A stretch of 64,000 nucleotides of DNA, from contig NZ_CP154351.1 in NCBI RefSeq assembly GCF_039519235.1, forward strand, positions 1,116,001-1,180,000, written 5' to 3'. Below, piece by piece: positions 1-64,000 of the stretch; positions within the stretch are counted from its first letter, which is position 1; every line of letters starts with the position of its first letter. Source of the DNA: Micrococcus sp. 2A (GTDB taxonomy: Bacteria; Actinomycetota; Actinomycetes; Actinomycetales; Micrococcaceae). The notes under the pieces were generated by a model that made no database searches, was not told the DNA's origin, and saw only the letters and a program-made list of their open reading frames with translations. The position numbers and the translations under genes are program-made.

Positions 1-3
1 GCA

Positions 4-621
4 GTGATGACTGACATCACCCCCCGCATGACCTCGGTGGATCCCGAGCAGCGCGAGGACTACCTCTACAAGCGGCTGCTGCAGGAGCGCATCGTCTGGC
101 TCGGTTCGGACGTGCGCGACGACAACGCGAACGCGATCTGCTCCCAGCTGCTCCTGCTCTCCGCGGAGGACCCGGAGAAGGACATCTACCTGTACATCAA
201 CTCGCCGGGCGGCTCCGTCACGGCGGGCATGGCGATCTACGACACCATGCAGTACATCCCGAACGACGTCGTGACCGTGGCCACCGGCCTCGCGGCGTCG
301 ATGGGCCAGTTCCTGCTCGCATCGGGTGCGAAGGGCAAGCGCTACGCCACCCCTCATGCCCGCATCCTCATGCACCAGCCCTCGGGCGGCATCGGCGGCA
401 CGGAGTCGGACATCCGCATCCAGGCACAGCTCATCCTGCACATGAAGCGGGTCATGGCCGAGCTCACCGCGGAGCAGACCGGCCAGTCCGTCGAGACCAT
501 CCTCGAGGACAACGCGCGTGACAAGTGGTTCACCGCCGCGGAGGCCCGGGAGTACGGCTTCATCGACCACATCGCCGAGCGGGCGTCGTCCGTGTCCGGC
601 GGCGGCGGCGTCCAGGGCTGA
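4..621 (+). CDS. clpP1: ATP-dependent Clp protease proteolytic subunit ClpP1
   Basis: Serine peptidase subunit of the Clp barrel, which degrades proteins unfolded by ClpX or ClpC. The catalytic triad is visible: Ser99 in GLAASMGQ, His124 in LMHQPSGG and Asp173 in ARDKWF. The YINSPGGSV and DTMQY signatures are intact and the length (about 205 aa) is normal. A GTG at 4 and an ATG at 7 are both possible starts; the window edge hides the ribosome site, so a start further upstream cannot be excluded. It is followed 47 bases later by a second clpP, the usual actinobacterial pair whose products form a mixed ClpP1P2 complex. Confidence 0.95.
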
Positions 622-668
622 CTCCTTCCGCTCCCGGCCCCATCCAGACCCTCTCGAGGAGACCTTCC

Positions 669-1334
669 ATGACCCCGTTCCCCGCCGGGCTCCCCACCGG
701 GACGCCCTCCGCCACCGCTCCCAGCGCCCGCTACATCCTGCCGCAGTTCGAGGAGCGCACTCCCTACGGCTTCAAGCGCCAGGACCCCTACGCCAAGCTC
801 TTCGAGGACCGCATCGTCTTCCTGGGCTCGCAGGTGGACGACGCGTCGGCCGACGACGTGATGGCGCAGCTGCTCGTCCTCGAGGCGATGGACTCCGAGC
901 GTGACATCACGCTCTACATCAACTCCCCGGGCGGCTCGTTCACGGCCATGACGGCAATCTACGACACCATGCAGTTCATCCGGCCCGAGGTGCAGACCGT
1001 GTGCCTCGGCCAGGCTGCCTCCGCCGCGGCGGTCCTGCTGGCCGCCGGCGCCCCCGGCAAGCGCCTCGCGCTGCCCAACGCCCGCGTGCTGATCCACCAG
1101 CCGGCGATGCAGGGCGACCAGGGCACGGCCACGGACCTGGAGATCCACGCGCAGGAGATCAACCGCATGCGCGTCTGGATGGAGCAGACCCTGGCCTCGC
1201 TCACCAACCGGACCCCGGAGGAGGTCTCCCGGGACATCGACCGGGACAAGTTCCTCTCGGCCGACCAGGCCCTCGAGTACGGCCTGGTCGACGAGGTGCT
1301 CCCCTCCCGCAAGATCACCCGTCCGTCCGCCTGA
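669..1334 (+). CDS. clpP2: ATP-dependent Clp protease proteolytic subunit ClpP2
   Basis: Second ClpP paralogue, 221 aa. Triad residues Ser118 (GQAASAAA), His143 (LIHQPAMQ) and Asp193 (DRDKFLSA) are present, with YINSPGGSF before them. The ATG at 669 is chosen because a GAGGAG-type ribosome site lies just upstream and homology begins soon after; an earlier in-frame GTG would overlap clpP1. The N-terminus (first about 25 residues) is Pro/Ala/Thr-rich and probably a propeptide. It is expected to assemble with ClpP1 and dock ClpX, encoded 171 bases downstream. Confidence 0.95.
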
Positions 1335-1345
1335 GCCGACCGTCA

Positions 1346-1380
1346 CGAGGGTCCGCCGCCGCATCGCGGGCGGGCCCTCG
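1346..1380 (+). terminator. Terminator hairpin after clpP2
   Basis: A 12-bp GC-rich stem (1346-1357 with 1369-1380, one G-U pair) and an 11-nt loop just after the clpP2 stop. There is no T-run, as is common in high-GC actinobacteria. It suggests clpX is at least partly transcribed separately. Confidence 0.6.
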
Positions 1381-1402
1381 CGGCGTCCCGGGTGTCCGCC
1401 CC

Positions 1403-1430
1403 TTAACGCGTCCGGGTCCCCGCGTATCCT
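1403..1430 (+). promoter_or_regulatory. Probable clpX promoter
   Basis: TATCCT at 1425-1430 is a good -10 hexamer, with a weak -35 (TTAACG, 1403-1408) 16 bases upstream. It lies between the clpP2 terminator and clpX, leaving a leader of about 70 nt. Confidence 0.45.
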
Positions 1431-1505
1431 GGAGCGAGTCCGACAACGGAGTCGTCCGCCACGGGACACGACGCCGTCCATCCCGCCCATCTCGAGGAGA
1501 CCACC

Positions 1506-2804
1506 ATGGCGCGTATCGGAGAGAGCGCGGATCTGCTGAAGTGCTCGTTCTGCGGCAAGAGCCAGAAGCAGGTCCGCAAGCTCATCGCCGGCCCGGGGGT
1601 CTACATCTGCGACGAGTGCATCGAGCTCTGCAACGAGATCATCGAGGAGGAGCTGGGGGAGGCCGCCGAGTCGGACGAGCTGGTGCTCCCCACGCCGCAG
1701 GAGATCTTCGACCACCTGGAGCAGTTCGTGGTGGGTCAGGAGGCGGCCAAGCGCTCCCTCGCGGTGGCCGTCTACAACCACTACAAGCGCGTGCGCAGCC
1801 CGCAGGACCGCGGGGCGGACCTCGCGGAGCGGCTGTCGGGGCATGACGACCTGGCGGACGTGGAGATCGGCAAGTCCAACATCCTCATGGTCGGGCCCAC
1901 GGGCTCCGGCAAGACCTACCTGGCCCAGACCCTCGCGCGGAAGCTGAACGTGCCCTTCGCCGTCGCGGACGCCACCAGCCTCACCGAGGCCGGCTACGTG
2001 GGCGAGGACGTGGAGAACATCCTCCTCAAGCTCATCCAGGCCGCGGATCACGACGTGAAGCGCGCCGAGCAGGGGATCATCTACATCGACGAGATCGACA
2101 AGATCTCCCGCAAGTCCGAGAACCCCTCCATCACCCGGGACGTCTCGGGCGAGGGCGTGCAGCAGGCGCTCCTGAAGATCCTCGAGGGCACGGTGGCCTC
2201 CGTGCCGCCGCAGGGCGGTCGCAAGCACCCGCACCAGGAGTTCCTGCAGATCGACACGTCCAACGTCCTGTTCATCGTCGCCGGCGCCTTCGCCGGGCTG
2301 GACGAGATCATCGGCTCCCGGGCCGGCCGCAAGGGGATCGGGTTCGGCGCGCCGCTGAACCACCTGGGGGCGGGGGAGACCTCCTACGCGGACGTCCGCC
2401 CGGAGGACCTCCTCAAGTTCGGCCTCATCCCGGAGTTCATCGGCCGCCTGCCCGTCATCACCACGGTGGAGGACCTCACGCGGGAGCAGCTCGTCCGCGT
2501 CCTCACCGAGCCGAAGAACGCCCTGCTGAAGCAGTACCGGAAGATGTTCCTCATGGACGGCGTCGAGCTGGAGTTCGAGCCGGACGCGCTCGAGGCCGTC
2601 GTCGAGCTGGCCGAGGCCCGCGGCACCGGCGCACGAGGGCTGCGCTCCATCATGGAGAACGTCCTCAAGCCCGTGATGTTCGAGCTGCCCTCCCGCACGG
2701 ACGTCGGGACCGTGGTGGTCACCGGGGACGCCGTGCGCGGAGACGCCGAGCCCCTGCTCATCCCGGCCGAGGTGGAGCGCCGCCGCCGCGGCCGCAGCGC
2801 CTGA
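1506..2804 (+). CDS. clpX: ATP-dependent Clp protease ATP-binding subunit ClpX
   Basis: AAA+ unfoldase that feeds substrates to ClpP, 432 aa as expected. The N-terminal zinc-binding domain has Cys13, 16, 35 and 38. Walker A GPTGSGKT is at about 130-137, the pore loop GYVG at about 163-166, Walker [10 protein letters not shown] at about 191-199, and the ClpP-docking IGF loop at about 278-280. The ATG at 1506 is preceded by a GAGGAG ribosome site. Its position behind clpP1 and clpP2 supports a ClpXP1P2 protease. Confidence 0.97.
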
Positions 2805-2862
2805 CGGCACCGCCTGACCCACCTCGTCCGCACCGCAGCACCGTTACCGAGAGAGGCCCCTC

Positions 2863-3480
2863 ATGACCGAGACCCCGCAGACCCCCGTCGTCGACTTCTA
2901 CTTCGACCCCACGTGCCCGTTCGCCTGGATCACCTCCCGCTGGATGCTCGAGGTCGAGCAGGTCCGGGACGTCGAGGTGCGCTTCCACCAGATGTCCCTC
3001 TACATGCTCAACGAGGGCCGCGAGCTGGACCCGGACTACCGCCGCCACACGGACGAGGGGCTCATCCCCGGCCGCGCCACCCTGCACGTGGGCACCGAGC
3101 GCCCCGAGCTGCTCGCCGACTGGTACACGGCGCTGGGCACCCGCATCCACGAGCAGGGGAACAAGGACTACGAGGCGGTCATCGCCGAGGCCGCCGAGGA
3201 GCTCGGGCTGGACGCCACCGCCGTCCTGGAGTCCACCCGCACCGACGCCGCCGACGATCACCTCCGCGAGGCGCAGCGCAGGGCCGAGGAGCTGGTGGGG
3301 AACGACGTCGGCACCCCGGTCGTGGCCCTCGAGGGGACCGCGTTCTTCGGCCCCGTGATGACCCGCATCGCGCGCGGCGAGCAGGCCGGCCGCATCTTCG
3401 ACGGCGCCGTGGCGCTGGCCGAGTTCCCGTACTTCTACGAGCTCAAGCGCGCCCGCACGACGAGCCCCGAGTTCGACTGA
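2863..3480 (+). CDS. DsbA-family mycothiol-type oxidoreductase (Rv2466c-like)
   Basis: 205-aa thioredoxin-fold protein of the family containing the Mycobacterium mycothiol-dependent reductase Rv2466c. Shared landmarks are DPTCPFAW near the N-terminus, TSRWMLEV, a VGTPVVA cis-proline region (about 146-152), FFGPV and the FELKR-like end. The family active site is CPWC; here it reads CPFA, so the resolving cysteine is absent and only a monothiol mechanism is possible. GAGAGG precedes the ATG by a suitable distance. It is convergent with the DoxX-like gene and separated from it by a terminator. Confidence 0.85.
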   Translation: MTETPQTPVVDFYFDPTCPFAWITSRWMLEVEQVRDVEVRFHQMSLYMLNEGRELDPDYRRHTDEGLIPGRATLHVGTERPELLADWYTALGTRIHEQGNKDYEAVIAEAAEELGLDATAVLESTRTDAADDHLREAQRRAEELVGNDVGTPVVALEGTAFFGPVMTRIARGEQAGRIFDGAVALAEFPYFYELKRARTTSPEFD

Positions 3481-3504
3481 TCCTGGGGCTCCTGCCACGG
3501 AGCA

Positions 3505-3550
3505 CCGCAGGCCCGGCAGCTGCTCCCTCGAGCAGAGGCCGGGCCTGCGG
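3505..3550. terminator. Bidirectional terminator
   Basis: A 13-bp perfect stem (3505-3517 with 3538-3550) and a 20-nt loop between the convergent reductase and DoxX-like genes. Confidence 0.75.
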
Positions 3551-3573
3551 CGTGTGCGGGGTCCTCGCGGGCC

Positions 3574-3996
3574 TCAGAGCGCCCGGGCGATCCGTCCCGC
3601 CGAACGGATCATCGGGATCTGCAGGGGCAGGCGGCCGAAGGCCATGGCGCGGAAGGGGACCGAGGCGTGCCGGGCCCGCCAGGCCATCCACATGTTGCCC
3701 GGCCACACGGCCACGAACAGCGCCTGGGCGGCGCGCGCCCCCACCCTCCGCGTCCTGGGGGCGGCGAGCAGCCCGGCCACCGCCAGCTCGGCCACACCCG
3801 AGCCGAGGGTCCACACCCGCGCGGAGCCGGGCAGGGCCGGCGGGATGAGGCCGTCGAACGACTCGGGCCTCACGAAGTGCAGCACGCCCATGCCGGCGAG
3901 CACGCCGGCGGTGCGGCGGGCGGTGCGGTGCGCGCCGGCGGACCCGCGGCGCGGATCCGGCGGCGGGGTGGCGGTGGGGCGGGGGAGGAGTCGCAT
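3574..3996 (-). CDS. DoxX-like small membrane protein
   Basis: 140-aa predicted membrane protein with about four hydrophobic segments, beginning AGVLAGMGVLHFVRPESF. This layout (a short helix ending in HF-x-P-E, then alternating GxxEL and WPGNMWMA motifs) matches DoxX-like proteins of unknown or oxidoreductase-associated role. The start at 3996 is preferred over in-frame ATG 4014 because GGGAG lies about 9 bases upstream; the start at 4050 would run into the neighbouring gene. It sits 35 bases after the DUF2231 gene on the same strand. Confidence 0.65.
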   Translation of the reverse strand: MRLLPRPTATPPPDPRRGSAGAHRTARRTAGVLAGMGVLHFVRPESFDGLIPPALPGSARVWTLGSGVAELAVAGLLAAPRTRRVGARAAQALFVAVWPGNMWMAWRARHASVPFRAMAFGRLPLQIPMIRSAGRIARAL

Positions 3997-4031
3997 GCGG
4001 CCAGTCTCCCGCATCAGACCGCCCCGGCCGC

Positions 4032-4499
4032 TCACGCCGCCCCGAGCCACACGAGCTGCGCCCCGGCGTGGCCCGCCTGGATCGCGACGACCACGCCCGC
4101 GAGGGCGGCCACGAGGGTGAGCACGGCCAGCACGGTGTGGACGACGGGTCGATTCTCACCGAACGCCCGCGTCGCCGCGGGGGAGCGGTGCCAGAAGAGA
4201 GCCACGTGGACCGCGAGGAGCATGAGGGTGAGGAAGGCCAGGTTGCGCGTCATCTCCCCGAGCTGGGCATGCTGCTCCAGCAGCGCCGAGCTCTCGCCGA
4301 GCCGCGCCTCCAGGTCCTCCCCTGACCACGTGGCGAACCACGAGCCGAGTGCGGCCAGCAGGGCCAGGCCGAGGGTGAAGGGGGCGGACCACTGGAACCA
4401 GCGGCGCGAGACCAGGGTCGGGACCGTCAGGAGCGCGACGAGGGGGATCAGCACGACGGGCAGGTGGACGAGGAGCGGGTGCAGGGGGAGGCCGTTCAT
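4032..4499 (-). CDS. DUF2231 family membrane protein
   Basis: 155-aa protein with four transmembrane segments and the DUF2231 signature near its start: LPLHPLLVHLP, with His residues that may bind a cofactor. Function is not established for the family. The ATG at 4499 has no ribosome site, but a minus-strand TATCGT -10 box (4507-4512) lies 7 bases upstream, so a leaderless transcript is likely. It probably forms a small operon with the DoxX-like gene. Confidence 0.75.
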   Translation of the reverse strand: MNGLPLHPLLVHLPVVLIPLVALLTVPTLVSRRWFQWSAPFTLGLALLAALGSWFATWSGEDLEARLGESSALLEQHAQLGEMTRNLAFLTLMLLAVHVALFWHRSPAATRAFGENRPVVHTVLAVLTLVAALAGVVVAIQAGHAGAQLVWLGAA

Positions 4500-4506
4500 G
4501 CGGGCG

Positions 4507-4512
4507 ACGATA
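4507..4512 (-). promoter_or_regulatory. Leaderless -10 box for the DUF2231 gene
   Basis: TATCGT on the minus strand, 7 bases before the ATG. The spacing matches other leaderless starts in this window. Confidence 0.4.
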
Positions 4513-4664
4513 TGCAAGGTCCGCGTCCGTTCCGGAGGAGGGGATCCCGCCCTCACCTGGTGTGACTGTTCCTCACCCGGCCGGCCGGACGGCGCCCTGC
4601 CGGCGGTTGCCGCGGGCCCGGCACCCCGCCCCGGGTGGGACGGCGCGCCGGGCCCGTGGACGGG

Positions 4665-7334
4665 TCAGGCCTGCTCGGCCGGGGCCAGCTCCACATCGGT
4701 GACCTCGAGGTCGCCCTCGCCCTCGGCCTCGACGAGCACGACGTCGGCCACGTTGCCGGCCGCCTTCAGGTCGGCCAGCCCGCCGCGCAGCGCGTCGAGC
4801 TGCGCCGCGCCGGCCCGCACGGTCGCCGTGCGGACTTCGGTGCGCTGCTTGACCTTCGCCTCCGACTTCGACTTGCGGACGCCGCCGAGCACCTGCGCCA
4901 CGACGGCGAGGACCCGCGGGTCGCCGCCCTCGGCCGCCGCGCGCAGCCCGCTGAGCTCGGCCTCGAGGCCGGGCCACGGGGCGCGGTGCACGGAGCCGGT
5001 GCGCCACCAGCTCCACACCTCCTCGGTCGCGAACGGCTGGAACGGGGCCAGGAGGCGCAGGAGCGCGTCCAGGGTGGTGGCGAGCGTCGCCACCACGGAG
5101 GCCTGCTCGGCCTCGCCGTGGCCGCCGTACGCGCGGTCCTTGACGAGCTCCACGTAGTCGTCCGTGAACTGCCAGAAGAACTGCTCGGTCACGTTCAGCG
5201 CCCGGGCGTAGTCGTACCCGGCGAACGCGGCGGTGGCCTGCTCGACGGTCTGGGCCAGGCGGGCCAGCAGCGCGGCGTCCAGGGCGTTGGTCACGACGGC
5301 GGCGTCGGCCTCCGAGCGCACCACGGCGTCGGAGGTGGCGCCCAGGTTGAGCACGAACTTCGCCGCGTTGAGCAGCTTGATCGCCAGACGGCGGCCGATC
5401 TTCATCTGCGCCACCTCGTAGGCGGTGTCCGCGCCGAGGCGGGCCGAGGAGGCCCAGTAGCGCACCGCATCCGCGCCGAACTCCTCGAGGATGTCGGTGG
5501 GGACCACCACGTTGCCCTTGGACTTGGACATCTTCTTGCGGTCCGGGTCCAGGATCCACCCGGAGAGGGCGGTGTCCGTCCACGGGACGGAGCCGTTGAG
5601 GGCGTCCGCGCGCACCACGGTGGAGAACAGCCAGGTGCGGATGATGTCGTGGCCCTGCGGGCGCAGGTCGAACGGGAAGACGTTCTCGAAGAACGCGTCG
5701 TCGCGGCCCCAGCGGCCCACGATCTGCGGGGTCAGCGAGGAGGTCGCCCACGTGTCGAGCACGTCGGGGTCGCCCGTGAAGCCGCCGGGGACGTCGCGCT
5801 GGTCCTCGGTGAAGCCCGGCGCGGGCTCGGCCACGGGGTCCACCGGAAGGGCGGAGTCCTCGGGGACGATCGGCGCGTTATAAACCGGCTCGCCGTCCTC
5901 GTCGAGGCGGTACCAGACCGGGATCGGCACGCCGAAGAAGCGCTGGCGGCTGACGAGCCAGTCGCCGTTGAGCCCGTCCACCCAGTTCTCGTAGCGGTGG
6001 CGCATGTGCTCGGGGTGCCACGTCAGCTCGCGGCCGCGCTCGATGAGGGCGGCGCGGCGGTCGGCGTCGCGGCCTCCGTTGCGGACGTACCACTGGCGCG
6101 AGGTGACGACCTCGAGGGGCTTGTCGCCCTTCTCGTAGAAGTTCACGGCGTGCATGATCTTCTTCGGCTCGCCGTCCATGAGGCCGGCCTCGGTGAGGGC
6201 GTTCACCACGCCCTCCTTCGCGGAGAACACGGTCTTGCCGGCCACGGTCTCGGCGTAGGCGGCGCGGCCGGCCTCCGTGGTGATCCACTCAGGGGTGTCG
6301 GCGGCGAAGCGGCCGTCGCGCCCGATCAGCGTCCGGGTGGGCAGCTGCAGCTCGCGCCACCACGTGACGTCGGTCAGGTCGCCGAAGGTGCAGACCATCG
6401 CGATGCCCGAGCCCTTGTCCGGCTTGGCCAGCTCGTGGGCCTTGACCTCCACCTCGACGTCGAAGAGGGGCGAGCGCACCGTGGTGCCGAACAGCGGCTG
6501 GTACCGCTCGTCGTCGGGGTGGGCCACGAGGGCGGAGCATGAGGCGAGCAGCTCGGGGCGGGTGGTCTCGATGAAGACCTGCTCGCCGTCGGCCGTGAAG
6601 AACGGGTAGCGATGGTAGGCGCCGGCGACCTCGCGGTCCTCGAGCTCGGCCTGGGCCACGGCGGTGCGGAAGGTGACGTCCCACATCGTGGGGGCCTCGG
6701 AGAGGTAGGCGTCGCCCGCGGCGATGTTGCGCAGGAAGGCGCGCTGGGAGACGGCGCGGGAGACGTCGTCGATGGTGCGGTAGGTCATGGACCAGTCCAC
6801 GGAGAGGCCGAGGCGGGTGAAGAGGTCCTCGAAGACCTTCTCGTCCTGCACGGCGAGCTCCTCGCAGAGCTCGATGAAGTTCTTGCGGGAGACGACGTCC
6901 CAGTCGCGCTGGTTCTTCGCCGGCGTCTCCGGCGGGCGGTAGCCCTCGATGGAGGGCTTCGTGGGGTCGCAGCGCACGCCGTAGTAGTTCTGCACGCGAC
7001 GCTCGGTGGGCAGGCCGTTGTCGTCCCAGCCCATGGGGTAGAACACGTTCTTGCCGGTCATGCGCTGGTAGCGGGCCAGCACGTCGGTCTGCGTGTAGGA
7101 GAACACGTGGCCCACGTGCAGGGAGCCGGAGGCGGTGGGCGGCGGGGTGTCGATCGAGTAGACCTGCTCGCGCGTGGTGTCCGGGTCGAAGGCGTAGGTG
7201 CCCTCCTCGGCCCAGCGGGCGGTCAGCTTGTCCTCGAGTCCCTCGAGGGCGGGGCGGTCCGGGACCGCCACGGCGGTCGTCGGAGCGGGGGATGCGTCGG
7301 TGGGCGTGTCTGTGCCCTGCGTGTTCTCAGCCAT
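4665..7334 (-). CDS. valS: Valine--tRNA ligase
   Basis: Class I aminoacyl-tRNA synthetase charging tRNA-Val, 889 aa. HIGH-type motif SGSLHVGHVFSYTQ lies at about residue 72 and KMSKSKGN in the C-terminal half, with the CP1 editing domain between them. The ATG at 7334 is preferred to the ATG three codons upstream because GGGAG sits 10 bases away. The C-terminus ends in the usual coiled-coil-like arm. It is divergent from the SDR gene. Confidence 0.95.
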   Translation of the reverse strand: MAENTQGTDTPTDASPAPTTAVAVPDRPALEGLEDKLTARWAEEGTYAFDPDTTREQVYSIDTPPPTASGSLHVGHVFSYTQTDVLARYQRMTGKNVFYPMGWDDNGLPTERRVQNYYGVRCDPTKPSIEGYRPPETPAKNQRDWDVVSRKNFIELCEELAVQDEKVFEDLFTRLGLSVDWSMTYRTIDDVSRAVSQRAFLRNIAAGDAYLSEAPTMWDVTFRTAVAQAELEDREVAGAYHRYPFFTADGEQVFIETTRPELLASCSALVAHPDDERYQPLFGTTVRSPLFDVEVEVKAHELAKPDKGSGIAMVCTFGDLTDVTWWRELQLPTRTLIGRDGRFAADTPEWITTEAGRAAYAETVAGKTVFSAKEGVVNALTEAGLMDGEPKKIMHAVNFYEKGDKPLEVVTSRQWYVRNGGRDADRRAALIERGRELTWHPEHMRHRYENWVDGLNGDWLVSRQRFFGVPIPVWYRLDEDGEPVYNAPIVPEDSALPVDPVAEPAPGFTEDQRDVPGGFTGDPDVLDTWATSSLTPQIVGRWGRDDAFFENVFPFDLRPQGHDIIRTWLFSTVVRADALNGSVPWTDTALSGWILDPDRKKMSKSKGNVVVPTDILEEFGADAVRYWASSARLGADTAYEVAQMKIGRRLAIKLLNAAKFVLNLGATSDAVVRSEADAAVVTNALDAALLARLAQTVEQATAAFAGYDYARALNVTEQFFWQFTDDYVELVKDRAYGGHGEAEQASVVATLATTLDALLRLLAPFQPFATEEVWSWWRTGSVHRAPWPGLEAELSGLRAAAEGGDPRVLAVVAQVLGGVRKSKSEAKVKQRTEVRTATVRAGAAQLDALRGGLADLKAAGNVADVVLVEAEGEGDLEVTDVELAPAEQA

Positions 7335-7463
7335 GCCGGCCATTCTCCCACGGCCGCACGGTGGGGCCGTGAGCACACACGACCACCCCCGCCCCTCCCG
7401 CACGGTCCGCGTGCGGCGTGCCGACGAGGCCCGCTGCGGCCCTGTCCCCGTCGGCCCCGTGCC

Positions 7464-7469
7464 TACAGT
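7464..7469 (+). promoter_or_regulatory. Leaderless -10 box for the SDR gene
   Basis: TACAGT ends 6 bases before the GTG start, so transcription should begin at or next to the start codon. Confidence 0.5.
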
Positions 7470-7475
7470 GGACGC

Positions 7476-8294
7476 GTGACCGAGACCTCGCAGACCCCCG
7501 CCCCGTCCACCGCGGCCGACTCCTCGACGCCGCCCCGCACCGCCGTCGTGACCGGCGCGACCTCCGGCATCGGCCGCGCCACCGCCCTCGAGCTGGCCCG
7601 CCGCGGCTGGCGGGTGTACGCCGCCGGCCGCCGCGACGAGCGCCTCGAGCAGCTCGCCGCGCAGGTGCGCGCCGAGGGCCTCATGGGGGAGGTCCGGCCC
7701 GCGCCCCTCGACGTGACGGACGCGGCGGCCGTCGGCGCGCTGGCCGACCGGGTGGCCGCGGAGGGCGGCGCGGACACGCTGCTCAACATCGCGGGCGGCG
7801 CGCAGGGCGTGGACGCCGTGGCCGACGGCGACCCGGCCGGCTGGGAGTGGATGTTCCGCGTCAACGTGCTCGGCACCCTGAACGCGTGCCGCGCCTTCCT
7901 TCCCCTGCTGCGCGCGCACGGGGAGGGCACCGTCCTGAACCTCACGTCGACGGCGGCGATCGTCGCCTATGAGGGAGGTGCGGGGTACAACGCGGCCAAG
8001 ATGGGCGCCCACGGGCTGACCGGGGCCCTGCGCCTCGAGGAGGCCGAGCACAACGTGCGCGTGGTCGAGGTGCTGCCGGGCATGGTGCACACCGAGGAGT
8101 TCTCGAAGAACCGCCTCGGGGGAGACCAGTCGGCGGCCGACGCGGTCTACGCCGGCGTGGAGAAGCCCCTCACGGCGGAGGACGTCGCCGAGGTGTGCGT
8201 ACACGCCGTCGAGCTGCCGCACCACGTGAACCTGGACCAGATCGTGATGCGGCCCGTCGCGCAGGCCGCCCAGCACAAGGTGATCCGCCGATGA
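7476..8294 (+). CDS. Short-chain dehydrogenase/reductase
   Basis: 272-aa SDR with the classical layout: nucleotide-binding TGATSGIG (about 28-35), NIAGG in place of NNAG, catalytic Ser in LTSTAA, and YNAAK (Tyr and Lys) at about 171-175. Substrate is unknown. The GTG start at 7476 has no ribosome site but a -10 box 6 bases upstream. The stop overlaps the next ATG (ATGA), so the two genes are translationally coupled. Confidence 0.9.
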   Translation: MTETSQTPAPSTAADSSTPPRTAVVTGATSGIGRATALELARRGWRVYAAGRRDERLEQLAAQVRAEGLMGEVRPAPLDVTDAAAVGALADRVAAEGGADTLLNIAGGAQGVDAVADGDPAGWEWMFRVNVLGTLNACRAFLPLLRAHGEGTVLNLTSTAAIVAYEGGAGYNAAKMGAHGLTGALRLEEAEHNVRVVEVLPGMVHTEEFSKNRLGGDQSAADAVYAGVEKPLTAEDVAEVCVHAVELPHHVNLDQIVMRPVAQAAQHKVIRR

Positions 8295-8821
8295 CCGGGT
8301 TCGCGCAGGACATGCCCTTCACGGAGCGGGCGCGCTTCGAGCGGGAGGTGCGCCGGGCGGAGCGGGCGATCCCCGATGCGCGGCTGCGGCTGGCCGCGGC
8401 CGCCGCCGCGGGCCTCGGCTGCGGAGTGGCCTCCCTGATCCCGCTGGGGCGGCTGCCGCACGTCCGGACCGCCGCGGCGTTCGGCGGCGCCGTGGCCCTG
8501 CTCATCCCGAGCGGTGCCTGGGCGGCCTCCGTCCGCGGGGGCGGCAGCGCGTCCTCGGCCGGCCCCGTCGTGGACGGCCCGCGTCAGGCGGTGGCGCTGG
8601 CGGCGGGGAGCGTCGGGATCGGGACGGTCCTGGGCGTGAGCCTGTGGCTCTCCCTGAAGGCGGACGCGGGCCTCGAGCGCCTGGCCGTCCGCCGCGGTGC
8701 GCGGCACCCGCGCCGGTGGATGGGCGTGGCCGGCGGCGTGCTCGGCGGACTCGTCGAGTTCGCAGAGCGCACCCCGCCCTCGGCCCCGCACTCCTCGCCG
8801 TCGCGGGTGTCTGCTCGCTAG
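8291..8821 (+). CDS. Hypothetical membrane protein
   Basis: 176-aa protein with a charged N-terminal stretch (ERARFEREVRRAERAI) then three or four hydrophobic segments rich in Gly and Ala. No family recognised. The ATG overlaps the SDR stop by four bases, so it is cotranscribed and coupled with it. The C-terminal tail is Ser/Pro-rich and ends in the promoter of the next gene. Confidence 0.65.
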   Translation: MTGFAQDMPFTERARFEREVRRAERAIPDARLRLAAAAAAGLGCGVASLIPLGRLPHVRTAAAFGGAVALLIPSGAWAASVRGGGSASSAGPVVDGPRQAVALAAGSVGIGTVLGVSLWLSLKADAGLERLAVRRGARHPRRWMGVAGGVLGGLVEFAERTPPSAPHSSPSRVSAR

Positions 8822-8824
8822 CCT
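8819..8824 (+). promoter_or_regulatory. Leaderless -10 box for the metal-binding protein gene
   Basis: TAGCCT, 7 bases before the ATG at 8832; it overlaps the stop of the preceding gene. Confidence 0.45.
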
Positions 8825-8831
8825 GGCGACC

Positions 8832-9464
8832 ATGACCTTCGCCTCTGCCGAACGTGCCCGCCTGTCCGACCTCCTCCTCGAGAACGGCCCCGACGCCCCG
8901 ACCCTCTGCGAGGGGTGGACCACCCGCGACATGGCCACGCACCTGTGGGTCCGCGAGAACCGCCCCGATGCCGCCGCCGGCATGATGGTCGGCCCCCTCA
9001 AGGCCCACCTGGGCAAGGTCTCGGACCAGGCCAAGTCGCGCGACTACCGCGAGCTGGTCCAGTCCTGGGCCAAGGGCCCCGGCACCCTGAACCCCATGCG
9101 CCTCGCCGACAAGCACGTGAACGCCGCCGAGCACTTCATCCACCTCGAGGACGTGCGCCGGGGCGAGGTCGCCCGCGGCGGAGAGCTCCCCGCGCCCCGC
9201 GCCTTCTCCGAGCGGGACACGGACGCGCTCTACCGCTCCCTGCGCCGCATGGCCCCGATGCTCCTGCGCTCCTCGACGGTCCCCGTCGTCCTGCAGGCCC
9301 CCGGCCGCGCGCCCGTGACGGTGGCCCGCGAGGCGGTGGCCGTCCACACCCCGGTCACCGTGTCGGGCGAGGTCGGCGAGCTGCTCCTCTGGGCCCACGG
9401 CCGCGACGCCGTGCACGTTACCGTGGATGGAGACCTCGCCGCGGTGAAGCGCGCCAGACTCTGA
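8832..9464 (+). CDS. TIGR03085-type metal-binding protein (DinB/maleylpyruvate isomerase fold)
   Basis: 210-aa actinobacterial protein of the mycothiol-dependent-enzyme-like four-helix fold. TLCEGWTTRDMATHLWVRE and the later AAEHFIHLED provide the conserved histidines expected to bind a metal. The family function is not established; relatives use mycothiol or act as transferases. A -10 box directly before the ATG suggests a leaderless transcript. It ends just before a strong hairpin that also houses the ileS promoter. Confidence 0.85.
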   Translation: MTFASAERARLSDLLLENGPDAPTLCEGWTTRDMATHLWVRENRPDAAAGMMVGPLKAHLGKVSDQAKSRDYRELVQSWAKGPGTLNPMRLADKHVNAAEHFIHLEDVRRGEVARGGELPAPRAFSERDTDALYRSLRRMAPMLLRSSTVPVVLQAPGRAPVTVAREAVAVHTPVTVSGEVGELLLWAHGRDAVHVTVDGDLAAVKRARL

Positions 9465-9479
9465 CGCGCACCCCCTCAC

Positions 9480-9518
9480 GCCTGTGCCCGCCGGTCCACT
9501 ACACTGGCGGGCACAGGC
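9480..9518 (+). terminator. Terminator hairpin overlapping the ileS promoter
   Basis: A perfect 13-bp stem (9480-9492 with 9506-9518) and a 13-nt loop. The loop holds the -10 hexamer of the ileS leader, so the same bases end one transcript and start the next. Confidence 0.75.
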
Positions 9519-9761
9519 GTCGATCCGGCCATCACCGGTGAGCCTCCGGAAGAACGGGCGTCCGTCGCAGGCGGCGCCTCAGTAGAACCGGACGGGCAGG
9601 CCCGTCACAGCCGTCACGAAGCGGTCGGTCCGCGCACCGCCCTCGCCTCCGCGCGCGGGCAGCAGGGATCGGCAAGCAAGGTGGTACCGCGCTGCCGTCG
9701 GCCCCACGGCCCCGGTGTGCGTCCTTGCACGGAACACCTCCCCGGACCGCAAAGGACCACC
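9500..9761 (+). promoter_or_regulatory. T-box riboswitch leader of ileS (isoleucine specifier)
   Basis: The leader has the conserved T-box sequence AAGGTGGTACCGCG at 9678-9691, which pairs with the 3' end of uncharged tRNA. An ATC isoleucine codon at 9531-9533 begins the actinobacterial specifier-loop pattern (ATCACCGGTGAG then CCGGAAGAACG). A -10 TACACT at 9500-9505 implies a start near 9512, giving a leader of about 250 nt. Stem I is very short and there is no terminator with a T-run, as in the translational ileS T-boxes of Mycobacterium and Nocardia. The AAAGGA ribosome site (9751-9756) is the likely control point. Confidence 0.9.
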
Positions 9762-12700
9762 GTGTACCCCCTCGCCTCCTCTGACCCGAACGGCACCACG
9801 CCCGCCTCGCCGCGCCTGCCGGAGATCGAGCGCCGCATCCTGCAGCACTGGGACGAGGACGGCACGTTCCAGGCCTCCATCGACCAGCGCCCGCCGCTCA
9901 CCGAGGATGGCGCGCAGAACGAGTTCGTCTTCTACGACGGCCCGCCCTTCGCGAACGGCCTGCCGCACTACGGCCACCTCCTCACGGGCTACGTGAAGGA
10001 CCTCGTGGCCCGCTACCAGACGCAGCAGGGCCGCCGCGTGGAGCGCCGCTTCGGCTGGGACACCCACGGTCTGCCCGCCGAGCTCGAGGCGATGAAGCAG
10101 CTCGGCATGACGGACAAGGCCGAGATCGAGGCCATGGGCATCGACCGGTTCAACGACGCGTGCCGCGCCTCCGTGCTCAAGTACACGGACCAGTGGCAGG
10201 AGTACGTCACCCGCCAGGCCCGCTGGGTGGACTTCGAGAACGACTACAAGACCCTCACCCCGGACTTCATGGAGTCCGTGATCTGGGCGTTCTCCCAGCT
10301 GCATGAGAAGGGGCTCACCTACCGCGGGTTCCGCGTGCTGCCCTACTGCTGGAACGACGAGACCCCGCTCTCCAACCACGAGCTGCGCATGGACGACGAC
10401 GTCTACCAGATGCGCCAGGACCCATCCGTCACCGTCTCCTTCCCCGTCACGGGCCTGCCGGAGGACGCCGCGCTCATCCCCGACGGCGGCGCCGACGCCG
10501 ACCTGGCCGAGCGTCTCCTCGGCGTGCACGTCCTCGCGTGGACCACCACGCCCTGGACCCTGCCGACCAACGCGGCCCTCGCCGTCGGGCCGGAGATCGC
10601 CTACGCCGTGGTGCCCGCCGGCCCCGAGGGCGCCTCCGTGGACGCGGAGCGCTTCCTCCTCGCCCTGGACCGCGTGCCCGCCCACGCCAAGGAGCTCGGC
10701 TACGCGGACGCGGAGGCCGCGCGCGCCGCCGTCGTGGAGACCATCCCCGGCGCCCGCCTGGGCGGGCTGCGCTACGCGCCCCTGTTCACGGACGTGTTCG
10801 ACGCCCACCGCGGCGAGACGTTCACCGCGAACGGCCGCGAGCTCACCCTGGACGCCGCCCACCGCATCCTCGTGGACGACTACGTCTCCACCGACGACGG
10901 CACGGGCGTGGTCCACCAGGCCCCCGCCTACGGCGAGGACGACCAGCGGGTGTGCGAGGCGAACGGCATCCCCGTGCTGCTCTCCGTGGACTCGGGCGCG
11001 AAGTTCCTCCCGCTGTTCGCCCGCGAGGACACCGGACGCGGCGACCTGCGCGAGATCGCCGGCGTGCAGGTCTTCGAGGCCAACCGGACGATCGTGCGCG
11101 CGCTGCGTGACCTGGGCCGCGTGGCCCGCGAGGCCTCCTACGAGCACTCCTACCCGCACTGCTGGCGCTGCCGGAAGCCGCTGGTCTACCGCGCGGTGAC
11201 CTCCTGGTACGTCGCGGTCACGCAGGTCAAGGAGCGCATGCTCGAGCTGAACGACGAGATCACCTGGATCCCCGGCAACGTGAAGCACGGGCAGTTCGGC
11301 ACGTGGGTGGCCAACGCCCGCGACTGGTCGATCTCCCGCAACCGCTACTGGGGCTCGCCCATCCCGGTGTGGGAGTCCGACCACCCGGACTACCCGCGCC
11401 AGGAGGTCTACGGCTCGCTCGCCGAAATCGAGGAGGCCTTCGGGCGCCTGCCGCGCAACGCCGAGGGCGAGGTCGACCTGCACCGTCCGTGGATCGACGA
11501 CCTCACCCGCCCGCACCCGGACCCCGAGGCCGCCGCGGCCGGGGCCGTGATGCGCCGCGTCGAGGACGTCCTGGACGTCTGGTTCGACTCCGGCTCCATG
11601 CCGTACGCGCAGGTGCACTACCCGTTCGAGCGGGCCGACTGGTTCCCCACGCACAACCCGGCGGACTTCATCGTGGAGTACATCGGCCAGACCCGCGGCT
11701 GGTTCTACACGATGCACATCCTCGCCACCGCGCTGTTCGACCGCCCCGCGTTCTCCAACGTGATCTCGCACGGCATCGTGCTCGGCTCGGACGGCCAGAA
11801 GATGTCCAAGTCGCTGCGCAACTACCCGGACGTCAACGAGGTCCTGGACCGCGACGGCTCGGACGCCATGCGCTGGTTCCTCATGGCCAGCCCCATCCTG
11901 CGCGGCGGCAACCTGATCGTCACGGAGGAGGGCATCCGCGAGGCCACCCGCCAGGTGATCCTCCCGGCGTGGAACGCGTGGCACTTCTTCTCGCTCTACG
12001 CCAACACGGCCCACGACGGCGGCGCCCGCCCCGAGGGCTACCGCGCGAGCGAGCGCCACACCTCCGAGGACCCCCTGGACCAGTACGTCCTGGCCGCCAC
12101 GGGGCAGATGCTGCGCGAGGTCAAGGCGGCGCTGGACTCCTATGAGGTCTCCGACGCCACGGAGGCGCTGCGCACCTTCATGGACACGCTGACCAACTGG
12201 TACATCCGGCGCTCCCGCGAGCGGTTCTTCGCCGAGGACACCGTGGCCATGGACGTCCTGTACACCGTGCTCGAGGCGTTCACGCGCGCCGCCGCGCCGC
12301 TGCTGCCCCTCGTGGCGGAGGAGATCTGGCGCGGCCTCACCGGCGGCCGCTCGGTGCACCTGACCGACTACCCGGATGCGGACCTGTTCCCGCACGGCCC
12401 TGAGGCGGAGACGCTCGTGGCCCGCATGGACGCCGTGCGCCGCATCAGCTCCGCCGGCTCGGCGCTGCGCAAGGGCGCCAAGCGCCGCGTGCGCCTGCCG
12501 CTCGCGCGCCTGTCCGTCGTCGTGCCGGACGCCGCCGGCCTCGAGGGCACCTACGCGCGGATCGTCGCGGACGAGCTCAACCTCAAGGAGGTGGCGCTCA
12601 CCGAGCTCTCGGACGAGGCCATCGCCGAGTACGGGATCGGCACGAAGCTGACCCTGAACTTCCGCGAGCTCGGCAAGGCGTTCGGCAAGCAGGTCCCGGC

Positions 12701-13178
12701 CGTGAAGAAGGCCGTCGATGACGGCGCGTACGCGGAGACCGCCGACGGGCTGGCGGTGGCCCTGGCCGACGGCGAGACCGTGACGCTGGCCCCCGAGCTC
12801 TACGAGCTGCGCACGGTGTCCACGGGCGCGCCCGCCGGCACCGCCGTCGGCGTGCTCTCCGGGGCGGCGGGCTTCCTCGTCCTCGAGACCGAGGTGAGCG
12901 CGGAGCTTGCCGCCGAGGGCGTGGCCCGCGACGTGATCCGCGCCGTCCAGGCGGCCCGCAAGGAGGCCGGCCTCGAGGTCTCCGACCGGGTGCGCTCCCG
13001 GATCGAGGGCCCGGCGGCCGTGCTCGCGGCGCTCGAGTCGCACCGCGAGCTGATCGCGGGGGAGACGCTCTCGGCGGAGCTGGAGCTCGTGGACTCCGGC
13101 GCGGAGGACACGCGCCAGGACCCGGCCGACGACGCCATGAAGGCCGTGGCCGTGACCGTGGAGAAGGTGGGCGCATGA
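9762..13178 (+). CDS. ileS: Isoleucine--tRNA ligase (eukaryote-like type)
   Basis: Class I synthetase for tRNA-Ile, 1,138 aa. The HIGH motif appears as [12 protein letters not shown] (about 57-68), followed by [17 protein letters not shown] is in the second half. These variants and the length match the eukaryote-like IleS of actinobacteria, a type generally less sensitive to mupirocin. The GTG at 9762 is chosen because AAAGGA lies 6 bases upstream at the end of the T-box leader. The stop overlaps the folC start (ATGA). Confidence 0.95.
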
Positions 13179-14713
13179 GTGCGGATCAGAGGCCCGGCAC
13201 GGTCGAGGAGGTCTACCGGGACCTGCTCGCCCGCGCCCCGGAGAACAAGATGCAGCCGCGGCTGGACCCCGTGCGTCGGGTGCTGGCCCTCCTGGGGGAC
13301 CCGCAGGACGCCGCTCCCGTCATCCACCTGACCGGAACGAACGGCAAGACGTCCACGGCGCGCATGATCGAGGCCGTGCTGCGCGCCTACGGGCTGCGCA
13401 CGGGCCGCTACACGTCGCCGCACCTGCAGAAGGTCACCGAGCGCATCAGCATCGACGGCGAACCGGTGTCCGACGAGACGTTCGTGCGCGTGTGGGGCGA
13501 GATCCTGCCGATCGTGCAGACCGTAGACGCCGAGCTGGAGGCCGCGGGCGAGCCGCGCCTGACGTACTTCGAGGCCGTCACCGTGCTCGGGTTCGCCGTC
13601 TTCGCGGACGAGCCCGTCGAGGTCGTCGTGCTCGAGGTGGGCCTGGGCGGCGTCACGGACGCGACCAACGTCGCCGACGGCGTCGTCTCCGTGGTCACCC
13701 CCATCTCCCTGGACCACACCGACCTGCTGGGGGACAGCGAGGCGGAGATCGCCGAGGAGAAGGCGGGGATCGTCAAGCCGGGCGGGTTCCTGGTGTCCGC
13801 GGTGCAGGAGCGCGACGCCGCCCAGGTGCTCCTGGAGGCCGCGCAGTCCGCGGGCGTGCCGTTCCGCTTCGAGGGCGTCGAGTTCGGCGTCGTTGAGCGT
13901 GCGCTCGCGGTCGGCGGGCAGCAGGTCGCGGTGCGCGGCCTGGCCGGCGAGTACCCCGACCTCTTCCTGCCCCTGCTCGGCGAGCACCAGGCCCAGAATC
14001 TGGCCCTGGCCGTCGCCGCGCTCGAGGCGTTCCTCGGCGGGGGAGTGCGTCCCCTGGACGAGGAGCTGCTGCGGGAGGGCCTCGCGCAGGTCACCTCCCC
14101 GGGCCGCCTCGAGGTGCTGCGCACCGCCCCCACGGTGATCGTGGACGCCGCCCACAATCCCGACGGTGTGCGGGCCACCGTGCGCGCCGTGCAGGAGTCG
14201 TTCGGCTTCACGCGCCTCGTGCTCGTGGTGGGGGTGCTGCAGGAGAAGGACGCCCCCGCCATGCTGGAGGCGCTGCACCGCGCGTTCGGCGACGACGTCG
14301 CGGACCTGGCGCTCACCCAGTCGACGTCGCCGCGGGCCATCCCCGCGGCCGAGCTCGCGCGGATCGCCCTGGACGCCGGCTGGCCCGAGGACGACCTGTT
14401 CGCCACCGAGTCCGTGCCGGACGCGCTCGAGTGGGCCGTGGGCCGTGCCGAGGCGCTCGAGTCGAGCGCCGACGAGCTGGCCTCCGGCACAGGCGGTGGT
14501 GTGCTCGTCCTCGGGTCCATCACCCTCACGGCCGAGGTCCGTGCGCTGCTCGGCGAGCCCCGCCGCGCCGGACCGGTGACGGTGGCCGCCCGCGGCCTCG
14601 ACCCGGCCGATCTGCTGGACGCCGTGGGCCTGGCCGACGAGAACGAGGACGCCCTCGATCCCGAGATCCTCGAGCTGCTGGACGACGCCGACGAGACGGA
14701 GGACCACCGATGA
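13175..14713 (+). CDS. folC: Bifunctional folylpolyglutamate synthase/dihydrofolate synthase
   Basis: Adds glutamate to folates (and to dihydropteroate). 512 aa, with the Mur-ligase-type P-loop TGTNGKTST (about 51-59), [12 protein letters not shown], and DAAHNPDGV in the C-terminal domain. The length is slightly long because of an acidic C-terminal tail ending in [10 protein letters not shown]. It is translationally coupled at both ends: ATGA overlap with ileS before it and with the DUF4233 gene after it. Confidence 0.95.
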
Positions 14714-15234
14714 GCCACGCGACGCCCCACCCGGCCGAGCCGGCCGAGACGTCCGGAACCGCCGCGACCGAGGGCGAGCACTTCGGTGCCGAGGCGTGGC
14801 GCCCCGAGCGTGAGACCAAGGCCCAGCGGTCCTGGACGCCCGGTCAACGCCGCCGTCGCCGTTCCACGCGGGCCATGTTCACGTCCGTGGTGCTGACCCT
14901 CGAGTCGGTCGTGATCTTCTTCCTGGGGATGACCCTGTTCGGGCTGAACCGCGGGGAGGAGCACGCCCTGTGGTTCGCGATCGGCTTCTCCGTCCTGGCT
15001 GTCGTCGCACTGCTGACGTGCGCGCTCGTGCAGAGGCCCGTGGGCATCTGGATCGGGTGGGCCATCCAGCTCGTGCTGATCGTGTCCGGGTTCTGGGAGT
15101 ACTCGATGTTCGTGATCGGCCCGCTCTTCGCGCTCACGTGGTGGTACGCCGTGACCAAGGGCCGGGAGATCGACCTCGAGAACGCCCGGCGTGACCGCCT
15201 CGAGGAGGAGTGGGCGGCGGAGCACGGGTCTTGA
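14710..15234 (+). CDS. DUF4233 family membrane protein
   Basis: 174-aa protein with a disordered polar N-terminus (about 55 residues) and then four hydrophobic segments, including LESVVIFFLGMTLFGL and GIWIGWAIQLVLIVSG. DUF4233 genes regularly sit between folC and ndk in actinobacteria. Function is unknown. It is translationally coupled to folC. Confidence 0.8.
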   Translation: MSHATPHPAEPAETSGTAATEGEHFGAEAWRPERETKAQRSWTPGQRRRRRSTRAMFTSVVLTLESVVIFFLGMTLFGLNRGEEHALWFAIGFSVLAVVALLTCALVQRPVGIWIGWAIQLVLIVSGFWEYSMFVIGPLFALTWWYAVTKGREIDLENARRDRLEEEWAAEHGS

Positions 15235-15248
15235 GGCGCGCCGCCCAC

Positions 15249-15254
15249 TAGGGT
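15249..15254 (+). promoter_or_regulatory. ndk -10 box
   Basis: TAGGGT lies 40 bases before the ndk ATG, giving a short leader with its own AAGGAG ribosome site. Confidence 0.5.
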
Positions 15255-15294
15255 GAGAGGAGACCGAGCTCGTCCACCCCTGAAGGAGCCGACC

Positions 15295-15717
15295 ATGACC
15301 CATCACCCCGAAGAGACCCTCGTGCTCGTCAAGCCCGATGGCGTGCAGCGCAACCTCGTGGGCGAGATCATCGCCCGGATCGAGCGCAAGGGCTACACGA
15401 TCGTGGACCTGAAGATGGTCACGGCCACCCGCGGCATGCTGGAGAAGCACTACGAGGAGCATGAGGGCAAGCCGTTCTTCGAGCCGCTCGTCGAGTTCAT
15501 GGGCTCCGGGCCGGTCGTGGCGATCCGCCTCGGCGGCGACCGCGTGATCGAGGGCTTCCGCGCTCTGGCCGGCAAGACCGACCCCACGGTGGCCGCACCC
15601 GGCACCATCCGCGGCGACCTCGGCCGCGACTGGGGCGCGGGCGTGCAGAAGAACCTCGTGCACGGCTCGGACTCCACGCTCTCCGCGGAGCGCGAGCTCG
15701 CCATCTGGTTCGGCTGA
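15295..15717 (+). CDS. ndk: Nucleoside diphosphate kinase
   Basis: Transfers the gamma phosphate from NTPs to NDPs through a phosphohistidine. 140 aa, typical size. LVKPDGVQRNLVGEI opens the protein and the active-site His lies in NLVHGSDS (about residue 120). A strong AAGGAG site precedes the ATG. It ends the ileS-folC-DUF4233-ndk block before a very long terminator hairpin. Confidence 0.97.
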   Translation: MTHHPEETLVLVKPDGVQRNLVGEIIARIERKGYTIVDLKMVTATRGMLEKHYEEHEGKPFFEPLVEFMGSGPVVAIRLGGDRVIEGFRALAGKTDPTVAAPGTIRGDLGRDWGAGVQKNLVHGSDSTLSAERELAIWFG

Positions 15718-15865
15718 TCCCACAGCCCGGCCGATCGTCGGAAGCACACGAGCCCAGAAGCACAGCCCCACGGCAGCGACGGGAGCCGGGACTCACGGCG
15801 AGGCAGCCCGACTCGTCCCCGGGCGCGATCGAGGAGACCGCCGGTCCTCCCGGCCCCTCACGCTT

Positions 15866-15926
15866 CCTGCACACGCGACGGCGCCGCACCCTCCACTGGA
15901 GGGTGCGGCGCCGTCGCGTGTGCAGG
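15866..15926. terminator. 30-bp bidirectional terminator
   Basis: A perfect 30-bp inverted repeat (15866-15895 with 15897-15926) with a single central base, between convergent ndk and the VKOR gene. The 148 bases from the ndk stop to this hairpin hold no recognisable gene. Confidence 0.85.
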
Positions 15927-15939
15927 GGATGCCGGGCCC

Positions 15940-16620
15940 TCAGCCGATGCCGAGGACTCCCAGGCCCATCTCCAGCAGGATGGACACCCCGACGCCGAGG
16001 AGGACGAGCACGACGAACGGCCACGTGAGGTCCCGGGCGAGGGCCGCGGCGCGCGGCGAGCCGCTCCCGAGGGCGCCCGTCTGGATGGTGCGCGACGTGA
16101 TCAGCCCGAGCTGGACGGTCACCATGGTCCAGACCACCATGCAGTAGAGGCAGAGGGTCCCGATGTCGTACACGGCCGAGTGCCAGAGCCACACGCAGAA
16201 GGCGAAGCCGGCCAGGATGCACGCGTTCATCAGCAGCCAGTACCAGCGCGCGAAGCGAGCGCCGGCGAACAGCGACATGGCGACGGTGATGAGCACGGAG
16301 AAGGCCACGACGCCGATGAACGTGTTGGGGAAGCCGAACGTCTGCGCCTGCCAGGACTGCATGACCTGCCCGCACGAGACCCACGGGTTCAGGTCGCAGC
16401 TCGTGCGGTGGGTCGGGTCCGCGGCCAGGATGGAGCGCTCGATGATGATGACGACGGTCGCCGCCATCGCGATGAGCGACGTGACCAGCAGCATCCACGC
16501 GGTTCCCCGGGTGCGGGCGTACCAGGGTAGGTCGAGGTCGAGGTCGAGGTCGCGGTCGGCGTGAGGGGAGGCGGACGCGGTGGGGGCGTTGAGGGCGCCG
16601 CGGGTGGAGGAACCAGGCAT
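15940..16620 (-). CDS. Vitamin K epoxide reductase (VKOR) family protein
   Basis: 226-aa inner-membrane protein that reoxidises extracytoplasmic disulfide-forming partners using quinone. It has a loop cysteine pair (TSCDLNPWVSCGQ, about 74-84) and the catalytic CxxC in TLCLYCMVVW, with four to five transmembrane helices. The N-terminus contains an Asp-Leu repeat encoded by a hexanucleotide repeat. The ATG at 16620 has a minus-strand -10 box (16627-16632) 6 bases upstream, so it is probably leaderless. Confidence 0.92.
   Translation of the reverse strand: MPGSSTRGALNAPTASASPHADRDLDLDLDLPWYARTRGTAWMLLVTSLIAMAATVVIIIERSILAADPTHRTSCDLNPWVSCGQVMQSWQAQTFGFPNTFIGVVAFSVLITVAMSLFAGARFARWYWLLMNACILAGFAFCVWLWHSAVYDIGTLCLYCMVVWTMVTVQLGLITSRTIQTGALGSGSPRAAALARDLTWPFVVLVLLGVGVSILLEMGLGVLGIG
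16529..16557 (-). repeat. Hexanucleotide repeat inside the VKOR gene
   Basis: About four copies of GAGGTC-type units on the plus strand, encoding DLDLDLDL in the VKOR N-terminus. Units are 6 bases, so copy-number change would keep the frame. Confidence 0.6.
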
Positions 16621-16626
16621 GTCCCG

Positions 16627-16632
16627 AGTCTA
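16627..16632 (-). promoter_or_regulatory. Leaderless -10 box for the VKOR gene
   Basis: TAGACT on the minus strand, 6 bases before the ATG. Confidence 0.5.
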
Positions 16633-17018
16633 GTTCCGCGCCGGTGTGAGAGAATCGGCTCGGCCGTCCCGTGCCCACACCACGGGCCGTCCCGCTGTGC
16701 GCCCGACGACGGGCCGCCGCCGTCGCGTCGGCCGCGGGGAGTGTCCCCGTGCCGAGGTCGGCTCGGTCGATCCGATGCCGCCCCTGCGCCGATCGGCGAA
16801 CCAGCCATCGAGCAGGCCCGGTTCGGCGCACACAGCGGTTCAGGCCCAGGACCCCTCCCGGGGCCCCGGACCCGTTCACCAGACGACTTCTCTCGGTGAC
16901 CGCCTCCCGGCGCACCCCGGGCGCGCGAGCGCCCGCGGGGCAACGCGGCCGGGGCGCGGTCCGTGACACGCCGTGCCGGCGGTGCGTGTGGCGCCGACGG
17001 GCGGCGGGAGGTGCTGCC
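16633..17018 (+). other. Long leader region upstream of the RNase E/G gene
   Basis: About 390 bases between the divergent VKOR start and the RNase ATG. A weak -10 (GAGAAT, about 16649-16654) would give a leader of roughly 360 nt, recalling the long autoregulatory rne leader of enterobacteria. No small gene is convincing here. It ends with GGGAGG 7 bases before the ATG. Confidence 0.35.
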
Positions 17019-20000
17019 ATGGCGGCCAATGAGAACCAGACCCCCGCGGACGAACGCTCCGCATCCCAGCCCGTGTCGGGCGAGACCGTCCTGTTCGATC
17101 CCCGTGACCCCTTCGCGGTCCCCGAGAACGTGATGGAGGTGCTGCGGACGCGTCCCGCGCGTCCGCAGCACGCGGCGGACGACGACGGGGACCGCGGCCA
17201 CGAGGACCACGACCAGGACGACCGTGACGAGTCCGAGGATCGCGGGGACCGCCCGGCCGTCTCCCGCCGCCGTCGCAAGCGCCGCCGCGGCGCCGTCGAC
17301 ATGGAGCTGGACGGCGGTGAGGACGGCGACCCGGAGCACACCGTGACCCGGGTGCGCGCCCCCCGCGCCGCCGCGGCCGAGGCCACGCGCTCGGACACCG
17401 TCCAGGGCGTCAAGGGCTCGACCCGCCTGGAGGCCAAGCGCCAGCGCCGCCGGGACTCCCGCTCGGGCGGCCGCCGCCGCACCGTGATCACCGAGGCCGA
17501 GTTCCTGGCCCGCCGCGAGTCCGTGGACCGCAAGATGCTCGTGCGCCAGCGGGACAGCCGCATCCAGATCGCCGTGCTCGAGGACGGCGTGCTCGCGGAG
17601 CACTTCGTCTCCAACACGACCCAGGACTCGATGATCGGCAACGTGTACCTCGGCAAGGTGCAGAACGTGCTGCCCTCGATGGAGGCCGCGTTCGTGGACA
17701 TCGGCCGCGGCCGCAATGCCGTGCTGTATGCGGGCGAGGTCAACTGGGACGCCGCGCAGCTGGACGGCAGGCCGAAGAAGATCGAGAACGCGCTCAAGTC
17801 CGGGGACACCGTCCTGGTGCAGGTCACCAAGGACCCGGTGGGGCACAAGGGCGCCCGCCTGACGAGTCAGGTCTCCCTGCCCGGCCGCTACCTCGTGTAC
17901 GTGCCCGGCGGCTCCATGACCGGCATCTCCCGCAAGCTCCCCGACGTGGAGCGCGCCCGCCTGAAGAAGATCCTCAAGGACCACCTCCCGCAGGACGCGG
18001 GCGTGATCGTGCGCACGGCCGCGGAGGGCACCTCCGAGGAGGAGCTGCAGAACGACATCAACCGCCTCCGCGCGCAGTGGGAGGGCATCGAGGGCCGGGC
18101 CTCCGCCGGCAAGGTGCTGGCGCCCGAGCTGCTGTACGCCGAGCCGGACCTGACCATCAAGACCCTCCGCGACGTCTTCAACGAGGACTTCTCGGCGATG
18201 ATCGTCCAGGGCGAGCAGACCTGGGACAACATCGAGGCCTACGTGACCTACGTGGCCCCGCACCTGCTGGACCGCCTCCACCACTGGGTCCCCGAGGACC
18301 TCGAGGGCGAGGACCTGTACGCCACGCACCGCGTGGACGAGCAGCTCCACAAGGCCCTGGACCGCAAGGTCTACCTGCCCTCCGGCGGCTCGCTCGTGAT
18401 CGACCGCACCGAGGCCATGACGGTGGTGGACGTCAACACCGGGAAGTTCACGGGCTCGGGCGGCAACCTCGAGGAGACCGTCACCAAGAACAACCTCGAG
18501 GCGGCCGAGGAGATCGTCCGCCAGCTGCGTCTGCGGGACATCGGCGGCATCATCGTCATCGACTTCATCGACATGGTGCTCGAGGGCAACCGGGACCTGG
18601 TCCTGCGCCGCCTCGTCGAGTGCCTCGGCCGTGACCGCACCAAGCACCAGGTGGCCGAGGTCACCTCGCTCGGCCTCGTGCAGATGACGCGCAAGCGCAT
18701 GGGCACCGGCCTCGTCGAGGTGTTCTCCGAGACCTGTGAGCACTGCGCCGGCCGCGGCATCCTCATCCACGACGCGCCGGTCGAGAAGGGCCGCGTCCAG
18801 GCGGAGTCGCGCTCCGAGGGCGAGGGCCGACGACGCAAGCGCCGTCGCGGCTCCGACGTGGACGCGCCGCACGACGAGTCGACCACGGGCGAGCCCGATG
18901 AGGAGGCCTCGGACGAGGCCCGTCAGCGCCGCGAGCGGGCGGCCGCCGCCCGCGCCGCCCTCCACTCCATCGCCAAGGCGTCCGGCAAGATCGAGGAGGC
19001 CCCCGTCGAGGCCGCCTCCGACGCCGCCCCGGCCTCCGACGACCAGCGCGGGCAGGAGCCGGAGGACGAGGAGTCCGCGCCGGCCGAGTCGGACCGTGGC
19101 ACCCGGCCCGAGCGCGACAGCGCCGACGCCGAGACCGAGGGCGACGAGGAGAACGGCGGCCGCCGCCGTCGGCGCCGTGGACGCCGCCGCGGCCGCGGGG
19201 GCGACGACGGCTCCCGCCCGTCCGGCGACGAGCGCACCGACTCCGGCCGGGACGCCCGCGAGGCCGCCCCGGAGCAGGAGTCCGCGACGACGGCGGACGT
19301 CCAGCCGGCCGGCGGCGTGCCCGCCCAGGCCGAGCCCGTCGAGTCGGAGCCTGCCGCAGAGCCCGTCCAGGCGGAGGCCCCGGAGGCCCCCGCCGCCGAG
19401 GAGGAGGGTGAGGGCCGTTCCGGAGGCCGCCGTCGTCGTGGCGGGCGCGGGCGTTCGCGCCGCGCGGACGCCGACCGCTCCGCCCCGGAGGCGCCGCGGG
19501 CTCTCCAGGATCCCGAGCAGACCGAGGCCGAGGCCTCGGCGGTCACGGACACCTCGGAGGAGCCGGAGATGGCTGCCCCGGCTCAGGCCGCACCGGCCCC
19601 CGACGCCCCCTCCGAGGCCGCTCGTGAGGTCTCCGGGGTCATCACGTTCGACGGCGAGGACGTCCCCGTGCCGCGTCGTCGGCGGTCCCGCCGGGCCTCG
19701 AGCGACGGTGCCGTGCGTCCCGCCGCAGAGCTGAAGAGCCTGGAGGATGCCCTCGAGCGCCGCGGCGCGGAGGCGCCCGCCTCGGTGGCCGCCCGGGCCC
19801 CGGAGCCCGTGGCCGCGGAGGCGCCCGAGCCGGTCGCCGAGCCGGCACCCGCCCAGGCGCCCGAGCCCGTCGTGCCGGCACCCGCCCAGGCGCCCGACCC
19901 CGTCGTGCCCGAGCCCGCTGCGCCCGCTGCGCCCACCGCCGAGCGTCCGGCCCGCCGTCGTTCGCGGCGTGCCGTCTCCTCGGACGGCGTCCAGGTGGAG

Positions 20001-20144
20001 GTGCAGGACGCCTCGGCCGCCGCCACCGGGAGCCGCTTCACCGCCTCGGCCGCCGCTGCGCCGACCGAGCGCACCGCCGCGGAGGCCCCGGCCCCGGTCA
20101 TGCTGGGCGTGGGCGTGAAGGCCGCGGACCTGGCCCGACGCTGA
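17019..20144 (+). CDS. rne: Ribonuclease E/G family endoribonuclease
   Basis: Single-strand-specific RNase for mRNA turnover and rRNA processing, 1,041 aa. A disordered acidic and Arg-rich N-terminal extension (about 170 aa) precedes the S1 domain (IGNVYLGKVQNVLPSMEAAF). The catalytic core has VVDVNTGKFTG and IDFIDM, which supply the metal-binding Asp residues, and the Zn-link CEHCAGRG. The C-terminal about 450 aa are disordered, with RRRRRGRRRGRGG patches and Ala-Pro-Glu repeats typical of RNA and partner binding. The ATG at 17019 has GGGAGG upstream. Confidence 0.93.
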   Translation: MAANENQTPADERSASQPVSGETVLFDPRDPFAVPENVMEVLRTRPARPQHAADDDGDRGHEDHDQDDRDESEDRGDRPAVSRRRRKRRRGAVDMELDGGEDGDPEHTVTRVRAPRAAAAEATRSDTVQGVKGSTRLEAKRQRRRDSRSGGRRRTVITEAEFLARRESVDRKMLVRQRDSRIQIAVLEDGVLAEHFVSNTTQDSMIGNVYLGKVQNVLPSMEAAFVDIGRGRNAVLYAGEVNWDAAQLDGRPKKIENALKSGDTVLVQVTKDPVGHKGARLTSQVSLPGRYLVYVPGGSMTGISRKLPDVERARLKKILKDHLPQDAGVIVRTAAEGTSEEELQNDINRLRAQWEGIEGRASAGKVLAPELLYAEPDLTIKTLRDVFNEDFSAMIVQGEQTWDNIEAYVTYVAPHLLDRLHHWVPEDLEGEDLYATHRVDEQLHKALDRKVYLPSGGSLVIDRTEAMTVVDVNTGKFTGSGGNLEETVTKNNLEAAEEIVRQLRLRDIGGIIVIDFIDMVLEGNRDLVLRRLVECLGRDRTKHQVAEVTSLGLVQMTRKRMGTGLVEVFSETCEHCAGRGILIHDAPVEKGRVQAESRSEGEGRRRKRRRGSDVDAPHDESTTGEPDEEASDEARQRRERAAAARAALHSIAKASGKIEEAPVEAASDAAPASDDQRGQEPEDEESAPAESDRGTRPERDSADAETEGDEENGGRRRRRRGRRRGRGGDDGSRPSGDERTDSGRDAREAAPEQESATTADVQPAGGVPAQAEPVESEPAAEPVQAEAPEAPAAEEEGEGRSGGRRRRGGRGRSRRADADRSAPEAPRALQDPEQTEAEASAVTDTSEEPEMAAPAQAAPAPDAPSEAAREVSGVITFDGEDVPVPRRRRSRRASSDGAVRPAAELKSLEDALERRGAEAPASVAARAPEPVAAEAPEPVAEPAPAQAPEPVVPAPAQAPDPVVPEPAAPAAPTAERPARRRSRRAVSSDGVQVEVQDASAAATGSRFTASAAAAPTERTAAEAPAPVMLGVGVKAADLARR

Positions 20145-20154
20145 CGGGCCGCGG

Positions 20155-20193
20155 CTCGGCGCGTCGCCCCTCTCGGGGGCGCGACGCGCCGAG
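20155..20193 (+). terminator. Terminator after the RNase E/G gene
   Basis: Stem of 13 bp plus a further G-C run with one bulge and a TCTC loop, right after the stop. Confidence 0.7.
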
Positions 20194-20203
20194 CGTGTCG
20201 CGA

Positions 20204-20233
20204 TTGGTGCGGGTGCGGGGGACGCAGTATGAT
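20204..20233 (+). promoter_or_regulatory. rplU promoter and leader
   Basis: TTGGTG (20204-20209) and TATGAT (20228-20233) with an 18-base spacer make a good housekeeping promoter. The leader runs about 130 nt to rplU and contains a 6-bp CGTACC/GGTACG stem, a possible autoregulatory site. Confidence 0.6.
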
Positions 20234-20371
20234 GAACAATCGGTGTTCACCGCCCGCACGCTCCTGCATGTCCCGGTGAGGGACCGTCGTACCCGGGCGC
20301 ACGCTGCAGTCGAGGTACGGGTGTGAGAACACAGCCGAATCCATTGAAACGTCGAGAGAAGTGAGTCCCAA

Positions 20372-20677
20372 GTGGTGTACGCGATTGTCCGCGCTGGCGG
20401 CCGCCAGGAGAAGGTTTCCGTCGGAGACCTCGTTACCCTTGACCGCGTCCCCGCTGAGACCGGTGGCTCCGTCGAGCTGCCCGCTCTGATGCTGGTGGAC
20501 GGGGAGAAGGTCACGGCAGGCGCCGACGCCGCCGGTGTGAAGGTGACCGCCGAGGTGGTCTCCCACTCCCGCGGCAAGAAGATCGTTATCCAGAAGTACA
20601 AGAACAAGACCGGCTACAAGAAGCGCCAGGGCCACCGCTCTGAGCTGTCCACGGTCAAGATCACCGGGATCGCCTGA
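20372..20677 (+). CDS. rplU: 50S ribosomal protein L21
   Basis: 101-aa large-subunit protein binding 23S r[17 protein letters not shown] opens the protein, and [13 protein letters not shown] near the end is the usual L21 signature. GTG at 20372 is the likely start (a second GTG follows immediately). It is followed by rpmA, the standard pair. Confidence 0.96.
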
Positions 20678-20728
20678 GCCGTCACCGGCTTCGCGCACCC
20701 CGAGCATCCGAGAGGTTAGGCAACAGCA

Positions 20729-20986
20729 ATGGCACATAAGAAGGCCGGCAGTTCCTCCAAGAACGGCCGCGACTCGAATCCCCAGTACCTCGGCGTCAAG
20801 CGCTACGGCGGCGAGGACGTCAACGCCGGCGAGATCATCGTCCGCCAGCGCGGCACCAAGTTCCACCCGGGCCACAACGTGGGCCGCGGCAAGGACGACA
20901 CGCTCTTCGCGCTGTCGGCCGGCTCCGTGTCCTTCGGTCAGCGCCGCGGCCGCAAGGTCGTGGACGTGGTCGCCGCCGCCGAGTGA
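20729..20986 (+). CDS. rpmA: 50S ribosomal protein L27
   Basis: 85-aa ribosomal protein whose N-terminus ([16 protein letters not shown]) reaches the peptidyl-transferase centre. [13 protein letters not shown] core ([19 protein letters not shown]) is intact. A GAGAGG ribosome site precedes the ATG. It is cotranscribed with rplU. Confidence 0.97.
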
Positions 20987-21003
20987 TCCCACTCGCGGCC
21001 TGA

Positions 21004-21040
21004 GCGCGGGCCACGCCTCCCACCCGGAGGCGGTCCGCGC
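21004..21040 (+). terminator. Terminator after rpmA
   Basis: Imperfect GC-rich hairpin (21004-21020 with 21026-21040) shortly after the L27 stop. Confidence 0.5.
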
Positions 21041-21135
21041 GGCTTGACGCCCCGGCGGGGGCGGGTCACTGTTCTCAGGACCCGCTCCCGCCGTCGTCGT
21101 CTCACCCCTTCTCTCCCACCGTCAGGATCCTCCCC

Positions 21136-22695
21136 ATGGCAGCCTTCGTGGACCGCGTCGTCCTCCACCTCACCGCCGGCAACGGCGGGCACGGGTGCGT
21201 GTCCGTGCACCGTGAGAAGTTCAAGCCCCTCGGCGGTCCCGACGGCGGCAAGGGCGGCGACGGCGGCGACATCACCCTCGTGGTGGACTCGCAGACCACC
21301 ACCCTGCTCAACTACCACCACGCCCCGCACCGCTCCGCGGAGAACGGCCAGCCCGGCATGGGCGACCACCGGGCGGGCAAGGACGGCACGTCCCTCGTGC
21401 TGCCCGTGCCGGACGGCACCGTGGTGAAGGACGAGAACGGGAACATCGTGGCGGACCTCGTGGGGGAGGGTGCCACCTACGTGGCCGCGGCGGGCGGTCA
21501 GGGCGGGCTCGGCAACGCGGCGCTGGCCTCCGTCAAGCGCAAGGCCCCGGGCTTCGCGCTCCTCGGCCTGCCGGGGGAGAGCCGCGAGCTCTCGCTCGAG
21601 ATCAAGACGGTCGCGGACATCGCCCTGGTCGGGTTCCCCTCCGCGGGCAAGTCCTCGCTCATCGCGGCGATCTCGGCGGCGCGCCCCAAGATCGCGGACT
21701 ACCCCTTCACCACGCTCGTGCCGAACCTCGGCGTCGTGCAGGCCGGGGAGGTCCGCTACACCGTGGCGGACGTGCCGGGCCTCATCCCCGGAGCCTCCGA
21801 GGGCCGCGGCCTCGGCCTCGAGTTCCTGCGCCACGTGGAGCGATGCGCCGCGCTCGTGCACGTGCTGGACTGCGGCACGATCGAGCCGGACCGCGACCCG
21901 ATCGCCGACTTCGAGGCCATCGAGGCCGAGCTCGAGGCGTACGCCGTGGAGCCCGTCTTCTCCCAGGGCGGCGACGGCGTGGTGCCGCTCAACGAGCGCC
22001 CCCGCCTCGTGGCGCTGAACAAGACCGACCTGCCGGACGGCGCCGAGATGGCGGACATGGTCCGCGCCGAGCTCGAGGGCCGCGGCCTGCGGGTCTTCGA
22101 CATCTCCGCGCTGGCCCGCGAGGGCCTGGAGGCCCTCAAGTACGCCATGGCCGACCTGGTCACGCAGGCCCGCGAGCGGGTCCCCGAGCCGGAGGCGCCC
22201 GCGCCCGTCGAGGTGCCCCGCCGCTTCCACCGCAAGGGCGAGCGCGGGGAGTTCACCGTGGTCCGCGAGGAGCGCAACCTCAAGCCCCTGTTCCGCGTGC
22301 GCGGCGAGAAGCCGGAGAAGTGGGTCGCCCAGACCGACTTCGTCAACGACGAGGCCGTGGGCTACCTCGCGGACCGGCTGCAGCGCCTCGGCGTCGAGGA
22401 CGGCCTGTTCAAGGCCGGCGCGACGCCGGGCGACGCCGTGGTGATCGGCGACGACGAGTCCGGTGTGCTCTTCGACTGGGAGCCCACCCTGTCCGCCGGC
22501 GCCGAGCTCCTCGCCGGCCCGCGCGGCACCGACCTCCGCCTCGACGAGCGCAGCCGCGCCACCCGCGCGGAGAAGCGTGCCGAGCAGGACCAGCGCCGGG
22601 CCGCCCGTGCCGCCACGCGGGCTGAGATGGAGGCGGAGCGGCGCACCGGCCTCTGGACCGTGGACGAGACCGAGGACCCCGACCGAGAGGACTGA
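21136..22695 (+). CDS. obg: GTPase Obg/CgtA
   Basis: Ribosome-associated GTPase in 50S assembly and stress control, 519 aa. The glycine-rich Obg domain ([22 protein letters not shown]) is N-terminal. G1 is GFPSAGKSS (about 168), G3 DVPGLI, and G4 NKTD. The C-terminal OCT domain (about 350-430) is followed by a charged, Arg/Ala-rich tail. The ATG at 21136 fits the conserved MAAFVDRV start. proB follows 3 bases later. Confidence 0.96.
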
Positions 22696-22698
22696 CCC

Positions 22699-23913
22699 AT
22701 GTCTGCACGCCGCACCGTCGTCACCCGCTACGCCACGCCCGCCACGGGCGGGCCGGAGGACCCCAAGGCCAACCCCGTGACCACGCGGGAGACCCTGCCG
22801 GCCGCGCGGCGCGTGGTCATCAAGATCGGCTCGTCCTCCCTCACCACGCCGACCGGCCTGAACACCGAGGCGATCGATGCGCTCGTGGACGTGATCGCGG
22901 ACCTGCGCTCCCGCGGCACGCAGGTGGTGCTGGTCTCCTCGGGCGCGATCGCGGCGGGCTTCCCGCAGCTGGGCCTCACCCGCCGCCCCAAGGACACGGC
23001 CACGCAGCAGGCGGCCGCCTCGGTGGGCCAGGGGAGCCTCATGGCCCACTACTCCCAGAGCTTCGCCCGGCACGCCACCACCGTGGGCCAGGTGCTGCTC
23101 ACGGCGGAGGAGCTCATGCGCCGCGGCCAGTACATCAACGCGCACCGCTCGCTGGCCCGCCTGCTCACGATGGACGTCATGCCGATCGTCAACGAGAACG
23201 ACGCGGTGGCCACCCGCGAGATCCGCTTCGGCGACAACGACCGCCTCGCCGCCCTCACCGCCAACCTCGTGAAGGCGGACCTGCTCGTCCTCCTCTCGGA
23301 CGTGGACGCGCTGTACACGGGGCACCCGTCGCTGCCGGACTCGCGGCGGATCGCCACCGTCTCCTCAGACGAGGACCTCGCGGGCGTGGACGTGCGCACC
23401 CCGGGCTCCGCCGGCGTCGGCACGGGCGGCATGGTCACCAAGGTGGACGCCGCCGGCATCGCGGCCACCACGGGCATCCCCACGCTGCTGACCTCGGCGC
23501 CCAACGCCGCCGCCGCCTTCGCGGGGGAGGACGTGGGCACGTGGTTCGAGGTGGCCGGCCGGCGGCGCTCGGCCCGCGCCGCGTGGCTCGGCCTCACGGC
23601 CGAGGTCCGGGGCCGCCTCACCATCGACGACGGCGCGGTCGCCGGCGCGATCGACCGCGGGCGCTCGCTCCTGGCCGCCGGCATCACGGACGTCTCCGGG
23701 CAGTTCACGGCCGGCGACGTCGTCGAGATCGCGGATCAGGACGGCCGGGTGCGGGCCCGCGGCCTCGTCCAGTACTCCGCGTCCCAGCTGCCGCGCATGC
23801 TCGGCCGCTCCACGGCCGTCCTGAAGGAGGAGCTCGGCGCGGGCTACGACGGCGTCGTGGTCCACGCGGACGACTGGGTCCGGCTCGCCCCCTCGCACGC
23901 GGCCTACAGCTGA
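22699..23913 (+). CDS. proB: Glutamate 5-kinase
   Basis: First step of proline synthesis, phosphorylating glutamate. 404 aa: amino-acid-kinase domain (VVIKIGSSSLT, VSSGAIAAG, NENDAVAT, FGDNDRLAA) and a C-terminal PUA domain. The N-terminus is about 35 residues longer than usual, so an internal start is possible, but the ATG at 22699 has a GAGAGGA site. It is coupled to obg upstream; proA follows behind its own promoter. Confidence 0.95.
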   Translation: MSARRTVVTRYATPATGGPEDPKANPVTTRETLPAARRVVIKIGSSSLTTPTGLNTEAIDALVDVIADLRSRGTQVVLVSSGAIAAGFPQLGLTRRPKDTATQQAAASVGQGSLMAHYSQSFARHATTVGQVLLTAEELMRRGQYINAHRSLARLLTMDVMPIVNENDAVATREIRFGDNDRLAALTANLVKADLLVLLSDVDALYTGHPSLPDSRRIATVSSDEDLAGVDVRTPGSAGVGTGGMVTKVDAAGIAATTGIPTLLTSAPNAAAAFAGEDVGTWFEVAGRRRSARAAWLGLTAEVRGRLTIDDGAVAGAIDRGRSLLAAGITDVSGQFTAGDVVEIADQDGRVRARGLVQYSASQLPRMLGRSTAVLKEELGAGYDGVVVHADDWVRLAPSHAAYS

Positions 23914-23951
23914 GCGCGAGCCGCGCCCTGCGTGCCCGCCGCCCCGTTCGC

Positions 23952-23957
23952 TAGGGT
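23952..23957 (+). promoter_or_regulatory. Leaderless -10 box for proA
   Basis: TAGGGT ends 7 bases before the ATG at 23965, with no ribosome site between. Confidence 0.5.
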
Positions 23958-23964
23958 GGCGGGC

Positions 23965-25284
23965 ATGGACACGGAGCAGAACGCCCAGCAGCAGCCCGCC
24001 CCCGACGTCGTGGAGGCGATCCGCAGCCGGTCCGCGTGGGCGCGGGCCGCGTGCGGCGAGCTCGCCCGCGCCGGCCGTGCCCGCAAGGACGAGACGCTCC
24101 TGGCTCTCGCCTCCGCCCTGCGCGCGAACGGCCCCGCCATCCTGGCGGCCAACGCGGAGGACGTGGAGCGCGGGAAGGCCACCGGCACGACGGCGGCCCT
24201 CCTGGACCGCCTCATCCTCGACGACGACCGCCTGGAGGGCCTCGCCGTCGCGCTGGAGGACCTCGCCGCGCTGCCCGATCCCGTGGGCGTGGTCGTGCGC
24301 GGCCGCAGCCTGCCCAACAGCGTCCGCATGCAGCAGGTGCGCGTGCCCCTCGGCGTCGTGGGCGCCGTCTACGAGGCCCGTCCCAACGTCACCGTGGACA
24401 TCGCCGGCATCGCGCTGAAGTCCGGCAACGCCGTGATCCTGCGGGGCGGCTCCGCGGCGGAACGCACGAACACCGTCCTGGTCCAGGTCCTGCGGGAGGC
24501 GGTCGGCGCCCAGGGGTTCGACCCCAACCTCATCCAGGGGATCGACGACCTGGGCCGGCCCGGCGTCGCCGCCCTCATGGAGGCACACGGCTCCGTGGAC
24601 GTGCTCATCCCGCGCGGCGGCCGGGAGCTGATCCAGCGCGTGGTCCGCGAGTCGCGCGTCCCCGTCATCGAGACCGGCGAGGGCAACGTGCACCTCTACA
24701 TCGACGCCTCCGCGCCCGTCGAGATGGCGGCGGACATCGCCCTGAACGCCAAGACGCACCGCACCTCCGTGTGCAACGCCGCCGAGACCCTGCTGCTGCA
24801 CCAGGACGCCGAGGCGGCGGGCCGCGAGGTGCTGCGCGCCCTCACGCGTGCCGGGGTGCTGCTGCACGTGGACGCCGCGGCCCGCGCCTGGCTGCCGGAC
24901 GCCGCGGACGGCGGGCCGGCGGCGCGCACGGCCGTGGACGCCACCGAGGAGGACTGGGGCCGCGAGTACCTGGACATGGAGATGGCCGTGAAGACGGTGG
25001 GCTCCCTGGACGAGGCCATGGAGCACATCCGCCGCTGGTCCACGGGGCACACCGAGGCCATCGTCACCAACGACCTCGCGAACGCGGACCGCTTCGTGAC
25101 GGAGATCGACGCAGCCGCCGTGATCGTCAACGCCTCCACCCGGTTCACCGACGGCGGCGAGCTCGGCCTCGGCGCGGAGGTCGGCATCTCCACGCAGAAG
25201 ATGCACGCCCGCGGACCCATGGGCCTCGAGGAGCTGACCACCACCAAGTGGATCCTGCGCGGCGACGGCCAGATCCGGCGCTGA
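23965..25284 (+). CDS. proA: Glutamate-5-semialdehyde dehydrogenase
   Basis: Reduces glutamyl-5-phosphate to the semialdehyde for proline synthesis. 439 aa. Signature features are GVVGAVYEARPNVT, RGGSAAERTNTV, and the catalytic Cys in HRTSVCNAAETLL. ATG 23965 is chosen because a -10 box sits 7 bases upstream (a leaderless start) and because homology begins soon after; upstream in-frame codons would overlap the promoter. Confidence 0.95.
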   Translation: MDTEQNAQQQPAPDVVEAIRSRSAWARAACGELARAGRARKDETLLALASALRANGPAILAANAEDVERGKATGTTAALLDRLILDDDRLEGLAVALEDLAALPDPVGVVVRGRSLPNSVRMQQVRVPLGVVGAVYEARPNVTVDIAGIALKSGNAVILRGGSAAERTNTVLVQVLREAVGAQGFDPNLIQGIDDLGRPGVAALMEAHGSVDVLIPRGGRELIQRVVRESRVPVIETGEGNVHLYIDASAPVEMAADIALNAKTHRTSVCNAAETLLLHQDAEAAGREVLRALTRAGVLLHVDAAARAWLPDAADGGPAARTAVDATEEDWGREYLDMEMAVKTVGSLDEAMEHIRRWSTGHTEAIVTNDLANADRFVTEIDAAAVIVNASTRFTDGGELGLGAEVGISTQKMHARGPMGLEELTTTKWILRGDGQIRR

Positions 25285-25291
25285 CCGCCGC

Positions 25292-25297
25292 TAGGAT
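25292..25297 (+). promoter_or_regulatory. -10 box for the nadD operon
   Basis: TAGGAT, 66 bases upstream of the small membrane protein gene that heads the nadD-rsfS-phosphatase run. Confidence 0.4.
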
Positions 25298-25362
25298 GGA
25301 CTGAGGCACACCCTGGCCGGGGCATGGACCCGGCCGTCGCACCCACGCACCGAGGAGCACCC

Positions 25363-25590
25363 ATGCTGAACAGCGCACTGATCCTGGCCGCCGCGGAGGG
25401 CCACCACGTGGTCCACGAGCTGCCCATTCCCGCCATCTGGTACGGGATCATCATGTTCCTGCTGCTGATGGCCTCCCTGCTGGCCATCATGTCCATGCGG
25501 TCCGTGTCCCTGCGCCACCCGGAGCCCACCACCACGGTGCAGCGCCACGGCGGGCACGGCTCCACCGGCTCGCACGGCGCCGGCCACTGA
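25363..25590 (+). CDS. Small membrane protein
   Basis: 75-aa protein with one clear transmembrane segment ([20 protein letters not shown]) and a His/Gly-rich tail ([16 protein letters not shown]). It resembles small actinobacterial proteins found just before nadD; function unknown. A GAGGAG site precedes the ATG and nadD starts 3 bases after its stop. Confidence 0.75.
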
Positions 25591-25592
25591 TC

Positions 25593-26246
25593 GTGTCCGC
25601 CGACGCCGGACGGCGTCCCCGCCTCGGCATCATGGGCGGCACCTTCGACCCGATCCACCACGGCCACCTCGTGGCGGCCAGCGAGGTGGCCGCGGAGTTC
25701 GACCTCGACGAGGTCGTCTTCGTGCCCACCGGCCAGCCGTGGCAGAAGTCGGACAAGAAGGTCTCCCCGGCCGAGGACCGCTACCTCATGACCGTGGTCG
25801 CCACGGCCTCCAACCCGCGGTTCACGGTGTCCCGCGTGGACATCGACCGCCCGGGCGACACCTACACCGCGGACACCCTGCGCGACCTGCGTCGTCTGAA
25901 CCCGGACGCCGAGCTCTTCTTCATCACGGGCGCGGACGTGCTCGCCCAGATCCTCACGTGGAAGAACGTGGACGAGCTGTGGGACCTCGCGCACTTCGTG
26001 GGCGTCACCCGGCCCGGCCACGACCTCACGGACCCCGGCCTCAAGGACGACATCTCCCTCATGGAGATCCCGGCCATGGCCATCTCCTCGACGGACTGCC
26101 GCGCGCGCGTGGCCCGTGGCCGTCCCGTCTGGTACCTCGTGCCCGACGGCGTGGTGCAGTACATCAACAAGTACGGGCTCTATCAGCCCGAGGACGACGC
26201 GCACCCCGCGTTCGCCATCGACCCCCAGGCTCAAGGAGCACCGTGA
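25593..26246 (+). CDS. nadD: Nicotinate-nucleotide adenylyltransferase
   Basis: Adenylates nicotinate mononucleotide in NAD synthesis. 217 aa. The nucleotidyltransferase motif [12 protein letters not shown] (about 14-25) and the C-terminal ISSTDCR are both intact. The GTG at 25593 follows the previous stop by 2 bases. The stop overlaps the rsfS GTG start. Confidence 0.95.
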
Positions 26247-26662
26247 CCGTTCCCCAGACCACCCTCGACGCCCTCACTGTGGCCGCCGCGGCCGCCGCGG
26301 AGAAGCTGGCCACGCACGTCGTGGCCGTGGACGTGGCCGAGCGCCTCGGCCTCACGGACGCGTTCCTCATCGCCTCGGGCGCCTCGGAGCGTCAGGTCAA
26401 CGCCATCGTGGACGGCGTCGAGGAGGCCCTGCTGAAGGACGAGCAGCTCAAGCCGCTGCGCCGCGAGGGCCGTTCCGACGGGCACTGGGTGCTCCTCGAC
26501 TACGGGCACTTCGTGGTGCACGTGCAGCACCGGGAGGACCGCGAGTTCTACGCGCTCGACCGCCTGTGGAAGGACAGCCCGGCCATCGACCTGGGCCTGC
26601 CCGAGGAGGCCACCCGGCCCGACGCCGCCGGTGAGGCCTCGGACGCCGCCCACCAGTACTGA
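26243..26662 (+). CDS. rsfS: Ribosome silencing factor RsfS
   Basis: 139-aa protein that binds L14 and blocks subunit joining. Characteristic stretches are [17 protein letters not shown] and [16 protein letters not shown]. The GTG at 26243 overlaps the nadD stop and has AAGGAG upstream. The nadD-rsfS-phosphatase order is common in actinobacteria. Confidence 0.93.
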
Positions 26663-26669
26663 GCCGCCC

Positions 26670-27335
26670 GTGCGCCTGATCCTCCTGCGTCACGGCGAGA
26701 CCGACTGGAACGCCCTCGATCGGTACCAGGGCCGCACCGACGTCGACCTCAACGCCGTGGGCGAGCGGCAGGCCCGCCGCGCCGCCGGCGGGCCCGTGGG
26801 CGACCTGATCGAGGACGCGGAGGAGCTCGTGGCCGTGTGCTCCCCGCTGGCCCGGGCGCGCCGCACGGCCGAGATCGTGCTCGAGGCCCGGGTGGGCGCG
26901 GCGCCCGTGGCCGTCGACCCGGAGCTGATGGAGCTGGCCGGGGGACAGTGGGAGGGCCTGGAGCTCAGTGCCATCGCGGAACGCTGGCCGGACGAGCACC
27001 GCCTCTGGCGGGCCGAGCCGGCGCTCGACGCCGGCCCCGTCGGCGGGGAGACCCTGCGCGGGGGCGGCGAGCGGGCCCTGCGTGCGCTGCGCGGACACGT
27101 GCCCCCGCACTGGGCGGACACCCCGCGCGACGGTGGCGCCCACACCCTGCTCGCCGTGGCCCACGGTGCGCTGATCCGCGCGGCCACGGGGCTGCTCCTG
27201 CGTCACGAGGGCGAGGCCTTCGCGGCGATGGAACGGATCGGCAACGCCCGCGCCGCCGTGCTGCAGGGCGCGTTCGCCCCGGACACCGGGGCCGAGGGCT
27301 GGGGCGATTGGACCCTCGAGGGTTACGGCATCTGA
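26670..27335 (+). CDS. Histidine phosphatase family protein
   Basis: 221-aa phosphoglycerate-mutase-like phosphatase. The RHGETDWN motif carries the phosphorylated His near residue 9, and the distal AVAHGALIRA supplies the second His. The exact substrate is unknown. GTG at 26670 is preferred since it begins the conserved VRLILLRHGE; the in-frame ATG 39 bases upstream lies inside rsfS. Confidence 0.88.
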   Translation: MRLILLRHGETDWNALDRYQGRTDVDLNAVGERQARRAAGGPVGDLIEDAEELVAVCSPLARARRTAEIVLEARVGAAPVAVDPELMELAGGQWEGLELSAIAERWPDEHRLWRAEPALDAGPVGGETLRGGGERALRALRGHVPPHWADTPRDGGAHTLLAVAHGALIRAATGLLLRHEGEAFAAMERIGNARAAVLQGAFAPDTGAEGWGDWTLEGYGI

Positions 27336-27358
27336 GGGCGCCCCGGCCTGGACGCCGA

Positions 27359-27388
27359 TTTGGCGCCCGCGCGGGGACCGTGTACGCT
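27359..27388 (+). promoter_or_regulatory. Promoter of the first tRNA-Ala gene
   Basis: TTTGGC (27359-27364) and TACGCT (27383-27388), 18-base spacer, 68 bases before the tRNA. Confidence 0.5.
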
Positions 27389-27456
27389 GGTCGAGTTGCC
27401 AGCGAGGCGAACGCGCCGGAAACGGCGCGTGAACATCGCGGGTGACACCCACATCT

Positions 27457-27532
27457 GGGGGTATGGCGCAGTTGGTAGCGCGTCTGCATGGCATGCAGAA
27501 GGTCAGGGGTTCGAATCCCCTTACCTCCACCA
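27457..27532 (+). tRNA. tRNA-Ala (anticodon GGC), copy 1
   Basis: 76-nt cloverleaf with the acceptor stem GGGGGTA/TACCTCC, an encoded CCA end, and the anticodon stem TCTGC/GCAGA around loop ATGGCAT, giving anticodon GGC. The T arm (GGGG TTCGAAT CCCC) is normal. It is identical in sequence to the copy at 28851-28926. Confidence 0.97.
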
Positions 27533-28681
27533 GTCAGAAGGCCCGGTCCATACGGACCGGGCCTTCGTCGTCGTCGGGCTCCCGTGCGCGGTCGGTGCGG
27601 GGGACACGCCGGGGTACGCGGCGCGCTCCGCCGCCGTGAGGGCGGGTTCCACCGCACGGCCCTCCCGCGCCGAGGCGACGGCGGCCTCGAGCACCGCCAT
27701 CACGGCGACGGCCTGGTCGGGGGTGGCGGCGTCGCCGCTCGGGCGGCCCAGGATCGCGTCGCGCACGCCCGTGTAGGACCGCTGCTGGGCTCCGGTCGGC
27801 GCAGGGACGCGCTCGATGTCCCCCTCCCCGTCGTGCAGGAGGATCGGGTCCGGGTCGACGCCCCAGTCCGCGGCACCGGGGAGCAGACCCGTGCGCAGCT
27901 GAGCCTCCTGCTGATCCGGCAGTTCCTTCACCGCGGTGCCGCGCGTGCCGTGGACCGCGAAGCGCGGGCTGCCGCCGGCCACGAGCATCGACGCCTGCAG
28001 GACCACACGCCGGCCCGGGTACTGCAGCACGCAGTGCGCCCAGTCCTCGACCGGGGCGCCCGGACGCAGGGCCGCGAGGTCGGCGTCCACGAGATCGGGG
28101 ACGCCGAAGAGCAGGAGCGCCTGGTCGACCAGGTGCGGGCCGAGGTCGAACCAGATGCCGCCCCCGGGCACCGCGGCTTCCCGCCAGCGGTCCCGGACGG
28201 TCGGACGGAAGCGGTCGATCCGGGACTCGAGGTGGACGACGTCTCCGAGCCCGCCGGAGCGGACGAGCTCGGCGATGCCCAGGAAGTCGCTGTCGAAGCG
28301 GCGGTTCTGGAACACCCGCAGCACCCGTCCCGTCTCGGACGCGAGGTCGCGCAGCTCCCGCGCCTCGGCGAGACTCAGCGTGAAGGGCTTGTCCACCACC
28401 ACGTGCCTGCCCGCCCTCAGGGCCGTGCGCGCGAGCGTCGTGTGCTGGTCGTTCGGGGCGGCGATCACCACGAGGTCCACGTCGTGGCGAGCCAGGAGCG
28501 CGTCCACGTCGGGCACCACGACGACGTCCGGCAGGTCCGCGTGCACTGCGTCCGGGCGGCTGGAGGCGACATGGGTGAGCGCGAGTCCCTCCGTGGCGTG
28601 GAGCAGGGGGACGTGGAACGTCTTCCCGGCGAACCCATAGCCGATCAGGGCGGTGCGGATCGGTGCGTCAGTGCGGGACAT
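27521..28681 (-). CDS. Gfo/Idh/MocA family oxidoreductase
   Basis: 386-aa NAD(P)-dependent oxidoreductase, probably acting on a sugar or cyclitol; substrate unknown. Rossmann motif GYGFAGKTFHVPLL is N-terminal, DKPFTLS replaces the family EKP, and GGGIWFDLGPHLVDQALLLF is the conserved substrate-domain stretch. AGGAGG 7 bases upstream fixes the ATG at 28681. The last 17 or so residues are encoded antisense to the tRNA-Ala terminator, and the stop codon lies inside the tRNA acceptor stem. Confidence 0.88.
   Translation of the reverse strand: MSRTDAPIRTALIGYGFAGKTFHVPLLHATEGLALTHVASSRPDAVHADLPDVVVVPDVDALLARHDVDLVVIAAPNDQHTTLARTALRAGRHVVVDKPFTLSLAEARELRDLASETGRVLRVFQNRRFDSDFLGIAELVRSGGLGDVVHLESRIDRFRPTVRDRWREAAVPGGGIWFDLGPHLVDQALLLFGVPDLVDADLAALRPGAPVEDWAHCVLQYPGRRVVLQASMLVAGGSPRFAVHGTRGTAVKELPDQQEAQLRTGLLPGAADWGVDPDPILLHDGEGDIERVPAPTGAQQRSYTGVRDAILGRPSGDAATPDQAVAVMAVLEAAVASAREGRAVEPALTAAERAAYPGVSPAPTAHGSPTTTKARSVWTGPSDWWR
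27537..27566. terminator. Terminator of tRNA-Ala copy 1
   Basis: Perfect 13-bp stem (27537-27549 with 27554-27566), loop ATAC. The convergent oxidoreductase reading frame runs through it. Confidence 0.85.
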
Positions 28682-28773
28682 GCAGGACCTCCTGGGCTGG
28701 CGGCGGGCATGGGGGCGTCTCCTGCACGCTAGGCCGTGGGGCCGCGGCGGTCCATCGACGCCGCCCGGCAGGT

Positions 28774-28802
28774 TTGCACGGTTGCCGCAGGCCGGGTATT
28801 CT
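28774..28802 (+). promoter_or_regulatory. Promoter of the second tRNA-Ala gene
   Basis: TTGCAC (28774-28779) and TATTCT (28797-28802) with a 17-base spacer, 48 bases before the tRNA. This is among the best housekeeping promoters in the window. Confidence 0.7.
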
Positions 28803-28850
28803 GTTCAGGTGCTCCGGCCGGTCCGCCGGAAACGGGGGCATCACCCACCT

Positions 28851-28926
28851 GGGGGTATGGCGCAGTTGGTAGCGCGTCTGCATGGCATGCAGAAGGTCAG
28901 GGGTTCGAATCCCCTTACCTCCACCA
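28851..28926 (+). tRNA. tRNA-Ala (anticodon GGC), copy 2; left border of the island
   Basis: Same 76 bases as copy 1, with encoded CCA. Its 3' end and terminator recur, imperfectly, at 38081-38141 without the rest of the tRNA, which marks it as the likely integration site of the accessory island to its right. Confidence 0.97.
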
Positions 28927-28980
28927 GTCAGAAGGCCCGGTCCATATGGACCGGGCCTTCGTCGTCGTGGTGGCGAGCTC
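28920..28980. repeat. Left copy of the tRNA-end direct repeat (putative attL)
   Basis: 61 bases spanning the last 7 bases of tRNA-Ala, its terminator and 20 bases beyond. It matches 38081-38141 at 55 of 61 positions, the first 22 being identical. It probably results from site-specific integration. Confidence 0.6.
28931..28960. terminator. Terminator of tRNA-Ala copy 2
   Basis: Perfect 13-bp stem (28931-28943 with 28948-28960), loop ATAT; same design as after copy 1. Confidence 0.85.
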
Positions 28981-29463
28981 AGCGAGTCGGATCGTCGCCC
29001 TTTCGTCTTCGCTGATCTCGATGCCGTTGGTGAGCGCTTGATTCGCCAGGCGCTTGCCTTGGTGGTTCGTGCGCGCGTAAAGCATGGCGCAATCGGCCAG
29101 CAGGCCGAGGGCCGTGCTGAGTTGTTTGCGTGCTCCGGCGTGGTGGTCGTGTTCGCCGGCGAGGCGGCGGTCGATATCGGCGAGGCCGGTCTGGGTGGCG
29201 CTTAAGGGTGTCGAGGTCGATGGCGTCGGCAAAGTGCGCGGCGAGGAGTTTGTCACTCGCGTTTTGGAGCCGCTGGCGGTTCTCGGTCAGCTCTGCCAGT
29301 TCCTGGGATCGGGAAGCGAGGGGGACGGCAGCGCTGCGCGAATACTGGGGCTCAGGAGGGCCGAGCGGACTGGGGCCGGAGTAGCAGCCGTGGCTGCATA
29401 GGTGCTGGTTCGCGCGGCGGCGAACATAGCCCCAGTCCAGGCCATCGCGGCACCGGGCTGGCG

Positions 29464-29784
29464 CTAACCCTTCAACCGCTCTGCGGGGACGTCTTCGAAA
29501 CCAGCCAAGTACCCGGAGTGCCCGGCATAGCCTGGATACCCGGGGTGGCCCGCATAGCCTGGATATCCCGGGTAACCGGGATACCCCCGGTACGGCTGAC
29601 TAATCCGGGCCACGAGTCGGTTCCTGACGACTGTGCCGAGGTACTCGCCATGCTTGTCAACTGCGTCTGCATCTCCCCACGGGAACCAACCGATCCATTG
29701 ACCGGATTTGTCGAAAAGGAAGCGCGCATCCGGCGACTGGCGAAAGGCGATGAACTCGCCGCGAGTGTTGAAGTAGCACTCCAT
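29464..29784 (-). CDS. Probable 4-fold beta-flower protein with Gly-Tyr-Pro tail
   Basis: 106-aa protein. The first about 65 residues look like short beta-hairpin repeats: YFNTRGEFIAF, RFLFDKSGQWIGWFPWGD, AVDKHGEYLGTVVRNRLV. This pattern fits the recently named beta-flower fold, whose function is unknown. The tail is a low-complexity PGYPGYPGYAGHPGYPGYAG region. An AGAGGAG site sits just before the ATG at 29784. It lies in the low-GC island between the recombinase remnant and the broken NTPase gene, and might be a small effector or partner. Confidence 0.6.
   Translation of the reverse strand: MECYFNTRGEFIAFRQSPDARFLFDKSGQWIGWFPWGDADAVDKHGEYLGTVVRNRLVARISQPYRGYPGYPGYPGYAGHPGYPGYAGHSGYLAGFEDVPAERLKG
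29510..29600. repeat. Short tandem repeats encoding Gly-Tyr-Pro units
   Basis: Repeated 9- to 12-base units (GGATACCCGG-like) that encode the GYP tail of the beta-flower protein. Units are multiples of 3, so expansion keeps the frame. Confidence 0.55.
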
Positions 29785-30118
29785 GGCTCTCCTCTTGAGT
29801 CGTTCGCTGAAGCTGTTACAGCGGCCCATGCTGCAAGTATTACAGCCGCCACCGACAGTCCCTACCCCAGATCGCGGCTGCGTGGCTCCGTGGCGCCAAA
29901 CACGATCAACGGCATGACCACCGGGCGCACATGAACCTAACGTGGCTGGGCGAAAGTTGCCGCCCAGAGCGGCTCGGAGCTCCGTTACGGATGAACCCAT
30001 TCGTAGGCGTGTGGGGCGACGGAACTCGCAAGATGACAACTACACGCTGAGGCGGTGCTCAATTTGGCGTTCTGACGCGCGGGGGAGTTGATCTCGTGGA
30101 TGCGAGCAGGTCTCAGCG
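29785..30118. other. Intergenic stretch without recognisable gene
   Basis: About 330 bases of lower-GC sequence before the beta-flower gene (minus strand). It should hold that gene's promoter, but no convincing -35/-10 pair or RNA gene was found. Confidence 0.4.
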
Positions 30119-30316
30119 TCAGTGGGGCGAGCGAACGTCCTGGAGATAGAGATATCTAGGGTAGTACCCGGCTTGCGCACGTCCGGTGATCGTGCAGGGG
30201 GGACCCGCCTCGTCGTTGATGCAGCGCTCGTAAACTTCAGCCGCGCTGTCAGCCGCCGCCTTCTGCAGCGCGTCGGGCAGCCGCTTCGTCGGTGGGTAAG
30301 TCACGCAGTCTGTCAA
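30119..30316 (-). CDS. Hypothetical small protein or alternative C-terminus
   Basis: 65-codon frame beginning with TTG that overlaps the end of the broken NTPase gene by 68 bases in another frame. Its composition (DALQKAAADSAAEVYERC, YYPRYLYLQDV) looks more protein-like than the very end of the overlapping frame (AAARRAAEGGG). It may be a separate small gene or the true C-terminus of the large protein after a frameshift. Confidence 0.3.
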   Translation of the reverse strand: MTDCVTYPPTKRLPDALQKAAADSAAEVYERCINDEAGPPCTITGRAQAGYYPRYLYLQDVRSPH

Positions 30317-31597
30317 GGTGCAGGACGGCCATTGCGCCCATGAGTTCCTCAGCTTGGCTGTCGAGGGAAAGACCGGCGACTGGCCTGAATATCACTTCGG
30401 ACAAGTACATGGAGACGGTACCTTCCTCCTCGGCCTCTACGTGTTGCTGGAGGAGCGACAGGGAGGCTTGGATGTCGGCTAATTCACGACTCTGCGACTG
30501 GCCTGTGTTGGGCCCCTGCGCATCCGCGCGGATGATGGGGGGTTGCTGGTCGCCTTGTGCTGTGACAGGTTCGGGCAGGCGTCGCATCCTGCGCCGCGCT
30601 GCTTCGTGAGATCGGTGGACGAGTCGCTCAGCGAGTGTCGCTGGAGACGTGGTGTGGTCTAGCAGAAGCAGGCCCGCTGCTTGAGCCCACTCCATTGCTG
30701 TGTCGGGTGAGATGAGTAGAGCCGGGCGTGCAGCGCTGGAACTGAGCTGGTAGCCGAAGCCAAGGGAAACGCGCTGATCCGAGCCGGCTGGGGTGTCGGC
30801 TGTGATTGGGCGGACAGCGTCGAAGACGCACAGAACGACGAGGTGGGGCCCGAGTTGTTCGCGTGCGGCGTCGTCCAGAGTCTCCAGCAACGCAAGCGTG
30901 TCGTCGAAGACGTGCGTTGGCGCCATGACAACCCAACTTCGCGAATCGAGCGCCCACGACGCAGGATTGGGATCTTCGACGAGTTCGTAGGTTACTTCCG
31001 ACACGGGTTCGAGGAGACTCTGCAAGACCGCCTCGGAACGGCTCTGCTCCGCGTCTGTGACTTTCCTCCATATCTCGGTGGCTGAGGGAAGAGGACTTGT
31101 GGCGCTAATGAGTCGTGCCCGTTCCGGATGGCGGTGAAGCGCGATAGCTAGGTCTGCGCTGCGCCGCATCGCGTCACTGAGGTCGTTGGGCAGAACTGAC
31201 CCGCGGCCCTGTAGGAAAGTGCGGGTGTTTCGACGAGCTTGGTCGATCTTCCCTGCGGCCTCCCGCAGAGCGATGGCAATGGCTAAGAGACTTTGGGTAT
31301 TCGTTTCGTCGTCCGAACAAGCATTGTCCAACGCATCTAGGGCGGCGCGTAGGACGCGTGTTGTCTGGTCTTCGGTGCGGTCGGCGTCGTCGTCGAGAGC
31401 GTGTGCGGACGCGGGCCCGGAGCGTGCGGGAAGTGGGGGAGGCTGGAGGGCGCCGAGGCGCCTGCGGAGGTCGGCGAGCTGGGCGCGCCAGGCAACCCGG
31501 CGCCGTTTGTTGTCATGTGGCTTGAACCGGAGCGGTAGCTCTCTGGCTGCAGTTGCCAGGTCGGCTGCGGCACTGATCTGGGCCGTGACCACCTCCG
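30249..31597 (-). pseudogene. C-terminal fragment of a giant nuclease-STAND NTPase gene
   Basis: About 447 codons remain open (from GTG 31592) and end at 30249. There is no recognised domain: mostly alpha-helical, with Ala/Leu-rich stretches, VTYELVEDPNPASWALDS and LVVLCVFDAVRPI. The 5' side is cut by an IS256-family element at 31598. Removing that element and one copy of its 8-bp duplication joins this frame, without a stop, to 33040-33149 and then to the NTPase fragment. It is lower in GC than the core genes. As it stands it lacks its natural start and is probably not expressed as a full protein. Confidence 0.75.
31590..31597. repeat. Target site duplication of IS element 1, left copy
   Basis: CACCTCCG, repeated exactly at 33032-33039 on the other side of the element. 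Confidence 0.85.
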
Positions 31598-33031
31598 GGG
31601 CGTGTCAGATGGTCTGTGTAAGCCGTACCGAGAGGAACGGTAAGAATCATGACCATGACCGACGAGAAGAACCCAGGCGAGCCCTCGGGCCAGGACCTGG
31701 TCGAGCAGCTGAAAGCCTCAGGGCAGCTTGATTCCCTATTCGCGCAGATCGACGCGGGCGGCGTCGAGCTCACCGGTGACGGCGGGTTCGTGCCCGCGCT
31801 GGTCAAGGCCGCGCTCGAGCGGGGCCTGCAGGCCGAGCTGACCAGCCATCTGGGCTACGAGAAGGGCTCGAGCGAGGCGCCGAAGCACGCCAACTCCCGC
31901 AACGGGACCACCCCGAAGACCGTGGAGTCCGAGGTCGGGCCGATCGAGCTGGACGTCCCGCGAGACCGGGGCGGGTCGTTCACCCCGCGCCTGGTGCCCA
32001 AGGGCCAGCGGCGCCTCGGGGGCCTGGATGACATGATCATCAGCCTCTATGCCGGCGGAATGACGATCCGGGACATCCAGCACCACCTGGCCTCCACGAT
32101 CGGCACGGACCTGTCGCACGAGACGATCTCCAACATCACCGACGCCGTGAGCGAAGAGGTCCTGGCGTGGCAGTCGCGGCCGCTGGAGGAGTTCTATCCG
32201 GTGATCTATCTCGACGCAATCCGGATCAAGATCCGAGAGAACAGCCAGGTCCTCAACCGTGCCGCCTACATCGCCGTCGGCGTGGACCTCGAGGGCATCA
32301 AGCACGTGCTGGGGATCTGGGTCCAGGACACCGAGGGCTCGGCGTTCTGGGCCCACGTCTGCGCCGATCTCGCCAACCGGGGCGTGCAGGACGTGCTGAT
32401 CGTGTGCTGCGACGGGCTCAAGGGCCTGCCGGAGGCGATCGAGGCGACGTGGCCGGACTCGATGGTCCAGACCTGCGTGGTTCACCTGATCCGGGCCGCG
32501 ATGCGGTTCGTGGCCTACCAGGACCGCAAGAAGGTCGCCGCCGCGCTGAAGCCGATCTACACTGCCCCCAACGAAGAGACCGCGAGGAAGGCGCTGGCCG
32601 AGTTCGAGGCCTCCGAGCTCGGCACGAAGTACCCGTCTGCAGCCGCGACCTGGGCGAACTCCTGGGAGCGGTTCATCCCGTTCCTGCAGTTCCCACCCAT
32701 GCTCCGCAAGGTCATCTACACGACCAACAGCATCGAGTCGCTGAACTTCCAGCTACGGAAGGTGACCAAGAACCGCGGCCACTTCCCCTCGACCGAGGCG
32801 GCGGTGAAGCTGCTCTGGCTGGCGATCTGCAACATCGAAGACAAACGCGCCGCCGAACGCGCTCGGGACCGGGGCAAACCCGCCGGCCAGCGCAAAGCCC
32901 AGGGCCGGCTCGTCGAAGGCCAGGCCGTCACGAACTGGAAGCAGGCCCTCGCCCAGCTCGCCGCGGCCTACCCCGACCGGATCAACCCCTACCTGTGACC
33001 ACCCCGCTTACACAGACAAGTTGACACGCCC
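31598..33031 (+). mobile_element. Complete IS256-family insertion sequence 1
   Basis: 1,434 bp. The 25-bp terminal inverted repeats (31598-31622 and 33007-33031) begin GGGCGTGTCA and agree at 22 of 25 positions. It is flanked by the 8-bp duplication CACCTCCG and carries one intact transposase. It interrupts the large minus-strand gene. Confidence 0.92.
31649..32998 (+). CDS. IS256 family transposase (element 1)
   Basis: 449-aa DDE transposase catalysing cut-and-copy movement of its own element. VIYLDAIRIKIRE supplies the first Asp, IVCCDGLKGLPEAI the second, and TTNSIESLNFQLRKVTKNR the Glu. The N-terminal part has NSRNGTTPKTV and the GLDDMIISLYAGGMT motif. It is uninterrupted with a good GAGAGGAA ribosome site before the ATG at 31649 (a second ATG follows two codons later), so the element is probably active. 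Confidence 0.95.
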   Translation: MTMTDEKNPGEPSGQDLVEQLKASGQLDSLFAQIDAGGVELTGDGGFVPALVKAALERGLQAELTSHLGYEKGSSEAPKHANSRNGTTPKTVESEVGPIELDVPRDRGGSFTPRLVPKGQRRLGGLDDMIISLYAGGMTIRDIQHHLASTIGTDLSHETISNITDAVSEEVLAWQSRPLEEFYPVIYLDAIRIKIRENSQVLNRAAYIAVGVDLEGIKHVLGIWVQDTEGSAFWAHVCADLANRGVQDVLIVCCDGLKGLPEAIEATWPDSMVQTCVVHLIRAAMRFVAYQDRKKVAAALKPIYTAPNEETARKALAEFEASELGTKYPSAAATWANSWERFIPFLQFPPMLRKVIYTTNSIESLNFQLRKVTKNRGHFPSTEAAVKLLWLAICNIEDKRAAERARDRGKPAGQRKAQGRLVEGQAVTNWKQALAQLAAAYPDRINPYL

Positions 33032-33039
33032 CACCTCCG
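33032..33039. repeat. Target site duplication of IS element 1, right copy
   Basis: CACCTCCG directly after the right inverted repeat. Confidence 0.85.
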
Positions 33040-33149
33040 TCCACGTCTGGGACGAGGTGGCGCGGCGAAGAGCCGCCTGATAGCCAACAGCTTGGCGTAC
33101 GGCAGTACGCTCAGGAAATCTCGCGCGCCGCATGTCCTTATGGCCGGGC
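33040..33149 (-). pseudogene. Internal fragment of the giant NTPase gene between two IS elements
   Basis: About 110 bases of the broken gene stranded between the elements. Read on the minus strand in the continuous frame it gives HKDMRRARFPERTAVRQAV then GYQAALRRATSSQTWTEV. It connects the NTPase fragment (ending DFEPG) to the C-terminal fragment (starting VTAQISAAADL) with no stop codon. Confidence 0.75.
33142..33149. repeat. Target site duplication of IS element 2, left copy
   Basis: GGCCGGGC, repeated exactly at 34564-34571. Confidence 0.8.
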
Positions 33150-34563
33150 AGTTGAGTCCCTGATAGTGGTGTAACCCTCCCCGGCCGCCAACACCGTCCC
33201 CAGCATGGACGCGGTCACCGTGGGAGCCTTCGAGTGAACCTTCCACAGCACTCTCGAAAGGGACATCACCACGATGACCGCTCCTCACATTGTCGACCCT
33301 GAACGCCTGCTACGCGAAGCGATCGGCGAAGCCTCGCCGGACTTGTTGCGCCACCTGCTGCAGACCGTGATCAACGCCCTGCTCAGCGCTGACGCAGACG
33401 CGGTCTGCGGCGCCGAGTACGGCACCGCTTCTGATACCCGCACCGCACAGCGCAACGGGTACCGCCACCGGCCCCTCGACACCCGCGCCGGCACGATCGA
33501 CGTGGCCATCCCGAAACTGCGCGCCGGCACGTACTTCCCAGAGTGGCTGCTCGAGCGACGCAAGCGGGCCGAGTCCGCGTTGATCACGGTCGTCGCCGAC
33601 TGCTACCTCGCTGGGGTCTCCACCCGACGCATGGACAAGCTCGTGCGCCAGCTGGGCATCGACTCGCTCTCGAAGTCCCAGGTCAGCCGGATGGCCGCCG
33701 AGCTGGACGAGCACATCGACGCGTTCCGGCACCGCCCGCTGGGGGATGCCGGCCCGTTCGTGTTCCTCGCCGCGGACGCCCTGACCATGAAGGTTCGCGA
33801 GGGTGGTCGGGTGATCAACGCGGTGGCCATGGTCGCCACCGGCGTCAACGCTGACGGGCGACGTGAGGTACTCGGGCTGCGGGTGGCCACCACGGAGTCA
33901 GGCGCGGCGTGGAACGAGTTCTTCGCTGATCTGGTCGCCCGCGGCCTTCACGGGGTGAGACTGGTGACTTCGGACTCCCACCGTGGCCTGGTCGAAGCCA
34001 TCGCGGCGAACCTGCCCGGGGCCGTGTGGCAGCGGTGCCGCACGCACTATGCCGCGAACCTGATGGCGGTGACCCCGAAGGCCATGTGGCCGGCGGTGAA
34101 GGCCATGCTCCACAGCGTCTACGACCAGCCTGACGGGCCGGCGGTGCACGCCCAGTTCGACCGGCTCTTGGACTACGTGGCCGAGCGGTTGCCCGCCGTG
34201 GCTGGGCACCTCGATGCTGCTCGGGAGGACATCCTCGCGTTCATCTCGTTCCCGAAGGACGTGTGGTCCCAGATCTGGTCGAACAACCCTGCCGAGCGCC
34301 TGAATCGGGAGATCCGGCGCCGCACGGACGCGGTGGGCATCTTCCCGAACCGGGATGCCGTGGTGCGGCTCGTGGGGGCCGTGTTGGCTGAGCAGACGGA
34401 TGAGTGGGCCGAGGGCCGCCGGTACCTCGGTCTCGAGCTGCTGGCCCGCTGCCGCGAGCCCCTCACGCAAGAACCGGGCACCGTGATGGGCACGGAGGTG
34501 ATGCCGGCCCTGGCCTGATTCTCATGCCTCGAAGACGGTTACACCACTTCCAGGGACTTGACC
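33150..34563 (+). mobile_element. Complete IS256-family insertion sequence 2
   Basis: 1,414 bp. The 26-bp imperfect inverted repeats share AGTCCCTG and AGTGGTGTAAC and are flanked by GGCCGGGC duplications. It differs clearly from element 1 and lies only 110 bases from it. It carries one intact transposase. Confidence 0.88.
33274..34518 (+). CDS. IS256 family transposase (element 2, IS1081-like)
   Basis: 414-aa mutator-type DDE transposase. AQRNGYRHRPLDTRAGTIDV near the N-terminus, FLAADALTMKVREGG (first Asp), VTSDSHRGLVEAI (second Asp) and NNPAERLNREIRRRTD (Glu) are all intact. It is most like actinobacterial IS1081-type enzymes, and only distantly like the transposase of element 1. GAAAGGG precedes the ATG. 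Confidence 0.94.
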   Translation: MTAPHIVDPERLLREAIGEASPDLLRHLLQTVINALLSADADAVCGAEYGTASDTRTAQRNGYRHRPLDTRAGTIDVAIPKLRAGTYFPEWLLERRKRAESALITVVADCYLAGVSTRRMDKLVRQLGIDSLSKSQVSRMAAELDEHIDAFRHRPLGDAGPFVFLAADALTMKVREGGRVINAVAMVATGVNADGRREVLGLRVATTESGAAWNEFFADLVARGLHGVRLVTSDSHRGLVEAIAANLPGAVWQRCRTHYAANLMAVTPKAMWPAVKAMLHSVYDQPDGPAVHAQFDRLLDYVAERLPAVAGHLDAAREDILAFISFPKDVWSQIWSNNPAERLNREIRRRTDAVGIFPNRDAVVRLVGAVLAEQTDEWAEGRRYLGLELLARCREPLTQEPGTVMGTEVMPALA

Positions 34564-34571
34564 GGCCGGGC
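34564..34571. repeat. Target site duplication of IS element 2, right copy
   Basis: GGCCGGGC directly after the element. Confidence 0.8.
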
Positions 34572-36595
34572 TCGAAGTCCCGCACCCGGTACGGGACTCC
34601 CGCCGCAGTGACAGTCGTGATCGTGAATCGCTGCAGTTCGGGGCAGGCATCCGCGAGCCGTGTGAGGCAAGCGACAGTGGACTCGTTGAAGGCGTCCTTT
34701 GTGCCTGCTCTCGGTATGTCCCACGGGAGGAGTGGTAGCGGGATTTCGTCGAGGTCTAGGGGCAGCAGTCGCGTGACGCACACGGATGACATGTCTTCAT
34801 CAACGGCGGCGTCGAGAATCGACTGGTCTGCTGCACAAATGAGGCTGACTCGGTTGTCCAGGGGCCCAAGAATCTCAATGGTCTCCTCCTGTGAGAGATG
34901 AGCGTGGCAGACAGCTGCTAGGCGGGACCAGATGGTCGCAGTCCAGATATCGTGCGGTGTTGGAACTCGTTTGAAGAGAGAGCGGAAGAGATCGATGGGA
35001 ACGCTGAGGTGCGGATGGCCAGCTTCTAGGACGCGGATAGCATCGAGCAAATCCGCATCTGTGAGGATGCTGTGGAGCCGTTCACTGTCGATTCCAGTGC
35101 AAGCCGCCTGCAGGGCCGTGTCGTAATCAGATCGCGCCGGCAGTTGATTCGCGATGTTCTTGATGCGACGGGCCATGTTGTCGAACTGCTTCACTCCGAT
35201 CTCGTCGAAGCGTAGATTCTGGTTACGCTGCGAATAGACGAGAGTTGCGAGCATCTCAAGCGGCACACTTGAAGGCCGTGCTCGTTCGAGGATCGGCAGC
35301 GTGGCCCGAACGTAGAGTGCGTTATCGGCGCGCTCGGCACCTTCGAGGAACGCAGCGACGTCACCTGCGCTCTTGCTGTAGATGTTGAGAGAGTGCCCGA
35401 GAGCTTCAACGACTTCGTCCACGCACTTGGGATGAAGTTCGGCGACCCGGCGCAGCATCCATCCCGCCTGCTGAGGATGGATCAAGGCAGCGACTCGCGC
35501 CAGTGTGTTCCCAATCCGAGGGGGAGGGTTGTCGTGAAGCAGGTCGCTGATCGTTGTGGAGCGGAGCTCGTGAATCCCACGCCAGTTGTCGCCGTCGCTG
35601 ACCGCGATGTGCTCATCACGCAACACGCCGAGCGCGTCACCCACGCTTGCGAGTTCCGTGACGACCTGATCAGCAGCCAGCGCAGAGCCAAGGCGATCTG
35701 CGCTCACTGTGAGGCCGAGTGTGTGTGCTGCGGTGACCAGGCGTGCTGCTTCACGCTGGATTCGGCGGTCGGGAGCCTGAAGGCCCGCGACCTGGGTGGC
35801 CAGCACCTGCCGCAACCGTTGCCCTGTGGTCAGCAGAGCGACGTACTCCATGAGCAGGCCTTCGGATCGCTGGAATGCTTCGTCAGGGTCCATGCGGAGT
35901 GGGATGCCCTGCTCGCGCATCCGTTTACCCAACGCCGCAGCCAGGAGGGCTTCGAGTTGCGGTTCCACCACACGGGTGGAGCCCACGAGCAGCGCTGGTG
36001 AGAAGTCCTCAGCGCGCGCGGCACCAAGGAGCAGCACCGCGGGGATCTCACGCAGTAGGGCTGCAGCATGCGGCCATCCCGTGGTCTGCGGTCGGCCGAG
36101 ATCGTCAGCGACGACCATCACCGGTGACGTTTCGCTCGGACGCAGCAGCCGCACGTGCCGGGCAAGCGCTCGTGCGTCGTCCTCGTCCTCGACCCGGTTG
36201 ACTCGCAGAACTCTTGCCGCAGGGATGAGGTCACGGGCAGCGCGCCAGAGAAGCACTGACTTGCCCGCGCCCGAGGGGCCGACAAGCAGAGTGCTTCCCT
36301 CTTCCCTGAGTCCCTCAGCGCATGCGAGCAGTTCACTGGGTCTGGTCACGTCCAGGTTTGCTGCCACGTGTCCTGGGCGTCCGTCAACGCCAAGGTAGAA
36401 GATCCGAGCCGGAACCTCTTCTGCTGCGAGGAAGCTGACAGGCGCGCAGACGCCAGAGGCAACGGCCTCGTCGAGACCGGTCACGTCAACGGCATCTTGG
36501 ACCTCGACAATGATGGCGTCGAGGTCGCTAACCCGTACCCGAGCTGCAGTCTGACTGGTCGCACGTCGCTGATCGCCCGAGGCTCGTGCCAGCAC
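34572..36595 (-). pseudogene. P-loop STAND NTPase fragment of the giant gene
   Basis: About 674 codons in one open frame from near 36595 down to the IS junction. Walker A is LLVGPSGAGKSVLLWRAA (about residue 105) and Walker B VMVVADDLGRP (about 160). About 450 mostly helical residues follow, as in the winged-helix and repeat regions of STAND ATPases. The frame upstream continues the nuclease fragment if one G is restored near 36590. Downstream it ends at DFEPG where IS element 2 entered; the annotated-looking stop beyond lies in the IS. GTG at 36595 is only the first start in this frame, not a convincing native one. Confidence 0.75.
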
Positions 36596-37335
36596 ATCCT
36601 GAGGCGACTGACAGCAATGCCTGCGACGGTGGGATGGACATTCACCGCTTCGGCCAGCAGGGCTTCGCTAGCCTGGCCGATCCGGTAGGGGAGGCGCACA
36701 ACACGGGCGCGGGCAAGGACGCTCAAAGCGTGAACATCGTCGTACCCGCGGGTGACCAGGCCGGCCAGAACCCTTTCCACGCCTCGGCTGGATTGATCGC
36801 TGAGCACGGCGTCCCATCCGGTGAAGGAAAGACCGGACCCGAGCGAACCATCGGTGAGAACAACAATCTCCGCACCCCTCGCGCTCACCTCTGCGTGGGC
36901 AAGGGCCTCGGCGAGCCCCGCGGGGCCCATCTCGCCCTGGCCACCATCGAGTTCCTTCATCTGAACGAAGGTGCGCGTACCGTCGACTGCAACGCAGTCC
37001 GCATCCTCATAACCCTCGGGGATCAGCTCGACGAACGGCAGATGCCCGGCGCGTGATGCGACCAACAAGTACCCGCACACAGCGACTTGCCAGCTAACGC
37101 CAGATATGTTGCGCGCACCTTGGCGGAGGTCGGCCCACAGGTCGTCGAAGTTCATCTCGCGACGCTTCTGGAGCATCGCCTTCTCTCGATCCGTGCCAGG
37201 ATGCGATATCCCCGATAACGCAGATGCGGGCCCGGAGGCATCTGCCTGTGCGGCTGGCGCGACCGACCACCGTGACTTCTGGCTGCGACGATCGGCGCCA
37301 CGGCTGTTCCCTCGCTGGTTCCGCCGATTCCCCAT
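36591..37335 (-). pseudogene. PD-(D/E)XK nuclease-like N-terminal fragment of the giant gene
   Basis: About 248 codons. After a polar, Arg/Ala-rich leader comes NFDDLWADLRQGARNISG, WQVAVCGYLLVAS, VELIPEGYEDADCVAVDG and RTFVQMKEL: the E...ED-D...Q-x-K order expected of a PD-(D/E)XK nuclease such as DUF4297/Cap4-type domains. It continues through LSVLARARVVRLPYRIGQ to VSRLR, where the frame breaks; beyond this point the frame reads unconvincing residues to 36481. ATG 37335, 37176 or 37155 could be the start; none has a clear ribosome site. Confidence 0.65.
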
Positions 37336-37399
37336 AGAGACATTGTGCCCGGCACCTGCCGTAGGCACTCGAAAGATCGGCGTCCTCGGCGCGCGAGCC

Positions 37400-37577
37400 C
37401 AACCGCCCCGACGGCCGCCTTCAGCATCGCGGGCCCTGTCAAGTACTTTCCGCGTCCACGACGACGAGGGCGGTCAGTGAGGTCGAACCCGGCGAGGCGC
37501 AACGTATTTCGGCGCATGTTGAACCTATCGGCAAACTCGCATGTCGAGCTGCTGGCTTCGTAATCCTCGATCAGCAC
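37400..37577 (-). pseudogene. Recombinase-like helix-turn-helix remnant
   Basis: Minus-strand frame starting VLIEDYEASSSTCEFADRF then NMRRNTLRLAGFDLTDRPRR. This is the pattern of the C-terminal HTH of serine recombinases (sequence-reading helix NMRRNTLR), but a few residues seem missing and the frame then runs into Arg-rich nonsense. Probably a decayed piece. Confidence 0.35.
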
Positions 37578-37627
37578 GACCGGGCCTCACGTCAGGGGAA
37601 CTGGAACTCGGTGGCTGGTGGTGCTCT

Positions 37628-37894
37628 TCAGTGACGGGCTTGCTGCGCCTTCATGACTGTTCCGCGGCCGTGCGTGTCGCGCATCATGACACCGGCGGCG
37701 ATCAAGTGCGTGCGGACTGTCCCCGCCGTGTAACCGAACCTGTCGCCCACGCGCTCCAGTGAAGCCCCTTCCTCATACATGGCACACATCAGCCGAATCT
37801 TGCTGGTCGATGGTAAGTGGTTACGGAGGACGACACCGCGTTCCCGAAGGAGACGAGAGAGTCGCTCATGCCCAAGACCGACCTGTCGGGCCAC
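37628..37894 (-). CDS. HTH-containing protein, possibly truncated
   Basis: 88 codons from GTG 37894, with two helix-turn-helix-like segments: VARQVGLGHERLSRLLRERG and AMYEEGASLERVGDRFGYTA followed by GTVRTHLIAAGV. The frame stays open for about 40 codons further upstream without a start codon, so it is likely the C-terminal end of a larger, broken DNA-binding protein. It lies 190 bases from the right-hand tRNA-end repeat. Function not recognised. Confidence 0.45.
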   Translation of the reverse strand: MARQVGLGHERLSRLLRERGVVLRNHLPSTSKIRLMCAMYEEGASLERVGDRFGYTAGTVRTHLIAAGVMMRDTHGRGTVMKAQQARH

Positions 37895-38080
37895 GACTTT
37901 CCGAGACCCGCCCGCAGCGTAGGCGGCTTCCGCTCCTTGAAGGACGTCTCGGATGCTCGCGGCGCCTGCTGCGGTTGGTGTCTCCGGCGGTGCGTCCTAT
38001 GCCTTCTCGCGCGGATCGACCGGTGCACTCGCACCATCTGAATCACCGGCGGGGCGAGTTTCCACAAGCCTCCCGCTTGG

Positions 38081-38141
38081 TCCACCAGTCAGAAGGCCCG
38101 GTTCATTTGGACCGGGCCTTCGTCGTTGTGGCGGCCGGCTC
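38081..38141. repeat. Right copy of the tRNA-end direct repeat (putative attR)
   Basis: Begins with the last 7 bases of tRNA-Ala (TCCACCA) and contains its terminator hairpin, but the bases before it are not tRNA. 55 of 61 positions match 28920-28980. The sequence to its right is high-GC core. Confidence 0.6.
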
Positions 38142-38166
38142 GCCGTCGAGACCCGCCTGCCCCCTC

Positions 38167-38221
38167 GAGTGGTCACGACACGCCGTGTGCTGCGTGAGCA
38201 GACGGCGTGTCGTGACCACTC
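38167..38221. repeat. Perfect 20-bp inverted repeat (hairpin)
   Basis: Arms 38167-38186 and 38202-38221 around a 15-nt loop that can itself pair (CTGC/GCAG). It contains GGTCACGACACGCCG. No gene ends here, so it is not an obvious terminator; it may be a REP-like element or the scar of a mobile element. The remaining 38142-38424 holds nothing else recognisable. Confidence 0.7.
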
Positions 38222-38424
38222 TGCGCTCCGCCCCCGCATGGCACCCCCGCCGGTCACGGCCGGGTTGCGGTCCAGCGTCGATCACGCGTCGACGTCGCAC
38301 AGCCCTTTCACGGCAGGCTCTCGGCGGACAGACTCGAGGCGTCCCCACCCGTGGAGCCCGGAACACCGCTGCTTTGGAGGCGGGGGCCGCCTGCCCTGTC
38401 CGGCCGACTCAGTGAGGAGCTGCC

Positions 38425-39471
38425 ATGTCCGTGATCCGTACCCGTCGTCCCTCCCTCCGTCACCTGCCCGCCGCCGGCCTCATCACCGCCGCCGCCTGGG
38501 ACGACGCCCATGGCCCCCAGGCCGGATACTTCCAGGCCGTCGACCACGAGAACGTCACCACCGCCTTCTTCCAGACCTACGACGGCTACGACCCGGAGGA
38601 CCTCACGCTCACGCTCACCCCGGTGGCCGAGGACGGCACCCGCCTGGAGGGCGGCCAAGAGGTCGAGTTCACCGCCCTGGACGTCATCGACGGCGGCGCC
38701 GTGGACGTCCTCGAGACCCGCCGCGCGCTCGGCGCTTCCGGTGAAGGCCTCGTGCGGTACGACGTGGAGGTGGACGGTCAGCTGCTGCGCATGGGCATCA
38801 CGCTCCAGGCGGACGCCGACCTCGCCGACGATCAGGGGGCGGCCGTGCACTCCGTCGACGGCCCGCAGACGGGCCACCTCGGGGACCGGCCCCTGGTCTG
38901 GGACTCGGCCATGCAGCTGGCACCCGGGGTGGCGGGCGCCGAGATCGTCCACCTGGTCGCCGCGCCGACGATGGAGAACACCTACGCGGAGGTCGTGGCC
39001 GAGCCGGCCCACGGTGAGGTCTTCGCGTTCCGTGACTCGGAGCACTCCGAGCTCCGTGCCTGGAACATCCCCGAGGAGGGCTTCGTCGGCACGGACACCT
39101 TCACCGTCGACTTCCACAGCGACCACGTCGCCCACGTCCAGACCGTCGCCGTGCATGTCGGCGAGGAGATCCCCGCCGCGTACGACGGCTTCCTCGATGC
39201 CGAGGACGGCGTCCTCAACGGGAAGCCGCTCGACCTGACCGACCCGGACACCGCCGCGGTGCTCGCCGCGTTCCGGGGCGACGCGGCCGCCCCGGCTCCG
39301 GGGGATGAGGAGGAGCAGACCGCTCCGGTCGAGGGCGACGCCGACGAGCAGCACACGACCCCGGACACCGTCGAGACGGGGCAGTCCACCGGCTGGTGGC
39401 TGGCCGGCCTCGGCGCCGCCGCCGCGGGGGTGCTGGTCGCGGCCCGCCGTCGTCTCGGCCTGACCGACTGA
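38425..39471 (+). CDS. Surface-anchored protein with cadherin/Ig-like domain
   Basis: 348-aa extracytoplasmic protein. The N-terminus (RTRRPSLRHLPAAGLITAAA) is a weak signal sequence. A beta-domain ends in EPAHGEVFAF...GFVGTDTFTVDF...VAVHV, the repeat signature of bacterial Ig/cadherin-like modules. An acidic linker is followed by VETGQSTGWWLAGLGAAAAG and VLVAARRR: a TG motif, one hydrophobic helix and a basic tail, like a sorting signal. GAGGAG precedes the ATG. A degenerate relative lies at 45.9-46.5 kb next to a sortase. Confidence 0.65.
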   Translation: MSVIRTRRPSLRHLPAAGLITAAAWDDAHGPQAGYFQAVDHENVTTAFFQTYDGYDPEDLTLTLTPVAEDGTRLEGGQEVEFTALDVIDGGAVDVLETRRALGASGEGLVRYDVEVDGQLLRMGITLQADADLADDQGAAVHSVDGPQTGHLGDRPLVWDSAMQLAPGVAGAEIVHLVAAPTMENTYAEVVAEPAHGEVFAFRDSEHSELRAWNIPEEGFVGTDTFTVDFHSDHVAHVQTVAVHVGEEIPAAYDGFLDAEDGVLNGKPLDLTDPDTAAVLAAFRGDAAAPAPGDEEEQTAPVEGDADEQHTTPDTVETGQSTGWWLAGLGAAAAGVLVAARRRLGLTD

Positions 39472-39586
39472 CAGCCTGCCGCGCACAGTTCCTTCGACGC
39501 GCCGCCCCTCTCACGCGGAGGAACGGCGCGTCCGTGCCGGCCTGACACGCGGCCGGCAGCCCGGGCGTCAGTCGCCGAGGCACGCC

Positions 39587-39922
39587 ATGGGCGCGGGCAA
39601 CCCGGACATCCAAGAGTCGATCTTCGCGGTGGTCCCCGGCCTCGTGCTGCTGGTGATGTTCTGCGTGACCGCGCTGGACTCCACAGACCCCGACTACGGC
39701 TCCGGCTCCTCCGTGTTCGGCGTCGGCACCGTGTTCATCCTGGGCATGGGCGTGCTGGCGATCGGCGTGGTACTGATGATGTGGACACGGCTGCGCCACC
39801 CGGCGTACTTCCGCGGCGAGACCCTGCCGCAGACGGACTCGACCCGACCCATCCCGATCATCCGTCCGGACGACGACGGCACTGCCGTGGTCCGGGACCC
39901 GAACGAGAGGACCCACTCATGA
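39587..39922 (+). CDS. Two-helix membrane protein
   Basis: 111 aa with two transmembrane helices (SIFAVVPGLVLLVMFCVTAL and VFILGMGVLAIGVVLMMW) and a polar cytoplasmic tail containing RPDDDGTAVVRDP. No family recognised. The stop overlaps the start of the SSADH gene (ATGA), so the two are coupled and it may assist GABA or semialdehyde metabolism or transport. Confidence 0.65.
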   Translation: MGAGNPDIQESIFAVVPGLVLLVMFCVTALDSTDPDYGSGSSVFGVGTVFILGMGVLAIGVVLMMWTRLRHPAYFRGETLPQTDSTRPIPIIRPDDDGTAVVRDPNERTHS

Positions 39923-41304
39923 CCACCCCCGCCGGCTATCGCGTGCAGGACCCCAGCACCGACCAGGTCGTGGAGACCTTCCCCGCCCTCGCCGACGGTG
40001 AGGTCGACCAGCTGCTGGCCGCCGCCGAGACCGCCCAGCGTGCGTGGGCCGCCCGCCCCATCGAGGAGCGCGCCACCATCGTGCAGAAGGTCGCGGACCT
40101 CTTCGAGGAGCGCAAGGACGAGCTCGCGCAGATCATCGCCACCGAGATGGGCAAGCGCGTGACCGAGGGCGTCGAGGAGGCCGAGTTCAGCTCGGCCATC
40201 TTCGGCTACTTCGCGGACAAGGGCCCCACCCTCGCCGCGGACCGCCCCATCGAGACCTTCGAGGGCGGCCGCGCCATGATCCGCCACCTGCCCCTGGGTG
40301 TGCTGCTGGGCGTCATGCCGTGGAACTTCCCGTACTACCAGATCGCCCGTTTCGCCGCGCCGAACCTCATGCTCGGCAACGCGATCGTGCTCAAGCACGC
40401 CGAGATCTGCCCGCGCTCGGCCCTGGCCGTGCAGCAGATCATGGACGACGCCGGCGTGCCGGCCGGCGTGTACACCAACGTGTTCGCCACGCACGACCAG
40501 ATCGCCGAGTTCATCGCCGACCCGCGCGTGGCCGGCGTCTCCCTGACCGGCTCCGAGCGGGCCGGCTCCGTGATCGGCGCGCTCGCGGGCCAGCACCTCA
40601 AGAAGGCTGTCCTCGAGCTCGGCGGTTCGGACCCGTACATCGTGCTCGACGCCGAGGACCCGGCCGAGGCCGCCCGCACCGCGTGGGCGACCCGCATGTA
40701 CAACATGGGCCAGGCCTGCAACTCCAACAAGCGCATGATCGTCTCGGCGGACATCCATGACGCCTTCGTGGCCGAGCTGGTGTCCCTGGCCGAGGCCATG
40801 AAGCCCGGGGAGGCCGCCGACGAGGACCCGACGGTCTTCACCCCGCTGTCCTCGCGCGGTGCCGCCGAGGGCCTGGCCGAGCAGGTGGAGCGGGCCCGTC
40901 AGCAGGGCGCGACCGTCCACGTCGGCGGGACCGTCACGGACGAGGCGGGCGCCCGCTTCGCCCCGGCCGTGATCACGGGCGTCACCTCCGAGATGGACGC
41001 CTACCGCGAGGAGCTCTTCGGCCCCGTCGCCGTCGTCTACAAGGTGGAGTCCGCGGACGAGGCGCTCACCCTCGCCAACGACTCCCAGTACGGCCTGGGC
41101 GGCGCCGTGTTCTCCCAGGACGAGGCCCAGGCCGAGAGGATCGCCCGGCAGCTCGAGGTCGGCATGGCCAACGTCAACACGCCGGCGGGCGAGGGGGCGG
41201 AGATCCCGTTCGGCGGCGTCAAGCGCTCCGGCTTCGGCCGCGAGCTCGGCCCGCTCGGCATGGACGAGTTCGTCAACAAGCAGATGTACTTCGTCCAGGA
41301 CTGA
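39919..41304 (+). CDS. gabD: NAD(P)-dependent succinate-semialdehyde dehydrogenase
   Basis: 461-aa aldehyde dehydrogenase oxidising succinate semialdehyde to succinate, the last step of GABA breakdown. GVMPWNFPYYQ, catalytic Glu in LELGGSDPYIV and Cys in NMGQACNSNKR are present, as is FGGVKRSGFGREL at the end. Length and motifs are close to the Sad/YneI type. An AGAGGA site precedes the ATG. Neighbouring permease and aminotransferase genes support the GABA role. Confidence 0.88.
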   Translation: MTTPAGYRVQDPSTDQVVETFPALADGEVDQLLAAAETAQRAWAARPIEERATIVQKVADLFEERKDELAQIIATEMGKRVTEGVEEAEFSSAIFGYFADKGPTLAADRPIETFEGGRAMIRHLPLGVLLGVMPWNFPYYQIARFAAPNLMLGNAIVLKHAEICPRSALAVQQIMDDAGVPAGVYTNVFATHDQIAEFIADPRVAGVSLTGSERAGSVIGALAGQHLKKAVLELGGSDPYIVLDAEDPAEAARTAWATRMYNMGQACNSNKRMIVSADIHDAFVAELVSLAEAMKPGEAADEDPTVFTPLSSRGAAEGLAEQVERARQQGATVHVGGTVTDEAGARFAPAVITGVTSEMDAYREELFGPVAVVYKVESADEALTLANDSQYGLGGAVFSQDEAQAERIARQLEVGMANVNTPAGEGAEIPFGGVKRSGFGRELGPLGMDEFVNKQMYFVQD

Positions 41305-41319
41305 CACCCCACGACGACG

Positions 41320-41354
41320 ACGGGCCCGCCTCCGGTGACCGGAGGCGGGCCCGT
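41320..41354. terminator. Bidirectional terminator
   Basis: Perfect 16-bp stem (41320-41335 with 41339-41354), loop TGA, between the convergent SSADH and permease genes. Confidence 0.85.
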
Positions 41355-41386
41355 CCGCGTCCCGCCGGCGTGGCGGGAGCGATGGG

Positions 41387-42820
41387 TCAGCGACGCGCCA
41401 GACGTTCCAGCAGACGCTCCTCTGCGTCCTCGCCCGGGGTGATCCCGCGCGGGATGCGGAAGAGGAAGACGAAGCCGAGCAGCCACCACAGGCCGAAGAA
41501 GGCATAGGCCATCGGGGCGATGGAGGCGGGCATCCCCGGGATGTAGAGGCTGAGCAGCCCCGCTGTGAGGATCACACCGGTCACCCCCAGCACTCGCCCG
41601 GCGGTCGCGCCGCCCGCGCGGAAGGGGCGGTCCATCTCCGGCTCGCGGCGGCGCAGGAGCAGGAACACGACGCAGACCATCATGTAGGTGAACACGATGG
41701 ACGGGGATCCGGAGTCCACGAACCAGCCCAGGGCGCCCGCGCCGAAGAACGGCGCCGCGATGGAGAGCACGCCGATGAACAGCACCGCGTTCGACGGCGT
41801 CCGGTACTTCGGGTGGATGTGTCCGAACCAGCGGGGCAGCATGCCCGAGACGCCCATCGCGTAGAGCAGGCGAGCCGCGCCCATGAGCAGGGCGATCCAG
41901 GAGGTGAGGATGCCGGCCATGCCGCCCACGAGCAGCATGTTGGCCATGGCCGGGCTGTGGAACAGGGCCGCCATGGCGTCAGCCGTCACGAGGTCGGCGT
42001 TCACGAGCTGCTCACGGGGCATCGAGGACGCGTTCGTCAGGATCACCATGATGTACCAGAGGGTCGCGGCGGCCACCGAGACGATGATCATCACGCCCAT
42101 GCGGCGAGGGGGCATGTTGAGCTCCTCGGCCGACTGAGGGATGACGTCGAAGCCCACGAAGAGGAACGGCACGACGATCATCACCGTGAAGAGGCCCCGG
42201 GCGTCCGTGAAGAGCGGCTCGAAGTTCGCGACGGAGCCACCCGTTCCGGCCCCGAACACCAGGAGGGCGCCGATGACGAGCAGCGTGGCGACCACGATCG
42301 TCTGCACGACGCCGGCCAGTTTGACGCCGATGTAGTTGATCCAGGTGATGACCACGGCGGCCCCGGCGCCGACCAGCGCCCAGACGAGGTAGACGTCCGA
42401 GCCGAAGGCGTTCCACAGTGGGATCGACTCGATCTCGGGCCAGATGTACGCGGCGGTGCGGGGGAGGGCGACGGCCTCGAACGCGACGATCGAGATGTAG
42501 CCGCCCGTGATGCCCCACGAGCCGAGGAAGCTCCACCGCGCGCCCATGCCGCGCAGCAGGAAGTGATGCTCGCCGCCAGCCTTCGGGATCGCTGCGACGA
42601 GCTCGGCGTACACCAGCGCGACGACGGTCATGATCAGGCCGCCGGAGACGATGGCGATGATCGAGCCCATGGTGCCGGCGTTCTTGAGCCAGCCGCCCAC
42701 GAGGACGACCCAGCCGAAGCCGATCATGGCGCCGAAGCCCATGGCGTAGGCGTCGAGCGACGAGAGGGTCTTCTTGAGACCCGGCCCTGTCTCGGGCGGG
42801 GAGGAGGTCACGTGGCTCAT
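41387..42820 (-). CDS. APC family amino acid permease
   Basis: 477-aa cytoplasmic-membrane transporter with 12 predicted helices. The APC opening GFGAMIGFGWVVLVGGWLKN and AELVAAIPKAGGEHHFLLRG are clear. Given its neighbours it probably imports GABA or a related amine; this is inference. ATG 42820 is chosen for the AAAGGGG site upstream and because upstream codons are not conserved-looking. It is divergent from the XRE regulator gene. Confidence 0.85.
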   Translation of the reverse strand: MSHVTSSPPETGPGLKKTLSSLDAYAMGFGAMIGFGWVVLVGGWLKNAGTMGSIIAIVSGGLIMTVVALVYAELVAAIPKAGGEHHFLLRGMGARWSFLGSWGITGGYISIVAFEAVALPRTAAYIWPEIESIPLWNAFGSDVYLVWALVGAGAAVVITWINYIGVKLAGVVQTIVVATLLVIGALLVFGAGTGGSVANFEPLFTDARGLFTVMIVVPFLFVGFDVIPQSAEELNMPPRRMGVMIIVSVAAATLWYIMVILTNASSMPREQLVNADLVTADAMAALFHSPAMANMLLVGGMAGILTSWIALLMGAARLLYAMGVSGMLPRWFGHIHPKYRTPSNAVLFIGVLSIAAPFFGAGALGWFVDSGSPSIVFTYMMVCVVFLLLRRREPEMDRPFRAGGATAGRVLGVTGVILTAGLLSLYIPGMPASIAPMAYAFFGLWWLLGFVFLFRIPRGITPGEDAEERLLERLARR

Positions 42821-43012
42821 GGAGCCCCTTTCTTCGGAAGCGGGGGGGTGATGACCGCCATAGTCTCCCCGATCGTCGGCCAGGGTCGTCTCCGCCGGCC
42901 GGGCGCCTGGCGCACAGCGGGTTCTAGGCTGGCGCGCCCTTGTCCCTTCCACCGGGGCGTGGCCATCATGGACCGGTTCCCCCCCTGAATCCCAGCAGAA
43001 TCGAGATGTCTG

Positions 43013-43324
43013 ATGTACCCCACCCCGATGACCTTCGACGTGGCGCGCGCCGGCCGCGCTCTCGCACAGGTCAGTGTCCGCACCCTGGCCACCGCGGCCG
43101 GCCTCGAGAAGGAGCAGCTGCGCCGCTTCGAGAAGGGGCTGGCCGACCTGCGGGTGGACGAGCGTCTGCGTCTGGAGAAGGCCCTGCGGAAGTACGGCGT
43201 CGGGCTGGTCCCGGAGGACGAGTTCGGCGGCACGGGGGTCCGCCGGATCTTCACCGCCGAGAAGTCCCGGCGCATCGAGGCCATGGAGAACGAAGGCGGC
43301 CCCGCGTATGAGGACGACATCTGA
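43013..43324 (+). CDS. XRE-like helix-turn-helix regulator
   Basis: 103-aa DNA-binding protein. ALAQVSVRTLATAAGLEKEQ and LRRFEKGLADLRVDERLRL form the Cro/C1-type HTH, and the C-terminus is charged. It is divergent from the permease across 192 bases, so it may regulate that gene. ATG 43013 or the ATG five codons later could be the start. Confidence 0.7.
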   Translation: MYPTPMTFDVARAGRALAQVSVRTLATAAGLEKEQLRRFEKGLADLRVDERLRLEKALRKYGVGLVPEDEFGGTGVRRIFTAEKSRRIEAMENEGGPAYEDDI

Positions 43325-43343
43325 GTCCTCCGCCGATAGGCGG

Positions 43344-43377
43344 ACGGCCCCGCATCCCGGACGGGATGCGGGGCCGT
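43344..43377. terminator. Bidirectional terminator
   Basis: Perfect 15-bp stem (43344-43358 with 43363-43377), loop GGAC, between the convergent regulator and aminotransferase genes. Confidence 0.85.
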
Positions 43378-43404
43378 CGTCGTCGGTCCGCCGGTGGCGG
43401 GGGC

Positions 43405-44739
43405 TCAGGCGGACTGCAGCGCCTTCGTGACCTCGCTCAGGCCCTCCTTGAGGAGGTCCTCACCGATGGTCAGCGGCGGCAGGAAGCGGACCACGTTGCC
43501 GTAGGTGCCGCACGTGAGCAGGATGACGCCGGCCTGGCGCACGGCGGCCGCCACGGCGTTGGTGAGCTTCGCGTCGGGCTCGCCGGTGGCGGGGTCCACG
43601 AACTCGACGGCCATCATGGCGCCGCGGCCGCGGATCTCCCCGATGCGGGGGTCCGGGTTCTGCTCGAAGTGCTCGCGGATGATCGTCTCGATCTTCTGCG
43701 CCTCCGTGAGCAGTCCGTCCTCCTCGATGGCCTCGATGACGGCGAGTGCGGCGGCCGTGGCCACCGGGTTGCCGCCGTAGGTGCCGCCCAGGCCGCCCGG
43801 GTGCACGGTGTCCATGATCTCGGCGCGCCCGGTCACGGCGGAGAGCGGCATGCCGCCGGCGATGCCCTTGGCGGTGGTCATCAGGTCCGGCTCGATGCCC
43901 TCGAACTCGGAGGCGAACCACTGGCCGGTGCGCGCGTAGCCGGACTGCACCTCATCGGCGATGAACAGCACGCCGTTGTCCTTGCACCACTGCACCACGG
44001 CCTTCAGGAAGCCCTCGGCCGGGACGATGAAGCCGCCCTCGCCCTGGATGGGCTCCATGATGACGGCGGCCAGGTTGTCCGCGCCGATCTGCTTCTCGAG
44101 GGCGCTGATGGCATGCTTCGCCGCCGTGGCGCCGTCCAGCCCGTCCCGGAACGGGTACGACCCCGGCACGCGGTAGACCTCGGGGGCGAACGGGCCGAAG
44201 TGCTGCTTGTACGGCATGTTCTTGGCGGTCAGCGCCATCGTGAGGGTGGTGCGGCCGTGGTAGGCGTGGTCGAACGCGGCCACCGCCTGCTTGCCGGTGA
44301 AGGAGCGGGCCACCTTGACGGCGTTCTCCACGGCCTCGGCGCCGGAGTTGAACAGGGCCGTGCGGGTCTCCCCGGAGATCGGCGCGATGCGCCCGAGGGC
44401 CTCTGCCACGGCGATGTAGCCCTCGTAGGGCGTGATCATGAACGAGGTGTGCGTGAACTGAGCCACCTGCTCCTGCACGGCCTTCACGACGCGCGGGTGG
44501 GCAGCGCCCACGGAGGTCACGGCGATGCCCGAGGCGAGGTCGATGAAGCGGTTGCCGTCCACGTCCTCGACGATGCCGCCGGCGGCACGGGCGGCGTACA
44601 CGGGCATGGTGGTCGCCACGCCGGCGGGCACGGAGGCCGCCTGGCGCTCCGCGAGCGCCTGGGACCTGGGGCCGGGCACGGGGGTGGCCAGGAGACGGGA
44701 CTGCTCGACGCCCTCGGCTGAGAGGGGGGACTGGGTCAT
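43405..44739 (-). CDS. gabT: 4-aminobutyrate--2-oxoglutarate transaminase
   Basis: 444-aa class III PLP aminotransferase converting GABA to succinate semialdehyde. FNSGAEAVENAVKVAR binds the cofactor phosphate, HAYHGRTTLTMALT and FIADEVQSGYARTG follow, and the PLP lysine is in TTAKGIAGGMPLSAV. ATG 44739 has GAGGTG 8 bases upstream. With gabD and the permease it makes a complete GABA-to-succinate route. It is divergent from a LysR regulator, which probably controls it. Confidence 0.93.
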   Translation of the reverse strand: MTQSPLSAEGVEQSRLLATPVPGPRSQALAERQAASVPAGVATTMPVYAARAAGGIVEDVDGNRFIDLASGIAVTSVGAAHPRVVKAVQEQVAQFTHTSFMITPYEGYIAVAEALGRIAPISGETRTALFNSGAEAVENAVKVARSFTGKQAVAAFDHAYHGRTTLTMALTAKNMPYKQHFGPFAPEVYRVPGSYPFRDGLDGATAAKHAISALEKQIGADNLAAVIMEPIQGEGGFIVPAEGFLKAVVQWCKDNGVLFIADEVQSGYARTGQWFASEFEGIEPDLMTTAKGIAGGMPLSAVTGRAEIMDTVHPGGLGGTYGGNPVATAAALAVIEAIEEDGLLTEAQKIETIIREHFEQNPDPRIGEIRGRGAMMAVEFVDPATGEPDAKLTNAVAAAVRQAGVILLTCGTYGNVVRFLPPLTIGEDLLKEGLSEVTKALQSA

Positions 44740-44848
44740 GGGTGGCACCTCGCCTGTGAGGCTCCGCGCGAGGGGAGCTGGGGATGGGGGCGCGCCCCGT
44801 GCGGGGGCGCGTGGCTCCATGATCCGGCGCACCCAGGCATGTCGTCCA

Positions 44849-44878
44849 ATGAGCAGCGGGGATGAACTCTATGCTCAT
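44849..44878. promoter_or_regulatory. Putative LysR operator and promoter
   Basis: Inverted repeat ATGAGCA (44849-44855) and TGCTCAT (44872-44878) in the gabT-lysR intergenic region. It overlaps a TATGCT -10 box (44870-44875) for the regulator, 8 bases from its ATG, implying a leaderless, self-repressed regulator. Confidence 0.55.
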
Positions 44879-44883
44879 CTGTC

Positions 44884-45801
44884 ATGGACGCCCGCCTCCT
44901 CGCCACCTTCGTCGCCGTCGCTGAGTCCGGCACGGTGACCGCTGCCGCCGAGCGGAGGGGCCTGGTGCAGTCCGCCGTGAGCCGTCAGCTGCAGCGTCTC
45001 CAGCGCGAGGTGCGCCTGGACGTCGTGGCCCGTGCCGGCACGGGGATCGTCCTCACTCCCGCGGGAGAGGCGTTCCTCCCCGTCGCCCGGCGCGTCCTCG
45101 CCGAGCACGCGGCTGCCGAGCAGGCCGCGCGGACCATCGCCGCCGGGCGCCTCATGGACGTGCGCATCGCCGCGCCCGGCACCACGCTGATCGACGTCGT
45201 CATCCCGCTCGTGGCCACCCTCGGGGCGGGTCAGCCGCGGGCGAAGGTGGCCGAGACGCCTCTCGACGTGTTCCTGGAGGAGGCGGTGATGAACCACGAC
45301 CTCGTCGTGATGCCCTCGAGCCCGCGGCCCACGATCGCCTCGACGGCCCTGGTCGACCTGCCCCTGTGGGCGTACGTGGCGCCCGGCCACCCGTGGGCCG
45401 CGCGGCGGTCCGTCGCCCTCGAGGAGCTGGCCGCGGAGCCGCTCGTGGCGCCCTCGCGCAGCTTCATGTCCCGGCGGGTGCTCGACGGCGCCCTCGACGT
45501 CGCAGGCCTCACGGCACCGGACCTGACCGAGGCGAACTCGGGCCGCGTCGCGCAGGCACTCGTGGCCACGGGCAGCGGGGTGGCGGTGGTGACCGACGAC
45601 CCGGCGTTCGACCTCGTGCCCCTGCGGGTGGTGGCCCAGGGACGCGACCTCCTCGTTCGACTGCACGCCGCGTGGCAGCGGGACCACTACTCGGCCGAGA
45701 CCCTCGAAGACCTGGCCGGCCGACTGCGCTCGTTCGCGCGCTCGCGGTATCCGGACCGGCCCGCCCCTGGCCCGCATCTCGCACCGTCGAGCATCAGGTG
45801 A
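44884..45801 (+). CDS. LysR family transcriptional regulator
   Basis: 305 aa. The N-terminal winged HTH (FVAVAESGTVTAAAERRGLV, QSAVSRQLQRLQREV) is typical, followed by two periplasmic-binding-like effector subdomains. Divergent orientation to gabT and an inverted repeat between them suggest it controls GABA use. The C-terminal tail (DRPAPGPHLAPSSIR) is longer than usual. Confidence 0.9.
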   Translation: MDARLLATFVAVAESGTVTAAAERRGLVQSAVSRQLQRLQREVRLDVVARAGTGIVLTPAGEAFLPVARRVLAEHAAAEQAARTIAAGRLMDVRIAAPGTTLIDVVIPLVATLGAGQPRAKVAETPLDVFLEEAVMNHDLVVMPSSPRPTIASTALVDLPLWAYVAPGHPWAARRSVALEELAAEPLVAPSRSFMSRRVLDGALDVAGLTAPDLTEANSGRVAQALVATGSGVAVVTDDPAFDLVPLRVVAQGRDLLVRLHAAWQRDHYSAETLEDLAGRLRSFARSRYPDRPAPGPHLAPSSIR

Positions 45802-45893
45802 GCGTGTGTCCCACCTCGCGGAACGGGGCCCAGACGCGTCCGATGCACCGCAGCCTCCATGTCGTGCACATCACCAGCCTCCGGAGGGGACCC

Positions 45894-46097
45894 ATGAAGG
45901 TCACCGACACCGGCGTCCTCACGGCGGAGACCCTCGCGGAGGCCCTGGGCGACGAGCTGACCGCCGGGTTCGAGCTCTCCGTCTACGGCGACGGCCAGCT
46001 GGCCTTCGGGGGTGCGTTCGACGACGAGGGCAACTTCACCGACATCGAGGCGGAGGAGCTCATCCCCTTCGAGGCGTGGGCGACCGTGGGCACCTGA
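45894..46097 (+). CDS. Hypothetical protein; 5' part of a split surface-protein frame
   Basis: 67-aa acidic protein (VTDTGVLTAETLAEALGDEL, SVYGDGQLAFGGAFDDEG). A GGAGGGG site precedes the ATG. No signal peptide and no known family. The frame after its stop (TGA at 46095) is the same as that of the next gene, so a single nonsense codon separates them. Confidence 0.5.
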   Translation: MKVTDTGVLTAETLAEALGDELTAGFELSVYGDGQLAFGGAFDDEGNFTDIEAEELIPFEAWATVGT

Positions 46098-46100
46098 TCC

Positions 46101-46547
46101 GTGACCACCGACCAGAACGCCACGGTGGAGGAGCCGCTGACCGTCGATGACGCGGGTGTGCCGGTCGCGATCGACGCGACGCTCATCAAGAGGCCGGAGC
46201 ACGGCACCGTCGTGATCGGCGCGTCCAGCGACGGCTACACCCCGGACGAGGACTTCCTGGGACGCGACACCTTCACCGTGCAGATGACCTCCGGCGACGT
46301 CACCCGCACGGTCGAGTTCACGGTGGACGTGCTGGACCTCCCCGGTGAGTCCACGCCGACCCCGATCGAGCCTGCCGATCCGGCCGAGCCGGCTCAGCCT
46401 GCCGAGCCGGCCGTCGAGGGCGACGGTCACACCGTCCCCGAGAGGGTGGAGACGGGCGACGCCGCGCGTTCCCTGCTCGGCGGGTCGCGTCACGGTGTCG
46501 TGGCGCTGCCGGCGGGACGCGGCGTCGGTGGCCCGGGCCTGACATGA
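46101..46547 (+). pseudogene. Degenerate Ig/cadherin-like surface protein fragment
   Basis: 148 codons in frame with the preceding 67-codon gene. VTTDQNATVEEPLTV then RPEHGTVVIGASSDGYTPDE and GRDTFTVQMTSGDVTRTV form one Ig/cadherin-like module, similar to the end of the protein at 38.4 kb. A Pro/Ala/Glu linker leads to VPERVETG, but the following hydrophobic anchor seen in the relative is missing. It has no signal peptide and no stop-free link to one, hence probably a remnant. Confidence 0.5.
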
Positions 46548-46583
46548 TCGACGCCGACACCACCACGCATGAGGGAGCGGTCG

Positions 46584-47465
46584 ATGAGCACGAACGTCAA
46601 GCGGGGCCTCTGGGCCGTCCTGCTGCTGGCCTGCATCGCGGCCGTCTGGTTCGCGGTGCGCGGGGGCCTGGCCCTCGGCGACACCCCGATCAGCGCTCCG
46701 CCGAGTGCCGCATCCCCCTCGGCCTCGTCGAGCGACACCGCCTCGGCCGGCCCGACGCCGACCGAACGATCGTCGTCCGCCTCTGCCACGGCATCGTCGG
46801 CGTCCGTCACGACGTCGTCGAGCGCCCCGGCGTCCAGCGCCCCGGCCGCCACGAGCGCCCCGGCCCCCACGACCGCCCCGGCCACACCGACCCCGAATGA
46901 GGCCCCGTCCTCCTCCACGGCCTCCGCGTCGGGGCTGCTGACCGGTCCCGCCGCCCCCTGGGAGGACATCGCCGCCGCCCCCGTGCACGTGGCGGTGTAC
47001 CGCGGGCCGGATCGCAGCGCCGAGCAGATCGTGGGCGCCTCGATCGAGCTCACCCAGATGCGGGACGACGGCGAGATCAACCCCACTCCGCAGACCGTCG
47101 GCTGGTACGGGCCCCCGCAGTGGTCCACGACGCCGGGCGAGCGGTCGGGCTACCCCGGCGTGCTCGCCGGCCACATCATCCACTCCGGCTCCAAGGACGT
47201 CTTCTACCGGCTCCAGGAGGCGCGCGCGGGAGACGCCGTCGTGATCTCCTACGACGACGGCACCCAGGCGGCCTTCCGCATCCAGGACGACGCGGTCTCC
47301 GCGGACAAGACGGCCTTCACCCAGGACGAGGAATGGGCGTGGGCGTGGAAGCTGGACGTGCCCGGGAACGCGGTCACGCTGATCACATGCGAGCTGGTGG
47401 AGGGGTCCGGGATGACCGGATACTCGCTGAACAACTGGGTGGTGCAGGCGGACCGGGTCGCGTGA
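46584..47465 (+). CDS. Class F-like sortase
   Basis: 293-aa membrane-anchored transpeptidase. An N-terminal helix (GLWAVLLLACIAAVWFAV) is followed by about 80 residues of Ser/Ala/Pro/Thr linker and then the sortase domain. The catalytic His is in GVLAGHIIHSG and the Cys in TLITCELVEG. No Arg appears in the stretch after the Cys (GYSLNNWVVQ), where family members normally have it; activity is therefore uncertain. GGGAG before ATG 46584 decides the start over ATG 46569. It sits after a degenerate surface protein, a likely former substrate. Confidence 0.8.
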   Translation: MSTNVKRGLWAVLLLACIAAVWFAVRGGLALGDTPISAPPSAASPSASSSDTASAGPTPTERSSSASATASSASVTTSSSAPASSAPAATSAPAPTTAPATPTPNEAPSSSTASASGLLTGPAAPWEDIAAAPVHVAVYRGPDRSAEQIVGASIELTQMRDDGEINPTPQTVGWYGPPQWSTTPGERSGYPGVLAGHIIHSGSKDVFYRLQEARAGDAVVISYDDGTQAAFRIQDDAVSADKTAFTQDEEWAWAWKLDVPGNAVTLITCELVEGSGMTGYSLNNWVVQADRVA

Positions 47466-47484
47466 GAGCCGGGATCTGCGGGGG

Positions 47485-47490
47485 TACCCT
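47485..47490 (+). promoter_or_regulatory. -10 box for the DUF305 lipoprotein gene
   Basis: TACCCT, 80 bases before the ATG and 20 bases after the sortase stop. Confidence 0.4.
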
Positions 47491-47569
47491 GTGAGGGCCG
47501 GAGCGGGCTCCACCGCGCCGGAACGCCCGTGACTCCTGCGGGCGCCGCCCGCCGAGAGGACCGCCAGCC

Positions 47570-48523
47570 ATGCACCGTGCCCCCCACGCCTCCGCCCCCG
47601 CACGACGGCGGCGCTGGACCGCGGCGGTCGCCGGCGCCGGCCTGGCCGTGGCGCTGGCCGGCTGCACGGCGAGCGAGGAGGTGCCCGCCGCGTCCGGCTC
47701 GGCCAACACCTACCTCGACGGCGTGCTCTCCACGCCCACCCACACGAGCCTGAACCCCCTGCAGGGGGACATCGACTTCGCCACCATGACGGTGCGCAAC
47801 CACCGCCAGGCGGTCCGGTTGTCCGAGGCCTACCTCGCCAAGGAGGACGTGGACCAGGAGGTGCGTGACATCGCCGAGGGAGTGCGGGACCAGCACGCCG
47901 CGCGCATCGATGAGCTGAGCCGCCTGCTCGAGGGCTGGGGCGCGGCCGTGCCCGAGGAGGAGCCGGAGCCGTCCGCCGAGGAGTCCTCGACCCTGTCCCC
48001 GGGGGAGGAGGAGGCGCAGCTGTCCGCTCAGGACACCGCGGACATGCGGGCCGGCCTGCTGACCGCCTCGGACAGGGCTGCACTGGAGAGCGTCGGGGGA
48101 GAGGACGCGGACCGCACCTACCTCCTTCAGCTGCACCGCCTGCTCCAGGGGGCCGTGACGGTCGCGGGCAACGAGCTGCAGTCCGGAACGGATGACTCGG
48201 GCAAGAAGGCGGCCCAGGGCATCCTGGACCAGAACCGGACGGCCATGCAGCGCCTGGTGGAGCTCCTCGCCCAGAAGGGCGCCATCGGCGCGGACGGCAC
48301 GCCCACCGCGCGCCCGTCCGGATTCACCGGTCCCATCAAGATCGAGGGGGGCGGCGCCGACGGAGGGAACGTGGACCGCACGCCCTCGCTGCTGCAGTCC
48401 ATCCAGGCGGAGCAGTCCGCCTACGCCCGGACCAAGCCGTCGCCGTCCCCCACGCCCAGCCCCGCAGACACCGCCCGGCCCACGCCCGGCCCGTCGCCGT
48501 CCCCGTCGGCCACGGACGGCTGA
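47570..48523 (+). CDS. DUF305-type lipoprotein
   Basis: 317-aa secreted lipoprotein. Arg-rich n-region, hydrophobic core and lipobox VALAGC (Cys32) mark it for lipid attachment. The mature part has ferritin-like DUF305 features: DIDFATMTVRNHRQAVRLSE, then helices with IAEGVRDQHAARIDELSRLL. Role unknown, possibly metal or copper related. The C-terminus is a Pro/Ser/Thr tail suited to the cell wall. GAGAGGA precedes the ATG. Confidence 0.75.
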   Translation: MHRAPHASAPARRRRWTAAVAGAGLAVALAGCTASEEVPAASGSANTYLDGVLSTPTHTSLNPLQGDIDFATMTVRNHRQAVRLSEAYLAKEDVDQEVRDIAEGVRDQHAARIDELSRLLEGWGAAVPEEEPEPSAEESSTLSPGEEEAQLSAQDTADMRAGLLTASDRAALESVGGEDADRTYLLQLHRLLQGAVTVAGNELQSGTDDSGKKAAQGILDQNRTAMQRLVELLAQKGAIGADGTPTARPSGFTGPIKIEGGGADGGNVDRTPSLLQSIQAEQSAYARTKPSPSPTPSPADTARPTPGPSPSPSATDG

Positions 48524-48627
48524 CCGCGCGCCCCGCCCCAGTGGCGGGGCACCTTTCCTTCCCGGTCGACGACCACATCGCCGCTGCCGGGCGTGCGCGG
48601 TTCGCGCGGCGCGGTGAAGGGTGTAGG

Positions 48628-48933
48628 TCAGCGCGGCGCGAGCAGGTGGGACTGCTCGGGGTGCTCATCGAACCACTGCGCCACGTACCAGCACAGCGGC
48701 ACGACGCGTCGGCCGCCTGCGGCGCCCCCGCGCTCGGCGATGTCGGCCACAGCGCCTGCGGTGAGCGTGGCCGCGTGGCCCTGGCCGCGGAAGGTGGGGA
48801 CCGTGAACGCACGGGTGAGGGCGACGTCCGTGCCGTTGTCGCGGTAGTCGAGGACCGCCAGGAGCGTGGTGCCGTCATGCAGCTCGTAGCGGGAGGCGTC
48901 GTCGTCGCGGGTGATGGTGGGGGAGGTGGTCAT
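48628..48933 (-). CDS. GCN5-related N-acetyltransferase-like protein (YjdJ type)
   Basis: 101-aa small acetyltransferase fold. RAFTVPTFRGQGHAATLTAG provides the acetyl-CoA-binding RGQG segment, and VPLCWYVAQWFDEHPEQSHL is the usual end of this short family. Substrate unknown. The start is ATG 48933. The 252 bases upstream, to the DJ-1/PfpI gene, contain no recognised feature. Confidence 0.8.
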   Translation of the reverse strand: MTTSPTITRDDDASRYELHDGTTLLAVLDYRDNGTDVALTRAFTVPTFRGQGHAATLTAGAVADIAERGGAAGGRRVVPLCWYVAQWFDEHPEQSHLLAPR

Positions 48934-49185
48934 GGTCCGTGCAACACGCCGCTCCACGAGGCGTATTCCATGCCGGGATTCATGGGTGAGTGGCAGGGCA
49001 TGCAGCCCCAGGCCTGGCGATCCATACGCCCGCGGGGTCGATGATGACCGCCAGGCCGAGACCGTCGACCGGGTGCCCACGCCACGCCGGTGAAAGTGCA
49101 GACCGGCGACGCCGCCGTGGGGTGGCTGGCCGGTGCCGGCGCACCCTCACAGCACGACGGCGGCCGGGGTGAGCCGGGCGGGCCG

Positions 49186-49887
49186 TCAGCGGGTCAGGTC
49201 CGCGAGGATCCGCTCGGCGAGGGGCTCCGAGGACTGGGGGTTCTGCCCCGTGTAGAGGTTGCGGTCCACCACCACGTGGGGGCGGTAGGGGATGGTCGTC
49301 GTGGAGACGTCGGCGCCGCGGCGCTCCAGCTCGTCCTGGAGCAGCCACGGGGCCTTGTCCGCGAGGCCGGCGTTCTTCTCCTCGGCGTTGGAGAAGCCGG
49401 TCATGGCGTAGCCGTGGAACGGCCAGTCCGCCCCCTCACCGGGGGCGGCGAGCATGGCGGCGGGGGAGTGGCACAGCAACGCGGTCGTGCGGCCGGCGGC
49501 CATGCGTGCCCGGAGCAGCTCCCCGGACACCGGGTCCTTCGCGAGGTCTTCGAGGGGGCCGTGGCCGCCCGGGTAGAAGACGACGTCGTACGCCGCCTCG
49601 TCCACGTCCGCGAGTGCCCGCGGGTGCTCCAGGACGGGCGCGAGGCGCTCGAGGTCCTTCTTCAGCTGCGCGGTCTTCCAGGGCAGTCCGCCCATCACGC
49701 CGAGGCTGGTCCTGTCCACGGTGGGGGTGACGCCTCCGGGGGTGGCCAGGGTGATGTCCCACCCGGCCTCCGCGAAGACGTCGTGGGGAGCCACGAACTC
49801 CTCGGCCCAGAAGCCGGTGTCGTGGCGGGTGCCGTCCTTCAGGGTCCAGTGGTCGGAGGCGGAGAGGACGAAGAGCACGGAGGGCAT
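49186..49887 (-). CDS. DJ-1/PfpI family protein (Hsp31-like class)
   Basis: 233-aa type 1 glutamine-amidotransferase-fold protein. TGFWAEEFVAPHDVFAEAGW and LATPGG are N-terminal features; the nucleophile elbow is TALLCHSPAAML, preceded by YPGGHGPLEDL. Likely a stress-related glyoxalase or deglycase-type hydrolase; the exact reaction cannot be told. AAAGGGA lies before the ATG at 49887. Confidence 0.87.
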   Translation of the reverse strand: MPSVLFVLSASDHWTLKDGTRHDTGFWAEEFVAPHDVFAEAGWDITLATPGGVTPTVDRTSLGVMGGLPWKTAQLKKDLERLAPVLEHPRALADVDEAAYDVVFYPGGHGPLEDLAKDPVSGELLRARMAAGRTTALLCHSPAAMLAAPGEGADWPFHGYAMTGFSNAEEKNAGLADKAPWLLQDELERRGADVSTTTIPYRPHVVVDRNLYTGQNPQSSEPLAERILADLTR

Positions 49888-50311
49888 GGCTGTCCCTTTC
49901 GGGTCGTGAGGTCAGTGCGTCCACCGTAGGTGCTCCGCGGGGCGGGGAGGCAGGTCCTGACCGCGCTGCCGGGGTCTGAGGTTCCGGCAGGCCGCGTCCC
50001 CGTCGAGCCCGATCCGAGGCCGCACCGGCCCGCTCAGGCACCAGCCCCCTTGGGGGGCGCGGAGATGTCCGTCCGCACCGCCTCTCTCCGACCCCGCCCA
50101 CATCTTGTGCCCTCCGGACCCCCGACACGCCGGGCCCGGATGTGGTGGACCAGACCTTCGGGCTGTGCGTTTCCCGGGCCGCTGAACCCACCGCCTGTGG
50201 ACATCTCGCACAGCCTCTCGGCGTGTCCCGCATGCCCGCGCGGATCGCCGCCGGGCGCCCGCTGTGGACAGCTCTGGGGACAGTCCCACCCGTGGAATTA
50301 CATCCGTGTCA
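49888..50311. other. Intergenic region upstream of the nrd promoter
   Basis: About 420 bases between the divergent DJ-1/PfpI gene and the NrdR boxes. No convincing gene. Two TGTGGACA-like octamers occur but are too weak to call DnaA boxes. Confidence 0.4.
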
Positions 50312-50359
50312 CTACTACATCTAGGGATGCACGGGCTCCGACATCACTAGATGTAGTAT
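50312..50359 (+). promoter_or_regulatory. Tandem NrdR boxes and nrdHIE promoter
   Basis: Two 16-bp boxes at 50312-50327 and 50344-50359 share ACTACATCTAG in opposite orientation and match the NrdR consensus at about 10 and 12 of 16 positions. Their starts are 32 bp apart, about three helical turns, as usual for NrdR. Box 2 contains TAGTAT (50354-50359), the likely -10, so bound NrdR would cover the promoter. The transcript leader to nrdH is about 90 nt. Confidence 0.8.
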
Positions 50360-50454
50360 CGATCGGGACCGGACAGAACACCTCCCGTTCGCCCGGGAGA
50401 CGTCATTTCGGGCCCCTCACGGGCCCACGAGGATCGAAGGAACAGGGAAGCCGC

Positions 50455-50700
50455 ATGACCGTCACCGTGTACACCAAGCCCGCCTGCGTGCAGTGCAACG
50501 CCACCTACCGTGCGCTGGACAAGAAGGGCATCGCCTACGAGGTCGTGGACATGTCCCAGGACCCGGCCGCCCTCGAGCGCGTGCGCGCCGCCGGCTTCAT
50601 GCAGGCCCCCGTCGTGATGACGGAGACCGACTCCTGGTCCGGCTTCCGCCCGGACAAGATCGACGAGCTGGCCACCTCCGTGGCCGCCTCGGTGGCCTGA
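50455..50700 (+). CDS. nrdH: Glutaredoxin-like protein NrdH
   Basis: 81-aa redoxin that re-reduces class Ib ribonucleotide reductase. [20 protein letters not shown] carries the CVQC active site at about residues 11-14, and the end ([11 protein letters not shown]) is typical. AGGGAAG lies before the ATG. It heads the nrdHIE operon behind the NrdR boxes. Confidence 0.95.
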
Positions 50701-50717
50701 TCCCCACAGACCGCGCC

Positions 50718-51188
50718 ATGAGCCCCACCCCTGCGGACCAGACCCACATCCGGTCCGCACAGGCGCAGGGCCTCACCCCCACGGACGCGCAGCTGATCTA
50801 CTTCTCGTCGACGTCCGAGTACACGCACCGCTTCGTGCGCAAGCTGGACCTTCCCACCGGCCGAGCGGCACGACTTCCCCTCCGGACCCCGGAGCCCACC
50901 CTGGGGGCCACCGCGCCGTTCGTCCTGCTCACCCCCACCTACGGCGGGGGAGACGGCGACGGCGCGGTGCCCAAGCAGGTGATCAAATTCCTGAACGTCC
51001 CGGGCAACCGAGCGCTCCTGCGCGGGGTGGTCGCCTCCGGGAACACCAACTTCCACGAGGGGTACTGCCTCGCGGGCTACATCATCGCCCGCAAGTGCCA
51101 GGTCCCCCTGATGTACAAGTTCGAACTCATGGGCACCCCCGACGACGTCACCGCCGTCCGGGAGGGCCTGAAAGGACTCCAGCCATGA
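50718..51188 (+). CDS. nrdI: Ribonucleotide reductase flavodoxin NrdI
   Basis: 156-aa flavodoxin-like protein that helps assemble the dimanganese-tyrosyl cofactor of Nrd[19 protein letters not shown] binds FMN phosphate; TPTYGGG and [17 protein letters not shown] follow. The N-terminus is about 20 residues longer than the core. The stop overlaps the nrdE ATG. Confidence 0.94.
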
Positions 51189-53353
51189 CCGTCACCGAAC
51201 AGGACCTGATCCAGCAGGCCAAGACCATGCCCCCCGAGTGGCAGAACCTCGGCTATCACGAGCTGAACGCCATGCTGAACTTGTACGGGGCGGACGGGCG
51301 CATCCAGTTCGAGGCCGACCACGCCGCCGCGCGCCAGTACTTCCTGCAGCACGTGAACACCAACACGGTGTTCTTCCACGACCTCGAGGAGAAGCTCGAG
51401 TACCTGCAGAAGAACGACTACTACGAGACCGAGACCTTCGAGCAGTACCCGTTCGAGTTCGTCAAGGACCTCTTCGGCCGCGCCTACAAGGCGAAGTTCC
51501 GCTTCCCGACCTTCCTCGGCGCGTTCAAGTTCTACACCTCGTACGCGCTGAAGACCTTCGACGGCAAGCGCTACCTGGAGCGCTACGAGGACCGGGTGTC
51601 CGTCGTCGCCCTCCACCTGGCGCGCGGCGACCAGGAGCTGGCCACCCACCTCGTGGACGAGATGATCTCCGGCCGCTTCCAGCCGGCCACCCCCACGTTT
51701 CTGAACGCGGGCAAGAAGCAGCGCGGCGAGCTCGTCTCCTGCTTCCTGCTGCGCATCGAGGACAACATGGAGTCGATCGCCCGCGGCATCAACTCCGCCC
51801 TGCAGCTGTCCAAGCGCGGCGGCGGCGTGGCCCTCTCGCTGACCAACATCCGCGAGCACGGCGCGCCCATCAAGCAGATCGAGAACCAGTCCTCCGGCGT
51901 CATCCCCGTGATGAAGCTCCTCGAGGACTCCTTCTCCTACGCGAACCAGCTCGGCGCGCGCCAGGGCGCCGGCGCCGTGTACCTGCACGCGCACCACCCG
52001 GACATCCACCGCTTCCTGGACACCAAGCGCGAGAACGCGGACGAGAAGATCCGCATCAAGACCCTCTCGCTCGGCGTCGTGATCCCGGACATCACGTTCG
52101 AGCTGGCCAAGCGCAACGAGGACATGTACCTGTTCTCGCCGTACGACGTCGAGCGCGTCTACGGTGTTCCCTTCTCCGAGATCTCCGTGACGGAGAAGTA
52201 CGACGAGATGGTCGACGACGCCCGCATCAAGAAGACCAAGATCAACGCGCGCGAGTTCTTCCAGACGATCGCGGAGATCCAGTTCGAGTCGGGCTACCCG
52301 TACGTGGTGTTCGAGGACACCGTGAACCGCGCGAACCCCATCAAGGGCCGCATCACGATGTCCAACCTGTGCTCCGAGATCCTCCAGGTCTCCGAGGCCT
52401 CCGAGTACAACGAGGACCTCACCTACGAGCACATCGGCCAGGACATCTCCTGCAACCTGGGCTCCATGAACATCGCCAAGACCATGGACTCCCCGGACTT
52501 CGGGCTCTCCGTGGAGACGGCGATCCGCGCGCTGACCGCCGTGTCCGTGATGAGCGACATCCAGTCGGTGCCGTCCATCGCCAAGGGCAACGCCGCCTCC
52601 CACGCGATCGGCCTGGGGCAGATGAACCTCCACGGCTACCTCGCCCGCGAGCGCGTGCACTACGGCTCCGAGGAGGGCATCGACTTCACGAACATCTACT
52701 TCTACTCGGTGCTCTTCCACGCCCTGCGGGCCTCCAACCGGATCGCGATCGAGACCGGCCAGCGGTTCGGCGGGTTCGAGGACTCGACGTACGCCTCCGG
52801 GGAGTTCTTCGACACGTACACGGACACCGAGTGGAAGCCGGCCACCGCCCGGGTGGCACAGCTCTTCGCCGACGCCGGCATCACGCTGCCCACGCAGGAC
52901 GACTGGCGTGCGCTGAAGGCCTCCGTCATGGAGCACGGCATCTTCAACCGCAACCTGCAGGCGGTTCCGCCCACGGGCTCCATCTCCTACATCAACAACT
53001 CGACGTCGTCGATCCACCCGGTGGCCTCGAAGATCGAGATCCGCAAGGAGGGCAAGCTCGGGCGCGTGTACTACCCGGCACCGTTCCTCTCCAACGACAA
53101 CCTCGAGTACTACGAGGACGCGTACGAGATCGGCTACGAGAAGATCATCGACACGTACGCCGCCGCCACGCAGCACGTGGACCAGGGCCTCTCGTTGACG
53201 CTGTTCTTCAAGGACACCGCCTCCACGCGTGACCTGAACCGCGCGCAGATCTACGCGTGGAAGAAGGGCATCAAGACGATCTACTACATCCGTCTGCGCC
53301 AGCTCGCGCTGGAGGGCACCGAGGTCGAGGGCTGCGTGTCCTGCATGCTCTGA
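51185..53353 (+). CDS. nrdE: Class Ib ribonucleoside-diphosphate reductase, alpha subunit
   Basis: 722-aa catalytic subunit reducing NDPs to dNDPs. [19 protein letters not shown] carries one redox Cys, SNLCSEILQ the thiyl-radical region, and the C-terminal GCVSCML the shuttle pair. The N-terminal ATP cone is absent, as normal for NrdE. ATG 51185 overlaps the nrdI stop (ATGA). Confidence 0.97.
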
Positions 53354-53399
53354 CCCACGGACGGGTGCACGCCGGAGGGCGGGGGCTCGGCCGGGCCGC

Positions 53400-53870
53400 T
53401 CACGCCCGCCAGTATGCCGAGCCGTCCGCCTCGCGGGCCAGGACGCCCAGGTCGCACGCGTGCCGCCGGAAGAACGCCGCGTCGTCGACGAACAGGGCGA
53501 GCCGGTCGTTGAGCCTCGCCTCGCCGATCCGCTCGCCGGGGGAGAGGACGCGCTCGGCGACGGCGCGCACCGCGCCGTCGACCGTGTCGAGCGGGAGGTC
53601 GGGGACGTCGATGCGCTCGCCTTCGAGCACGGCCAGCGGGCCGAGACTGCGGTCCAGGGCGGCGACCGCGTCCGCGAGGAAGGCCTCGCGCAGCACGGGC
53701 GCGCCGTCGTCGTCGGGGGAGGCGAGGCCGACGGCGGCAGCCGCCTTCAGCGGCCCGCGGTGCTCCTCGGCGACGTCGGTCCCGGACAGCAGCGCCGCGA
53801 CGGCGCGGCGGATCCTCGGATTGCGCAGCATGGCGACGAGCGAGCGGGTGGGGCGAAGGGAGTCGTGCAT
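53400..53870 (-). CDS. DUF2087 domain protein (regulator-like)
   Basis: 156-aa protein. The C-terminal about 80 residues match DUF2087: LSPGERIGEARLNDRLALFV, FFRRHACDLGVLAREADG, YW. DUF2087 often follows an HTH domain in regulators; the N-terminal part here (helical, Ala/Leu-rich, MLRNPRIRRAVAALL) could be a degenerate HTH. Function unknown. It lies in opposite orientation between nrdE and nrdF, splitting the usual nrdHIEF order. Confidence 0.65.
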   Translation of the reverse strand: MHDSLRPTRSLVAMLRNPRIRRAVAALLSGTDVAEEHRGPLKAAAAVGLASPDDDGAPVLREAFLADAVAALDRSLGPLAVLEGERIDVPDLPLDTVDGAVRAVAERVLSPGERIGEARLNDRLALFVDDAAFFRRHACDLGVLAREADGSAYWRA

Positions 53871-54038
53871 GAGGGGGAGCGTAGTCGTGGCGGCCGCCGG
53901 GGAGGTCGATCCTGGATTGACATGGGTGACGGCGGATCGGCCATGTCATTCGCCGGGACGTCTCCGGGCTCCCGAGGAGGTAGCGGAGGTCACCGGCCAT
54001 CGCCGTCCTCGGGTAGGGCCGGAGAGAGCCGACACGGC

Positions 54039-54044
54039 TAGACT
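54039..54044 (+). promoter_or_regulatory. nrdF -10 box
   Basis: TAGACT, giving a leader of about 85 nt before nrdF. No NrdR box pair is evident here. Confidence 0.4.
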
Positions 54045-54131
54045 AGCTCATCGGAACGAGCCACTGGCGTCAAGCCCAGATGTGCCCGACAACGGCGTGA
54101 ATCCGCCGATCTCTGCTCTAGAAGGACGTGA

Positions 54132-55136
<1,005 letters not shown>

Positions 55137-55173
55137 TCCCGCGCTGACCCGCGGCGTCTCTCCGCACGGACCC

Positions 55174-55222
55174 ACGACGCCGGCCGTCCGCCTCCTTCAC
55201 GGAGGCGGACGGCCGGCGTCGT
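55174..55222. terminator. Terminator after nrdF
   Basis: Perfect 22-bp stem (55174-55195 with 55201-55222), loop TTCAC. It shares the core GACGCCGGCCG with the terminator after metI. Confidence 0.85.
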
Positions 55223-55300
55223 CTGTGTCTCCGGTGGGCCGTCCGTGACGTTCTGCGACATCAGGTGAGCACCTGCCGCAAAGGCCGGGCCATCCTGCGA

Positions 55301-55632
55301 TAGGATCGGCGTCAGCTTCAGGAGAAGCGGCTTTCGGCCCCGCCCCACCGGCGGGACCACGTGGTCCCACGACGAGCCGCTCGCCAACCCCATGTTCACG
55401 GGTGGCATCGGACCGAGAAGCGGCCCCCCTCCGCCGCACGGAGGCCCCCCGACGGGGCACAGTGCGGTGGCTGGAGGACGGGCAAGAGCATCGTCGAAAG
55501 GAACCCCGGCCATCGGCCCGGGGCGAGCCACGCCCCTCCTGCGCCACGCGCGCCGGCCCCTCTGGCCCGCCCTGCCGCGCCCACAGCCGTCCCACCGCCC
55601 CCAGCGGGCGCCACCTCATCGAGGAGAACCCC
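55301..55632 (+). promoter_or_regulatory. Structured leader of metQNI, possible S-box-like SAM riboswitch
   Basis: TAGGAT (55301-55306) should start a 320-nt leader. It has a long-range stem AGCGGC/GCCGCT (55326-55331 with 55376-55381) enclosing a perfect 16-bp hairpin (55353-55368). Then GCC-A-ACCC pairs with GGGTGGC (55383-55390 with 55400-55406), leaving a bulged A exactly as in the P3 stem of S-box RNAs. A CCTC/GAGG pairing covers the ribosome site at 55621, suggesting translational control. The rest does not match the SAM-I or SAM-IV consensus I recall, so this is a candidate only. Confidence 0.35.
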
Positions 55633-56547
55633 ATGACGCAGAACATCACCCGCCGCTCCTTCGCCGGCCTCTCCCTGGCCGCCGTCGGCGCCCTCGCTCT
55701 CACCGCGTGCAACTCCCAGTCCGAGAACAAGGGCTCCTCCGCCTCGGGCTCGGGCGACGCGAAGAAGGTGCGCATCGGCGTCGTCTCGGAGAACGAGACC
55801 CACCGCCTCCTGGCCAAGATCGCCAAGGAGGAGCACGGCATCGACGTCGAGATCCGCAACTTCACCGAGTACACGCAGCCCAACCCCGCGCTGGACAACG
55901 GCGACGTGGACATGAACTGGTTCCAGCACATCGCCTACCTGGCCGACTACAACCAGGCCTCCGGCAAGGACCTCACCCTCATCGGCACCACGGAGATCAT
56001 CCCGCTGCCGCTCTACTCCAAGAAGTACAAGGACCTCAAGGAGTTCCAGAAGGGCGACGCCGTCGCGATCCCGAACGACACCGTCAACCAGGCGCGCGCG
56101 ATCAACGTCCTGGTGGCAGCGGGCCTGCTGAAGCTCAAGAACGACACGATCCGCCCCGAGGTCCGTGACATCGACGAGGCCGCCTCCCTCGTGAAGGTCC
56201 AGCCCGTGGCGGCGCAGCAGACCGTCAACGCGCTCGAGTCGGTGGCCGGCTCGATCATCAACAACACCTTCTCCGCGGACGCGGGCATCGACACGACCAC
56301 CGCCCTGTTCAAGGACGACCCGCAGGCCGACTCTGCCAAGCCCTTCGTCAACGGCTTCGCGGTGCGCCGCGCGGACCGCGAGAACGAGACCTACAAGACC
56401 GTCGCGGACCTGTACCACGACGAGCGCGTGCTCGCCGAGTCCGCCAAGCTCTCCTCGGACACCTCGGTGCCGGTGAAGCTGGACGAGGGGCAGATCGACG
56501 AGACCCTGAAGCAGTACCAGGATGCCATCGCGAAGCAGGGTGCCTGA
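55633..56547 (+). CDS. metQ: Methionine ABC transporter substrate-binding lipoprotein
   Basis: 304-aa NlpA/MetQ-family lipoprotein capturing methionine outside the membrane. Signal RRSFAGLSLAAVGALALTAC has a Tat-like RR and lipobox LTAC. VRIGVVSENETHRLL, DMNWFQHIAYLADYN and AVAIPNDTVNQARAI are family signatures. GAGGAG precedes the ATG. It is the first gene of metQ-metN-metI. Confidence 0.93.
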   Translation: MTQNITRRSFAGLSLAAVGALALTACNSQSENKGSSASGSGDAKKVRIGVVSENETHRLLAKIAKEEHGIDVEIRNFTEYTQPNPALDNGDVDMNWFQHIAYLADYNQASGKDLTLIGTTEIIPLPLYSKKYKDLKEFQKGDAVAIPNDTVNQARAINVLVAAGLLKLKNDTIRPEVRDIDEAASLVKVQPVAAQQTVNALESVAGSIINNTFSADAGIDTTTALFKDDPQADSAKPFVNGFAVRRADRENETYKTVADLYHDERVLAESAKLSSDTSVPVKLDEGQIDETLKQYQDAIAKQGA

Positions 56548-57661
56548 GCCGGTGACCGGTTCGCACACCCCTGAGCACCCGGCGGCCGTCACGGCCGCCG
56601 GTACCCCGAGGCGCGCCACGCAGGGCGCCCCGGGGGAGGACATCATCGTCTTCGACCACGTGAGTCGCGTGTTCGCCACCGGCGGCCGCGAGGTCACGGC
56701 GGTGGACGACGTCTCCCTGTCCGTCCGCCGCGGTGAGGTCTTCGGCGTCATCGGGTTCTCCGGAGCCGGCAAGTCCACCCTGATCCGCATGATCAACGGG
56801 CTGGAGAAGCCGACGTCGGGCACGGTCACCGTGCTCGGCGAGCAGGTCTCGCACCTCTCCGAGGCGCGCCTGCGACCCCTGCGCACACGGATCGGCATGG
56901 TGTTCCAGCAGTTCAACCTGCTCACCTCCCGCACCGTGGCGGGGAACGTGGAGTACGCCCTCGCCACGGCCGGGTGGCCGCGGGGCGACCGCAAGGCCCG
57001 CGTCGCGGAGCTCCTCGAGTTCGTGGGGCTGGCCGACAAGGCGCGGCACTACCCCGAGCAGCTCTCGGGCGGGCAGAAGCAGCGCGTGGGCATCGCCCGC
57101 GCGCTCGCCGCCGAGCCGGAGATCCTCCTGGCCGACGAGGCCACGAGCGCCCTCGACCCCTCCACCACCCAGGAGGTCCTCACCGTGCTGCGGCGCGTCA
57201 ACGAGGAGCTCGGCGTGACGATCGTGGCCATCACCCACGAGATGGAGGTCATCCGCTCGATCGCCGACCGCGTGGCCGTGATGGACACCGGCCGTGTGGT
57301 GGAGTCGGGGAAGGTCTACGACCTCTTCTCCCGTCCGGCCCACTCGGCCGACGCCGCGTCCTTCGTGGCCACCGCCCTGAAGGACCGCCCCACGGCGGAG
57401 GAGGTCGCCCGCATCCGCGAGCGCACCGCCGGCCGCCTGGTGATGGTGTCCCTCAAGGACGCCGCCGCCGTGTCCGGGGTGCTCGGCACCGCCGCACAGC
57501 GCGGGGTGGGATTCGAGATCGTCCACGGCGGCATGTCCGCCACCAAGGACTCGGCCTACGGCCTGCTCACCGTGGCGCTCACGGGTGAGCCGGCCGCCGT
57601 CGAGGCGTTCGTCGCGGACCTGGCGGGCGCCGGGGACGTGCAGGAGGTGCAGCACCCGTGA
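56540..57661 (+). CDS. metN: Methionine ABC transporter ATP-binding protein
   Basis: About 373-aa ATPase energising methionine uptake. Walker A GFSGAGKST, Q-loop MVFQQFNLL, signature LSGGQKQRVGIARAL and Walker B ILLADEATSALD are all present. The C-terminal NIL domain (about 100 aa) senses methionine. The start is uncertain: GTG 56540 overlaps the metQ stop, GTG 56552 follows it, and ATG 56522 lies within metQ. Confidence 0.94.
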   Translation: MPEPVTGSHTPEHPAAVTAAGTPRRATQGAPGEDIIVFDHVSRVFATGGREVTAVDDVSLSVRRGEVFGVIGFSGAGKSTLIRMINGLEKPTSGTVTVLGEQVSHLSEARLRPLRTRIGMVFQQFNLLTSRTVAGNVEYALATAGWPRGDRKARVAELLEFVGLADKARHYPEQLSGGQKQRVGIARALAAEPEILLADEATSALDPSTTQEVLTVLRRVNEELGVTIVAITHEMEVIRSIADRVAVMDTGRVVESGKVYDLFSRPAHSADAASFVATALKDRPTAEEVARIRERTAGRLVMVSLKDAAAVSGVLGTAAQRGVGFEIVHGGMSATKDSAYGLLTVALTGEPAAVEAFVADLAGAGDVQEVQHP

Positions 57662-58335
57662 TCCAGGACATCCAGAACCTCGACTGGGACTACTACGGCC
57701 CCGAGCTGCTCTCCGCGATCGGCGACACCCTCTACATGGTGGGGTGGGCCTTCCTGCTCGGCGGCATCCTCGGCATGCTCGTCGGCATGGTGCTGTACAC
57801 CACGCGGCCGGGCGGCATCTACGCCAACCGGGTGGCCTACGCCGCGATGAACTTCGTGGTCAACCTCATCCGGCCGATCCCGTTCGTCATCCTCATCGCC
57901 GCCCTGCAGCCGCTCACCATCCAGGTGGTCGGCACCGGCATCGGCAACACGGCGGTCGTGTTCTGCATGATCTGGGCCTCCACGTTCGGCATCGCCCGCA
58001 TCGTGGAGCAGAACCTCGTCTCGCTGGACCCCGGCGTGATCGAGGCGGCCCGGGCCATGGGCGCCTCCCGGATGCGGATCATCCGCACCGTGGTGCTCCC
58101 CGAGGCCCTCGGCCCGCTGATCCTCGGCTTCACGTTCGTGATCATCTCCCTCGTGGACATGTCCGCCATGGCCGGCATCATCGGTGGCGGCGGCATCGGC
58201 AACTTCGCCATCGTCGAGGGGTACAACCGGTTCCGCCCCGAGATCACGTGGCTCGCCGTCGCGGTCGTCATCGTGCTCGTCCAGGCGCTGCAGCTGGCAG
58301 GCAACGGGATCGCCCGCCGGGTCATGCGCCGCTGA
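57658..58335 (+). CDS. metI: Methionine ABC transporter permease
   Basis: 225-aa inner-membrane permease with five to six helices. The EAA loop EAARAMGASRMRIIRTVVLP contacts MetN, and RPIPFVILIAALQPLT is typical. GTG 57658 overlaps the metN stop. Confidence 0.94.
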   Translation: MIQDIQNLDWDYYGPELLSAIGDTLYMVGWAFLLGGILGMLVGMVLYTTRPGGIYANRVAYAAMNFVVNLIRPIPFVILIAALQPLTIQVVGTGIGNTAVVFCMIWASTFGIARIVEQNLVSLDPGVIEAARAMGASRMRIIRTVVLPEALGPLILGFTFVIISLVDMSAMAGIIGGGGIGNFAIVEGYNRFRPEITWLAVAVVIVLVQALQLAGNGIARRVMRR

Positions 58336-58371
58336 GCGGAGGCTCGTCGCGCGGTCCTGCCGCGCCCCACT

Positions 58372-58417
58372 CGACGCCGGCCGGTCGTCTCCCCACGGAG
58401 GCGACCGGCCGGCGTCG
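58372..58417. terminator. Terminator after metI
   Basis: 21-bp stem (58372-58392 with 58397-58417) with one G-U pair, loop CCAC. Confidence 0.85.
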
Positions 58418-58423
58418 TTCTGG

Positions 58424-58429
58424 CAGACT
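58424..58429 (+). promoter_or_regulatory. Leaderless -10 box for the thioesterase gene
   Basis: CAGACT, 7 bases before the ATG at 58437 and right after the metI terminator. Confidence 0.4.
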
Positions 58430-58436
58430 GCCGGGC

Positions 58437-59294
58437 ATGACCACTGATGCCCACGACGGCGGCGCCGAGACCGGCGCTGAGCCCCGCGCGTACTACGTCC
58501 GCACCGCCGATCCCCGCACCACCGAGGAGGGTGTGCGCATCGCCGACGTCCGCTCCACCGTGCACGCTCAGGGCGCGTGGCGGCCCGAGGAGATGCACAT
58601 GGCGGCCGTGTCCGCGCTGCTCGTCCATGAGATCCAGGCGGAGTTCGGCAAGGACGGCCTGCGGGTCGCTCGCCTGAGCTTCGAGATCCTCGGCACCCTC
58701 TGGTCCGGCGACCTGCACGTGGAGACCCGTGTGATCCGCCCGGGAAAGACGATCGAGCTCGTGGAGTCCGTGCTCACCGCCCGCGAGCGGGCCGTCCTGA
58801 CCTGCCGCGCGTGGCTGCTCACGACGACGGACACGTCCGCCGCCCTGAACATCCCCGACGAGCTGCTCACCCCGCGCGAGGGGTGCGCCGGCGAGGGAGC
58901 CCTGTCCGGGTGGGGCGGCGGCTTCATCGCGAGCCTCGACGGACTCGAGGCCCCCGGCCACGAGCCCGGCCACGGCCGCGTCTGGCTGACCTCGGACGTC
59001 GCGATGGTGGACGGGGAGACCACCTCGGACCTCGTGCGCCTGATCGGACTGGCGGACGCGGCGAACGGCATCGCGCCGGTGCTGCCGCCCAAGCCGGGCG
59101 GCTGGTTCTTCCCGAACGTGGATCTGCAGATCCACCTGTACCGCCAGCCGACGGGCTCCTGGCTGGGCATCGCCAACCAGGTCACCGTGGGCCCGGACGG
59201 CGTGGGCCTCACCTCCTCCGTGCTCCACGACGACGGCGGCCCCTTCGCCCACGCCGAGCAGACCCTGACCGTGCGCCCGTGGCCAGAGGCGTGA
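58437..59294 (+). CDS. Thioesterase family protein (double hotdog, TesB-like)
   Basis: 285-aa predicted acyl-CoA thioesterase. Two hotdog halves are recognisable: LSFEILGTLWSGDLHVETRV in the first and the substrate-proximal PNVDLQIHLYRQPTGSWLGI in the second. Acyl specificity unknown. The start is set by the -10 box 7 bases upstream (leaderless). The stop overlaps the GTG of the next gene. Confidence 0.8.
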   Translation: MTTDAHDGGAETGAEPRAYYVRTADPRTTEEGVRIADVRSTVHAQGAWRPEEMHMAAVSALLVHEIQAEFGKDGLRVARLSFEILGTLWSGDLHVETRVIRPGKTIELVESVLTARERAVLTCRAWLLTTTDTSAALNIPDELLTPREGCAGEGALSGWGGGFIASLDGLEAPGHEPGHGRVWLTSDVAMVDGETTSDLVRLIGLADAANGIAPVLPPKPGGWFFPNVDLQIHLYRQPTGSWLGIANQVTVGPDGVGLTSSVLHDDGGPFAHAEQTLTVRPWPEA

Positions 59295-60112
59295 GCGGGT
59301 CCGGACCGACGGACGGATCGAGGGACGAGGCGTCGGACGCCGCGGACGGTGGTCGCCTGAAGCAGCCCGGGGAGGGCGCGGCGCCCCAGGGGGTCCGCTG
59401 GTTCGTGCAGGGTGAGTCGTTGGGCGCGACCGAGGACCTCGACTGGGCCATGGACGCGCTCGGCCAGTTCCGGGCGGCCGCGGCGGCGGGCACGCCGATG
59501 GCCGACCTGATCCGGGTCTACGTGCCGGAGCCCACCGTGGCCTTCGGCCAGCGCGACACCCGGCTGACCGGGCACGCGTCCGCCGTCGACGCGTGCCGTG
59601 CCCATGGCTTCGCGCCAGTGACGCGCCGGGCCGGGGGACGGGCGGCGGCCTACCACCACGGCTGCGTGGTGGTGGACCACCTCGCCCTCGAGGAGGACGC
59701 CGGGGTGCGCCAGCAGGCACGGTTCTCCGAGTTCGCGGACCTGTTCGTGCGGGCGTTCGCGCGGATGGGGGTCGAGTCATCCGTGGGGGAGATCCCGGGG
59801 GAGTACTGCCCGGGCGAATTCTCCGTGCAGGGGCCGGCACCCGGGCATCCGGTGAAGCTGGCCGGCTCGGCGCAGCGCGTGGTCAAGGGGGCGTGGCTGT
59901 TCTCCACCCACGTGGTGGTCGCCGACGCCTCCCCGCTGCGCGCCGTGCTCACTGACGTCTACCGCTCGCTCGGGCTCGAGATGGACCCGCGGACCGTCGG
60001 CGGGGCGGACGACGTGCGACCCGGGGCCGCGGTGCCGGCGTTCACGGTCGCCCTGCGTGACGAGTACGCGGCGTGGGCGCAGGGGCAGGGGCGCGGCGTC
60101 GTGGACGTCTGA
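59291..60112 (+). CDS. Lipoate--protein ligase family protein
   Basis: 273-aa member of the biotin/lipoyl ligase fold. AFGQRDTRLTG and RRAGGRAAAYHHGCVVVDHL correspond to the lipoate-binding loop, and VKLAGSAQRVVKGAWLFSTH carries the conserved Lys. Either a lipoate ligase or octanoyl transferase; which one is not decidable from sequence alone. The first about 30 residues are disordered. GTG 59291 overlaps the thioesterase stop. Confidence 0.82.
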   Translation: MSGSGPTDGSRDEASDAADGGRLKQPGEGAAPQGVRWFVQGESLGATEDLDWAMDALGQFRAAAAAGTPMADLIRVYVPEPTVAFGQRDTRLTGHASAVDACRAHGFAPVTRRAGGRAAAYHHGCVVVDHLALEEDAGVRQQARFSEFADLFVRAFARMGVESSVGEIPGEYCPGEFSVQGPAPGHPVKLAGSAQRVVKGAWLFSTHVVVADASPLRAVLTDVYRSLGLEMDPRTVGGADDVRPGAAVPAFTVALRDEYAAWAQGQGRGVVDV

Positions 60113-60185
60113 GCGCCGTCGACGCCCGCGAGGCGCGCCACGAGGGCGGTGTCGGCGGCGATCACGGTGGAGACGTGGCGGCTGC

Positions 60186-60836
60186 TCACGCGGAGCCCCC
60201 CACCCCGCCCACTGCGCCCGTCATGGCCAGCGCCGCGAGTTCGCGCTTCAGCCGTGCCTTTGACCGCGGCGCGAAACCGGCCGCGAGCGCATGCGCCCGG
60301 CGCTCGGCGTCCGTGCGGTACAGCGCCCAGCCCCGCTGCACCAGGAACGGGACCGGCTTGCGCCGTTCGGCGACGTCGCGGCCGAACCGGCGCACCGCCG
60401 TCGTCCCCCGCCACTGGTCGATGTACCAGGCCTCGAACGGGACGCCTGCGCGGGTGAGCGCCGCGGGCATCTCCTCCGCGAAGATGCCCTCGGCCACGAT
60501 CACTCCGTCCGGTTCCAGCGAGACGGCGGTGTGCCCGAGCACGGAGGACGTGGAGATGTCGTAGTCGGGGACGCGGGTGACGCCCTCCTCGAGGAGCTCG
60601 ACGACGGCGTCCACCGCGGCCTGCTCGTTCCACGTCCCGGGGTGGTCCCAGTCGATCTCCCCGTAGGGGGTGCGCGGGAAGACGGGGCCGGAGCCGCCGC
60701 CGTCGTCGGACTGCTGGAAGTAGAACGCGTCCAGCGGGAGGTGGGGGCGCCCGTAGCGCCGGGCGAGGTAGGACTTGCCCGAGCCGGAGGCACCTCCGAG
60801 GAGGACGACGCGCGCGGCGTCCGTCAGGGTGTCCAC
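60186..60836 (-). CDS. P-loop uridine kinase-like protein
   Basis: 216-aa nucleoside-kinase-like ATPase. Walker A is LLGGASGSGKSYLARRYG (about residues 12-29), then LDAFYFQQSDD with the acceptor Asp, and DWDHPGTWNEQ as in uridine kinases. VIVAEGIFAEE is the Walker B-like strand. Substrate unproven. GTG 60836 starts 5 bases after the MBL gene, so it is the third gene of an mscR-MBL-kinase run. Confidence 0.8.
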   Translation of the reverse strand: MDTLTDAARVVLLGGASGSGKSYLARRYGRPHLPLDAFYFQQSDDGGGSGPVFPRTPYGEIDWDHPGTWNEQAAVDAVVELLEEGVTRVPDYDISTSSVLGHTAVSLEPDGVIVAEGIFAEEMPAALTRAGVPFEAWYIDQWRGTTAVRRFGRDVAERRKPVPFLVQRGWALYRTDAERRAHALAAGFAPRSKARLKRELAALAMTGAVGGVGGSA

Positions 60837-60841
60837 GGGGC

Positions 60842-61501
60842 TCAGTGACCCCGCTCGATCCACTCCTGCAGGTGCGGCTTCTCGTCCCCGATGCGGGTCG
60901 AGCCGCCGTGGCCCGTGTGGACCACCGTGGACTCCGGCAGCGTGAGCAGGCGCTCGCGGATCGATTCGATGATCGTGTCGAAGTCCGAGTACGAACGGCC
61001 CGTGGCGCCGGGCCCGCCCTGGAAGAGCGTGTCGCCGGAGAACAGCACGCCGGTGGGGGTGCCGTCGTCGTCCTGCTCGCCGAGGTCCGGGGCGTGGAGG
61101 CACACGGAGCCGGGGGAGTGCCCGGGCGTGTGGAGCACGCGCAGCTCGACGCCGGCCACACGCATCACGTCGCCGTCGGTCAGGTCGCCGTCGGGGGCGT
61201 CGTCGGGGAAGACGGCGTCCCACAGCATGCGGTCGGCCGGGTGCATCAGCACGGGGGCGTCCACCATCTGGCGGAACTCCTGGACCTGGCGGATGTGGTC
61301 GTCGTGGCCGTGGGTGAGGAGGATGGCCAGCACCTGGCGGCCGGCCACCTTCCTCCACACGGCGGAGGCATCATGCGCCGGGTCGATGACGACGCACTCC
61401 TCCGCGCCGCCGACGACCCACACGTTGTTGTCCACCTGGTGCGTCTCGCCGTCGAGGGAGAACGTGCCGGAGGTGACGGCGTGGTCGATGCGCGCGGCCA
61501 T
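60842..61501 (-). CDS. MBL-fold metallo-hydrolase
   Basis: 219-aa metallo-beta-lactamase-fold hydrolase, glyoxalase II-like. The metal motif LLTHGHDDHIRQ, then HTPGHSPGSVCL, SGDTLF and HTGHGG provide the dinuclear-site ligands. Its ATG overlaps the stop of mscR (TGATG). The pairing suggests it hydrolyses S-formylmycothiol made by MscR. Confidence 0.9.
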   Translation of the reverse strand: MAARIDHAVTSGTFSLDGETHQVDNNVWVVGGAEECVVIDPAHDASAVWRKVAGRQVLAILLTHGHDDHIRQVQEFRQMVDAPVLMHPADRMLWDAVFPDDAPDGDLTDGDVMRVAGVELRVLHTPGHSPGSVCLHAPDLGEQDDDGTPTGVLFSGDTLFQGGPGATGRSYSDFDTIIESIRERLLTLPESTVVHTGHGGSTRIGDEKPHLQEWIERGH

Positions 61502-62595
61502 CAAAGCACCACCACCGAGCGCAGGACGTCGCCGGACTTCATGGTCTCGAAGGCCTCGTCGACCTGGTCGAGGGCGACGGTCTCGGTGACGAACTCGTCC
61601 AGGGGCAGGCGGCCCAGGCGGTACTGCTCCACCAGCATGGGGAAGTCGCGCTCGGGCAGGCAGTCGCCGTACCACGAGGACTTCAGGGCGCCGCCGCGGC
61701 CGAACATCTCGAGCAGCGGCAGGGTGAGCTGCATGTCCGGGGTGGGCACGCCCACCAGCACCACGCGGCCGGCAAGGTCGCGCGCGTAGAACGCCTGCTC
61801 GTAGGTCTCGGGGCGGCCCACGGCCTCGATGACGACGTCGGCGCCGAAGCCGCCCGTCGCGGCGCGGATGGCTTCCACCGGGTCCTGCTCCTTGGAGTTC
61901 ACCGTGTGGGTGGCGCCCAGCTCGGTGGCCTTGGCGAGCTTCTTGTCGTCGATGTCCACCGCGATGATCGTGGTGGCCCCGGCGAGCTTCGCGCCCGCGA
62001 TCGAGGCGACGCCCACGCCGCCGCAGCCGATGACGGCCACGGACTCGCCGCGCTTGACCGCGCCGGTGTTCATGGCGGCGCCGATGCCGGCCATGACGCC
62101 GCAGCCCAGCAGGCCCACGGCGGCCTGCTCCTCGACGCCGTCCACGCCGTCCACCGTGGTGCACTGCTTGGAGTGGACGAGGGTCTTGTCGGCGAAGGCG
62201 CCGATGCCGAGGGCGGGGGAGAGCTCCGTGCCGTCCTCGAGGGTCATCTTCTGGGCGGCGTTGTGCGTGGCGAAGCAGTACTCGAGCTGGCCCTTCTTGC
62301 ACGCGCGGCACTCGCCGCACACGGCGCGCCAGTTGAGGATCACGGTGTCGCCGACGGCCACGTGGGTGACGCCCTCGCCGATCGCCGAGACCACGCCGGT
62401 CGCCTCGTGGCCGAGCAGGTACGGGTACTCGTCGCCGATGCCGCCCTGCACGTAGTGCAGGTCCGTGTGGCACACGCCGCACGTCTTGACGTCGACGACG
62501 GCCTCTCCCGGTCCCGGGTCGGGGATGATGATGGTCTCGATGCTGACGGGGGCGTCCTTCGCCATGGCGACGACGCCGCGGACCTTCTGTGGCAC
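61501..62595 (-). CDS. mscR: S-(hydroxymethyl)mycothiol dehydrogenase
   Basis: 364-aa zinc alcohol dehydrogenase detoxifying formaldehyde as its mycothiol adduct (and nitrosomycothiol). Catalytic zinc ligands are in [10 protein letters not shown] and GHEATGVV; the structural zinc set is [15 protein letters not shown]. The NAD site is [20 protein letters not shown] 62595 has AAGGAG 6 bases upstream. The closest family is actinobacterial MscR/AdhE2. Confidence 0.92.
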
Positions 62596-62697
62596 GCTGA
62601 CTCCTTGTGCAGTGGGGGTGGCTCGGTGTCCATCCCACCACACGCGAGGCCGGGGTGGCATCCGGTGGGGACCGGCGGCGACCCCGTTGTGGTGGGG

Positions 62698-62703
62698 CAC
62701 ACT
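62698..62703 (+). promoter_or_regulatory. Leaderless -10 box for the SRAP gene
   Basis: CACACT, 6 bases before the ATG at 62710; it faces away from mscR. Confidence 0.4.
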
Positions 62704-62709
62704 GGGGGC

Positions 62710-63570
62710 ATGTGCGGACGGTATGTGATGGCCCGGGCGGCCGGTGACCTCGTCAGGCTAGGCGGCGGCATGCTGCCCGATGAGACGCTCGAACTGCGGC
62801 CCAACTGGAACGTGGCCCCGACGGCGGACGTGCCGATCCTGCTGGAGCGGGCGGTGGACGGGGACGGCGCGGGGGCGTCTGGCGGGGGCGAGGCGCCCGA
62901 CGGGGAGGTGCGGCGCGAGCTGCACGTGGCGCGGTGGGGACTCGTTCCGCCGTGGGCGAAGGAGCTGTCCGTGGGGTCGCGGGCGTTCAACGCCCGGTCC
63001 GAGACGGTGGCACAGAAGCCGACGTTCCGGGCGGCCGTGCGTTCGCGCCGTTGCGCGGTGCCGGTGGAGGGGTACTACGAGTGGAAGAAGCCGGAGCCCG
63101 GGGCGAAGGGAGCCGACGGGAAGGCCGCCGAGAAGCAGCCCTTCTACGTGCACCCGGCCGGCGCCGGTGACGGCGAGGGGCCCGTGATCTGGTTCGCCGG
63201 GCTCTACGAGTGGTGGCAGGACCCGGAAGCGAAAGCCGCGGGAGAGGACGCGTGGGTGCTCTCGACGTCGATCCTGACGATGGCGGCGCCGAACATGGAG
63301 GCGGAGGATCCGCTGCTGGCGGAGCTGGGGGAGCTGCACGACCGGCTGCCCGTGCCCTTGGGAGCCGAGGCGATGGCCCGCTGGCTGGAGCCCGGGAAGC
63401 TCGGGTCGGCAGAGGAGGCCGAACTGCTCGTGGACGAGGTGTGCGCGCAGGCGTACGGCGTGGCGTCGGGGTGGCGCCTGCGCCCGGTGGGCTCGGCCGT
63501 GGGGAACGTGCGGAACAACGGCCCGGAGCTGATCGAGGAGCCCGGCGAGGTGCAGGAGCGACTCCTCTGA
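62710..63570 (+). CDS. SRAP domain protein (abasic-site crosslinker, HMCES/YedK family)
   Basis: 286-aa protein that covalently shields abasic sites in single-stranded DNA. The catalytic Cys2 directly after Met (MCGRYVMA), [25 protein letters not shown] and LHDRLPVPL (active-site His) are all present. Two linkers (about residues 55-70 and 135-150) are longer than usual. Cys2 requires removal of the start Met, which fixes ATG 62710. Confidence 0.94.
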
Positions 63571-63614
63571 GGTGGGCCGGGTGGGGCGCCCGGAGGTGAG
63601 CCGAGGAGCGGCCT

Positions 63615-64000
63615 TCAGCCGCCGTCCGGGGCGTCGATGGGCCCGGTGCAGCCCCACGCGGAGGCGTCGGCGCCGCAGTCGTCGGCGACGTTGCGCGTGA
63701 CGGTGCGCCAGATGTCCGCGGTGACCGGGGCGGCGTCCAGGGTGATGGTGCCGGGGATCAGCTGCCACTCGCCGCCGGCCACCCGGTACTCGCCGACGTA
63801 CACCGTGGTCAGCCCGACCGTGTAGGACCCCGTGTCCTCGTAGACGTGGCTCGTGGGGGTGGGCACGTTGAACTCGGGCTGCGCGTGGCCTCCGTCGTGG
63901 GTGGTCACGGTGCCGGTGCCGTCACCGTAGGTCCAGTGGAAGGTGACGGGCGTGGCGCGGAGTTCGATGTCCTGGCCGGCGATGGTCGTGGTCAGGAAGA
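63615..64000 (-). CDS. PKD-domain surface protein, 3' end (runs off the window)
   Basis: C-terminal about 127 residues of a larger gene starting beyond the window edge. ATPVTFHWTYGDG and SHVYEDTGSYTVGLTTVYVG are the PKD-fold signatures, followed by a Trp/Thr-rich stretch with two Cys (DDCGADASAWGC). No membrane anchor at the end, so probably secreted. A GTG at 63908 is internal, not a start, because the frame stays open to the window edge. Confidence 0.75.
   Translation of the reverse strand, partial: FLTTTIAGQDIELRATPVTFHWTYGDGTGTVTTHDGGHAQPEFNVPTPTSHVYEDTGSYTVGLTTVYVGEYRVAGGEWQLIPGTITLDAAPVTADIWRTVTRNVADDCGADASAWGCTGPIDAPDGG

What the first reader, a model, noticed from the sequence alone, without database searches (positions are those of the whole stretch)
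30249..37335. A giant nuclease-STAND NTPase gene, a probable lost defence system, reassembles when two IS elements are removed
Four minus-strand fragments (nuclease-like, P-loop NTPase, a 110-base piece and a 447-codon piece) join into one reading frame of about 1,400 codons. The joins need only removal of IS element 2 (33150-34563) and IS element 1 (31598-33031) with one copy of each 8-bp duplication. At IS element 2, DFEPG continues to HKDMRRARF; at IS element 1, TSSQTWTEV continues to VTAQISAAA, both without a stop. The order (PD-(D/E)XK-like EGYEDAD...FVQMKE, Walker A GPSGAGKS, Walker B VMVVADD, long helical C-terminus) is that of STAND anti-phage proteins. An automatic annotation would show several unrelated hypotheticals and miss this. 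Family identity is inference.
Basis: partly seen in the sequence, partly recalled or inferred. Interest (0 to 1): 0.92.

Follow-up and report, generated by a model that had tools for sequence, protein, structure and literature searches.

The report
Broken nuclease-STAND immune receptor gene
A giant gene for what looks like a phage-sensing self-destruct protein has been split by two jumping genes and a frameshift in this bacterium, while a near-identical unbroken copy lives in a distantly related bacterium and could be tested.

Summary
Four minus-strand pieces (30249-37332) belong to one gene of about 1,400 codons, interrupted by two IS256-family elements, each with an exact 8-bp target duplication, plus one frameshift. 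Intact relatives settle it: Tessaracoccus caeni carries an uninterrupted 1,418-codon frame, 95-98% identical in DNA, where the three pieces around the IS elements fall on directly consecutive bases; Dermabacter vaginalis has another (82-95% identical by piece). 107 of 120 listed homologues match all four pieces in the same order.
The protein has an N-terminal Cap4/LmuA-type nuclease, a STAND NTPase resembling Avs3 and Avs5, and an 800-residue C-terminal half with a confident predicted fold but no clear PDB match. No PADLOC system model covers the 22 members scanned. It sits in a 9-kb island at a tRNA-Ala gene; two congeners show the empty site. In 6 of 12 genomic loci read, a restriction, TIR, SIR2, NACHT or PDC-S28 gene lies nearby.
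Best reading: a recently imported, recently killed nuclease-STAND immune receptor of an apparently uncatalogued family. Defence function is inferred, not shown. The pseudogene itself is ordinary; the intact family is the interesting part.

The parts
28851..28926 (+). tRNA-Ala(GGC), integration site of the island
   Evidence: ARAGORN
28920..28980 (+). left copy of the 61-bp repeat (tRNA 3' end plus terminator), island border
   Evidence: empty site in G006 and G008
29467..29784 (-). 106-aa ORF with collagen-like GYP repeats; cargo also in T. caeni (94%)
30249..31597 (-). piece D: C-terminal (presumed sensor) part of the broken gene
31590..31597 (.). target duplication of IS element 1, first copy (second 33032-33039)
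31598..33031 (+). IS element 1, IS256 family, transposase 31649-32998; 4 full copies in this genome
33040..33149 (-). piece C of the broken gene, 110 bases between the two IS elements
33142..33149 (.). target duplication of IS element 2, first copy (second 34564-34571)
33150..34563 (+). IS element 2, IS256 family, transposase 33274-34518; 2 full copies at about 100% in this genome
34572..36595 (-). piece B: STAND NTPase with Walker A, Walker B and a presumed winged-helix region, start of the C-terminal half
36481..37332 (-). piece A: Cap4/LmuA-type nuclease domain; the family sequence ends at a frameshift around 36600
37634..37996 (-). ORF with helix-turn-helix matches upstream of the gene, also in T. 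caeni (85%) and, degenerate, in D. vaginalis (34%)
38081..38141 (+). right copy of the 61-bp repeat, island border

Best explanation
This is a recently inactivated gene for a single-chain nuclease-STAND immune receptor, carried in on a 9.2-kb tRNA-Ala island. Shown: one gene, three lesions, intact relatives, nuclease plus STAND folds (predicted) with their motifs present. Inferred: in intact relatives the C-terminal half senses an unknown phage or other invader product, ATP binding lets the STAND part oligomerise, the N-terminal nuclease domains are brought together and cut DNA, so the infected cell dies or the invader is destroyed (the Avs3-type mechanism). In this genome it no longer works: the C-terminal half is cut twice and the nuclease is out of frame with the NTPase.
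Confidence: 0.72

Rival explanations
1. The gene is a broken STAND protein that serves the mobile element itself (regulation, exclusion of rival elements, or plasmid defence), not anti-phage immunity.
For: Copies lie on tRNA islands; 12 plasmid records hold a match, all under 60% identical; in Janibacter the gene lies beside a TniQ pair and a Mu-type transposase; none in phage collections.
Against: Neighbours also include restriction, TIR, SIR2, NACHT and PDC-S28 genes; the closest folds over the longest spans are anti-phage receptors. Inter-element defence could use the same mechanism anyway.
Confidence: 0.2
2. The pieces are separate genes whose frames only happen to join.
For: Mechanical ORF listing gives separate ORFs.
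Against: 107 of 120 homologues hold all four in one chain in the same order; in T. caeni the pieces around the IS elements are directly consecutive.
Confidence: 0.01
3. Some fragment still works, for example the free nuclease piece or the NTPase piece as a decoy.
For: Nuclease and Walker motifs are intact in the pieces; no in-frame stop in 1,401 codons compared, other than the gene's own last one.
Against: In Avs3 the nuclease is activated through the STAND part (PMC12198126, passages); piece A runs into an unrelated frame; the loss is too young to tell maintenance from lag.
Confidence: 0.06
4. The frameshift is a sequencing error and the gene is broken by the IS elements alone.
For: A small frameshift cannot be checked here without reads.
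Against: The assembly is one contig of 99.95% completeness. The gene is interrupted in either case.
Confidence: 0.12

Closest known systems
Avs3 (AVAST type 3; PDB 8dgc, 2,028 residues)
   Same: N-terminal Cap4-type nuclease (recalled for Avs3), central STAND NTPase, large C-terminal half; Foldseek's best match, E 1.8e-14
   Different: Most members are about 1,300-1,450 residues; not found by profile search of the PDB sequences; whole-chain TM only 0.18; C-terminal half without a clear PDB match
Avs5 (SIR2-STAND; PDB 9jap, 9nc9)
   Different: Effector is a nuclease, not SIR2; Avs5 is described with nSTAND3 (PMC12931631, passages), this family is assigned nSTAND_NTPase5
Cap4 / LmuA / HamA / HerA-associated DUF4297 nucleases
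   Same: Nuclease fold and motif; weak Cap4_nuclease Pfam match in two relatives
   Different: There the nuclease is a separate protein or joined to a SAVED domain; here it is fused to a STAND NTPase
Alphaproteobacterial plasmid proteins such as AKO98800.1 (1,272 aa) and WP_038496253.1 (1,279 aa)
   Same: nSTAND_NTPase5 match in both and the nuclease motif in both; Cap4_nuclease match, below cut-off, in AKO98800.1 only
   Different: About 20% identical overall; piece B aligns to them only over its first half, so the C-terminal half has diverged or been swapped

Membership tests
STAND NTPases | P-loop NTPase with Walker A and B, followed by helical and winged-helix parts | tested here: met
STAND NTPases | N-terminal effector and C-terminal sensor | tested here: inconclusive
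   Nuclease effector fold met; C-terminal half is large and fast-evolving but its ligand is unknown
Cap4/DUF4297 (PD-(D/E)XK) nucleases | fold and catalytic motif | tested here: met
Avs3 (AVAST type 3) | sequence recognised by defence-system models of Avs proteins | tested here: not met
   No Avs model among the ten PADLOC families matched by 22 members at E <= 0.01; that the library holds Avs models is recalled
Avs3 (AVAST type 3) | C-terminal TPR sensor that binds phage large terminase (recalled) | tested here: inconclusive
Avs3 (AVAST type 3) | target-induced oligomer that activates the nuclease | not testable with these tools
   Needs biochemistry
IS256-family insertion sequences (the two inserts) | Mutator-type transposase, terminal inverted repeats, 8-bp target duplication | tested here: met

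The most novel reading that the evidence does not exclude
An uncatalogued, mobile family of nuclease-STAND immune receptors, spread among Actinobacteria with distant kin on alphaproteobacterial plasmids, with a new type of sensor half, that is repeatedly switched off by insertion sequences after arrival (here IS256 twice, IS21 in an Arthrobacter plasmid, IS21 next to a cut-off copy in a Sphingopyxis plasmid), as if carrying it is costly.
Probability: 0.35. Interest if true: 0.65.

Novelty: new variant of a known kind. Interest (0 to 1): 0.48.

Why it matters
It points to a family of likely bacterial immune receptors that a defence catalogue (PADLOC-DB 2.0.0) does not recognise as a whole, with an intact, nearly identical copy that can be tested directly. 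The C-terminal half, with no clear counterpart found among solved structures, could be a new way to sense an invader. The window also catches an immune-type gene soon after arrival and soon after loss, with an intact sister element known, which is useful for asking how costly such genes are.

Tried and rejected

Considered and rejected: programmed frameshifting (the intact relatives read through in one frame); chance joining of unrelated ORFs.

Full report
Observation. The minus strand of 30249-37332 holds four pieces: A 36481-37332, B 34572-36595, C 33040-33149 and D 30249-31597. Two IS256-family elements lie between them. IS element 1 is 31598-33031 with CACCTCCG on both sides; IS element 2 is 33150-34563 with GGCCGGGC on both sides; both have inverted ends. 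In this genome IS element 1 has four full copies at about 100% identity; IS element 2 has two full copies at about 100% and 11 further full or partial matches at 77-83%. Both insertions are therefore probably recent (inference).

One gene. I compared the pieces apart with relatives. The order-wide search found 2 matches among the 395 genomes other than this one; one of them, G428, has an open frame of 1,403 codons, 89% identical to B, and corresponds to a 'hypothetical protein' of Dermabacter vaginalis, P0001, which is 85, 89, 95 and 82% identical to A, B, C and D in protein. Its frame was used to search the protein database: 200 proteins with E <= 1e-5 among the 7,994 candidates scored, 120 listed. 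Of these 120, 112 match A, B and D; 107 match all four pieces; all 107 have them in the same order. The best, P0002 (a metagenome cluster of 42 sequences), is 94/94/97/90% identical to A/B/C/D. The genome-contig scan gave 11 loci. The first, in Tessaracoccus caeni, has an unbroken 1,418-codon frame. Without gaps, A (733 bases), B, C and D are 98.0, 97.2, 95.5 and 96.3% identical to it in DNA, and B, C and D fall on L036 bases 5510-7530, 7531-7640 and 7641-8989, directly consecutive. The step from A to B is out of frame in the window but not in T. caeni or D. vaginalis.

The island. A 61-bp repeat covering the 3' end and terminator of tRNA-Ala(GGC) lies at 28920-28980 and again at 38081-38141. 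Two congeners, G006 and G008, match both flanks (93-95% over the longest stretches) and carry one copy of the repeat there with no match to the island core between. The other 8 genus genomes matched these flanks only over short stretches or at 68% or less, so they say nothing; all 10 give no match to piece D at E <= 1e-5, and none of the 98 other relatives matches B. G+C of the island without the IS elements is 63.7%, outside 72.0%. T. caeni shares nearly the whole island: window 29324-38086 aligns in stretches of 95-97% to L036 4014-12827, except for the IS elements; T. caeni has two ISL3-type elements downstream of the gene. The shared element also holds a small helix-turn-helix ORF (37634-37996) and a 106-residue collagen-like ORF (29467-29784). 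For scale, DprA of T. caeni is 48% identical in protein, over 237 residues, to its counterpart here. So the island moved between distant bacteria recently (inference; that they belong to different orders is recalled).

State of the gene. Against T. caeni, pN/pS is 0.40, 0.30, 0.24 and 0.53 for A, B, C and D; against D. vaginalis dN/dS is 0.41, 0.25 and 0.44 for A, B and D. The window copy has no stop inside 1,401 compared codons other than its own last one. It was under purifying selection for most of the compared history and was broken lately by three lesions (inference).

Context of relatives. Of 12 genomic loci read (D. vaginalis plus the 11), 6 have a defence-type gene that I could place: type I restriction genes in D. 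vaginalis, PDC-S28 in T. caeni and Kribbella, TIR in an uncultured Nocardioides and SIR2 in Goekera, NACHT in Aeromicrobium. Not every neighbour was scanned singly; a pooled scan of 132 of 136 picked neighbours of the 11 loci also hit Lamassu, ThsA, ShosA and Dsr2 models, which I could not place. Most of the pooled Pfam families shown are ordinary metabolic, transport, regulatory or transposase families (25 of 87 shown). Janibacter has a TniQ pair next to the gene. Genes were called by a simple ORF rule. tRNA genes lie within 2.5 kb of the gene in 4 of the 11 loci scanned for them: D. vaginalis, N. acrostichi, Propionicimonas and Goekera; Cellulomonas L043 was not scanned.

Recurrent loss. The Arthrobacter plasmid copy is also split: IS21 genes at L004:12840-14845, with the C-terminal remainder at about 14925-15254. 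The Sphingopyxis plasmid copy stops after about 607 matched residues just before IS21 genes, with no remainder found in the 17 kb held. With the window that is 3 of 19 loci read as DNA (window; D. vaginalis; G425; 11; 5 plasmid loci). The Glycomyces copy L045 is also short (1,030 codons), cause not examined. There is no baseline for other genes, so this is suggestive only.

Mechanism. By analogy with Avs3, in which target recognition lets the STAND part bring the nuclease domains together (PMC12198126, passages read, citing Gao et al. 2022), the intact protein most likely senses an invader product with its C-terminal half, oligomerises and cuts DNA. Shown here: architecture, motifs, predicted folds, distribution. 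Inferred: sensing, oligomerisation, cutting, protection. M. luteus genomes are reported to hold 159-315 insertion sequences (PMC7890812, passages), so IS damage as such is ordinary there.

Verdict. The locus is a young pseudogene. The family is a new variant of nuclease-STAND receptors: a known kind of effector and switch with an unmatched sensor half, not recognised as a whole by PADLOC-DB 2.0.0 in the members scanned. Other defence catalogues were not searched.

Noticed in passing
L004:9296-15254 (Arthrobacter sp. ERGS1:01 plasmid NZ_CP012477): Another family member split by an IS21 element, with its C-terminal remainder beyond the element; annotated as a hypothetical protein.
   Followed up: yes
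L005:7449-11773 (Sphingopyxis indica pMC4): A family member cut off after about 607 matched residues just before IS21 genes; annotated 'dsDNA nuclease domain-containing protein'.
   Followed up: partly
L042:9872-17546 and L007:7479-15660: In Aeromicrobium and in a Marinovum plasmid a large NACHT-type protein gene directly follows the nuclease-STAND gene, suggesting paired receptors.
   Followed up: partly
L038:3525-14029 (Janibacter sp. Soil728): The family gene lies beside two TniQ genes and a Mu-type transposase, like cargo of a Tn7-like transposon.
   Followed up: partly
L037:14340-18329: A 1,330-aa ORF next to the family gene with no Pfam or PADLOC match at the limits used and no BLAST match to the 120 listed homologues.
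   Followed up: no
window 29467-29784: Small collagen-like GYP-repeat ORF carried by the same element in this genome and T. caeni; role unknown.
   Followed up: partly
window 27439-28968: Two tRNA-Ala(GGC) genes 1,394 bp apart, with like copies in the same area in G006 and G008, so the pair seems older than the island.
   Followed up: partly
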